NCBI GenBank assembly: GCA_024275075.1
Contig: JAJRZU010000076.1
Span: forward strand, 1 to 43,890
DNA: 43,890 bases
Direction of reading: 5' to 3'
Origin: Deltaproteobacteria bacterium
Lineage (GTDB): Bacteria; Desulfobacterota; JAJRXV01
Part shown: in pieces, positions 1 to 43,890 of the stretch
How the letters are laid out: each line of letters starts with the position of its first letter
How positions within the stretch are numbered: position 1 is the first letter of the stretch
Program-made: the position numbers and the translations under genes
Notes under the pieces: model-generated
The model's input: the letters and a program-made list of their open reading frames with translations, nothing else
Database searches by the model: none
What the model was told of the DNA's origin: nothing

Positions 1-932
1 AAATCGATAGTCTCATTGTACGTACCGCTATCGACATAAACGACATCGCTGCTTGACGCGGCGTTTATGGCCGACTGGATCGTCGAGTAGTCAGCAGGCA
101 CCTGGAGGCAACCCTCATCTATCTGCCCGTTACAGTTCTGGTCGATATTGTCGTTGCAAATCTCAGTTCCATCAGGATTGATCTCAGCGTCTTCATCGTC
201 GCAGTCATAAGGGTTGTTGACATATCCGTCTGGCAAGGTCAGGCTGACAATGGAGTCGTTTTGACTACCGTATCCATCACCGTCTGCATCCAGGTAATAT
301 GTATTACAACCGGTGTCGGAGCTGCCGTCGCAATCATTGTCTCCTCCGTCACAAACTTCCTCTTCGCCCGGGTTAACATTCGCATTGCTATCGTCACAGT
401 CGTCAGAATTTACAACGTATCCCGTGGGTTGCAGGCTCTCTATTACTGATACATCCGCATCACCGTATCCATCACCGTCTGCGTCTAAGTAATAAGTGTC
501 GCAGCCCTCGTCAGCCTCACCGTCACAGTCCTGGTCGACATCATCGGCGCAGATCTCATCAGCGCCCGGGTGAATGTCCGCGTCAGTGTCGTCACAGTCA
601 TCGGCATTATCAACGTAGCCGTCTGGCGCCGTTGTCCCCACCACATAATTTGCAGGGTCACCGTATTCATCACCATCAGCGTCAACATAAAAAGAGAGCA
701 GGTCACTGCCATCGCAATCCTGATCCATTCCATCGTCTGGTATCTCTTCGGCTTCAGGATGTATCGAAGCGTTGTTGTCGTTGCAGTCACCGGCTTCAAC
801 TGACCAGCCATCGTTGTCTACATCAGTTACGGTGGTCTCGTCACTGCTTCCGCCACATGCTTTGATACAGATCAGACATGCAAACAGAACCAGGATTGAA
901 ACAACCTTTAAGATATTTAATTTACTTTTCAT
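1..932 (-). CDS. MopE-repeat lipoprotein leading into a beta-helix domain (3' end beyond window)
   Basis: The frame is open from an ATG at 932 to the left edge, so this is the first ~310 residues of a longer protein. A GAGGGGGA ribosome-binding site sits just upstream. The N-terminus is Lys-rich and hydrophobic and ends near a Cys followed by Gly-Gly-Ser, which suggests a lipoprotein, although the lipobox is not ideal. Then come four repeats of the MopE/putative metal-binding type. Each has a DADGDGYG-like calcium loop, a DCDD motif, a PG.EEIC-like segment and a DxDCDG motif. After the fourth repeat the sequence VPADYSTIQSAINAA is typical of the first strand of a pectin-lyase-like right-handed beta-helix. 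The protein is probably exported and surface-exposed, binding calcium (or copper, as MopE does). Substrate and full length are unknown. Confidence 0.85.
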   Translation of the reverse strand, partial: MKSKLNILKVVSILVLFACLICIKACGGSSDETTVTDVDNDGWSVEAGDCNDNNASIHPEAEEIPDDGMDQDCDGSDLLSFYVDADGDEYGDPANYVVGTTAPDGYVDNADDCDDTDADIHPGADEICADDVDQDCDGEADEGCDTYYLDADGDGYGDADVSVIESLQPTGYVVNSDDCDDSNANVNPGEEEVCDGGDNDCDGSSDTGCNTYYLDADGDGYGSQNDSIVSLTLPDGYVNNPYDCDDEDAEINPDGTEICNDNIDQNCNGQIDEGCLQVPADYSTIQSAINAASSSDVVYVDSGTYNETID

Positions 933-1126
933 CTTTCCCCCTCAATAGAAATTTTAGATAAAAAACTCAATCCAGCATTTTATACTATTCCACATAAAAG
1001 TAAAGTACTTTTAAAAACCCTATCCATTTATTGATTAAAATAGATAAAAAGTCAACAAAAAAGTTACTAAAACCACATTATTAATAATGCCTAATGAAAA
1101 CTAATGAAAAAAGTCGCAAAAAACTT

Positions 1127-1155
1127 TTGACATGATTGAAGATTTGATATATTTT
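1127..1155 (+). promoter_or_regulatory. Sigma-70-like promoter for the SurA-like/queD/folE2 operon
   Basis: A perfect TTGACA (1127-1132) is followed after 17 bases by TATTTT (1150-1155, 4 of 6 consensus bases). The start site would fall near 1162. The transcript would then have a ~175-base leader containing repeat copy A. Confidence 0.5.
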
Positions 1156-1173
1156 TTAAAACACTAAGGGGGG

Positions 1174-1315
1174 GGGGTATGTTGCCCAATACAAATTAAG
1201 GAATTTGTACTGTAAAGAAATTCCCCTTCGCTCCCGCTGTTCGCCCCCTTTTTTCAGGTACTTACAGCGACGGCTTTTGCGAGAATATGAAAAAATCGCT
1301 ATTTGGCAACAGTCC
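1174..1315. repeat. Intergenic repeat family, copy A
   Basis: First of three copies (others at 23655-23800 and 32042-32168). Shared blocks are a GTTGCCCAAT start, the core TTCGCTCCCG, CAGGTACTTACAGCG and a terminal CTATTTGGC...GTCC. In this copy the ends are near-perfect inverted repeats (GTTGCCCAATA against TATTTGGCAAC, 10 of 11). It includes an AT-rich hairpin (GGAATTT/AAATTCC) that copy C lacks. It lies in the presumed leader of the SurA-like operon. Confidence 0.8.
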
Positions 1316-1338
1316 TTAAAGAAGTGAATTGAGCGAAA

Positions 1339-1923
1339 ATGCGAATGAATATAGGGAAAAAATATGTAGTTCAGCTCATTGTTCTGGTGATTGTGGCCGT
1401 CAACTGTAATGATTGCAAGGGTGAGATAGTGAACTCCATTGCGGCGCGCGTAAATGACCATGTAATAACGTTACGGGATATGGAGATTGAGTTATACATA
1501 CAAGGTAAATTATTTGGTAAGGATAACATTCAAAAGGATATTCTGTGGAGAATGATCGATGACCACCTTATTTTGGCTGAGATAAAAAAAAGCAAGGGAA
1601 AAGATAGAAGCAACGGTTTAAAGGCGAGAGTTGATGATGAAGTAAAAAAGTTTAAGGGTAAGTTTACTGCAAAAGAGTATGAGAAGTTCTTAGATGAGCT
1701 TGAGATAGGCGAAGATGACGTTTATTTAAGGTTCAAGAACAAGGCATTGACAGGCGATTTTTTAAATAAAAGGGCGGCAATTAAAAAAAACGGTTCTAAG
1801 AACGCTAAAAATATGGTATTAAAGAGTAAGAGAGACGATCGGTTGGTTGCCACGCTTAAGAATTATATATTAAGCCTTAGGGAAAAAGCTGATATTATGA
1901 TAAATTTCACTAATAATGAATAG
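1339..1923 (+). CDS. SurA_N-like periplasmic chaperone without PPIase domain
   Basis: The 194-residue protein begins with a short basic segment and a hydrophobic stretch (about residues 8-24), consistent with a signal peptide. The mature part starts with the SurA N-terminal signature: NSIAARVNDHVITLRDME resembles the conserved region in which periplasmic foldases begin. The rest is helical and charged. No rotamase (parvulin) domain follows, so the protein is about half the length of a normal SurA/PrsA. It may be a holdase-type chaperone or an adaptor for one exported client. A second in-frame ATG at 1345 is an equally possible start; neither has a strong ribosome-binding site. It is followed after 15 bases by queD. 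The fold call is by resemblance, and the client is unknown. Confidence 0.6.
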   Translation: MRMNIGKKYVVQLIVLVIVAVNCNDCKGEIVNSIAARVNDHVITLRDMEIELYIQGKLFGKDNIQKDILWRMIDDHLILAEIKKSKGKDRSNGLKARVDDEVKKFKGKFTAKEYEKFLDELEIGEDDVYLRFKNKALTGDFLNKRAAIKKNGSKNAKNMVLKSKRDDRLVATLKNYILSLREKADIMINFTNNE

Positions 1924-1938
1924 GGCGAGAAGGCTATA

Positions 1939-2313
1939 ATGTACGAACTTAAAATCAATCTGGATTTTTCTTCGGCGCATAATTTAAGGGGCTATCAAGG
2001 TATTTGCGAATCATTGCATGGCCATAACTGGCATGTGCAGATCATTGTAACGTCACCAAAACTAAGCGATATGGGTCTTGTGATCGACTTCAAGGAATTA
2101 AAATCGATCTCGAATGAAATACTTGACCAGTTAGACCATAAATATTTGAATGAGCTTGACTACTTTAAAGATGTGAATCCATCATCAGAGAATATCGCGA
2201 AATATATTTTTGATGAGCTTATGAAAAGGCTTGAGGGACATAACGCCATGCTAAGCAAGGTCGTTGTTTATGAATCAAAAGGTTCGTCGGCCGCTTATTA
2301 TGATGAGGGGTAA
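1939..2313 (+). CDS. queD: 6-carboxytetrahydropterin synthase (QueD/PTPS family)
   Basis: The length (124 residues) is normal for bacterial QueD. The zinc histidines are visible in SSAH near the N-terminus and in HGHNW, with the catalytic Cys just before (CESLHGHNW). A later LDHKYLN motif supplies the second catalytic His/Asp, and an Glu near the C-terminus (VVYESKG) is the pterin-anchoring residue. The family converts 7,8-dihydroneopterin triphosphate to 6-carboxytetrahydropterin, the first committed queuosine/7-deazaguanine step. The next gene, folE2, makes that substrate from GTP, and only 3 bases separate the two. This supports QueD over a eukaryote-type PTPS activity. A GAGAAGG ribosome-binding site precedes the ATG. 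Confidence 0.92.
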   Translation: MYELKINLDFSSAHNLRGYQGICESLHGHNWHVQIIVTSPKLSDMGLVIDFKELKSISNEILDQLDHKYLNELDYFKDVNPSSENIAKYIFDELMKRLEGHNAMLSKVVVYESKGSSAAYYDEG

Positions 2314-2316
2314 GAG

Positions 2317-3090
2317 ATGGATGCGGTAGCGGACATTCAAAGCGAATATGACCACCGGCAGATCGAGATAAGTAAAGTCGGTGTAAAGGATATAAGATAC
2401 CCTATCATAGTCAAGGACAAGAAGAAGGGATTTCAGCATACCGTTGCCAGCATCAATATGTACGTCAACCTGCCGCACCACTTCAAGGGTACGCACATGA
2501 GCCGGTTCATTGAGATACTAAACGAGTTCAGGCAGGAGCAATTATCGCTGCAAGAGGTACAAAGCATCTTAACGCGGATGAAGGCGCGGCTGAATGCTAA
2601 AGCGGCGCATTTTGAGATCGAGTTCCCATATTTCATCGAGAAGGCGGCTCCGGTATCAAAAGCTGTCGCGTTGATGGAGTATTCATGCAAGTTTGTCGCC
2701 GAGAAGAGCAACAAGGATGTTTTTATTGTAAGCGTTACAGCGCCAGTAACAACTGTCTGCCCGTGTTCCAAGGAGATAAGCGATGAAGGTGCGCACAACC
2801 AGCGCTCTTTAGTAACAGTCGCGGTTCAGTTCAAGAAGTTTGTCTGGATAGAGGATCTGATCGAGCTCATTGAAGCCGCGGCAAGCTGCGAGGTTTATTC
2901 CTTGTTAAAAAGGCCTGACGAGAAGTATGTGACAGAGAAGGCTTACCAAAACCCTATGTTCGTCGAAGATATTGTAAGGGAGATATATAAGACTCTATCC
3001 GCGGATGATAATATAATATGGTTTACCGTTGAATCTGAAAATTTTGAGAGTATCCATAATCACAGCGCTTACGCCTTTATAGAGAAATAA
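2317..3090 (+). CDS. folE2: GTP cyclohydrolase IB (FolE2)
   Basis: At 257 residues it has the length and motifs of the FolE2/MptA family, the zinc-independent type of GTP cyclohydrolase I. Visible signatures are VNLPHHFKGTHMSRF near residue 50, TVCPCSKEIS with the metal-binding Cys, and GAHNQRS. It makes 7,8-dihydroneopterin triphosphate, feeding QueD immediately upstream and also folate synthesis. Folate is the C1 carrier for the Wood-Ljungdahl genes at the other end of the window. A GAGGGG ribosome-binding site overlaps the end of queD, so the two are translationally close. Confidence 0.95.
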   Translation: MDAVADIQSEYDHRQIEISKVGVKDIRYPIIVKDKKKGFQHTVASINMYVNLPHHFKGTHMSRFIEILNEFRQEQLSLQEVQSILTRMKARLNAKAAHFEIEFPYFIEKAAPVSKAVALMEYSCKFVAEKSNKDVFIVSVTAPVTTVCPCSKEISDEGAHNQRSLVTVAVQFKKFVWIEDLIELIEAAASCEVYSLLKRPDEKYVTEKAYQNPMFVEDIVREIYKTLSADDNIIWFTVESENFESIHNHSAYAFIEK

Positions 3091-3150
3091 CAAAAGTTCT
3101 AAGGATTACGAAGACTTTGGAGCTTAATGATAAATGATATAGAATTAGAC

Positions 3151-3258
3151 GCCCTCCCTTGATGGGAGGGCAAGTGGGAGGGTAAAGCTATAACAACATC
3201 ACCCCCACCCATCAGTGCAAAAGCAATCACTGATTGCCCTCCCCCATCAAGGGGGATG
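3151..3258. repeat. Small MITE-like inverted-repeat element
   Basis: About 108 bases with imperfect terminal inverted repeats. The left end CCCTTGATGGGAGGGCAA (3156-3173) matches the reverse complement of the right end (about 3234-3255). Each end also folds on itself (GCCCTCCC-TTGAT-GGGAGGGC on the left, CCCCC-ATCAA-GGGGG on the right). A central hairpin ATCAGTG/CACTGAT lies at 3211-3234. There is no coding capacity. It sits between folE2 and the next gene and may also act as a bidirectional transcription barrier. Confidence 0.65.
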
Positions 3259-3345
3259 GACAATATTGACCCCGATGCAGAACATCGAGGGATTTTTTCG
3301 ATTAAACAACTAAGTATTTTATCTGGTTGTTTCAGGAGATGTTAG

Positions 3346-5322
3346 TTGGATAGCGCCTATTATAAGAAGTGCCTTGTATGCGGTGTAAAGGACAAAGAGA
3401 AGGAATTGCGATGTAATAAATGTTCCGGGAAGTTGCCTGATGTTCAGCGGCTGTTGATTGAGGCGTATGAATCAAGAATAAAGGATATGTCTTCAAAAAG
3501 AGCATTTATATTGACTTTTGTATCTCCTTTTGTCGCGTTTGCCTTTTTTTACCTCGTCTTAAACGCTCTGATCTTCATTGTGGGCAAAATCGGGCTTGAT
3601 ATCACACCCATCTCGTTTAGAAAAGCGTTTATTCTCTCAACGTTATTTGTCGGCGCTGGTCACTTATACTTAAAAAGATATATCCCCGCGCTCTTTTTCG
3701 CAGTTCAGCTCCCTTTATCTATCGGGCTTTTATGGCAGACGTTTTCTGAGCGCGACATGTCGTTCATGGAAATCATGTATAACAACGACTTTAACTACGG
3801 GGTCATAGCATTATTATTCGTATATATCGAAATATGGCTCATTGTGGCTAAGGACACGCTGAAATGGCGCTGCGAGTTAAAGAAAGCCCCCTGCCAGCTC
3901 GCGTGCCCCGCCGGTATTGATATCCCTCACTATATCGCTTTGATATCAGAAGGGAAATATAATGAAGCTATCAACATTATACGCGAGAACAACCCCTTGC
4001 CCGCAACAATCGGCAGAGTTTGCCCTCATCAATGTGAAATCGACTGTTTAAGAGGGGTGGATGGTGAACCGATAGCGATAAACCCTTTGAAGCGTTTTGT
4101 CTCGGATTTTGAAAGAGAAATAAACAAAACGCCGCCTAAATTTGAAGTGTTACCCGGGAAAAACGAGAAGGTCGCGATAATAGGCAGTGGCCCCGCAGGA
4201 TTATCCGCCGCATTTTATCTCGCGAAATTAGGGGTAATGTCCACAATATATGAGAAGGCTGAAGTCGCGGGAGGGATGCTCGCCTTAGGCATACCAAAGT
4301 ATCGGCTGCCACGGGATGTCCTGAACTATGAGATAGACCTGATAAAGGGGTTGGGGGTCAATATAGTGACGAACAGCCCGCTTGGTACCGACGAAAAGAG
4401 TATGACAAGTCTGCTTAAAGAAGGTTATGACGCTGTTCTGCTCGCTGTCGGTGTCCAGCAGGGAATAAAGCTGAGGATCAAGGGGGAAGAGAGTGACGGC
4501 GTATTAGACTGTCTGTCATATTTGCAAGAGGCCAATCTGAAAGAGCCGAAAGTTATTGGCAGCAAAGTAGTCGTTATCGGGGGGGGGAACGCCGCTGTCG
4601 ATGCCGCGAGGACGCTGCTGCGGTTAGGCGCTGAGACGGTGATATTATTGTACCGAAGAGGCCGAAACGAGATGCCGGCAAGTAAGAACGAAGTTGCGGC
4701 GGCAGAGCAGGAGGGCGTAGTTCTTGAGTTTTTAGCCGCCCCTAAGGAAATCATATCAGATGAAACAAAAGTTGTCGCTATGCAGTGCGTCAAGATGCGT
4801 TTAGGCGAACCAGATAAAAGCGGCCGGCGCAGACCGATACCCATAGAGGGCTCTGAGTTTACTATTGAAACAGACAAGGTCATTGCCGCGATCGGGCAGA
4901 CGCTTAAACCTGATTTTGTCACATATAATGAAGATATCAAGTTTACAGACAGGCACTTGTTAAAAGTGGACAAGGTCTCATTGGAGACATCTATAAAGGG
5001 CGTCTATTCGGCGGGCGATTGTGTAAGCGGTCCATCTACTGCGATCAACGCGATAGCAATGGGCAAAAGAGCTGCTTTGTCGATATTTTACGATTTATAT
5101 AATAATAAGATAAGATGGCCTGAATATAAGGATAATTACACTAAAAAGTGCGAGATAATCGCTGAGGAGCGGGCAGTAAAAAAACTGCGAATAAGGATGC
5201 CTTCCATGCCGCTAAAGGAGAGGATTTATACCTCCGGTGAAGTTGAGAAGGGTTATTCTGAAGGGATGGCGTTAGAAGAATCTTTAAGGTGCCTTAAATG
5301 CCACCAAGAACTTATTGAATAA
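3346..5322 (+). CDS. Zinc-ribbon/transmembrane/GltD-like oxidoreductase fusion
   Basis: This 658-residue protein uses a TTG start with AGGAG 7 bases upstream. Residues 9-26 hold two CxxC pairs (C9, C12, C23, C26), a rubredoxin-like zinc ribbon. About four membrane segments follow (roughly 53-77, 94-129 in two spans, 152-168). From residue 176 it is GltD-like: 4Fe-4S cysteines C176, C183, C187, C226, C230 and C234, an FAD motif GSGPAG at 280-285, an NAD(P)H motif GGGNAAVD at 412 onward, and a C-terminal CLKC. GltD-type subunits move electrons between NAD(P)H, flavin and Fe-S clusters, but here a membrane anchor replaces the glutamate synthase partner. It precedes the cytochrome genes by 240 bases, so it may pass electrons between the cytoplasmic NAD(P)H pool and the membrane. 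The partner is inferred. Confidence 0.8.
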   Translation: MDSAYYKKCLVCGVKDKEKELRCNKCSGKLPDVQRLLIEAYESRIKDMSSKRAFILTFVSPFVAFAFFYLVLNALIFIVGKIGLDITPISFRKAFILSTLFVGAGHLYLKRYIPALFFAVQLPLSIGLLWQTFSERDMSFMEIMYNNDFNYGVIALLFVYIEIWLIVAKDTLKWRCELKKAPCQLACPAGIDIPHYIALISEGKYNEAINIIRENNPLPATIGRVCPHQCEIDCLRGVDGEPIAINPLKRFVSDFEREINKTPPKFEVLPGKNEKVAIIGSGPAGLSAAFYLAKLGVMSTIYEKAEVAGGMLALGIPKYRLPRDVLNYEIDLIKGLGVNIVTNSPLGTDEKSMTSLLKEGYDAVLLAVGVQQGIKLRIKGEESDGVLDCLSYLQEANLKEPKVIGSKVVVIGGGNAAVDAARTLLRLGAETVILLYRRGRNEMPASKNEVAAAEQEGVVLEFLAAPKEIISDETKVVAMQCVKMRLGEPDKSGRRRPIPIEGSEFTIETDKVIAAIGQTLKPDFVTYNEDIKFTDRHLLKVDKVSLETSIKGVYSAGDCVSGPSTAINAIAMGKRAALSIFYDLYNNKIRWPEYKDNYTKKCEIIAEERAVKKLRIRMPSMPLKERIYTSGEVEKGYSEGMALEESLRCLKCHQELIE

Positions 5323-5347
5323 TTTAATCATATAAAGAATTATGTTC

Positions 5348-5376
5348 TTGACAAGATATATTTTGGGTGCTATGAT
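5348..5376 (+). promoter_or_regulatory. Consensus sigma-70 promoter of the cytochrome cluster
   Basis: TTGACA (5348-5353), a 17-base spacer and TATGAT (5371-5376) make a near-perfect housekeeping promoter. Transcription would start near 5383 and leave a leader of about 180 bases before the 15-haem cytochrome. The -10 region begins an inverted repeat (ATGATTTT at 5372 onward, AAAATCAT further down) enclosing a GC-rich hairpin (GCTGCTT/GAGCGGC). Confidence 0.75.
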
Positions 5377-5564
5377 TTTGAGGCTGCTTGTAACTCAATG
5401 AGCGGCAAAGGTACTAAAATCATAAGACTATTTGCGTTTTAATAAGTGTGTGTATTTACTTAAAAAAGGGGGGATGACGCTTTAAGTACTGCAATGTAAA
5501 TAAAAAAAACAAATAAGAAACATTATTAAATATACGAATTTCTTTGCTTTAAGGGGGAGGCGAA

Positions 5565-6914
5565 ATGAAAATAAAGTCCACAAGAAGCAGTTTCTTTCTT
5601 AGTATTTTGTCGGTGTTAGTTCTCGTTACTATCTTTTTTGTAAGTCCTGTGTTGGCCGAGGATGACGAAGGGGGAATGGCTGACATGCCGACATGTAAGA
5701 CCGATGAGTGCCATGCTGACTATGGGGTAAAAGAATATGTTCACGGGCCTGTAGGCATCGGCGCTTGTTACATCTGCCACAAAGCGACAACAGATTCTCA
5801 TCCAAACGAAGATACCTTAGATTTTGAACTTGCCGCTCAGGGCAAGGACCTTTGTTACCTGTGCCACGAACCAAAAGACCAGAACGAAACGGTTCACAAG
5901 CCGGTCCTGATGGGTGAGTGCCAGGGCTGTCATGACCCGCACCAATCAGATTTTCCGATGCAGTTGAAAAAGGGCACCACAAAGGATCTTTGCTTTTCAT
6001 GTCACGCAGATAATAAGACCAACCAGCAGTTTGTTCACGGGCCTGTCGCCGCAGGGGATTGTAATATATGTCACAATCCGCACTCCTCGGCTTATCCAAG
6101 ATTGTTAGAGAAAGACGGAAACGATCTTTGTTTCATGTGCCATATTGACAGACTGGCGGAGTTTACCAAAAAGTACGTCCACAAAGCCGCTCAGGAGAGT
6201 TGCTTAAACTGCCACGATCCGCATGGTTCACCAAACAAGTATATGTTAAAGCGTTTTGGTAAGGAGGTATGCTTCCTTTGCCATAAGGATAAGAAGGAGC
6301 AGATAGAAACGGCAAAGGTAAAGCATGGCGCCTTAAAAGAGGGGATATGTACGAATTGCCACACTCCGCACTCATCTGATTTCCCAAGGCAACTGAAGGC
6401 ACCGACTAAGGATATTTGTTATACATGCCACGAGGATATCGGCAAGAGGGTAAAGTCTGAGTTGTATATTCATGGCCCTGTTCAGCAGAATGACTGTTAT
6501 GCTTGTCATGATCCGCATGGTACAAATAACCCGAAGATATTGAAGAAGGCTTTCCCTGCGAAGTTCTATATGCCGTATAAGACAGAGAACTACGCACTTT
6601 GCTTTGGTTGCCACAACAAAGAGCTCGCACTGGATCCATTTACAGATAAGCTTACAAACTTCAGGAATGGTGATATGAACCTGCACTTCAAGCATGTTAA
6701 TAAAGATCCCAAGGGCAGGAGCTGTAAATCGTGTCATGCTCCTCATGCAGGGCCTCAACCGAAGCACATCAGGCCTGAAGTACCATTTGGGAATCCACCG
6801 ATGGTGTGGATGCTGCCGATTAATTATACTATGACAGAGAATGGTGGCACCTGTGAGGTGGGTTGCCATAAAACCAAGACCTATGACAGAGTTAACCCTG
6901 TGCAGTATAAGTAA
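5565..6914 (+). CDS. Periplasmic multihaem cytochrome c, doubled-CXXCH type (15 haem motifs)
   Basis: The 449-residue product has a clear signal peptide, cleaved after about residue 31 (PVLA|ED). It contains thirteen CxxCH haem-attachment motifs plus two variants: a CX4CH near the mature N-terminus and a CX3CH near the C-terminus. The core is a repeated unit of about 40-50 residues: an LCxxCH, then a VHGPV-type segment, then a CxxCHDPH. This is the doubled-CXXCH (paired_CXXCH) architecture. It would act as a periplasmic or exported electron wire. A GGGGGAGG ribosome-binding site precedes the ATG. It heads a run of closely spaced genes. The physiological donor and acceptor cannot be told from the sequence. 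Confidence 0.93.
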   Translation: MKIKSTRSSFFLSILSVLVLVTIFFVSPVLAEDDEGGMADMPTCKTDECHADYGVKEYVHGPVGIGACYICHKATTDSHPNEDTLDFELAAQGKDLCYLCHEPKDQNETVHKPVLMGECQGCHDPHQSDFPMQLKKGTTKDLCFSCHADNKTNQQFVHGPVAAGDCNICHNPHSSAYPRLLEKDGNDLCFMCHIDRLAEFTKKYVHKAAQESCLNCHDPHGSPNKYMLKRFGKEVCFLCHKDKKEQIETAKVKHGALKEGICTNCHTPHSSDFPRQLKAPTKDICYTCHEDIGKRVKSELYIHGPVQQNDCYACHDPHGTNNPKILKKAFPAKFYMPYKTENYALCFGCHNKELALDPFTDKLTNFRNGDMNLHFKHVNKDPKGRSCKSCHAPHAGPQPKHIRPEVPFGNPPMVWMLPINYTMTENGGTCEVGCHKTKTYDRVNPVQYK

Positions 6915-6939
6915 AATCCGATGAACAAAAGGGGCAGCT

Positions 6940-8037
6940 ATGAAAGATAAAAATGTTATAAGAAAAGTGAGTGAGTATTATTCTCACTATATCAGGAAGG
7001 ACAAGTTCTTTTGGCTATTTAGTGTCTCATTTATAACCCTTTTGCTGATAATTCTCATCCCACCGATTTTAGGGTCGGCGTTTAGGAACTTAAGGGTAGG
7101 GGATAAGATAACTCCCTTTACATTAAATGATTTAGACGGCAATGAGGTGAATATTGAAGATTATAAAGGGAAATTGTTAATATTTAACTTCTTCCAGATT
7201 GACCAGGAAAAGTCTCAAAAAGCGTTAAAAGCTCTTGTCGGGATGTACAAAGAGTTTAAAGAGAAAGATGTGCAGTTTATCGCTGTCACTTCCCAGGTCG
7301 ATCAGATAGAGGCGGTAAAAAAGTTCAAAGATGAAAATGGAGTTGATTTCCCCATATTAATTGATGGGGAGAAAACTGTTTACCAAAGCTTTGGTATCTT
7401 TGTTATGCCGGTCACTACCTTAATTGACAAGGAATTTAAGATCGAATATGAATATTCCTCTTTTATGATGGGGTTTGAAAACGAAGTCGGCGGCAGGTTA
7501 AAAGTCGCGCTTGGTGAGATGACGCAGGAGGAGTATGAAAAAAGTACAAAGCAGACTGTGATCGCTGAACGCTCCTCCGAAGAAAAATCCGCCGTTAAGA
7601 AGCTTGGACAGGCTGAGCTATTGATAGCGCGCGGGCGGCCTGATGAAGCCTTGAAATTATTAGAAGAAGTCGTCACATTAGACTCTACTATCGCGAAAGC
7701 TCATGTGTTATTAGGTGACGCTTTATTAAAGAAAGGTAAGTTTGAAGAAGCGACAACTGAGTATAATAAAGTAAAAGAGATGGTCAAAAAAATGTCGCCT
7801 ATGGCAAAAGCGGCTGATGTAGGGCTCGGTGCGGTACTCGCTTTGACCGGTGAGCTTGATAAAGCGCAAAAAATATTAAGTATGTCCGCGATGATAAACC
7901 CGAACCCGATATCTGCGGCAAAAGCATACTATTGGCTGGGGTACATCGCTGAGCAAAAAGGTGATCTAAAAAGCGCCGTAAAGCATTATAAAAAAGCTGT
8001 TGAAAAATTATTATCAAAAGCGAAAAGGGGTCGTTAA
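6940..8037 (+). CDS. Membrane-anchored thioredoxin-fold protein with TPRs, no cysteine
   Basis: A 365-residue protein with one N-terminal membrane anchor (about 23-46). A redoxin/TlpA-type domain follows (about 50-190) and a tetratricopeptide-like helical domain fills the C-terminal third. The TlpA-family signature DLDGNEVNIEDYKGK is present, as is the later VMPVTT cis-proline segment. The position that normally reads CxxC carries Ile87-Asp-Gln-Glu90. No cysteine occurs anywhere in the protein. It therefore cannot do thiol-disulfide chemistry and is more likely a scaffold or docking factor in the periplasm. It is a paralogue of the product at 8782-9960. It lies 25 bases after the 15-haem cytochrome and may assist cytochrome assembly or complex formation; that role is inferred. 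Confidence 0.8.
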   Translation: MKDKNVIRKVSEYYSHYIRKDKFFWLFSVSFITLLLIILIPPILGSAFRNLRVGDKITPFTLNDLDGNEVNIEDYKGKLLIFNFFQIDQEKSQKALKALVGMYKEFKEKDVQFIAVTSQVDQIEAVKKFKDENGVDFPILIDGEKTVYQSFGIFVMPVTTLIDKEFKIEYEYSSFMMGFENEVGGRLKVALGEMTQEEYEKSTKQTVIAERSSEEKSAVKKLGQAELLIARGRPDEALKLLEEVVTLDSTIAKAHVLLGDALLKKGKFEEATTEYNKVKEMVKKMSPMAKAADVGLGAVLALTGELDKAQKILSMSAMINPNPISAAKAYYWLGYIAEQKGDLKSAVKHYKKAVEKLLSKAKRGR

Positions 8038-8075
8038 GACCCTGAAAAAGAAAGTGTTTCAGGAGGTTTGCGTTA

Positions 8076-8750
8076 GTGTTTAAAAGGAGTGTGAAGGGAG
8101 TTTTCACTATAGTTTTTGTTTTTGCAATGGTCTCTTTCGCAAAAGCAGGTAATATTTCAGTTATCGCGCCTTTAGATGGCGTGGGTGTCAATTCAAATGA
8201 TATCGTTATAATCGGCAAGGCGGGACAGAGCATAAAAGAGTTGCAGATAAAAGGTACCGCGAAGGATAATCTGAAAGTGAAGGTAAATAACGGGGGGTTC
8301 TTTGCTAAAGTCAAATTACCAGACAGTGATAATACGATAAATTTATCCGCCACTGACGGCTCCTCCCTTGACCTGCATATTAAAGTCAGCAAGACCGGTG
8401 GCTTTAATTATCATCCTGATATGGATGAAGCGTTAGATTGTGCGTCTACTTGCCATACTGATGTAGAAAAGAACGGGTATGCTGTAAAATCATCGGCGGG
8501 GATATGCTATGAGTGCCATGATGTCAATAATGACAAGGCTTATGTGCATGGTCCTGTCAATATGGGCATTTGTACTGTATGTCACAGGCCGCACGGGTCT
8601 GATGCCCAGATGTTTCTTGTGACAGATAAAAAGATTTTATGTAATGGATGTCATGATTCTCTGATGTCATCGCATCCTGATACAACAAGTAAGCTTTGTA
8701 TCGATTGTCATGACCCGCACAGCTCTGATAAAGAGTTTCATATTAAATAG
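8076..8750 (+). CDS. Periplasmic five-haem cytochrome c with N-terminal Ig-like domain
   Basis: The 224-residue protein starts at GTG, chosen because AGGAGG lies 9 bases upstream. A signal peptide ends near residue 24. Residues 27-105 look like a bacterial Ig-like/Big domain (ISVIAPLDGVGVNSNDIVIIGKA). The C-terminal half has five haem motifs: CX3CH at 122-127, then CxxCH at 144, 166, 189 and 208. The spacing again follows the doubled-CXXCH pattern (VHGPV, CHDPHSSD) of the larger cytochrome upstream. It is probably a smaller partner in the same electron chain, with the Ig-like domain giving protein or surface contact. Confidence 0.88.
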   Translation: MFKRSVKGVFTIVFVFAMVSFAKAGNISVIAPLDGVGVNSNDIVIIGKAGQSIKELQIKGTAKDNLKVKVNNGGFFAKVKLPDSDNTINLSATDGSSLDLHIKVSKTGGFNYHPDMDEALDCASTCHTDVEKNGYAVKSSAGICYECHDVNNDKAYVHGPVNMGICTVCHRPHGSDAQMFLVTDKKILCNGCHDSLMSSHPDTTSKLCIDCHDPHSSDKEFHIK

Positions 8751-8781
8751 TTGTAATAATCCTTAATTGGAAGGGGTTGTT

Positions 8782-9960
8782 ATGAAAAAGAAATGGCTGT
8801 TTCACTTTAGTTTAGTAACGTTAATTAGTGTGATCTTATTGACGCAGGTTTCCGTCGCGGCATTTAAGAATGTCTCCGTGGGGGCAACAGCACCTAATAT
8901 AACGTTAAAGGATTTAGACGGTAATGATGTCTCCTTAGAGGATATTTATAAAAACAATGAGCTTACATTGCTCATCTTCTGGGCGGTATGTAGCCCGAGG
9001 TCGATAGAGCAGTTAAAAGACTATCAAAAGTTCTATGACCTGTACAAGGAGAAGAGTGTCCGGATTCTTGCCGTAAATGTCGAAAGTGAGGATATCACTG
9101 AAGAGGATGTCGCTAAGATCAAGTCGATCATTGATGAAAACGGTATAAAGTTCACTGTCGTCATGGATGAAGGGCTGGCCGCTTTTCGTAATTATGGTGT
9201 AGTTGCCATACCTTCTTCTGCAATTATCAAAAAAGATGGAGAGATCGTCAAGGATTACGCGAGCTATGCAACTTTCGCCTATCTGGATATCTTAGATAAT
9301 ATTGAATATGAGTTAGGGATCAAAGAGAGACCGAAGGAAGTCGAGATCGCCGAAGCGGCAAAGCGGTACAAGCCTGTCAAAGCGTCTCTTCTGCACTACG
9401 GCCTTGGTAAGAAGCTTATTCAAAGAGGTATGGCTGATAAAGCGATACGGGAATTCAAGAAGGCCTCTGATATTGACGGCAAATTTGACCAGCCGCACGT
9501 TTTATTAGCCGAAGTGTACTATGAAAAGTCGTTAAAGCAAAAGAGTAAAACGAAGAAGGAACAGTATTTGAAAGATGCTAAAGATGAATACTTGAAGGCG
9601 CTTGAAATAAATGCTGAGAACCTGCCAGCTCTATCCGGGCTTGCGCTGGTCTTGATACAGGAACAAAACGAGAAGGAAGCTGAAGAGAGCATTGAGAAAG
9701 CGCTCGGGCTTGAGCCTAACTTCACGCCGGCACTGGCGGCGAAAGGCGTTCTGTTTAAGAATAAAGGTGATAAAGAAAACGCCATCGAGAATTTTAAAAA
9801 GGCGCTGGAGCTAAACCCGAATCAACCGTTGGTGCATTATCAGATGGCTATGACATATAAAGATGCCGGTGATAATGAGCAGTCCGTGGCAAGTCTCAAA
9901 GAGGCTTTCAGGATATTGATCAAGCAGGTTTCATTGGCCAAATTGCAAGAGCACAAATAA
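8782..9960 (+). CDS. Periplasmic thioredoxin-fold/TPR protein with degenerate CxxC (CSPR)
   Basis: ATG 8782 was chosen over a TTG five codons earlier because GGAAGGGG lies at the right distance only for the ATG, giving 392 residues. A signal peptide or anchor covers about residues 5-27. The TlpA/redoxin domain (28-175) has LLIFWAVCSPR, where the resolving Cys of CxxC is replaced by Arg73. Cys70 is the only cysteine in the protein. Several TPR repeats follow to the C-terminus (for example ALELNPNQPLVHYQMAMTYKDAGD). A lone Cys could form a mixed disulfide or bind a ligand but could not cycle as an oxidoreductase. The gene is immediately upstream of the UGA-containing mini-gene, whose UxxC motif could supply the missing redox pair; this link is inferred. 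Confidence 0.85.
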   Translation: MKKKWLFHFSLVTLISVILLTQVSVAAFKNVSVGATAPNITLKDLDGNDVSLEDIYKNNELTLLIFWAVCSPRSIEQLKDYQKFYDLYKEKSVRILAVNVESEDITEEDVAKIKSIIDENGIKFTVVMDEGLAAFRNYGVVAIPSSAIIKKDGEIVKDYASYATFAYLDILDNIEYELGIKERPKEVEIAEAAKRYKPVKASLLHYGLGKKLIQRGMADKAIREFKKASDIDGKFDQPHVLLAEVYYEKSLKQKSKTKKEQYLKDAKDEYLKALEINAENLPALSGLALVLIQEQNEKEAEESIEKALGLEPNFTPALAAKGVLFKNKGDKENAIENFKKALELNPNQPLVHYQMAMTYKDAGDNEQSVASLKEAFRILIKQVSLAKLQEHK

Positions 9961-10013
9961 GACGGACAGAATTTGTTTGCGGTTCTTGCTTGATTACTTT
10001 TTAGGTGAAATAC

Positions 10014-10154
10014 ATGAGTATCCGAAAACTCCTGACTTTCATAGTGTTTTTTGCATTTATAGCTATACTGTGGTACGGCGTCAGTAAAGGTGAGTTTGCC
10101 GAATCGGTTTTTAACGGTAACTTATTGTGACTTTCATGTATCGGGGTCGGGTAA
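10014..10154 (+). CDS. Probable selenoprotein: 46-residue membrane protein with C-terminal UxxC (CD1871A-like)
   Basis: An ATG at 10014 with AGGTGA 5 bases upstream opens a frame of 38 codons, meets TGA at 10128-10130 and continues eight more codons to TAA at 10152. Read with selenocysteine at residue 39, the product has one membrane helix (about 5-24) and ends ULSCIGVG. From memory, the CD1871A family of ~45-residue proteins ends in CxxCIGxG and sits beside thioredoxin-like and 4Fe-4S membrane proteins. This is exactly the context here: the neighbours are a TlpA-like protein and a polyferredoxin. The UGA replaces the first Cys of that motif. A hairpin with a G-rich loop begins at the distance seen in E. 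coli fdhF. Without Sec insertion the product would stop before the conserved tail. selA, selB and selC are not in the window. Confidence 0.72.
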
Positions 10155-10158
10155 CTCC
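10143..10158 (+). promoter_or_regulatory. Candidate bacterial SECIS hairpin
   Basis: GGGGT (10143-10147) pairs with ACTCC (10154-10158), including one G-U pair, around a six-base loop CGGGTA. The loop starts 17 bases after the UGA, matching the spacing of the fdhF SECIS in E. coli, and is G-rich with a GU step. The stem is short and the loop overlaps the final TAA, so the call rests on position plus the conserved peptide downstream of the UGA. Confidence 0.5.
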
Positions 10159-10201
10159 TGGGAATTACGCTTAAATTTTTTATTCCGAATAAGGAGAGCT
10201 G

Positions 10202-11512
10202 TTGTTTTCTTTTAGTATATTTGGTTTCTTAATAATTAGCGCTATATCTCTTTCTATAATTTATAAAATTAATAAAAGGGCAGCTGTTTACGCTCTTGTG
10301 CTTGTTATTGCCTATTTAGTTCTACACTTCTATTTCTTGAGTAATATCGATAGCTTTTCAACTCAAAGCATTACTAATGTATTAAATGCATTATACTATA
10401 CTGCTGCGTTCTCAACCACCTTGCTTTTTATATTACTTCTCACTTTAATCGCAAAATTCAGCACCCTGGCTTCGGGCGTGACCGGTATTTTTGTAACCAT
10501 TTTCTTCGCTTTTGCTGGTATCATATTCTTTGACCTGTTAGGTAACAGTATCTCTGTTTTTAACATAGTGCTCATCAACAAAAACATCTTCTACATGATA
10601 ATCATACTATGGCTCATAATAGACATATACATGATATCATTAAGCATTGACCACAACAGGAGGCTTTACCAGTTATCTTCGCTTCTGATTATGGACTCGG
10701 CGATAAAAGGGTTTCTCACTGCGTCTATTTATCAAGGGACATCGAAAGGTTTTTGCGTACCGGTGCTAAACTGCTATGCCTGCCCGTCGGCTATATTCGC
10801 GTGCCCCATCGGGACTATTCAGCACTTTATGGTGATCGGCGGCAGACCAGAGGACTCAAAGATGTTCTTCGCGAACCTCCCGTACTACCCGATAGGGCTT
10901 TTAGGTGTGACTGCCGCCGCTGTCGGAAGGATGTGTTGCGGCTACCTTTGCCCATTCGGCTTTACACAGGACTTATTGTACAAGTTGAAAGTCCATAAAG
11001 TACGGGTGCCAAAGATTCTGCGTCACTTTAAATATCTCACGCTCATCGTGCTGGTATTTATATTACCAATGATGCTTGGAGAGAACTGGTTCTCGAAATT
11101 ATGCCCGATGGGAACGTTGATAGGCGGGATACCATGGGTGACGATAAACGTTGACATAAGGGGCATGGTAAAAGCTATCTTCTGGATTAAACTCGCTATT
11201 TTGATGACTTATGTAACCTTCTCCACCATCTCCAAAAGACCTTTTTGCCAGACCTCTTGTCCCTTAGGGGCTATCTATTCTTTGTTTAACAGGGTGAGCT
11301 TCTTTAAGTTGACCTGGGACAGCAGGACATGTACCCATTGCAATAAGTGTGAGGATATCTGCCCGATGGACATAAAGGTCTATGAAGAGCCAAACGCCGT
11401 TGACTGCATTCGCTGCCTTGACTGCGTGAGGTGCCCAAGTGTTTCGTTGACTCATCCATTCAGCGCCTTAGAGAAAGAGGAAGAGGATATTTTATTAAGT
11501 TATAAAATATAA
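10202..11512 (+). CDS. Membrane polyferredoxin (NapH/NosR/CcoG-like 4Fe-4S protein)
   Basis: A TTG start follows AAGGAGAG closely and gives 436 residues. The N-terminal 160 residues are a set of membrane helices without Cys. The second half carries the Cys motifs of the NapH/NosR family: NCYACPSAIFACPIG, CGYLCPFG, CQTSCPLG, then two classical 4Fe-4S motifs, CTHCNKCEDICP and CIRCLDCVRCP, on the cytoplasmic side. Such proteins pass electrons across or along the membrane to periplasmic acceptors. It follows the mini-selenoprotein by 47 bases. Together with the cytochromes it could form a quinone- or ferredoxin-to-haem conduit. The exact reductase is not identifiable. Confidence 0.88.
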   Translation: MFSFSIFGFLIISAISLSIIYKINKRAAVYALVLVIAYLVLHFYFLSNIDSFSTQSITNVLNALYYTAAFSTTLLFILLLTLIAKFSTLASGVTGIFVTIFFAFAGIIFFDLLGNSISVFNIVLINKNIFYMIIILWLIIDIYMISLSIDHNRRLYQLSSLLIMDSAIKGFLTASIYQGTSKGFCVPVLNCYACPSAIFACPIGTIQHFMVIGGRPEDSKMFFANLPYYPIGLLGVTAAAVGRMCCGYLCPFGFTQDLLYKLKVHKVRVPKILRHFKYLTLIVLVFILPMMLGENWFSKLCPMGTLIGGIPWVTINVDIRGMVKAIFWIKLAILMTYVTFSTISKRPFCQTSCPLGAIYSLFNRVSFFKLTWDSRTCTHCNKCEDICPMDIKVYEEPNAVDCIRCLDCVRCPSVSLTHPFSALEKEEEDILLSYKI

Positions 11513-11545
11513 ATTTCCGCTCCATAGCGCTTTCACTGTATGAAC

Positions 11546-11569
11546 TTCCCCGCAGTAAGCTGCGGGGAA
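11546..11569. terminator. Perfect GC-rich hairpin after the polyferredoxin gene
   Basis: TTCCCCGCAG and CTGCGGGGAA form a ten-base perfect stem around TAAG. It lies 34 bases after the polyferredoxin stop. No T-run follows, so it could be a processing or attenuation site rather than a strict terminator. It separates the electron-transfer genes from the regulatory pair. Confidence 0.5.
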
Positions 11570-11621
11570 TCAACCCCGCACATAAAAGCAGGCGAGCCTG
11601 TTGAAACAATAAGGTAATAAT

Positions 11622-13130
11622 ATGTTCTTTAAGTCACTTTACATTAAGATAAATCTGACGATATTGATAGTTTTTATTGTCGTTATCTCTTTTTTCGCGG
11701 CATCGATGCAAAAAAGGTTAGAAGAAGACGCGACTAATCTGACGAAGAATCAGGCGAAATACTTAACCGCGATGCTTAAACGGAATATCATGGTGGATAT
11801 GCTCGGCTTTTGCGAAAGGGGTGTCCAGAATATCGTCGAGCGTACCGGTGAGATACCAAGCGTGGAGGTCGTCAGGATATTTGATAATGAAGGGATTATC
11901 AAGTACTCTGTCAACCCGAAGGAGATCGGTAAAAGCTTAAGAAAGCTTGATGCCAAGGCTTCTGAAGTAGCAAGGGAGAGCGGTGAAGAACGGTATGCCC
12001 CGTTTGAGGATGAGGAGACTGTCTACAGGTCATTTTGTATTATTGAGGATATAGATAATCAGAAGGAGTGTCAGGAGTGTCATGGCACAGAATCTGAAGT
12101 TATCGCCACGATCAATTTATGTATGACGATGGAAGTGGCCGAGCAGCATATAGCGAGGAACCAGAAGATAAACTTGTATAATACGATAGTTACTATCGTA
12201 ATTGTGACGCTTGTATTAAGTATACTCCTCTCTTTGCTGGTCAACCGGCCGATAAAAAAGCTCCTTAAGACGATGACAGATGCAGAAAAAGGTAACTTGC
12301 ACGCAAGAGTGAAAGTTACGACAAGCGATGAGTTAGGGATACTCGCCAACCAGTTCAATTCCATGTTGACGAAGCTTGAGAAGGCAGACAAAGATATTAA
12401 GAAATACCACCAGGAGCAGATGCTGCGGGTGGACAGGTTAGCTACTGTCGGGGAGATGGCGGCTGGTATCGCGCATGAGATAAAGAACCCATTGGCCGGT
12501 CTCGCGGGCGCAACACAGATATTGTCAAAGGAATTCCCCGCGGATGATCAACGAAGAGGGATAACCGAAGAGATGTTAAAGTTGATTAATAGGCTTGACA
12601 AGATCATCAAAGATTTGTTAACCTTCTCCCGCAAGACAGAGCCGGAACTTATCGTGAGCAGTATTAATGAAGAGATAGAGAAGGTGCTGTTTTTCGTTAC
12701 AAAACAGGCGGAGAAAAGCAATATTGTAATAAACAAAGAGCTAAATGAGGAGATTCCAAGGATATTGATGGACCCTGACAGGATCCAGCAGGTATTTTTG
12801 AACATCGTGCTGAACGCGTTGCAGGCGATGACGCATGGCGGTACGTTACATATCAGCACCAATATGGAGATAGTCGAGGTTGAATCTGACGATATACTTA
12901 TTCCAGGGGTCTATGTAGTCTCTTCATTCAAGGATTCAGGGGTCGGGATACCTGAGGATATATTACAAAGGATATTCAAGCCTTTGTTCACTACGAAGAA
13001 TCAGGGTACTGGCTTGGGGCTGTCGATCTCGCAAAAGATAATCGAGGAGCATAGAGGTAAGATTATCGTTGAAAGTAAAGAGGATATCGGCACTATATTT
13101 AAGGTATATCTGCCTAAGCGGTACTCATAA
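11622..13130 (+). CDS. Sensor histidine kinase with periplasmic c-haem motif
   Basis: The 502-residue protein has TM1 at about 7-28, a periplasmic domain to about residue 183, TM2 at about 186-207, HAMP, a HisKA domain with AHEIKNPL (phospho-acceptor His near 284) and a HATPase domain (N-box [18 protein letters not shown]). The periplasmic domain carries one haem-attachment motif, CQECH (150-154), just before TM2. Kinases of this type can sense redox state or a diatomic gas through covalent haem. Its stop is two bases from the start of the NtrC-type regulator, so the two form a pair. Their position behind the cytochrome cluster suggests control of that cluster, but the target is inferred. Confidence 0.92.
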   Translation: MFFKSLYIKINLTILIVFIVVISFFAASMQKRLEEDATNLTKNQAKYLTAMLKRNIMVDMLGFCERGVQNIVERTGEIPSVEVVRIFDNEGIIKYSVNPKEIGKSLRKLDAKASEVARESGEERYAPFEDEETVYRSFCIIEDIDNQKECQECHGTESEVIATINLCMTMEVAEQHIARNQKINLYNTIVTIVIVTLVLSILLSLLVNRPIKKLLKTMTDAEKGNLHARVKVTTSDELGILANQFNSMLTKLEKADKDIKKYHQEQMLRVDRLATVGEMAAGIAHEIKNPLAGLAGATQILSKEFPADDQRRGITEEMLKLINRLDKIIKDLLTFSRKTEPELIVSSINEEIEKVLFFVTKQAEKSNIVINKELNEEIPRILMDPDRIQQVFLNIVLNALQAMTHGGTLHISTNMEIVEVESDDILIPGVYVVSSFKDSGVGIPEDILQRIFKPLFTTKNQGTGLGLSISQKIIEEHRGKIIVESKEDIGTIFKVYLPKRYS

Positions 13131-13132
13131 AG

Positions 13133-14518
13133 ATGGGGTTATATATGCATACAGAGAAGATATTAGTTGTTGATGATGAATATTTAATACGGTGGTCGCT
13201 TCAGCAGAACCTTACTGAAGAGAACTACGAGGTCGATGTCGCCGAATCCGGCGAGGAGGCTCTTGTCAAAGTCAAGGGTAAGAACCAGCCGGACCTTGTC
13301 CTTTTGGATGTTCACCTGCCGAAGATGAACGGCCTTGAGGTTTTAGAGGAGATAAAAAAATATGACAGTAGCATTGATGTAATAATGATAACTGCCGCAA
13401 GCGATGTAAATACGGCGGTCACCGCCATGAAAAAGGGTGCGTATCATTACATAAGCAAACCATTTAACCTTGATGAAGTGAAACTGACTGTCAACAAGTC
13501 ATTAGAAAAGCTCAGATTAGAAAGAGAGCTAAAGTATATTCATAACCAGAAAACAAAGCAGTTCGGTTTTCACAGGATAATCGGTGAGAGCAGCGCGACA
13601 AAGGATATAATAGGAATCGCGAAGAAGATAATATTGAGTGATTCTACTACCATACTGCTCCAGGGGGAGTCGGGCACCGGTAAGGATCTGCTCGCGCAGG
13701 CGATACATTATGAGAGCAGAAGGCGTGATAAGCCATTCATGCCGATTAACTGTACGGCGCTGCCCTCTGAGCTGCTTGAGAGCGAGCTGATGGGGCACGA
13801 GCGCGGATCGTTCACTGATGCGAAGGGGCTGAAAAAGGGGCTGTTTGAGCTCGCTGACGGCGGTACGATATTCCTTGACGAGATCGGTGATATGAAGCTT
13901 GAGCTACAGGCAAAGCTGCTACGGTTCTTAGAGGACAGGAAATTCAAGCGGATCGGCGGCACCAGGGATATAGAAGTCAATGTCAGAATAATAGCTTCAT
14001 CGAATAAAGACCTTATTCAGGCGATGAAGGAGAAAACTTTTCGGGAAGACCTTTATTACCGGCTGAGTGTCATACCGATCAAACTGCCGTCGCTCAGAGA
14101 AAGAACCGGAGATGTAACGATGCTTGCGAACTTCTTCTTACGCATGTTCTCAAAAGAGTTTAACAGAAAGGTCAAAGGTTTCACGAAGGCTTCTATTGAA
14201 GAGATGAAATCATATCATTGGCCGGGTAATATCAGAGAGTTAAAGAACGTTGTCGAAAGGGCGATCATCCTTGACCTGAATGAAAACGTTACTGTGCAGT
14301 GCAGGCCGTGTAAAGGGATGGATTCATCGTCGGATACTGGTGATGATGGCATTGACATTACTATACCACCTGAAGGTATATCGATCGAGGAAGTGGAGCG
14401 CAAACTCATAAAGCAGGCGCTGGGTATGGCGAACCAGAACCAGACGAAAGCCGCGAAGCTCCTTCACCTGACGCGCGACACCCTGCGATACCGGATGAAG
14501 AAATTTGGATACCTATGA
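13133..14518 (+). CDS. NtrC-family sigma-54-dependent response regulator
   Basis: The 461-residue product has a receiver domain (about 8-120, phospho-acceptor in LVLLDVHLPKMNG), an AAA+ domain (Walker A GESGTGKD, Walker B GTIFLDEIGD) and a Fis-type HTH at the C-terminus (NQTKAAKLLHLTRDTLRYRM). The sigma-54 contact loop reads GSFTDA instead of GAFTGA. An internal ATG at 13145 is a plausible alternative start, because the receiver normally begins directly with ILVVDDE. It pairs with the haem-motif kinase just upstream and overlaps der by four bases (ATGA). A sigma-54 promoter exists in this window before fliK, but no direct link between the two is shown. Confidence 0.95.
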   Translation: MGLYMHTEKILVVDDEYLIRWSLQQNLTEENYEVDVAESGEEALVKVKGKNQPDLVLLDVHLPKMNGLEVLEEIKKYDSSIDVIMITAASDVNTAVTAMKKGAYHYISKPFNLDEVKLTVNKSLEKLRLERELKYIHNQKTKQFGFHRIIGESSATKDIIGIAKKIILSDSTTILLQGESGTGKDLLAQAIHYESRRRDKPFMPINCTALPSELLESELMGHERGSFTDAKGLKKGLFELADGGTIFLDEIGDMKLELQAKLLRFLEDRKFKRIGGTRDIEVNVRIIASSNKDLIQAMKEKTFREDLYYRLSVIPIKLPSLRERTGDVTMLANFFLRMFSKEFNRKVKGFTKASIEEMKSYHWPGNIRELKNVVERAIILDLNENVTVQCRPCKGMDSSSDTGDDGIDITIPPEGISIEEVERKLIKQALGMANQNQTKAAKLLHLTRDTLRYRMKKFGYL

Positions 14519-15846
14519 GATTACCTAAAGTCGCGATAATCGGCAGACCGAACGTCGGTAAATCGACCCTGTTTAACCGCATCGTCAAAAGGAAAAAGGC
14601 AATTGTCCAAGACAGACCCGGCATTACCCGTGACAGGCTCTACGGTAAGACCAGGTGGGATGACCATGAGTTTGTCGTCATCGATACCGGCGGCTACGAC
14701 ACTCAGCCCGAGGATGGTAACCTTCTGGATATTGTCAGGGAGCAGATTTTCACCGCGATCGACGAGGCGGACGCGCTCATCTTTCTATTAGACGGTAAAA
14801 GCGGGCTCTCGAGCCTGGATATCGATGTGAACGACAGCTTAAGATTCGTTGAGAAACCTGTTTTTTATGCAATAAACAAGATAGACGGCGAATCGTACAT
14901 GGACAACATATACGATTTCTACAAGCTTGGTGCAGACAAACTATACCCCATCTCCGCGGAACACAAATTAGGCTTGTCCGAACTGATGACAGACCTGCTT
15001 GACGCGATTCCTCAGATGGAGGAGGAGCAGGTAAGGGATGAGATAATCAAGGTAGCGATTGTCGGCAGGCCGAACGTCGGGAAGTCTTCCATCATCAACC
15101 GGCTGCTGAATGAGGAGCGGGTCATCGTCAATAACGCGCCGGGCACCACGCGCGATTCCGTAGACACGCTTTTGTCGGTAAATGACAAGAAATATCTCCT
15201 GATAGACACGGCAGGCATACGCGGTAAGAGCAGAGTTAAAAGAGGGGTCGAGACGGACAGTGTGCAGTCGGCGCTTAAATCTATCAGGCGCAGTGACGTG
15301 GTAGTGCTCGTCGTCGACGCGGTCGAAGGGGTGGTCGAGCAGGACACAAAGATAGCCGGATACGCGAACCAGATGGGTAAAGCGTGCCTGATCGTAGTGA
15401 ACAAGTGGGATATAGTAGACAAAGAAAGCTTCTTATTCAAGGATTTCAAGAACAATGTATATGTCAAACTCAAATACCTGCAATACGCACCGCTGCTATC
15501 CACTTCCGTATTGAAAAACATAAGGATAAACAAGATACTTGGTGTTGTCGACGAGGTATACCAGGAGTATGTGAAGAGGGTTCCCACCTCACGCATCAAT
15601 TCACTCTTAACAAAACTTGTCGCGAAGCACCCGCCACCGATAGTGAGGAACAAGGCTGTTAAATTATACTATATGACGCAGGTACAGACCAAGCCGCCGC
15701 GCTTTGTCATATTCGCCAAGTTCCCGAAACTTGTGCATTTCTCGTACGAAAGATATATCATCAACCAGATCCGTCAGGACCACAAGTTCACCGGCTGCCC
15801 GGTAATCATTGAGCTGCGGCAAAGGAAGTCCATCTACAAAAGGTGA
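14515..15846 (+). CDS. der: Ribosome-associated GTPase Der (EngA)
   Basis: Two tandem GTPase domains each contain GRPNVGKS P-loops (near residues 8 and 182), with DTGG and DTAG switch-II motifs and NKID/NKWD G4 motifs. A KH-like C-terminal domain (about 355-443) follows. The length of 443 is standard. Der acts in 50S ribosome maturation. The start codon overlaps the stop of the NtrC-type gene (ATGA), so translation is probably coupled although the functions are unrelated. Confidence 0.98.
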   Translation: MRLPKVAIIGRPNVGKSTLFNRIVKRKKAIVQDRPGITRDRLYGKTRWDDHEFVVIDTGGYDTQPEDGNLLDIVREQIFTAIDEADALIFLLDGKSGLSSLDIDVNDSLRFVEKPVFYAINKIDGESYMDNIYDFYKLGADKLYPISAEHKLGLSELMTDLLDAIPQMEEEQVRDEIIKVAIVGRPNVGKSSIINRLLNEERVIVNNAPGTTRDSVDTLLSVNDKKYLLIDTAGIRGKSRVKRGVETDSVQSALKSIRRSDVVVLVVDAVEGVVEQDTKIAGYANQMGKACLIVVNKWDIVDKESFLFKDFKNNVYVKLKYLQYAPLLSTSVLKNIRINKILGVVDEVYQEYVKRVPTSRINSLLTKLVAKHPPPIVRNKAVKLYYMTQVQTKPPRFVIFAKFPKLVHFSYERYIINQIRQDHKFTGCPVIIELRQRKSIYKR

Positions 15847-15938
15847 TATTTAATTGAAAGAATTATCGTGTCTCCCACCCACACCCCTATGCAGGGGGGA
15901 CAGTGCGTCCCCGCCACGCGACCGATATCAAAAAACTG

Positions 15939-15967
15939 TTGACCAGATGAGAATAATAGTATTAAAT
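15939..15967 (+). promoter_or_regulatory. Possible sigma-70 promoter of the antiporter gene
   Basis: TTGACC (15939-15944), a 17-base spacer and TTAAAT (15962-15967). Both boxes deviate from consensus. It lies 65 bases before the antiporter ATG, after a small GC hairpin (CCCC-TATGCA-GGGG near 15886-15899) that may end der transcription. Confidence 0.35.
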
Positions 15968-16031
15968 AAAAGCGCCACATTTACTATTTTACCGGTTTAT
16001 AATACGAACTATCTCAAGGTATTACTAATAA

Positions 16032-17723
16032 ATGGATATATTAAGCGATTTATCTTCCCGGATCTCCCTTTTTCATCTTAACACGTTGTTTCTGTTAGGG
16101 TTAGCCCTGTTTGGCGGCACGATCGGCGGTCGAATATTCCAGAAGCTGAAGATCCCGCAGGTCGTAGGTTATATCATCATCGGTATCATAATCGGTCAGT
16201 CAGGCTTCAAGGTCGTTGACAAGAATACAGTTAAGATGTTGCAGCCATTTAATTCGTTCGCGTTAGGGCTTATCGGTTTCATGATAGGTGGTGAGCTGAA
16301 GAAGGAGGTCTTTAAGCAATACGGCAGGCAGTTCATGTACATACTGTTTTTCGAGGGCGTTCTCGCATTCGCCTTCGTCACAATATTTATCGGTATCGCG
16401 AATTCTATTTTCTTTGGGAATAGCGGGTATTCCTGGGCGCTTGCGATCTTATTGGGCGCGATCGCGGCATCGACAGCGCCGGCGTCCACTACCGGTGTGC
16501 TATGGGAATATAAGGCAAAAGGGCCTTTGACGACTACAGTTTTGGGTATTGTCGCATTGGATGACGGCTTGGCGTTGCTACTATTCGCGGTGGCTTCGAG
16601 CGTCGCGGCAAGCATACTTGGAAAATCAAACGGTTTCAGCCTGCTCAGTTTCTTCGCACCTCTTTATGAGATCGGTGGAGCGTTGCTCATCGGCATTCTC
16701 TTCGGCCTGACAATATGCAAGATGCGTAAGCGGCATAATGAACAGGACAAAATCCTCGCGTTTTCAATAGGGGTCATACTCCTTTTGGTAGGGACCTCAA
16801 GAGCGATAGAGGTTGATATGATACTGGCCGCTATGTGCCTGGGTGCGGTTGTCGTCAATTTCTCACCAAAGGAGAGTGGTGAAGTCTTCAAGCTGGTGGA
16901 GAAGTTCACGCCACCAATTTATGTTCTGTTCTTTGTGCTTGTCGGTGCGAAGCTGAACTTATCGAAAGTCAATTATTATATGGCGATATTAGTGATCATT
17001 TATCTTCTCAGCCGCGCATTCGGTAAGGTCGCAGGCGCGACACTGGGCGCGAGGATATCCAAAGCCCCTGAAACAGTGAGGAAGTACCTCCCGTTATGCC
17101 TTCTCAGCCAGGCGGGAGTGGCGATCGGCCTGTCGATTTTCGCGAACCAGCAGTTCCCCGGGGAGATCGGTAATACAATAATCATTGTCATAGCTTGTAC
17201 AACTTTTGTTGTAGAGCTGATAGGGCCGCCTTTTGTAAAGATAGCTATCTTAAAAGCGGGGGAAGCAGGCCTGAACATCACAGAGGATGACCTGATCAGG
17301 AAAGCGACTGTGAAAGATATCATGGCGAAGGAGGCACGCATATTACATGAGGATATGCCGCTTAAAAAAATATTAAAGATATTCAGTGAAGGGAACGAAC
17401 TCTTCTACCCGGTTGTCAATAAGGAGAATGACTTGCGCGGCATGGTGACTGTCAACAGCATAAAGAACACGCTTATGCTACCCGAGCTAAGCGGCTTTTT
17501 ACTGGCGAATGATATCATGGAACCGGTGGTAACGACTGTCAGCCATGACATTCTGGTTACTAAGGCACAGGATCTTTTAAAGGCGCATGACTTAGAATCG
17601 CTCCCTGTTGTTACAAAAGAGAACAAGGTATTAGGGGTAATCGAGTCAAGAGACATAAAAAAATTAATCTCAAAAAAGATAGTCGAGCTTCAAAACAAGA
17701 TAGAATCCTTAAATAATCAGTAA
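16032..17723 (+). CDS. CPA2 cation:proton antiporter with C-terminal CBS pair
   Basis: The 563-residue protein begins with about 12 membrane helices of the Kef/NapA (CPA2) type, including GYIIIGIIIGQSG in the first half and the ion-binding pair ALDD at about residue 178 (DD as in electrogenic NapA/NhaA-like exchangers rather than the ND of CPA1). From about residue 425 two CBS domains follow (VKDIMAKEARIL and NDIMEPVVTTV), which usually bind adenosine nucleotides and regulate transport. The protein would exchange Na+ or K+ for H+ across the inner membrane. It stands alone between der and the hybrid kinase. The ion is not determined. Confidence 0.9.
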   Translation: MDILSDLSSRISLFHLNTLFLLGLALFGGTIGGRIFQKLKIPQVVGYIIIGIIIGQSGFKVVDKNTVKMLQPFNSFALGLIGFMIGGELKKEVFKQYGRQFMYILFFEGVLAFAFVTIFIGIANSIFFGNSGYSWALAILLGAIAASTAPASTTGVLWEYKAKGPLTTTVLGIVALDDGLALLLFAVASSVAASILGKSNGFSLLSFFAPLYEIGGALLIGILFGLTICKMRKRHNEQDKILAFSIGVILLLVGTSRAIEVDMILAAMCLGAVVVNFSPKESGEVFKLVEKFTPPIYVLFFVLVGAKLNLSKVNYYMAILVIIYLLSRAFGKVAGATLGARISKAPETVRKYLPLCLLSQAGVAIGLSIFANQQFPGEIGNTIIIVIACTTFVVELIGPPFVKIAILKAGEAGLNITEDDLIRKATVKDIMAKEARILHEDMPLKKILKIFSEGNELFYPVVNKENDLRGMVTVNSIKNTLMLPELSGFLLANDIMEPVVTTVSHDILVTKAQDLLKAHDLESLPVVTKENKVLGVIESRDIKKLISKKIVELQNKIESLNNQ

Positions 17724-17891
17724 TAATCAAACAGCACATATCTCATTCCCTAAATATACGCCATCAAGAAAAACCTGCATAAACATCCTGCCCTTGACTT
17801 TTAATAAAAATATACTATACGTTAAATATATACTTGTTCAAAAGCAAAAAAATCATTACAAATCAAGCACATAAACATAAAGGCCGCGCCC

Positions 17892-22403
<4,512 letters not shown>

Positions 22404-22456
22404 AGCATGGATCAGCTGTTTTCGCTGCCAAGACTTAATTCGTTTATACTCTTCTT

Positions 22457-23620
22457 CTATTTGATCGCACGTTCCATCCTGCGCTGATCCGTTGTCTCCC
22501 CCAATAATATACAGCCGATCAACGTATCATCCTTTACAACATATTTCTTGTACAACCCCTTATCGCTGTCGATATTGACGATGCACCGGTTCTGTTCCGC
22601 CTCCTGTACATCACCGATGGAGACGAGGTCTATTCCGGCTACTTTCAAGGCGGTGATCATCGTTGTGCCTTCATACCGCGCCTTCGCGCCCGCCATATTA
22701 GCGCCCGCGACCTTCCCCTGCTCTTTGGCCGCAGGCCATATACCATAATACTTGCCGTTATGCACAGCGACGTCACCGGCGGCAAAAATGTCCGCCTCAC
22801 TCGTTTGCATATAATCATTGACTAAAATCCCTTTATCGTCTGTGATGCCAAGTTTTTTTGGCAGTGCGATATTCGGGCGCACGCCGGCGGATATCAACAC
22901 CATATCCCCATCGACGCTCTCACCACTTTGGACGATAACCTTAAGACCGCCATCCCCGCGTACTATCTTCGAGATACGCTCACCTAAATGAAAACAGTAA
23001 CCAAGCCGCTCCATCATGCACTTAAGGACACCGGCGCCCTGGGTGTCGATCTGCCGCGGGAGCAGCCGGTCAAAATATTCCACAACGCATACTTTCATAC
23101 CGTGACACATCAGAGCCTTACCGGCTTCAAGGCCGAGCAACCCGCCGCCGATTATTACCACCTGTTTTTTACCCTTGATATATTCCATTATTTTAACTGC
23201 GTCGTTGATGTTTCTAAGGGTGAACACGCCCGTAGAATCGCTCCCCTCAAATGGCGGTACAAAGCTGTGAGAACCGGTCGCGAACAAAAGCTTCTTGTAA
23301 TCGAACGTCTTGCCGCTCTTTGTCACGACCGCTTTTTCGGCGGGGTCAACGTCGATAACAGGTTCACTTAGATACAAGGAGATATTCTGATCCTTGTACC
23401 ATGCCTCATTTTTCAGGATAAGCTTTTCAAGCGGCACTTCACCGGCGAGAAAGTGCGGAAGCCGTATCCTCGCGTAAAACGGGTACTCCTCATCACCAAA
23501 GATATTGATGCTGCCCGAGCTGTCAATGTTTCTGATAGCCTGCGCTGCGGCAATACCGGCGGCGCCGCTGCCTATGATGATATAATCGATTGAATCTGCC
23601 ATGGGATTCTTTATTGTCAT
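22457..23620 (-). CDS. NAD(P)H:FAD oxidoreductase, NirB/rubredoxin-reductase-like
   Basis: About 387 residues from ATG 23620; ATG 23602 (MADSIDYIIIG) is equally plausible. Longer readings run into repeat copy B and are rejected. It has an FAD-binding GSGAAG near the N-terminus, the ARIRLPHFLAGE segment typical of the nitrite reductase large subunit/rubredoxin reductase group, an NAD-binding IGGGLLGLEAG, and the C-terminal FAD motif IFAAGDVAVHNGKYYGIWPAAKEQG. The active site lacks a disulfide pair, so it probably reduces an electron carrier (rubredoxin-like or Fe-S) with NAD(P)H. It lies downstream of the radical SAM/peptide locus, separated by repeat B, and converges with the hybrid kinase. 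Confidence 0.88.
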   Translation of the reverse strand: MTIKNPMADSIDYIIIGSGAAGIAAAQAIRNIDSSGSINIFGDEEYPFYARIRLPHFLAGEVPLEKLILKNEAWYKDQNISLYLSEPVIDVDPAEKAVVTKSGKTFDYKKLLFATGSHSFVPPFEGSDSTGVFTLRNINDAVKIMEYIKGKKQVVIIGGGLLGLEAGKALMCHGMKVCVVEYFDRLLPRQIDTQGAGVLKCMMERLGYCFHLGERISKIVRGDGGLKVIVQSGESVDGDMVLISAGVRPNIALPKKLGITDDKGILVNDYMQTSEADIFAAGDVAVHNGKYYGIWPAAKEQGKVAGANMAGAKARYEGTTMITALKVAGIDLVSIGDVQEAEQNRCIVNIDSDKGLYKKYVVKDDTLIGCILLGETTDQRRMERAIK

Positions 23621-23654
23621 AATAAACTTATTTGTAATCAAGAAGCGCCCTGAT

Positions 23655-23800
23655 GGGCATGTTGCCCAATGCAATATAAGGGAATTTGTACTGTAAAGAA
23701 ATTCCCCCTTCGCTCCCGTTGACCGCACCCCTATTATCAGGCGCTTACAACGACAGCTTTTTAAAAAATATTAATAATTTGCTATTTGGCTTAAGTCCCC
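23655..23800. repeat. Intergenic repeat family, copy B
   Basis: It matches copies A and C over the conserved blocks. Read on the minus strand it contains hairpin GGGAATTT/AAATTCCC, hairpin GGGCA/TGCCC at its end and a long-range stem CGTTG/CAACG. The other two copies have CGCTG/CAGCG in the stem position, a compensatory change. An outer inverted repeat, GCGCCCTG...CAGGGCGC, flanks this copy. It starts about 35 bases after the stop of the small peptide gene and ends just before the flavoprotein gene. Confidence 0.8.
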
Positions 23801-23835
23801 TGATACCATACCAGGGCGCCCATAAAAATACTCCA

Positions 23836-23898
23836 CTAACAAGAGCTATGACACTTACACATCTTTGACTTGGTTTTTGTGACCTTTTTGATCTTCAT
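23836..23898 (-). CDS. 20-residue Cys-rich peptide, candidate RiPP precursor
   Basis: An ATG at 23898 is preceded by AGAGGAGG seven bases upstream, the strongest ribosome-binding site in the window. The frame encodes 20 residues and stops at TAG (23836-23838). The first 12 residues are basic (Lys/Thr/Ser) and the tail MCKCHSSC holds three cysteines and a histidine. It lies 123 bases downstream of the radical SAM/SPASM gene on the same strand. Such enzymes usually modify short ribosomal peptides, so this is the obvious substrate candidate. It is too short for normal gene callers. No known precursor family is recognised. The alternative is a metal-binding micro-protein or a chance frame with a good ribosome site. 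Confidence 0.6.
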   Translation of the reverse strand: MKIKKVTKTKSKMCKCHSSC

Positions 23899-24021
23899 TC
23901 TAACACCTCCTCTTTTTATGAAATAAGTACAGCAATAATCCGTAATTTTTTCAAATCACGTGAAAAATTAGTCGGCTCCGCCCCCGAAAAATCGCCACTG
24001 GCGGCTGAAAAGCGGCAGCGC

Positions 24022-25206
24022 TTATAAGAAATAATGACACTTCGCTTTATCCTTTTTGGTGATGCCGCCATCCAAGATCGCCCTGTAGCGGCATCCGCCA
24101 CGGCACTCTTCGATAAGATCACAGTCACACTCAAGCTCTTCTAATTTGAGTTTCCGCACCTTCGCGAAGTTGGCGGCCAGCCCGCCGCTGATATCCCCGA
24201 CAGGCTCATCGGCAAAGAAACTGCACTTGCTGACAGCGCCGGTATTCATCACTGTCATGAGATGAGCGCCGCACGCGTAACCTTGTGCGGAATTATAAAG
24301 ACCCACCGAGCCGCTTGACGCGAACCCGTACTTGAAATACTTACTCGCGCTGGCGGTGTCTAAAAAGATATCCTCGTTATCGTTTGTGACGCATGGAACG
24401 TCCACTACCCACCGGTTTACGCCCAACCCCCTTATGAATTCACCCAGCTCATCAAACTCCAAAGCGTTTGTCCGCAGAGCCATCGTGGCGACAGATACAT
24501 CTATACCAATATGCCTGAGCAGTTTGATGGACGTAACAGCCTTATCAAAAGAACCAGGGGCGCGAATATAGTCGTGCGACCTTCTCATACCGTCAAGGCT
24601 TACTTGCACTTCGTTGAAATTTAATTCGCTTATTATGTACTTGTTCAGGTGAAACCCGTTAGTAAGGAGGATCGCCCTGAAATCATAATGCCTGACAAGA
24701 TCGTTTATATGCTTGAAATCCTTGTGCAGTACTGGCTCTCCGCCAGAGACCATGAGCCGTATGCCACCGCTTTTTTCAAACTCATCAAATATTTTCTTAA
24801 TAGAATGAACCGGTAAATCGCCTGAGCCACTCTTTTCTATATAACAATGCTTGCACATAAGGTTGCACCTGTCTGTGACGATGAGCTCTAAGTACCGGAA
24901 ACTCGGGGTCATATCACTTGTGTGGATTTTGACCTCTTTCCTCACACAAGGGCGTTTGAATTCCTGAAGGATACCCTCTTTCATGCAGAATTCCACAAAC
25001 TTCCCCTCGCTCCCCGTTCTTGGAATATCCTTTATACCGTCACATTTTCTAAGGAAATCAATAGCGGTATCATCGACTTCATACAGCTCATCCGCAACCT
25101 TATTATAAACGTAATGCTCCTCTAAGCTCCGAAGGCTGATGCTGTCACAAAGCCGTAAATAGCGCTTTGAATCATTTTTCTGTTTTATCTTCTTCGATGT
25201 TCGCAT
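24022..25206 (-). CDS. Radical SAM/SPASM peptide maturase with N-terminal PqqD-like (RRE) domain
   Basis: The 394-residue protein has three parts. Residues ~20-80 resemble a PqqD-like peptide-recognition domain (HYVYNKVADELYEVDDTAIDFLRKC). Residues ~105-300 are a radical SAM core with CxxxCxxC at 114/118/121, a GGEP motif and VSLDG. The C-terminal ~85 residues form a SPASM domain (CGAHLM, KCSFF, CDCDLIEECRGGC, KCHYF) that would hold auxiliary 4Fe-4S clusters. Enzymes with this architecture install thioether or C-C crosslinks or epimerise residues in peptides (PqqE, AlbA, anSME relatives). Its start overlaps the end of the 65-residue gene upstream by 35 bases, so they are translated together. 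The exact subfamily is not recognised. Confidence 0.9.
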   Translation of the reverse strand: MRTSKKIKQKNDSKRYLRLCDSISLRSLEEHYVYNKVADELYEVDDTAIDFLRKCDGIKDIPRTGSEGKFVEFCMKEGILQEFKRPCVRKEVKIHTSDMTPSFRYLELIVTDRCNLMCKHCYIEKSGSGDLPVHSIKKIFDEFEKSGGIRLMVSGGEPVLHKDFKHINDLVRHYDFRAILLTNGFHLNKYIISELNFNEVQVSLDGMRRSHDYIRAPGSFDKAVTSIKLLRHIGIDVSVATMALRTNALEFDELGEFIRGLGVNRWVVDVPCVTNDNEDIFLDTASASKYFKYGFASSGSVGLYNSAQGYACGAHLMTVMNTGAVSKCSFFADEPVGDISGGLAANFAKVRKLKLEELECDCDLIEECRGGCRYRAILDGGITKKDKAKCHYFL

Positions 25207-25369
25207 TGACTATCTCATCTAACGAAAGAGCGCCGCCCTTGACCAACTCCTTTAATATTTTAAAAGCGGCGCATTCTAATTCATCTTCCGTGTCTTTATA
25301 AAAATCGCACCTTGTGCATATACTCTTGATATAACAATCAAGCTTATCAGGATCTCTTGCAGGACTCAA
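25172..25369 (-). CDS. Small four-cysteine protein co-translated with the radical SAM enzyme
   Basis: The 65-residue product starts at TTG 25369 with GGAG five bases upstream. Cys12, Cys18, Cys21 and Cys33 form a C-x5-C-x2-C-x11-C pattern (ICTRCDFY...LECAAF) that could bind zinc or an Fe-S cluster. The C-terminal half is helical and acidic. The 35-base overlap with the maturase gene suggests fixed stoichiometry, so a partner or accessory role is likely. It could instead be the substrate, though its Cys spacing looks like a metal site and it is long for a precursor. No family is recognised. Confidence 0.72.
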   Translation of the reverse strand: MSPARDPDKLDCYIKSICTRCDFYKDTEDELECAAFKILKELVKGGALSLDEIVNANIEEDKTEK

Positions 25370-25447
25370 ATTTTCTCCATTTATCTATATTTAATATTAA
25401 CACGGCAACTAAACAAGTATGCTTTCTTGTCAAAAATATAGTAGGTT

Positions 25448-25518
25448 GTCATTCATGGGAAAGCAGGAATCCAGTTATTACTGTTAGCTTTATGGATCCC
25501 AGCTTTCGCGGGGATGAC
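25448..25518. repeat. Inverted-repeat element (GTCATTC...GATGAC type)
   Basis: GTCATTCATGGGAAAGCAGG at the left is matched by the reverse complement of the right end, ending GCGGGGATGAC, an imperfect terminal inverted repeat of about 26 bases around an AT-rich middle. Elements of the form GTCATTCCCGCGAAAGCGGG are widespread dispersed repeats in anaerobic environmental bacteria. This copy looks decayed. Confidence 0.65.
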
Positions 25519-25640
25519 GTGTTGTAAAAGCACACAGCCTGCCTGCCGTGTTAATAAGTAAAGTATACAACCCCTTTTTCTGAATGTCAACAAATACAAT
25601 CGTTTTTCTTTAATCGTGAACGTTCGGCGACAGCCTCACA

Positions 25641-25712
25641 TTTTATGTCAATTTCAGCGTAAAAAATCAGCGGCATGAAAACAAAGGCGCTCCTTGAGAA
25701 CCCGCTGGATGG
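25641..25712. repeat. Two-copy dispersed repeat, copy 1
   Basis: TTTTATGTCAAT, then a TCAGCG core, ATGAAAAC and GCTGGATGG are shared in order with 31269-31338, in the same orientation and with a few gaps. It ends ~80 bases before rfaE2. Confidence 0.6.
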
Positions 25713-25790
25713 ATTTATTTATTTGACAAAGGATGAGTGGAGTTGCTAATATTGCCAGGCGATAAGACAACTGAATAAAAAGGTGAGCCT

Positions 25791-26294
25791 GTGACAGACG
25801 ACATACAAAACTGCTATACAAAAAAAATAAAGGGGAAAGAGGCGCTTAAAAGTGTTTTGAGCGAACTGAAGGCCGCCGGTAAGAAGATCGCCTTCACCAA
25901 CGGCTGCTTTGACCTCCTGCATACCGGTCACATCCGCTACCTGGCGAAAGCGCGCTCCCTGGCCGATGCGCTTGTGGTCGCCATAAACAGCGATTCCTCC
26001 GTGAAAAAGATCAAGGGTGACAAAAGGCCGCTAATCCCCGAGGATGAACGCGCGGAGGTGTTAGCCGCCCTTGAATTCGTCGATCACGTCGTCATATTCG
26101 ATGAGACCGACCCGCACGAGATCATCTCGTACCTTCTGCCCGACATACTCGTCAAGGGCGCCGACTGGGGCTATGACAAGATAATCGGGCGGGACATCGT
26201 TGAAGGAAGCGGCGGTAAGGTCGTAAGAGTCCGGCTCACCGATGGCGCGTCCACGAGCAATATAATCGAATCAATCATACACAAATACAGCTAA
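25791..26294 (+). CDS. rfaE2: D-glycero-beta-D-manno-heptose 1-phosphate adenylyltransferase
   Basis: The 167-residue, stand-alone nucleotidyltransferase half of HldE/RfaE starts at GTG behind AAGGTGAG. It has the cytidylyltransferase-like signature FTNGCFDLLHTGHIRYL and the later VRLTDGASTSNII. It adenylates heptose 1-phosphate for LPS inner core, so the organism has an LPS-bearing outer membrane. No kinase domain is fused, so RfaE1 must be encoded elsewhere. It is followed by a HAD phosphatase after 61 bases. Confidence 0.95.
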   Translation: MTDDIQNCYTKKIKGKEALKSVLSELKAAGKKIAFTNGCFDLLHTGHIRYLAKARSLADALVVAINSDSSVKKIKGDKRPLIPEDERAEVLAALEFVDHVVIFDETDPHEIISYLLPDILVKGADWGYDKIIGRDIVEGSGGKVVRVRLTDGASTSNIIESIIHKYS

Positions 26295-26355
26295 GCAGGA
26301 TTCTGTGCTACCTAAATCCCTTGAAATTTATGCTGAGATGGTATAACCTCGCTTT

Positions 26356-27033
26356 ATGAACAACCGCACAATAGAGAGCAAAGTCGTCATATTTGACTTA
26401 GATGGAACGCTGATAAGCGGGATCGAGTACATCTACATGCACTTGTGGGAATATTTCGGTGTGACGCCCAAAAAGCGCCAGGCGCCGGTACTAGATTATC
26501 TGCACAAAAGGATCAGCTACGAGCAGTGGGTGAACGAGGATATCCGGCTGCTGAAGGAGGCGGGCGCGGATAAAAACTCGCTGGTTGACGCATTTGGCGA
26601 GCTGAAACTGATCGACGGCGCGATCGAGACTATCACCGCGATAAAAGATGCCGGCAAGAAGATCGTCATAATCTCCGGCGGCATCGAGCTGGCGCTTAGG
26701 ACACTTATACCAGACTATGAACAACTGTTCGACGACGTCTTCATCAACCGGTACTTCTTCGACGAAAACGGCGGGCTCTCACACGCAATCGCCACTCCGT
26801 ACGACATGGAACATAAGGCTAAGGGTGTAATAGATACCGCGAAAAAATTCGGGTGCGGCGCAAAAGAGTGCGTCTTTATCGGTGACAGCGAAAACGACAT
26901 ACACGCCGCGGAGACGGCAGGCTTCTCGATCGCTTTCAACTGCAAATCAGAACTGCTCGCCGAAATATGCGACATAACTATAAAAAGCGCCTGTATAAAA
27001 GATATTATACCATATTTAGGGGTTAGGGGGTAA
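26356..27033 (+). CDS. HAD-family phosphatase (SerB-like)
   Basis: The 225-residue protein has HAD motif I FDLDGT at residues 13-18, motif II IISGG, and motifs III/IV with Lys in DMEHKAKG and GDSENDIHAA. The small alpha-helical cap between motifs I and II is of the phosphoserine phosphatase/HAD-IB type. A role in serine synthesis or in sugar-phosphate removal next to rfaE2 is possible, but the substrate is not determined. It converges with the flagellar operon. Confidence 0.85.
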   Translation: MNNRTIESKVVIFDLDGTLISGIEYIYMHLWEYFGVTPKKRQAPVLDYLHKRISYEQWVNEDIRLLKEAGADKNSLVDAFGELKLIDGAIETITAIKDAGKKIVIISGGIELALRTLIPDYEQLFDDVFINRYFFDENGGLSHAIATPYDMEHKAKGVIDTAKKFGCGAKECVFIGDSENDIHAAETAGFSIAFNCKSELLAEICDITIKSACIKDIIPYLGVRG

Positions 27034-27074
27034 CCATGGACTCTGCTGGAGGTAACCTTCACCCGCCCCATTAT

Positions 27075-27095
27075 CCCCTCCCGTCGAGGGAGGGG
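27075..27095. terminator. Hairpin between convergent HAD and flgE genes
   Basis: CCCCTCCC and GGGAGGGG form a perfect eight-base stem around GTCGA. It lies between two converging genes and so could end transcription from both sides, although neither side has a T-run directly after the stem. Confidence 0.5.
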
Positions 27096-27123
27096 GACGG
27101 TTGTCTCTAATAATTATTAGTAA

Positions 27124-28602
27124 TTATCGTTTAAGCGCTAGTAATTCCTGGATCATCTCATCACCGGTGGTGATTATCCTCGAGTTTGCCTGAAAGCCCC
27201 GCTCGATGATGATCATGTTAGTGAACTCCTGCGACAGATCCACATTGCTCATCTCTAAGAATCCTGACAGGACGGTGCCGGTACCGCCCGCGCCTGACTC
27301 GTTTACAGGGAACCCGGAGCCTGAGTTTGGCGACTCGGCGAACTTGGTCTCCCCGATCTTTGTAAGGCCTTGGGGGTTCGAGAACCTCGCGAGCGCGACC
27401 TGCGCAATCTCCTCGGTAGAACCGTTATCAAACACGCCGATAATCGTACCTTTTTCGTTGATACTGATGTTGATGACGTCAGCGTCGCCCGGAGCTGTAG
27501 TAGAGAATGTAAAGGAATCACCGAGGTCAGGGCCTGAGCCGCCCGTCAAAGCTGTCCTCGTCAATACCTCCGCAGTACCGGCAGTAGTCACTGAAGCCTG
27601 AACAAGCGCGTTTGCGCTCGCGTTCGCGTTGATCGCGTTCGCCACCAGCGCAACAGTTGAAGTCAGCGGATCAACATTACCCGCGGCATCAGTCGCTAAA
27701 TCAACAACAATATCACTTCCATTGACATTGACGCTCAGCACGGAATTTGGGCCGGTAGTCCTTAGCGTAATTGTAGTGTTATTGCCGCCGGCGCCGAAAC
27801 CCTGAGCTACCAGCCTGAGCTCCCCTGCGGTAAATGGTATATCGATATCAGCCTGATTCGGAGAGCCGCCGTTTACGGGGAACTGCCCGATATCCGGATC
27901 ACTAAACGTGTTATTGACATTGACAGTGCCCTGTGTACCAAATTTCGCGCCGACTACGGTAAACTCACCGGTCGTGTCATCTGTACATGTAAGTGTCCAT
28001 ATATCTGTCAATGTAGTGGAAAGGGTTGAGATGTCACCGATCCACGCGTCACCCTCGTTTGAACCCGCAACAGGTGTTGTCGCGTTTGACAGGACGTTGG
28101 TAATCTTACCATCACCGCGCCGGTCAAGATTTATCCAGCCCAGTGAATCGTTTGCAGTATTGATGACCCCGTTGTTATTGGTATCTATCCAGCCGTATAC
28201 AAGGTCACCGGTTTGAGCGTTGACAAAGTTCTGAACATTGTCGATATTGAATACGCCCGCTCTTGTGTAGAAGAAATTCGTGCCATCCCCGACGACGAAG
28301 AAACCGTCACCCTGGATCTCGAGGTCGGTGGCGACACCGGTAGACTGCAACGAGCCCTGGTTAAAGTTGTTGTCAATCGACGCGATCGTCATACCAAGAC
28401 CGATCTGCATGGGGTTGACACCACCAATCGCGGCTGTACCGGCTTTCGCACCGGACATCGTCTGGCTTAACGTATCTTTGAAACTTACCCGCCCACCTTT
28501 GAATCCAGGGGTGTTGACGTTGGCAATGTTATTACCGACAACATCCATAGCCAGCTGGTGAGTCCTGAGACCAGAGATCCCTGAGAAAAAAGATCTAAGC
28601 AT
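27124..28602 (-). CDS. flgE: Flagellar hook protein FlgE
   Basis: The 492-residue protein opens with the flagellar rod/hook N-terminal motif (SGISGLRTHQLAMDVVGNNIANVNTPGFK), followed by the FlgE-type DLEIQGDGFFVV region. It ends with the C-terminal motif (LSQEFTNMIIIERGFQANSRIITTGDEMIQELLALKR). The middle ~250 residues are a variable surface domain rich in Thr, Asn and Gly, longer than in E. coli. It polymerises into the hook. It starts with GGAGGAAG upstream and is the last gene of fliK-flgD-flgE. Confidence 0.97.
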   Translation of the reverse strand: MLRSFFSGISGLRTHQLAMDVVGNNIANVNTPGFKGGRVSFKDTLSQTMSGAKAGTAAIGGVNPMQIGLGMTIASIDNNFNQGSLQSTGVATDLEIQGDGFFVVGDGTNFFYTRAGVFNIDNVQNFVNAQTGDLVYGWIDTNNNGVINTANDSLGWINLDRRGDGKITNVLSNATTPVAGSNEGDAWIGDISTLSTTLTDIWTLTCTDDTTGEFTVVGAKFGTQGTVNVNNTFSDPDIGQFPVNGGSPNQADIDIPFTAGELRLVAQGFGAGGNNTTITLRTTGPNSVLSVNVNGSDIVVDLATDAAGNVDPLTSTVALVANAINANASANALVQASVTTAGTAEVLTRTALTGGSGPDLGDSFTFSTTAPGDADVINISINEKGTIIGVFDNGSTEEIAQVALARFSNPQGLTKIGETKFAESPNSGSGFPVNESGAGGTGTVLSGFLEMSNVDLSQEFTNMIIIERGFQANSRIITTGDEMIQELLALKR

Positions 28603-28691
28603 ATCTAACTTCCTCCTTTAAATGGCGCCCTCTTATTATGGCCGCCTCTGCTAACATTAATAATCATTACAATGAACTATACCGTTTGACA

Positions 28692-29201
28692 TTACGGTTC
28701 CGCTGGTTCCGGCGCCCTTACCGATACGATCTGTGACAGGTAGACTGACAGACCGGAATCTAACTTGAGGATTATCTCGCCCTTATCCTTGACAAAAGTG
28801 ACTTCCTCAACGATACCGGTCGCATACTCCTCTACATACTCACCGGCCTCATTGAAGTCACTGATATCAGCGGCCACCAGCTTACCTATCATGTTCGTAG
28901 CATAAGTCGCGTTCGCGGTCTGCATAACGTTTTGCTGAGAAGTCAATGATTTCTTGATAGCTATAAGCTGTTCAACGGTGGAAAACTGAGCGTTTTGAGC
29001 GACAAACGCCGTATTATCCATCGGGCTCAAGGGATCCTGATACTTTAACTGTGTCACCAGTAGCTTCAAAAAGTCCTCATATTGTAAGGTCTGGGTCATG
29101 CCACCTTCGCTGGAATTCGTAGCGCCGCCAGCGCCGTTTACAGAGTTTGTGGAATTGCGTTGCATCCCATTGATCGAACTTGAAACTTTTTGCATCATCA
29201 T
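28692..29201 (-). CDS. flgD: Flagellar hook-capping scaffold FlgD
   Basis: The 169-residue protein carries the FlgD N-terminal core YEDFLKLLVTQLKYQDPLSPMDNTAFVAQNAQFSTVEQL, followed by a short beta-rich tail ending VYLSQIVSVRAPEP. It is shorter than the E. coli protein and lacks most of the Ig-like region. FlgD caps the growing hook while FlgE is added. Three tandem ATGs mark the start (29201, 29198, 29195), with GAGG upstream. It lies between fliK and flgE. Confidence 0.94.
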   Translation of the reverse strand: MMMQKVSSSINGMQRNSTNSVNGAGGATNSSEGGMTQTLQYEDFLKLLVTQLKYQDPLSPMDNTAFVAQNAQFSTVEQLIAIKKSLTSQQNVMQTANATYATNMIGKLVAADISDFNEAGEYVEEYATGIVEEVTFVKDKGEIILKLDSGLSVYLSQIVSVRAPEPAEP

Positions 29202-29258
29202 TTCATTTACCTCTCTCTTTTAGCAACCCGACTATGCGGATCGATTATTCAAAAACTA

Positions 29259-31052
29259 TCAGGCGAAGAAGTTTATCTGGGAAGAGCAGAATAACTCAGC
29301 CCCACCGGGAATCACTGCACCGGATACCGCATCAGCTCCATACGCGTCAAACTCCCCCTGGTTCAAATAACCCTTTTGAGCATTTGAGCCGGGCTGATAG
29401 TGTTGGTTGGGGTGACCGTTATGCTCCTGCCACTTGTCACCGACAAACACATTAAACTTGTCTATCTTAATACCTTGTGTGTTAAGCGCCTCTTTTAGTT
29501 GATACAGGTTCGTCTCGATCGCGTCCTTAGCAAAATATGACTCCGTTACCATCTTAGCTACGACTCTTCCGCTCTCGACGGTTATCTTCATGAAGACCTC
29601 ACCGAGATGCTCTGGTTTGAGCTTGATACTTATCACGCTCTGACCGCTCTTCAACGTCGCGCCCGCTTTATCCATGATCTGCGTTATCACGTCGATCTTT
29701 GCCGCACGATCCAATACCGCGTTGCCCTTGATATCCATGAACTTGAACGTGGCGTCACTCTTCGCCGCATAAGCTTTACCGCCCTCTCCGGCCTTTAGCG
29801 CCACCGCCTTAGTGTCAGTCTCATCATCGATACTGGTATCCGCGTCAGATGTCCTGGGCTCCTGACTTATTACCTCGAACTCCAGGTTCTTGATAAAATC
29901 CGCCTTAGCGACCGCGGCTTGTTCATCTTTCGGTAAGGCTACGGTATCGCCGGATTTGCCCGGGAGCGCCGGCTCCTCTTCGCTGTCATGATTTGAGCCG
30001 CTCACACCGGCAAGATCCTTTACAGATACCTCGGCCTTTAATATCTCGTTGGGGATACCCTTCGGTTCAGCGTTAGCGTCAGAAGTACCGGTGATGTTTG
30101 CCGCAGCGGTAGCCGTCAAAGCGTTCACATCGTCGGCCACCGGCTTTTCTGACGGGTTGTTACCGTCGCTTACACTGATGGTCTCGGTTGTGTCCGTTGG
30201 CTGGCTGTTACCCGTGTGTGCCTTGAGCAGTGCGGATATCTCATCAAGCTCAGCAGGGGATAGCTCCTCTCCCGCGCTCAATGCCTGCGCTAATATCGCT
30301 TCCTTCACGCTTGTATCTTTTATCACCTGAATGACCTTCGCGAAATCATCATACGGGATATCGCTCCCTTCGGTCTTGACAGTAAAACCTTTAAGCTCGC
30401 TTTGCGTATTTGTGATCTTCGTGTCAACAATGATATCAGCGATCTCCGCCTCGGGGTCGATGCTACTTGTCTCCGCGACAAAATCCGCCATCTCGTTAAG
30501 CAGGCTGACGAGACTCTCCATCTTCATCAGAAGGATATTATCCGCGCCCTTAGCTTCGGCGGAATCCAGGAAGTCGGCATTCTCTCTGAAAAGTAGCTTT
30601 GTGTCCTGCAAAAGACTTAGCATAATCTCCTGAACATTCTCCACACTTACACCAAGGATAGAGCAGATATACTCGATCATCTCCTCAGCTTCCTTGCTAA
30701 GCCCATCTAACTCCTTCGCCATCTCACTCGCTTCCGCCTCAGTCATATTCGTAGTATTTTCTGCTGGCTGTGACTGTTGCGGCTGCGCGGGCTTTGTGGA
30801 CTGCGTAAACTGCCGGCAACCCGCGAAATCATCATCCGCGGCATAACCTGCCTGCGTAACGCCATTTTGCGAATTCGTGTTAGCAGGGTTGCTGTTTGAA
30901 AGGTTGTTATTGTTAGAGATACTCGAGTTGAGAACGTTAAAAAACGATCCTTTATCGCCTGCCGGCTGTGCCTTGGCAAACGGGGCGCCCGGCGTTGTTT
31001 GCACCGACGCCAGATTTGAAAACAGACTCGCTAACTGCATTCCATCTTGCAT
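29259..31052 (-). CDS. fliK: Flagellar hook-length control protein FliK
   Basis: The ATG at 31052 was chosen because AGGAGG lies eight bases before it; an upstream in-frame GTG at 31061 overlaps that site. The 597-residue protein is long, acidic and low-complexity up to about residue 480. The C-terminal region has the Flg_hook signature VISIKLKPEHLGEVFMKITVESGRVVAK with LKEALNTQGIKIDKFNVFVG. FliK measures the hook and switches export specificity. A sigma-54 promoter stands about 180 bases upstream. Confidence 0.92.
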   Translation of the reverse strand: MQDGMQLASLFSNLASVQTTPGAPFAKAQPAGDKGSFFNVLNSSISNNNNLSNSNPANTNSQNGVTQAGYAADDDFAGCRQFTQSTKPAQPQQSQPAENTTNMTEAEASEMAKELDGLSKEAEEMIEYICSILGVSVENVQEIMLSLLQDTKLLFRENADFLDSAEAKGADNILLMKMESLVSLLNEMADFVAETSSIDPEAEIADIIVDTKITNTQSELKGFTVKTEGSDIPYDDFAKVIQVIKDTSVKEAILAQALSAGEELSPAELDEISALLKAHTGNSQPTDTTETISVSDGNNPSEKPVADDVNALTATAAANITGTSDANAEPKGIPNEILKAEVSVKDLAGVSGSNHDSEEEPALPGKSGDTVALPKDEQAAVAKADFIKNLEFEVISQEPRTSDADTSIDDETDTKAVALKAGEGGKAYAAKSDATFKFMDIKGNAVLDRAAKIDVITQIMDKAGATLKSGQSVISIKLKPEHLGEVFMKITVESGRVVAKMVTESYFAKDAIETNLYQLKEALNTQGIKIDKFNVFVGDKWQEHNGHPNQHYQPGSNAQKGYLNQGEFDAYGADAVSGAVIPGGAELFCSSQINFFA

Positions 31053-31234
31053 TCTATTCACCTCCTCCCTAAAATAAACTAAATGAACTTTTCAGGTACT
31101 TTTTACCGTTACCGACAGGGAAAAAGTACTTACCAATGATTTTCGCGTGTGATAAGAGTCCCAATATAAACTGAATGATTTATAATAGTTAGTGTTTTGC
31201 GACTCTTTGCCCTGTTTCATTTTAAGTGATGATG

Positions 31235-31251
31235 TGCAATTTGTCTGCCAA
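31235..31251 (-). promoter_or_regulatory. Sigma-54 promoter of fliK-flgD-flgE
   Basis: On the minus strand the sequence reads TTGGCAGACAAATTGCA. It has the GG and GC elements with exactly ten bases between them and matches the -24/-12 consensus nearly throughout. Transcription would begin around 31223, giving a ~170-base leader before fliK. Sigma-54 control of hook genes is well known in flagellated bacteria. Confidence 0.85.
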
Positions 31252-31268
31252 GAGGGTAACGTCAAGAG

Positions 31269-31338
31269 TTTTATGTCAATATTAACGCAAAATCAGCGAC
31301 ATCAAAACGAAGGAACTATTTGAAACCATCTGGATGGC
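31269..31338. repeat. Two-copy dispersed repeat, copy 2
   Basis: It matches 25641-25712 in the same orientation (TTTTATGTCAAT, AATCAGCG, CATCAAAAC, CTGGATGG). It lies just upstream of the sigma-54 promoter of fliK, where activator sites would be expected, although its other copy is not near a flagellar gene. Confidence 0.6.
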
Positions 31339-31401
31339 CAAGTGGGGAGGCGGGTGATTGTTTTTGTTGGGACGTTATAATACAGGTATAAATAAACCGT
31401 G

Positions 31402-31947
31402 CTACTTATTCTTCTGTTTCTCGAACATCGCCTTGGTAATCTCTTTGACTTTTATCGTATCCATCGCGTCTAATATCTTTCCGGATTTGCGCGGGTTTAT
31501 CTGCGAGATCAACTGAGCCGCAAGCGTAAGCTCCATCTTCTCCAGCGCTTTCGCCGCTTCCTCCGGGCTCATAGCCTCATACAGCTTCACGATGTTCTTT
31601 ATCTCGATTTCCTGCTTCTCTCCCTTTTTCGAAAGCTCTACCTCGAGCTCTTTTTGCAGTGTGATCAACTTCTTATACTCCTTCGTTATATCAGATTGCA
31701 GCGCTTTGAGCCTTTTTCCCTCCTCCTGTAACTCCTTCTTCTTTATCTCAAGCGCCTTACGCTCCTCCTTGATTATCGCGTAAAGCTCCGAAAAATCCGG
31801 CTCCTTAGCCGTGTCACCAAGAATGACGTCCGTCTCTTCGGCAGATACCGGCGCAGAGCTATACACGATGAATGAAGACGTAATCGCCAAAACGGCGGCA
31901 CAAAAAAGAGGCAGGCGCATAAGGTATGACAATCTAATTGTTTTCAT
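31402..31947 (-). CDS. motE: Flagellar motor chaperone MotE-like protein (MgtE_N-type domain)
   Basis: ATG 31947 was preferred over the in-frame ATG 31956, because a -10 box overlaps the latter. The protein (181 residues) has a signal/anchor helix at about 8-30, a long charged coiled coil (about 60-125), and a C-terminal MgtE-intracellular-N-like helical domain (KLYEAMSPEEAAKALEKMELTLAAQLISQINPRKSGKILDAM). This architecture is that of MotE, a periplasmic chaperone of the stator protein MotB/MotC. It sits beside the hook operon but has its own promoter. Confidence 0.85.
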   Translation of the reverse strand: MKTIRLSYLMRLPLFCAAVLAITSSFIVYSSAPVSAEETDVILGDTAKEPDFSELYAIIKEERKALEIKKKELQEEGKRLKALQSDITKEYKKLITLQKELEVELSKKGEKQEIEIKNIVKLYEAMSPEEAAKALEKMELTLAAQLISQINPRKSGKILDAMDTIKVKEITKAMFEKQKNK

Positions 31948-31954
31948 CAGAAAC

Positions 31955-31983
31955 ATTATACTTAATAAAAATAATTATTGCAA
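31955..31983 (-). promoter_or_regulatory. Sigma-70-like promoter overlapping the motE start
   Basis: On the minus strand TTGCAA (31978-31983), a 17-base spacer and a perfect TATAAT (31955-31960). The predicted start near 31948 falls right at ATG 31947, so the message may be leaderless or nearly so. No ribosome-binding site is seen. Confidence 0.55.
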
Positions 31984-32041
31984 CAAAACAAATATTAGAG
32001 TTTCCCTATTATTTTTTCTTTTATAGCAGGGCATACACAAA

Positions 32042-32168
32042 GGGCATGTCGCCCAATCCATTTAAAGGCGCCCCCCTTCGCTCCCGCTGGCAGCACCCCC
32101 TTTTTACAGGTACTTACAGCGCCAGCGTTTTGGGAAATCTGTAAAATGTTCTATTTGGCTTAAGTCCC
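32042..32168. repeat. Intergenic repeat family, copy C
   Basis: The shortest copy (127 bases). It keeps the start GGGCATGTCGCCCAAT, the TTCGCTCCCGCTG core, CAGGTACTTACAGCG and the end CTATTTGGCTTAAGTCCC, but has lost the AT-rich hairpin of A and B, replaced by GGCGCC. It begins 21 bases after the stop of the HdrA-like gene, which terminates the CODH/ACS operon. Confidence 0.8.
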
Positions 32169-32189
32169 ATAAATGCTCTTGTGAGGAGA

Positions 32190-35100
32190 CTACTTTGCTT
32201 CTAACATGAAATGTTCACATTTCGCGAGCATCTGGTCGTCGGTGTAGTGTTGCAGTTGTATCGCTTTCGCAGGGCACTCAGAGGCGCATATCCCGCAGCC
32301 CTGGCACTGGCTTGGTTCTATCTTCGCCACGCCGTCGATTATCCGCGGTACATGATACGGGCAGAACCTTACGCATGTGAGGCACGCCGCGCATTTCTCC
32401 TCCTCCACAACGGAGATTATCCCGCCCAGGGAGAGTTTATGTTTTGAGAGTATTGTCGTGCCCTTCGCGACGACCGCGCACGCCTGCGATATCGATTCGT
32501 TGATGAATTTCGGGAAGTGCGCCAATCCCGCGAGGTACAGCCCGTCGGCACCAAACTCAACCGGCCTGAGCTTCATGTGCGCTTCTAAGAAGAAGCCGAG
32601 GCTGTCCAGCGGTATCTTCAATATTTTCGAGAGCTTCTCGCTGTGCAGAGACGGCCTTATCCCCATGCTCAAAACGACAAGCCCTGGGGTAAACACGATC
32701 TCGCGCTTCAGCATCTCATCGCGTACGGTAACAGTCAGCCCACCGTCATTCGCGACGACCGGCGGCGTATTCTCATCAAACCGGATGAATATCACGCCAA
32801 GCTCACGCGCCCTCGTGAAGTACGGCTCCCTGAACCCGTAAGTTCGGATGTCTCTGTACAGTATGAATACGCGCTTATCCGGTGACTCCTCCTTGAGCCT
32901 GATAGCGTTCTTTATCGCGTTCGTGCAACATATCCTGCTGCACCCGGAAAACTCCTCGTTTCTCGAACCGACGCACTGGATCATCACGATATCCCCGCCG
33001 CCGAGGCTTTTGCCAGAACCGATACGTTTCTCGAGCTCACGCTGCGTTATCACGCGGTCATCCTTCCCGAACAGGTAGTCGTCGCCGGAGTACTCAACGC
33101 CGCCGGTAGCGACAACGATGACACCGGCGCTGATCTCCCCAGCGGCGCCGGCCTGCGCCACTTCCAGCTCGAAATTGCCAAGGAATCCGGACGCTTTGGT
33201 GATCTCGGTGTTCAGTCTCACGTTGATATTGTCATTATCGTTGACCTCGTCGATCAGGCTTTGCAGATACTTTTTCGGGTCGGCGCCCTCGATCGTATAG
33301 TGGATATGCCTGACATTCCCGCCAAGCGCGTCGGAGATCTCAATAATATCCACCTTGTAGCCCTGATTCGCAAAGTTAAGCGCGGCGGTCATGCCGGCTA
33401 CACCGCCACCGATCACAACGGCGGTATGGGTAAGCCCGTAACTCTGCTTATACAGCGGTTTCAGGAGACGTGTCCGCGAGACCGCCATCTGCACAAGCTG
33501 CTTTGACTTCTGCGTCGCTTTCTCTGGTTCCTTGCTGTGCACCCAGGAGCATTGCCCCCGGATGTTCGCCATCTCAAAGAGGAACGGGTTCAGCTCGCCC
33601 TCCATCATCATCTCCTGAAAGAGCGGCTCATGCGTCCGTGGTGAACACGCGGCGATAACGACCCTGTTCAGGTTCTCCCTCTTGATTATCTCTTTTATCG
33701 ATTCCATGGAATCCGAGGAGCATGAATATAAGAACTCGTCTGAGTAAACGACGTTTTCAAGCTTCTTCGCGTACTTAGCGACCGCTGTCGTATCGACAAC
33801 GCCGCTGATGTTCCGTCCGCAATGGCAGATGAATACACCGATTCTGGGCTCCTCTTCAGCAACGTCCCTCTCTTTCGGGTACACCTTCTTCTTCACGAGC
33901 TGACCCTTCGCTTCAGAGAGCGTCACCAGAGCACGCGCCGCGGCGCCGCTCGCCTGCGTCACCGAGTCTGGAATATCCTTGGGTTCTAAAATCGTACCGC
34001 AGGCGTATATGCCATCGACATTAGTATCTAACGGCTGATACTTATCGCTCTTTAAGTAACCGAATTCATTTGTCTCTAAGCTTAATTTCTTTGCCAGAAC
34101 CTTTGTGTCGCGCGGCGGCTGCAATCCGCATGAAAGGACGACCATATCAAACTCTTCGCTCTTGAGCTCATCATCGTCACTCTGGTAGTTCACGATGACA
34201 TTCCTGTTGAACGGGTTCTCCTTCAACGAAGACGGCCTGCACCTCGTATACTTCACCCCGATGCCGCGGGCCCTGTTGTAATACTCATCAAAACCCTTTG
34301 AGAAGGCGCGTATATCCGTGTAAAAGATATGACATTCAAGGTCGGGCATGTGATCCTTCGCGATGATGGTCTCTTTCGTCGCGTACATGCAGCATACAGA
34401 GGAGCAAAACGGGTTCTCCTGCTCGCGGGAGCCGACACACTGTATCCAACCGATCTTCTTCGGTTCCTTCTTGTCGGATATCCTCTGGATATGCCCCATA
34501 AAGGGTCCGCTCGCGTTCAGCATCCGCTCAAACTCAAGGCTCGAAAGAACGTTGGGGTATCTGTCGTGACCGTATTCCTTCTTCCTGTCCGCGTCGTAAA
34601 GCTCAAAACCCGACGATACAATTACCGCACCGACATTAAGCTCATCGGTAATCTCTTTGGGCATGTCATGTTCGATCGCGTAGACTTTGCAGACTTTTAT
34701 ACACTCATTACACTCAGAGCAGATCGCGCAGTTCAGGCACCGGTCAGACTCCGCCTTCGCGCTCGCTTCGTCATACGCGGGTAGCTTCCCCGGCGCGGTT
34801 ATCTTCGCTTTGCCTGTCAGCCTTTTTACCGCCACCGGCCTGTCTTCACAGTTTCTGATGAGAGAGAGCGCGAGGTTCAGCCCCTCTTGCGCCCTGTCCA
34901 TGAAGTTGTCTAAACCGGAAATAGAGCCTGCCGCGGAGAACAGCGACGGGTTATCGGTCTTATAATCGCTGTCATCGGTGACTATCGCGCTCTGCCCGTC
35001 GGCTACGACAACATAATCGTAACCATTGTCAAGCAGCGCCGCAGGATCCGCAGACGCGTCGACAGTTACCGCGAATTCACTCTTCAGCGCATCTATATCC

Positions 35101-36002
35101 CTGCCAAGCAGCCCCTTCGCGCTGTCGTCAAGGAGAGCGTCGCTCAAGGTATCATCCATGAAGCTGTCATCTTTATTTATAACGGTTACGTCGTAACCTT
35201 CGTTTATCAAGTGGAACGCGGCGAAGATACCAGCGGTGTTGCTACCGATAACCGCTACCTTCTTGTTTTTGATTCGTTTCTCTATTTTTACTACCGGTTC
35301 ACCTTTACCATCGAAAAGTGATTTAAGGAACTTTTTCAGCACTCTGATACTGATAACGCTGTCAAACGCGCCCTTGCGGCACTTCGTCTCACATGGGTTA
35401 GAGCAAAGCTCGAAGCAGAAAGAGGGCAAGGGCATAGAGTTAAGGATTAGGTCGTAAGCCTCTTTGTTCCGCCCCTTAGACATAAGGGCGATTATGCCCT
35501 GTACGCTGATATCGAACGGGCAGGCTCTCTTGCACGGCGCGGCGCTCCTTTTGTCGATAGCGAAGGTGGAAGGCACCGCCTGTGGATAATCACGATATGC
35601 GGCTCTCTTGTTTGCGAGACCGTATTCGTAGCTGGACTTTATTTCAACCGGGCATACTTCCGCGCAGAGACTGCAACCGGTACACCTGTCATCGTTGATG
35701 TACCTGGCTTTCTTCTTTATCCTGACGGTGAAGTTGCCCTTCTCACCGGAGATTTCTTCCAAGGTGGCGCCGGTGATGATCTCGACGTTGTAATGCTTTG
35801 CGATTGTGACAAGGCGCGGGTTTATCGTGCACATAGCACAATCGTTAGTCGGGAAGGTCTTGTCAAGCTTTGCCATCGTCCCGCCGATATACCGCTCTTT
35901 TTCAAGAAGATACACTTTTAGACCAGAATCGGCGAGGTCAAGCGCGGCCTGCATACCGGCGACACCGCCGCCTATGACTAACGCAGCGCCTACTTTTTCC
36001 AT
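32190..36002 (-). CDS. HdrA-like double-module flavoprotein with GltD-like insertion
   Basis: At 1,270 residues this protein is about twice a normal HdrA. Module 1 begins with an FAD motif (IGGGVAGMQAALDLAD), the HdrA DCAMCTINPRL motif and a ferredoxin-like CTGCSLCAEVCP. A GltD-like 4Fe-4S segment (CKRACPFDI...CFELCSNPCETKC) and second Rossmann fold are inserted at about 150-460. A further CxxC-rich segment and the HdrA core (QCVGSREQ...CCMYATKE) follow. Module 2 (from about 700) repeats HdrA: FICHCGRNISG, IGGGVAGMTAALNFA, QCVGSRNEE, RICCTNAIKNA. It ends with two 4Fe-4S ferredoxin motifs (CAACLTCVRFCP, CQGCGICASECP). HdrA proteins bifurcate or channel electrons between ferredoxin and other carriers. 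As last gene of the CODH/ACS operon, one base after acsC, it likely couples the pathway to ferredoxin/NAD(P)H. Partner subunits HdrBC are absent here. Confidence 0.9.
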   Translation of the reverse strand: MEKVGAALVIGGGVAGMQAALDLADSGLKVYLLEKERYIGGTMAKLDKTFPTNDCAMCTINPRLVTIAKHYNVEIITGATLEEISGEKGNFTVRIKKKARYINDDRCTGCSLCAEVCPVEIKSSYEYGLANKRAAYRDYPQAVPSTFAIDKRSAAPCKRACPFDISVQGIIALMSKGRNKEAYDLILNSMPLPSFCFELCSNPCETKCRKGAFDSVISIRVLKKFLKSLFDGKGEPVVKIEKRIKNKKVAVIGSNTAGIFAAFHLINEGYDVTVINKDDSFMDDTLSDALLDDSAKGLLGRDIDALKSEFAVTVDASADPAALLDNGYDYVVVADGQSAIVTDDSDYKTDNPSLFSAAGSISGLDNFMDRAQEGLNLALSLIRNCEDRPVAVKRLTGKAKITAPGKLPAYDEASAKAESDRCLNCAICSECNECIKVCKVYAIEHDMPKEITDELNVGAVIVSSGFELYDADRKKEYGHDRYPNVLSSLEFERMLNASGPFMGHIQRISDKKEPKKIGWIQCVGSREQENPFCSSVCCMYATKETIIAKDHMPDLECHIFYTDIRAFSKGFDEYYNRARGIGVKYTRCRPSSLKENPFNRNVIVNYQSDDDELKSEEFDMVVLSCGLQPPRDTKVLAKKLSLETNEFGYLKSDKYQPLDTNVDGIYACGTILEPKDIPDSVTQASGAAARALVTLSEAKGQLVKKKVYPKERDVAEEEPRIGVFICHCGRNISGVVDTTAVAKYAKKLENVVYSDEFLYSCSSDSMESIKEIIKRENLNRVVIAACSPRTHEPLFQEMMMEGELNPFLFEMANIRGQCSWVHSKEPEKATQKSKQLVQMAVSRTRLLKPLYKQSYGLTHTAVVIGGGVAGMTAALNFANQGYKVDIIEISDALGGNVRHIHYTIEGADPKKYLQSLIDEVNDNDNINVRLNTEITKASGFLGNFELEVAQAGAAGEISAGVIVVATGGVEYSGDDYLFGKDDRVITQRELEKRIGSGKSLGGGDIVMIQCVGSRNEEFSGCSRICCTNAIKNAIRLKEESPDKRVFILYRDIRTYGFREPYFTRARELGVIFIRFDENTPPVVANDGGLTVTVRDEMLKREIVFTPGLVVLSMGIRPSLHSEKLSKILKIPLDSLGFFLEAHMKLRPVEFGADGLYLAGLAHFPKFINESISQACAVVAKGTTILSKHKLSLGGIISVVEEEKCAACLTCVRFCPYHVPRIIDGVAKIEPSQCQGCGICASECPAKAIQLQHYTDDQMLAKCEHFMLEAK

Positions 36003-36003
36003 T

Positions 36004-37353
36004 TCAGATACCCGCTAATTTTCGTAAATACTTCGGTATGTCTCCCGCTTCCCGCGGCCCGACGGCAACTTCCCACTCGGAGCCTAACTCCTCCTGGAAC
36101 TCACCGGAGAGCTGGGCGACATAACCTGGTATGATGATGTTCTTGTGCCCCAATTTATCAGAGATACCGGACTTGAGCACGAATGGCGCCATAGCGTCGG
36201 CGACAAACTTACCGGCTGACCATGCCGTCAGAACGGACATGCCCTCGGTATCCATGATAAGGAGCCATGCCGGTACTCTGCTCGCCTCTATCTCCGCGGA
36301 GACGATGAAGTATGTAAGCGCGAAGTTTGTCGTTATGAGCAGTGGAGAATTCGCGTCCGGGTTGTTGAACTCATAGACGCCCTGATCCATGACCATCGGT
36401 CTTTGCGGATCGGTGTAGATGTTCATCCTGTTGACTGTAAGAGCCAGAACGCTTGGCGGATCGATCTCAGAGACGACAACGATACCGGCGTATTTGTTTA
36501 TCAGGCCGGCGGCCAAAGTGGTCTCGAACAGTTTATCGTCTGTCATGTCACACGCGAACGATATTGTCGGGAAGCCAAGCGGCCGGAACTTCTTCTTGAG
36601 CGCCGCGCGGCGTATTATTATCTGGTTCTTTATCGTATCTTTGTATGAGGCTTCGTCAGCGTCAATTACAATATCCTTGATGCCGGCGGCTGTCATCTTC
36701 TGCGTGATCTCTATAACATCGTCTATCGAGCCCTTTATCGCTACTGGGACTTTGCTCTCCTTCGCGATCGCCGCGAAAGCATCCGCAGTGTCCTTCGTCG
36801 CGCCACAGATCAATGGCTTCTTATCGGCGCAGACAGATACGGCTTCCTTGATCACATCAGCGCTGTCTGAGATGAGGATCAGGCCGTCAGAAGTCATCCC
36901 TGATACTTTTTCGACAAGCGCTTTGAACTTCGCCGCGTCACCGCTTTTGCATCGCAGTGCGGCAAGGTGCGCCTTAAGTATCAGCCCGACCCGCTCGTAT
37001 GTATTGTTGTTGAGCTGATCGATTTTGCCTTTTATTTCGTCGTCGCTCATGCTGTCCTCGATAAGGATAGCGATTGCTGTCGGGTTGACGAAAGTCTTTT
37101 CGTGGCGGTACAAGACGAGCTCCTCACCGACTTTTATTGAATTGTCGCCTGTACCGATGACAACACCGCGTATAGGCGGCGCCGAAGCCTCACTCAGCTG
37201 TTCCTTCGCCTCATCAGAGACGTAAGGGCATGAAGCCAGTTCCGCCTTACCGGCGGCCAGCTTCATAGCGAACGCCAGACAAGTCGGTTCGCCACATTCC
37301 TTGCAATTAGTTTTGGGTAGTAGTTTGAATATCTGGATACCAGTCAATGCCAT
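36004..37353 (-). CDS. acsC: Corrinoid iron-sulfur protein large (gamma) subunit
   Basis: The 449-residue AcsC/CdhE begins with its 4Fe-4S domain (CKECGEPTC...SCPY at about residues 17-42), followed by a TIM-barrel (VIGTGDNSIKVGEELVLYRHEK) and a C-terminal corrinoid-binding region (AWSAGKFVADAMAPFV). It carries the methyl group from methyl-H4folate on cobalt to the A cluster of AcsB. Standard bacterial length and no missing landmark. It follows acsB after 80 bases that contain a strong hairpin and touches the HdrA-like gene downstream. Confidence 0.95.
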   Translation of the reverse strand: MALTGIQIFKLLPKTNCKECGEPTCLAFAMKLAAGKAELASCPYVSDEAKEQLSEASAPPIRGVVIGTGDNSIKVGEELVLYRHEKTFVNPTAIAILIEDSMSDDEIKGKIDQLNNNTYERVGLILKAHLAALRCKSGDAAKFKALVEKVSGMTSDGLILISDSADVIKEAVSVCADKKPLICGATKDTADAFAAIAKESKVPVAIKGSIDDVIEITQKMTAAGIKDIVIDADEASYKDTIKNQIIIRRAALKKKFRPLGFPTISFACDMTDDKLFETTLAAGLINKYAGIVVVSEIDPPSVLALTVNRMNIYTDPQRPMVMDQGVYEFNNPDANSPLLITTNFALTYFIVSAEIEASRVPAWLLIMDTEGMSVLTAWSAGKFVADAMAPFVLKSGISDKLGHKNIIIPGYVAQLSGEFQEELGSEWEVAVGPREAGDIPKYLRKLAGI

Positions 37354-37392
37354 GATATATAAACCCCTTTCAATATGAATATTACAATCAAA

Positions 37393-37422
37393 GCCAGGAG
37401 CGGCGTTATAACCGCTACTGGC
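37393..37422 (-). promoter_or_regulatory. Intercistronic hairpin between acsB and acsC
   Basis: On the transcript GCCAG-t-AGCGG pairs with CCGCT-c-CTGGC around TTATAACG: ten pairs with one mismatch. The sequence after it (TTTGATTGTAATATT) is only weakly T-rich, so partial termination or mRNA processing/stabilisation is more likely than full termination. acsC has its own ribosome-binding site (AAAGGGG) further on. Confidence 0.5.
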
Positions 37423-37433
37423 CGTTTTACTTT

Positions 37434-39638
37434 TTATAACATCGGATCCATTGTCAATGCCGGATGATTCATCTTAGTCATGAATTCCATTACTTCCTCT
37501 TCGGTCGTGCAGTTCTCTTCGGTCGCGATCATGTTATAAAAATCACCCAGACCGTCTTCTTGGGCACGCTTGATGATGAAGTCTTTAAAGAACTCCTTGA
37601 GATGCTTAGGCATCCAGGCAAGTCTTGGTAGCCCGCCGTCAGCGGAGATGAACTTCTTACTGACGATATACAGCTTGCTTATCCCGACAAAACCCGGGGT
37701 CTGCTGTCCGCCACCGACGGAACCGGCAAGCGTTGAGAACTGCATACCGCACGGCGTCATGCCCGTAAAGTCCCTATCGACCACCATTATACCGTTCGCC
37801 ATCGGCAACAGCACCGCTATCGCCTCGAAGCAACCGCACGATGTCATCGGGTCTTCCATCATGGAATAAGCGTTAAATTTTTCAATAGCGTTGTTAGAGG
37901 CGCCACAGATAAACTTGTTGATGCCGTCCCACTGACCTTTTACAGGGTCGATTGTAGAGCCTTTTTCCAACGGCTGGTTCGGGCCTGTCGGGTTGATCTC
38001 AAAGGCAGCCTTGCCGTCGAGCCAGTTGTAGGCGCCGCAAAGACCAGACCGCTCAGGAGAGATAACGCATACATGGTTTGGGGCGAATGACTGACAAAGC
38101 GTACATGAGTAGTATAGATCCACCGCCTCGTCAGTAAGGCCTTTAAGTCTCGCGTCCCTCTCGGCGTACTTGTTACGTGCAAGCTCTAACAGCTCATTTA
38201 CTTTCGCCTCTTCGGTATATATTTTCACCTGTACTTTGTCTAAGATGTTATTGAACTCAGAATGGAATTTAGCGTGGATTATCGCGCCGAAATGCTCTAA
38301 CGTAAGGCCTGATTCCTTCGCTTTTTTCGACACTCTAATCCATACGATGTCACGCTGACCGATATGAAGCACTCCTTCCGCGCCATTTAAGAGGTGGTGT
38401 ATCTGCCGCTCTAAAATCGGTTCGAAGTCAGACTGCATCTTCCTGCCGGACACTTCCACCATGACAGCGAGCGGCTGCCTTGAACCGGTCTCCATGTCAG
38501 CCAGATCAGGCCCTATGACTTCACACAGCCCGTCTTTTACTTCATCGGATTCCTTCATCGTAACGAGCTCGAAACCGACAGCCTTCGGCCCGGCAAACTC
38601 GACGTGCATCTGCTCTTTTTTGATCCTCTCACCTTCGAACGCGGGACCGTAAGATACCGGTACGGGTACTTTGGTTATCTGGATCTTAAGGCCTCTCACC
38701 TCGATAGCCTTCTCCACCATCTCGTCATATTTTACATTCGAGACGACATGCTCGTAGGTGCAGACGCCTGTCGGTAATATCTGCGGGATATCCGAATCGG
38801 CGATCGTCGGGAAGCCGTAGTTTATAACACCGGCCGCCGCCGCGTATTGTTCATCGGTAACTTCCCCGAGCGCCAGAACAAAAGCGAATATCCTGTTTTT
38901 GTTGTATCTTAGTATCCTCTTGTAGTCGCCGGGCTCAACGCCGCCGAAAGCGAGCGCGGCGCGCGTAGCGAATCCCATAGCGTGTATAGCGGCCGAGGTG
39001 TCGTATCCGAAAGGAACCAGCCTTGTGTTCCAGCCGAGCTGAACGCCCTCTTCCCTGAGCTGCTCGGACATCGTCTTGCCATGGTTGTCACTCGCGAGGA
39101 AGACATACAGGTTCTTCTCCTGAAGCTCCTTGGCAAGCTTTACGGCAATCTCGTTCGTCGGTGCGGCGCCGACAATCGCGGCGAACCCGGGTGCGGAACC
39201 GTCAACGAACTCAACGCCCCTTTTTCTAAGGATAACGTCATCCGCGGCGCCAAGCCAGAGCTGATCGTCAGTACTGTCCTCGGCCACGAGGTATGGTAGC
39301 GGGTCTTCAAGATATTTTAGCGCCTCTTCCATGTCATACGCCCAGAGCGTCGCCATACCGGCATCCAGACCGGCCCCGAGATATGGGAGCCACAAATCAG
39401 AAGACGGTTCTGGTGGCAGCAGTTCTCTGCACTTCGCAATGATCTTCGGCATATCCTCTAATTTAGAAATCTTTTCACCAAGTATACCATAGATCACAGG
39501 GAGGTAGTAACCGGTGTTAGGCAGTTCAACCGTTTTGCCGGCGCCAAACTTCTCAATAGCTTCATTGATCTTCTTCTCAACCCTGTTTACCACTAAATGC
39601 GCGCCCCGAATGGCGCCTGCTAAAATAATCTTAGACAT
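37434..39638 (-). CDS. acsB: Acetyl-CoA synthase catalytic subunit (CODH/ACS)
   Basis: At 734 residues this is the full-length bacterial AcsB form with the N-terminal domain that binds CODH, not the short archaeal CdhC. The A-cluster cysteines are all visible: CTLC...HVC...SGLCGAYNW (about 508-534) for the 4Fe-4S, and SCGCFEA (about residue 600) for the nickel sites. It joins CO, a methyl group from AcsC/AcsD and CoA to acetyl-CoA, or the reverse. An AGGAGG ribosome-binding site precedes the ATG, and the gap to cooS is only 12 bases. Confidence 0.98.
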   Translation of the reverse strand: MSKIILAGAIRGAHLVVNRVEKKINEAIEKFGAGKTVELPNTGYYLPVIYGILGEKISKLEDMPKIIAKCRELLPPEPSSDLWLPYLGAGLDAGMATLWAYDMEEALKYLEDPLPYLVAEDSTDDQLWLGAADDVILRKRGVEFVDGSAPGFAAIVGAAPTNEIAVKLAKELQEKNLYVFLASDNHGKTMSEQLREEGVQLGWNTRLVPFGYDTSAAIHAMGFATRAALAFGGVEPGDYKRILRYNKNRIFAFVLALGEVTDEQYAAAAGVINYGFPTIADSDIPQILPTGVCTYEHVVSNVKYDEMVEKAIEVRGLKIQITKVPVPVSYGPAFEGERIKKEQMHVEFAGPKAVGFELVTMKESDEVKDGLCEVIGPDLADMETGSRQPLAVMVEVSGRKMQSDFEPILERQIHHLLNGAEGVLHIGQRDIVWIRVSKKAKESGLTLEHFGAIIHAKFHSEFNNILDKVQVKIYTEEAKVNELLELARNKYAERDARLKGLTDEAVDLYYSCTLCQSFAPNHVCVISPERSGLCGAYNWLDGKAAFEINPTGPNQPLEKGSTIDPVKGQWDGINKFICGASNNAIEKFNAYSMMEDPMTSCGCFEAIAVLLPMANGIMVVDRDFTGMTPCGMQFSTLAGSVGGGQQTPGFVGISKLYIVSKKFISADGGLPRLAWMPKHLKEFFKDFIIKRAQEDGLGDFYNMIATEENCTTEEEVMEFMTKMNHPALTMDPML

Positions 39639-39650
39639 TCATAGACCTCC

Positions 39651-41582
39651 TTAAGCCTCAAGCTCTCTTCTTTTTTCCATATCATACAAGACCCGCTCTT
39701 GCGCCTTATCAATACCAAGAAGCTTTCTCTTCTCATCTATATGTTTAAGGCATAGTTCGGCTATCTTTATTGGGTCTTCCTCAAAAGCGAATTTCCCGCC
39801 TACAAGATCCGCATACTTATTGAATACCATGTCTGACATCTCTTTGCTGCCTGTCACAGGGAAAGCCACCCCGAAGATCGTGAGCAGGCCGGACGCGATA
39901 GTGTAGTGCCCGATCGAGATCGCTTTTTCGCTCATCCAGCCCGGCGCGACACCGACAACGGGCAGGTCGGATATATCATCACCGAGTCCGCCCTCTTCCA
40001 CCATGTGCGTACAAGCGATGAGTATCCTTGAGTTATCGACACAGGAGCCGGCATGAAGAACCGGTGGTATACCGACCGTCTCGCATATCTCCCTCAGCCC
40101 CGGCCCCGCGAGATCCTTCGCCTCTGGCACCAGCAGTCCGGCTTTCGCGTTCGTTATGCCGCTACAACCGGTTACGACGATCAATACATCGTTCTTGATA
40201 AGCTCTTTGGCGAGCGCGACGTGTACGTCGTCAGTAGCGACTTTCGGGTTGTTGCAGCCAACGATACCGACTACCCCCCTTATGCGCCCGGAGATGATAG
40301 CATCGTTCAGCGGCCTGTAAGAGCCCCTGTAAGTACCACCTAACATGTATGTGATAGTCTCGTCAGTGAAACCGACTACCATGTCCTGCGTCTTAATATG
40401 CGGGATGTTGACTTTGCCACGGTTAGGGTAATTATCTATAGCCATCTTGATGATCTCTTTTGCCGATTCCACCGCATTATGCTCATCAAACTCCATGTAC
40501 GTGGCGCCGGTTATCTTCGCCTTTCTGTTCGTCGTAATGATCTTCGAATGATAACACTCGGCTACCTTTGGCAGTGAGCTCATGATGCACTGTACATCGA
40601 CGATCATCGCCTCGACGGCGCCGGTAAGAACCGCGAGCTCCTGCTGGAGGAAGTTACCTGCCGATGGAATGCCGTGGCGCATGAGCACCTCGTTTGCCGT
40701 ACAGCATATACCAGACAGATTAACGCCCTTTGCTCCCTTTGATTCCGCGTACTTTATTATTTCAGGGTCCATGGAGACAACCGCAATCATCTCAGACAGT
40801 GTCGGTTCGTGACCATGAACAACGATATTTACGTAATCCTCTTTCAATACGCCCAGGTTCACCTTACCTCGTATCGGTGTCGGTGTACCAAAGAGTATGT
40901 CCTGTATATCAGAAGAGATCATCGAACCGCCCCAGCCGTTGGCGAGTGCGCACCTGAAACCCTGCATCACAAGGTTATCTATGTCCTGATCCATCCCGAT
41001 ATTCGTCCGGTTCATCAATTCGACGACTTCCCTGTCGATGCCCCGTTGCGCAATACCTAATTTTCTCCAGAGCTCCTGTCTCTTTTTAGGCGCTTTCTTA
41101 ATGTATGCGAGCTCACCGGTCTGCTGAGAGAACATGTTTATGCATGCGTTCGCAACGTCGATGCCGATCTCGTTTTTTTCGCGCCCTTCGGTTTTAATAT
41201 CGAGCCAGCCAGCCACTTTGTGCAGCTTCTTGACGTCCTTGACCTCATATCCGGGCGCTTCACCTTTCGCCGCGGCTAAAAGAGTGAATGCCATATCCCG
41301 TCCATGATCACCGTGACATGAAGTGCCCGCCGCAATCATTCTCATAAGATTTCGCGCGGCGATCACGCCCAAGCTCGCTCCGCAGACACCGTGTTTCTCT
41401 TCGGCATCCTTACCGGCAAGCCTGCAAGGCCCCATCATACAGTTTTTGCAACATTGCCCCACGGCGCCGATCGGACAGGGCTTCATCTTTGCCGCTCTGT
41501 CAAAGACTATTTCCACGCCTTCCTCAGCCGCCTTCTTGATCATCTCACATGACGCTTCGTCGATGTTAATATTCTCATCCAT
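39651..41582 (-). CDS. cooS: Ni-Fe-S carbon monoxide dehydrogenase catalytic subunit
   Basis: The 643-residue CooS/AcsA has the N-terminal B/D-cluster cysteines (CPIGAVGQCCKNCMMGPCRL, then HGVCGA). The C-cluster ligands appear in order: HGHEP, GICCTA, DVQCIM, VGCNNP, VTGCSG, AGSCVDN. It interconverts CO2 and CO and delivers CO through the internal tunnel to AcsB, encoded immediately downstream. Operon position and length match the CODH/ACS form rather than a stand-alone respiratory CooS. AAGGAGG lies before the start. No CooC maturation gene is in the window. Confidence 0.98.
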   Translation of the reverse strand: MDENINIDEASCEMIKKAAEEGVEIVFDRAAKMKPCPIGAVGQCCKNCMMGPCRLAGKDAEEKHGVCGASLGVIAARNLMRMIAAGTSCHGDHGRDMAFTLLAAAKGEAPGYEVKDVKKLHKVAGWLDIKTEGREKNEIGIDVANACINMFSQQTGELAYIKKAPKKRQELWRKLGIAQRGIDREVVELMNRTNIGMDQDIDNLVMQGFRCALANGWGGSMISSDIQDILFGTPTPIRGKVNLGVLKEDYVNIVVHGHEPTLSEMIAVVSMDPEIIKYAESKGAKGVNLSGICCTANEVLMRHGIPSAGNFLQQELAVLTGAVEAMIVDVQCIMSSLPKVAECYHSKIITTNRKAKITGATYMEFDEHNAVESAKEIIKMAIDNYPNRGKVNIPHIKTQDMVVGFTDETITYMLGGTYRGSYRPLNDAIISGRIRGVVGIVGCNNPKVATDDVHVALAKELIKNDVLIVVTGCSGITNAKAGLLVPEAKDLAGPGLREICETVGIPPVLHAGSCVDNSRILIACTHMVEEGGLGDDISDLPVVGVAPGWMSEKAISIGHYTIASGLLTIFGVAFPVTGSKEMSDMVFNKYADLVGGKFAFEEDPIKIAELCLKHIDEKRKLLGIDKAQERVLYDMEKRRELEA

Positions 41583-41636
41583 TACATAACCTCCTTAACT
41601 TAGGTACTGCTCTAATAGGTACTACTAACATAAGCG

Positions 41637-42578
41637 CTAAAACATATCGTTGATTATTTTCTTTATCACATCCACAGACTTCGGGTGGCGCATGACAAGT
41701 ATATCCGCGCCCGCCATCAGTAAATCCATAGCGGTGACAGTCTCCCACAAAAGCCCCCTTTTGGTTATATCACCATAAGTCGGCTCCTCGTCCAGGGGTA
41801 TCTTCGATTCGCGCGCTTTCCATGCTTCCTTACCCATGTCGCAGATAATCGGCATCTGCATCTTGGCGTCGTTTTGCGACAGCGCCGCTAACCGGTCGCG
41901 CTCCATAACCGAATATGAATACTCGATACCATAGCCCAAGGCGCCGGTAGACGGGTCGATCACTATCTTGTCTGGCGGCACACCCAGATTCTCGAGCAGG
42001 ATGTTCAACTGTTTCGCCATATTGACGTCGATCGGTGTCTGCGCCGCTATACAGTGCTTGAACGCGATCGCCGCCGCACCGATCTGGCGGTAGTTCTCCT
42101 CGACAACGGGGCCTAAGAGCAGGTTCTTGCCTTCACACACCTCGGCGACTTTCTTTAGTACGGCGACGTCCTTCTCAACGTTACCTGAACCGTAGACGAC
42201 AAGCGGGACAGATATCGCTTGTGCGATACTTTTCGCCAGCTGTGCCGCCGCGTCAGGCGACGTATCCTTCGTATTGGGGTCGGTCGAAGAGAGTTGCAGG
42301 CATATAATCTGCGCACCGTACTCATTGACATTCTTTAGCGCCCATTTAACCGGGTCGTCAATGACATCGGCAAATGGTTCCATGACCGCCTCCGCCCAGT
42401 TCTCTGGCCTCTCGTCATATACTTCCATCGCGATCTTCGGTCTGTTTGGGAATTCACCTTCGAAACCACAAAGTGTCATAGCGTTTTGGCCACCGATCGT
42501 TACGGCTTTATCACCCTCACCGATTATGACTTCTCTGATCGCTCCAGAATACGTTTCCTTTGGAATATCAAAAGCCAT
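41637..42578 (-). CDS. acsD: Corrinoid iron-sulfur protein small (delta) subunit
   Basis: The 313-residue AcsD/CdhD is a TIM-barrel protein, with the segment DPSTGALGYGIEYSYSVMERDRLAAL near the middle of the C-terminal half and KRGLLWETVTAMDLLMAGADILVMRHPKSV at the end. It pairs with AcsC to hold the corrinoid that accepts methyl groups. It is preceded by AAGGAG and lies between folD and cooS. The methyltransferase AcsE is not encoded in this window. Confidence 0.95.
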   Translation of the reverse strand: MAFDIPKETYSGAIREVIIGEGDKAVTIGGQNAMTLCGFEGEFPNRPKIAMEVYDERPENWAEAVMEPFADVIDDPVKWALKNVNEYGAQIICLQLSSTDPNTKDTSPDAAAQLAKSIAQAISVPLVVYGSGNVEKDVAVLKKVAEVCEGKNLLLGPVVEENYRQIGAAAIAFKHCIAAQTPIDVNMAKQLNILLENLGVPPDKIVIDPSTGALGYGIEYSYSVMERDRLAALSQNDAKMQMPIICDMGKEAWKARESKIPLDEEPTYGDITKRGLLWETVTAMDLLMAGADILVMRHPKSVDVIKKIINDMF

Positions 42579-42656
42579 TTAAAAGCTCCTTTCATGGTCT
42601 TATATTTAATTATTCAATATATAAAATATACGGCGCCTGTTAAAAAAAATTGCCTC

Positions 42657-43508
42657 TTAGCGCCCTTGAGCCTGCTTCGCCGCGATAATGGTGTTCTTTA
42701 AGAGCATCGTTATCGTCATCGGGCCTACGCCGCCGGGTACCGGTGTTATATATGACGCGACCTTTGATGCGGACTCGAAATGCACGTCACCGACCAATCC
42801 CTTCTCCGTTCGGTTTATACCGACATCAAGCACTACCGCGCCCTCTTTTATCATATCACCCGTTATCATCTCCGGCCTGCCGACCGCCGCAACGAGTATG
42901 TCCGCTCTCTTGATATGACCAGCCAGATCCTTTGTCCTTGAATGACAGATCGTAACAGTAGCGTGCCGTTGTAAAAGCATCATCGCGATGGGTTTGCCGA
43001 CAATATTGCTCCTGCCGACCACTACGGCCTCCTTACCCTTCACATCGATACCGTACCGCTCTAAAAAAACCATACAGCCATGAGGCGTACACGGTAAGAG
43101 AGTACCCTCACCGATCATGAGCTTACCGACGTTTATCGGGTGGAACCCATCGACGTCCTTTGAGGGTAATATCGCGTTCAATACTTTTGATTCGTCAATG
43201 TGCTCTGGTATCGGCAACTGCACTAATATGCCGTGGATTTTGTCGCTGTTGTTCAGCTTATCGATGAGACTCAGCAGTTCATCCTCTGTTACGTTTGCAG
43301 CCAGTTCATATTTCTCGGAATACAGACCGACCTTTTCGCACGCTTTTACTTTGTTCCTGACATAGACCTGCGACGCTGGGTTCTCGCCGACTATTATGAC
43401 CGACAGGCCGGGTCTTTGCATTCCCTTGCCCACCATCTCATCGACTTCGACCTTCATCTCTTCTCTGATATCAGCAGAAGTTTTTTTACCATCGATTCTT
43501 TCCGCCAT
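42657..43508 (-). CDS. folD: Methylene-tetrahydrofolate dehydrogenase/cyclohydrolase FolD
   Basis: ATG 43508 (MAERIDGKK) was chosen because GAGGTG lies 6 bases before it; ATG codons five codons further upstream overlap that site. The 283-residue protein has the FolD motifs VGENPASQVYVRNK with catalytic Lys, the QLPIPEHIDE segment, VVGRSNIVGKPIAMMLL and TPVPGGVGPMT. It performs two steps of the methyl branch on tetrahydrofolate. It is the first gene of the CODH/ACS operon here, 78 bases before acsD, with a likely promoter ~160 bases upstream. Confidence 0.97.
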   Translation of the reverse strand: MAERIDGKKTSADIREEMKVEVDEMVGKGMQRPGLSVIIVGENPASQVYVRNKVKACEKVGLYSEKYELAANVTEDELLSLIDKLNNSDKIHGILVQLPIPEHIDESKVLNAILPSKDVDGFHPINVGKLMIGEGTLLPCTPHGCMVFLERYGIDVKGKEAVVVGRSNIVGKPIAMMLLQRHATVTICHSRTKDLAGHIKRADILVAAVGRPEMITGDMIKEGAVVLDVGINRTEKGLVGDVHFESASKVASYITPVPGGVGPMTITMLLKNTIIAAKQAQGR

Positions 43509-43665
43509 AAAACACCTCATCATTTATTTTTATAATATAATATTAAAAAGCCATTTTATAATACTGGCACGTATACCTAACCCGTTGATATTACCATTCA
43601 AACCGCCTACCTCGGGTCATAGTAAAAAGCTAAAAAATATAATAGCGTTTTATTTATATCCGCTA

Positions 43666-43694
43666 AATTTACAAAATTCCAGAATAAATGTCAA
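43666..43694 (-). promoter_or_regulatory. Likely sigma-70 promoter of the folD-CODH/ACS operon
   Basis: On the minus strand a perfect TTGACA (43689-43694), a 17-base spacer and TAAATT (43666-43671, 4 of 6). The region between it and folD is AT-rich without further clear boxes. It stands ~75 bases after the stop of the preceding minus-strand gene, so the operon probably starts here. Confidence 0.5.
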
Positions 43695-43767
43695 GACAAA
43701 TAAAAAGGGAAGTTAATTTTTTTATCAAGCGCCATATATAAACATAATTATTTCAATCCGGTACTGG

Positions 43768-43890
43768 TTAGTTTATCTCAAGATAGCATTCGATGAGCCG
43801 CTGGAAGGCGATCTTGTTCACTACGTCGCCTTTTATTATCATGTACATGTCGTACAGGTCCTGCGACGAGAATGGTGCGGAAAAGTAGTC
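43768..43890 (-). CDS. C-terminal fragment of an unidentified protein (5' end beyond window)
   Basis: The frame is open from the right edge to TAA at 43768-43770 and gives the last 40 residues of a protein encoded on the minus strand. They look helical, with KGDVVNKIAFQRLIECYLEIN at the end of the chain. Codon use is like the neighbouring genes. No family can be named from so short a piece. It is the gene upstream of the folD operon. Confidence 0.6.
   Translation of the reverse strand, partial: DYFSAPFSSQDLYDMYMIIKGDVVNKIAFQRLIECYLEIN

Follow-up and report, generated by a model that had tools for sequence, protein, structure and literature searches.

A probable selenoprotein relative of the CD1871A mini-proteins, encoded beside a NapH-like iron-sulfur protein in a Desulfobacterota genome

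The closest described relatives of the gene discussed here are the CD1871A proteins (CD1871A_fam, NCBIfam NF040920). These are about 40-50 amino acids long, have one N-terminal membrane helix and end in CxxCIGxG directly before the stop codon. A 2026 review (PMC13188914) provides a table of 119 prokaryotic selenoprotein families, and this table contains neither NF040920 nor a mini-protein ending in UxxCIGxG, where U is selenocysteine (Sec). The mini-protein family described below, which occurs across many lineages of anaerobic bacteria, is absent from that catalogue. Public protein databases were not covered, so an existing annotation is possible. A literature search also found no mention of CD1871A, with the limitation that the primary papers of Haft and colleagues were outside its coverage.

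Other known systems share single traits with this family. The selenoprotein TsoA (LULAXC motif, NF045695; PMC13188914) has the same LUL string at its Sec, but its spacing is U-x-x-x-C and not U-x-x-C, and its model found no match at E<=1 among the mini-proteins scanned. Sec-containing TlpA/ResA-like proteins (WAxxUGC in NF041054, and the UGC and UxxC entries in PMC13188914) are likewise periplasmic thiol-redox selenoproteins, but these have a thioredoxin fold of about 150 amino acids instead of a tail on a single helix. The transmembrane electron-transfer proteins of the NapH/MauN/NosR type have 4Fe-4S motifs that are also found in the downstream partner of the mini-gene. That partner differs in having an extra conserved CxxxxxCxxCxxxxxxC segment, and it scores only 57-64 bits where the NapH cut-off is 213.

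The window, by which is meant the whole stretch of 43,890 nucleotides that was analysed (contig JAJRZU010000076.1), contains the following features of interest.

5565..6914, + strand: multihaem cytochrome c with paired CXXCH, a possible user of periplasmic thiol reduction
6940..8037, + strand: second TlpA-like redoxin and TPR protein, without CxxC, in the same operon direction
8076..8750, + strand: second CXXCH cytochrome-like protein
8782..9960, + strand: secreted protein with a TlpA/ResA-like redoxin domain and TPRs, the upstream neighbour; active-site region WAVCSPRS, CxxC not intact
10003..10008, + strand: Shine-Dalgarno-like AGGTGA with the ATG 5 nt downstream, from sequence
10014..10154, + strand: putative mini-selenoprotein gene, 46 codons including Sec codon 39, then TAA; from sequence and homologues
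10128..10130, + strand: predicted Sec codon UGA, first position of UxxC, Cys in the Cys homologues
10143..10158, + strand: putative SECIS hairpin, arms 10143-10147 and 10154-10158, loop 10148-10153 (CGGGUA); based on comparison, weak in the window copy
10202..11512, + strand: NapH/MauN-like polytopic 4Fe-4S protein, the downstream partner, with CxxxxxCxxCxxxxxxC, CxxxC and two C-terminal ferredoxin-type sites

A preliminary description of this DNA, made without database searches, had proposed a 46-codon gene with a ribosome site, an in-frame UGA at codon 39 and the tail LSCIGVG before a TAA. All of this can be read in the sequence. The gene runs from the ATG at 10014 through 38 codons to the UGA at 10128-10130, and then through LSCIGVG to the TAA at 10152-10154, with AGGTGA at 10003-10008 in front of it; an in-frame GTG at 10005 could serve as the start instead. 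Read through, the product is MSIRKLLTFIVFFAFIAILWYGVSKGEFAESVFNGNLL-U-LSCIGVG, which is 46 residues with U at codon 39. Judged from the sequence, its membrane helix is N-terminal (roughly residues 7-23), and its C-terminus ULSCIGVG is CxxCIGxG with U as the first C. It had also been foreseen that a gene finder halting at the UGA would lose the redox motif. The truncated product of 38 residues matches no model. No family matching the mini-protein was found in a Pfam search.

The resemblance to CD1871A proteins that had been noted earlier holds as homology and as a shared layout, but not as membership by the cut-off of the model. The full-length window product reaches 18.2 bits against NF040920 (E=0.0017), where the cut-off is 32. 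It differs by having Sec in place of the first Cys. The cut-off is exceeded by Cys homologues of the same phylum (35-51 bits), and 17 of 23 Sec and Cys relatives in one set (A2) match the model at E<=0.01. By these profile scores, the mini-protein is a divergent relative of the CD1871A proteins.

If the UGA is read through, relatives should have kept what comes after it. The preliminary description stated that its proposal would be refuted if similarity were lost after the UGA in relatives, or if no homologue had Cys at position 39. Neither turned out to be so. In a sister genome of the same family (G001) the UGA is kept in a mini-protein of 65% identity. Before the UGA the two genes differ by 13 synonymous and 15 non-synonymous codon changes, while after it all seven residues are identical and the three codon changes are all synonymous. 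In other relatives, too, similarity goes on beyond the UGA.

A profile built from eight members was run on 395 genomes of the phylum, and it found the family in 119 of these. In 34 genomes the match has one internal TGA (one of these, in G082, is weak). The remaining matches that were read are Cys forms, with Cys at the UGA position. Two criteria for a selenoprotein are met here: the UGA aligns with a Cys in homologues, and it is kept with coding conservation past it. In the phylum around a Lachnospiraceae genome, 44 of 300 genomes matched and none had the TGA form. Some genomes (G199, G243, G350 and G202) hold two or three copies, in some cases mixing Sec and Cys forms.

A broader scan used a degenerate DNA pattern on 84,980 species genomes. 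This matched 108 stretches, 73 of which score at least 20 bits with the mini-protein profile and are taken as real UGA forms. Of these real forms, 60 have a NapH-like gene within the stretch, against none of the other 35. Those 35 were chance matches with clearly lower profile scores and no such neighbour; a chance motif was rejected as a general explanation. A decayed gene was also considered and rejected. Since some bases of the tail are prescribed by the pattern, their conservation in this set is not independent evidence. The real UGA forms come from about ten lineages, among them Deltaproteobacteria, Deferrisomatales, Poribacteria, Calditrichaeota, LCP-89, Zixibacteria, Eisenbacteria, Coatesbacteria, Anaerolineae, Cloacimonadota and Ignavibacteria. 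With the UGA kept in the sister genome and dozens of homologues having either UGA or Cys, the reading of this UGA is, on comparative grounds, more than chance.

Inserting Sec needs dedicated machinery, and it had been stated beforehand that a genome lacking it would refute the proposal. The source draft genome (2.46 Mb, 96% complete) has all four components that were to be looked for: tRNA-Sec (79 bits, called tRNA-SeC by ARAGORN), SelB (327 bits, above cut-off), SelA (583 bits) and SelD (343 bits), the last with an in-frame UGA of its own (SGUAGK). The selA gene (L203, G000:C84:10157-11527, + strand) has one in-frame TAG, in VDL-TAG-PYG. This position is Ser or Ala in two relatives, and the SelA matches of three relatives have no stops, with the match in the sister genome being incomplete. 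An assembly error or decay could explain the TAG, and amber recoding is not excluded. This caveat concerns the source genome alone.

Among sampled genomes from the broad scan, tRNA-Sec is present in 35 of 37 with a UGA form and in 3 of 13 with a chance match (Fisher p=1.6e-6); the two UGA-form genomes where none was found both have SelB. Within the phylum tRNA-Sec is present in all 34 UGA-form genomes, but also in 42 of 46 Cys-only genomes that were sampled, which makes the association weak within the phylum. In five loci (L109, L172, L187, L161 and L177) the Sec mini-gene has selA nearby, and in the first three of these selB as well. Separately, the weak UGA-containing match at G082:C31:22963-23082 is about 1.4 kb from a tRNA-Sec gene on the same contig.

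The earlier reading also placed a SECIS-like hairpin 17 bases after the UGA. There is a hairpin, but it starts at 12 nt, and it is the apical loop that starts at 17 nt. The stop codon at 10152-10154 is shared between the loop and the 3' arm. The published bacterial SECIS model (PMC13188914) has a loop of 3-9 nt, a stem of 4-16 bp, a G in the first two loop bases and a loop located 16-37 nt from the UGA. With 5 bp and the 6-nt loop CGGGUA at 17 nt, the window hairpin meets this geometry. At -3.9 kcal/mol it fails the bSECIS limit of <= -7.5 kcal/mol, which is a filter of a prediction program and not a biological requirement. The window copy has a UAA stop and one G-U pair. Because it is energetically weak and not the minimum-energy fold, it is backed by comparison and not by its own sequence alone.

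This comparison covered 83 distinct Sec genes and 34 Cys genes. The best constrained hairpin has a median of -8.3 kcal/mol in the former and -2.15 in the latter (p=5e-13). The -7.5 kcal/mol limit is passed by 54% of Sec genes, 3% of Cys genes and 5% of shuffled Sec sequences. In 73 of the 83 Sec genes the loop begins 17 or 18 nt past the UGA (18 nt in 64, 17 nt in nine). The typical form is GGGGUC-GGGU-GACCCC, in which the 3' arm consists of the last two bases of the stop codon and the first untranslated bases. GGGUUA-GGC-UAACCC is a second form. Both sides vary at pairs 18-29 and 19-28 (GC, AU, UA, CG). Of the 366 cells in the full set of 61 distinct cores, 321 are paired, where shuffles give 290.9 (sd 3.4). 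A subset of 39 sequences picked in one register has 37 double-change cells versus 12.4 (sd 4.5). These 39 are 90% paired, versus 37-58% in slid registers, but the choice of register inflates the percentage paired. When 60-nt windows were scored by minimum free energy z-score, Sec and Cys genes could not be told apart (p=0.78). As far as comparison can tell, the covarying hairpin that Sec genes have and Cys genes lack is the SECIS.

In a quick tree of 78 partner proteins, Sec and Cys forms fall into two large clades and at least four changes are needed. These are a deep split, a later acquisition of Sec within the Cys clade, and two losses to Cys within the Sec clade (L049 and L052, both with decayed hairpins). 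Clade sizes are not unbiased, because the Sec loci were partly chosen by pattern. The loci of the recent Cys-to-Sec gain (L056, L061, L064 and L134) are without the usual hairpin; three of them have a SECIS-like hairpin with its loop 29 nt after the UGA. The distal hairpin of this group overlaps the start of the next gene.

Could the UGA still be a true stop, with a membrane peptide of 38 residues as the product and the conserved tail as a relic or an RNA element? The first 38 codons would by themselves make an unremarkable small membrane peptide, UGA serves as a normal stop elsewhere in the window, and there are no selenium data. This would leave unexplained why all three changes past the UGA between the sister genomes are synonymous, as if the tail is kept as protein, why Cys homologues read straight through, why UGA forms track tRNA-Sec and why the hairpin is lost in Cys forms. 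It is considered very improbable. An open frame alone also cannot tell which residue is inserted, and a code in which UGA is Trp or Gly, or plain readthrough, would give the same frame. Hardly any weight is given to this, since all non-UGA homologues that were read have Cys there, UGA ends many genes and frequently terminates this very mini-gene 24 nt further on, and SelB, tRNA-Sec and a UGA-containing SelD are present. A UGA=Trp code was rejected. That the UGA at 10128-10130 is read as selenocysteine is, even without a selenium measurement, close to certain. The comparison of sequences establishes the gene, the conservation of its UGA, the exchange of Cys and Sec, the covariation of the SECIS, the Sec machinery and the partnership of genes; actual insertion of selenium is inferred.

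The neighbours are as the preliminary description had them, with a TlpA/ResA-like redoxin upstream and a NapH/MauN-like 4Fe-4S membrane protein downstream. Adjoining such a membrane protein had been given as a trait of CD1871A genes, and this holds: the NapH-like gene is downstream in 33 of 34 Cys loci and 58 of 71 Sec loci. The NapH-like partner has 17-18 conserved cysteines, including CxxxxxCxxCxxxxxxC. The copy in the window fails the NapH cut-offs (63.7 versus 213 bits for TIGR02163, and 55.5 versus 234 for NF007013). Its AlphaFold model is mediocre (pLDDT 73.7, pTM 0.61), and a structure search with this model gave no PDB match. A sequence search of the PDB returned only ferredoxin-type polyferredoxins and related Fe-S proteins, by way of the C-terminal clusters.

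A TlpA-like gene is upstream in 38 of 75 Sec loci, versus 1 of 32 Cys loci. In the sister genome, the counterpart of the 8782-9960 redoxin has WATWSPRS. In 14 Sec loci the gene directly upstream is TlpA-like with its own UGA in UxxC, for example WKSNURQC (L115, L125, L129, L137, L138, L161, L168, L177, L178, L179, L182, L184, L198 and L199). Such operons of two selenoproteins are found in Calditrichota, LCP-89, Zixibacteria and similar lineages. Two further loci, L074 (2-4295) and L079 (1-4177), have the Sec mini-gene between MamE/MamO-like HtrA proteases and the NapH-like gene, and by inspection L026 has a similar protease upstream.

The mechanism that is proposed would work as follows. The UGA is decoded as Sec, directed by a short SECIS hairpin straddling the stop codon, and this would yield a single-helix membrane protein of 46 residues with a C-terminal UxxC-IGxG tail. 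By the positive-inside rule this tail is expected on the periplasmic side. Most likely the mini-protein and the neighbouring NapH-like Fe-S protein form a transmembrane redox relay. NapH-like proteins have been proposed to take electrons through the membrane (PMC8238504). In the model, quinol or a donor in the cytoplasm would supply electrons that cross the membrane through the NapH-like clusters and reduce the U-C selenylsulfide of the mini-protein. From there they may go on to thioredoxin-like (TlpA/ResA) proteins of the periplasm and to the clients of these, such as the haem-binding cysteines of the multihaem cytochromes encoded in this gene cluster. The simplest model is a relay that runs from the Fe-S protein to thiols in the periplasm, because the tail is expected outside, thioredoxin-like genes adjoin and NapH-like proteins are proposed carriers. 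Since both TlpA-like proteins in the window are without an intact CxxC, another electron acceptor is possible there. Topology, contact between the partners, direction of flow and clients are inferred, and for direction and clients the odds are about even. Sec identity together with a redox role for the mini-protein is held to be highly likely, again with no selenium measured.

With Sec accepted, the tail might instead serve the NapH-like complex as a small subunit, either structural or binding a metal or Fe-S cluster, and not be a thiol relay. The tight pairing with a protein of so many conserved cysteines fits this, as do the place of the tail at the extreme C-terminus, a TlpA-like partner that is not universal, and the missing catalytic Cys in the TlpA-like proteins of the window. 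On the other hand, UxxC recurs as a redox motif and Fe-S clusters rarely have Sec as a ligand, and 14 loci pair the mini-gene with a TlpA-like UxxC protein. Such a subunit is possible but rather unlikely. Flow could also be reversed, with the tail taking electrons or disulfides from periplasmic proteins and feeding quinone through the NapH-like protein in an oxidative role. NapH-like systems do serve reductases and oxidases alike (PMC8238504), but the anaerobic setting, the multihaem cytochromes and the ResA/TlpA-type partners favour reduction, and with no direct data either way an oxidative role is thought improbable.

If the reductive relay is right, its proposed job resembles that of the thiol-electron importers DsbD/CcdA, which supply reducing power to periplasmic thioredoxin-like proteins. 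DsbD has its cysteine pairs within one protein, whereas here there would be an Fe-S protein and a UxxC mini-protein, and no sequence relation is claimed. The broadest form of the proposal is a tentative one, somewhat short of even odds: a new type of transmembrane thiol/selenol reductase and alternative to DsbD/CcdA, in which an uncatalogued selenoprotein family of about ten lineages, with a SECIS stem using its own stop codon, works with a NapH-like Fe-S protein to feed thioredoxin-like proteins of the periplasm, the maturation of cytochromes and, in some Desulfobacterota, the formation of magnetosomes. Mad6 of Desulfovibrio magneticus consists largely of a NapH domain, and few magnetosomes form in a mad6 mutant (PMC4287615). 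Where the mini-gene lies next to MamE/MamO-like proteases and a NapH-like protein that resembles Mad6, this placement hints at a possible role of selenium in making magnetosomes, though identity with mad6 is only possible.

For the bacterial selenoproteome this would mean one more family, whose members gene finders cut to 38 residues and which, even with the UGA read through, does not reach the nearest curated cut-off. The results point to a general redox module of a mini UxxC/CxxC protein and a NapH-like Fe-S protein, often with a TlpA-like protein. The SECIS that contains the stop codon, with two UGAs 24 nt apart that are read oppositely in many members, is a compact natural test of how SelB chooses between Sec and stop. 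The module also offers a direct test of electron delivery to periplasmic thiols in anaerobes.
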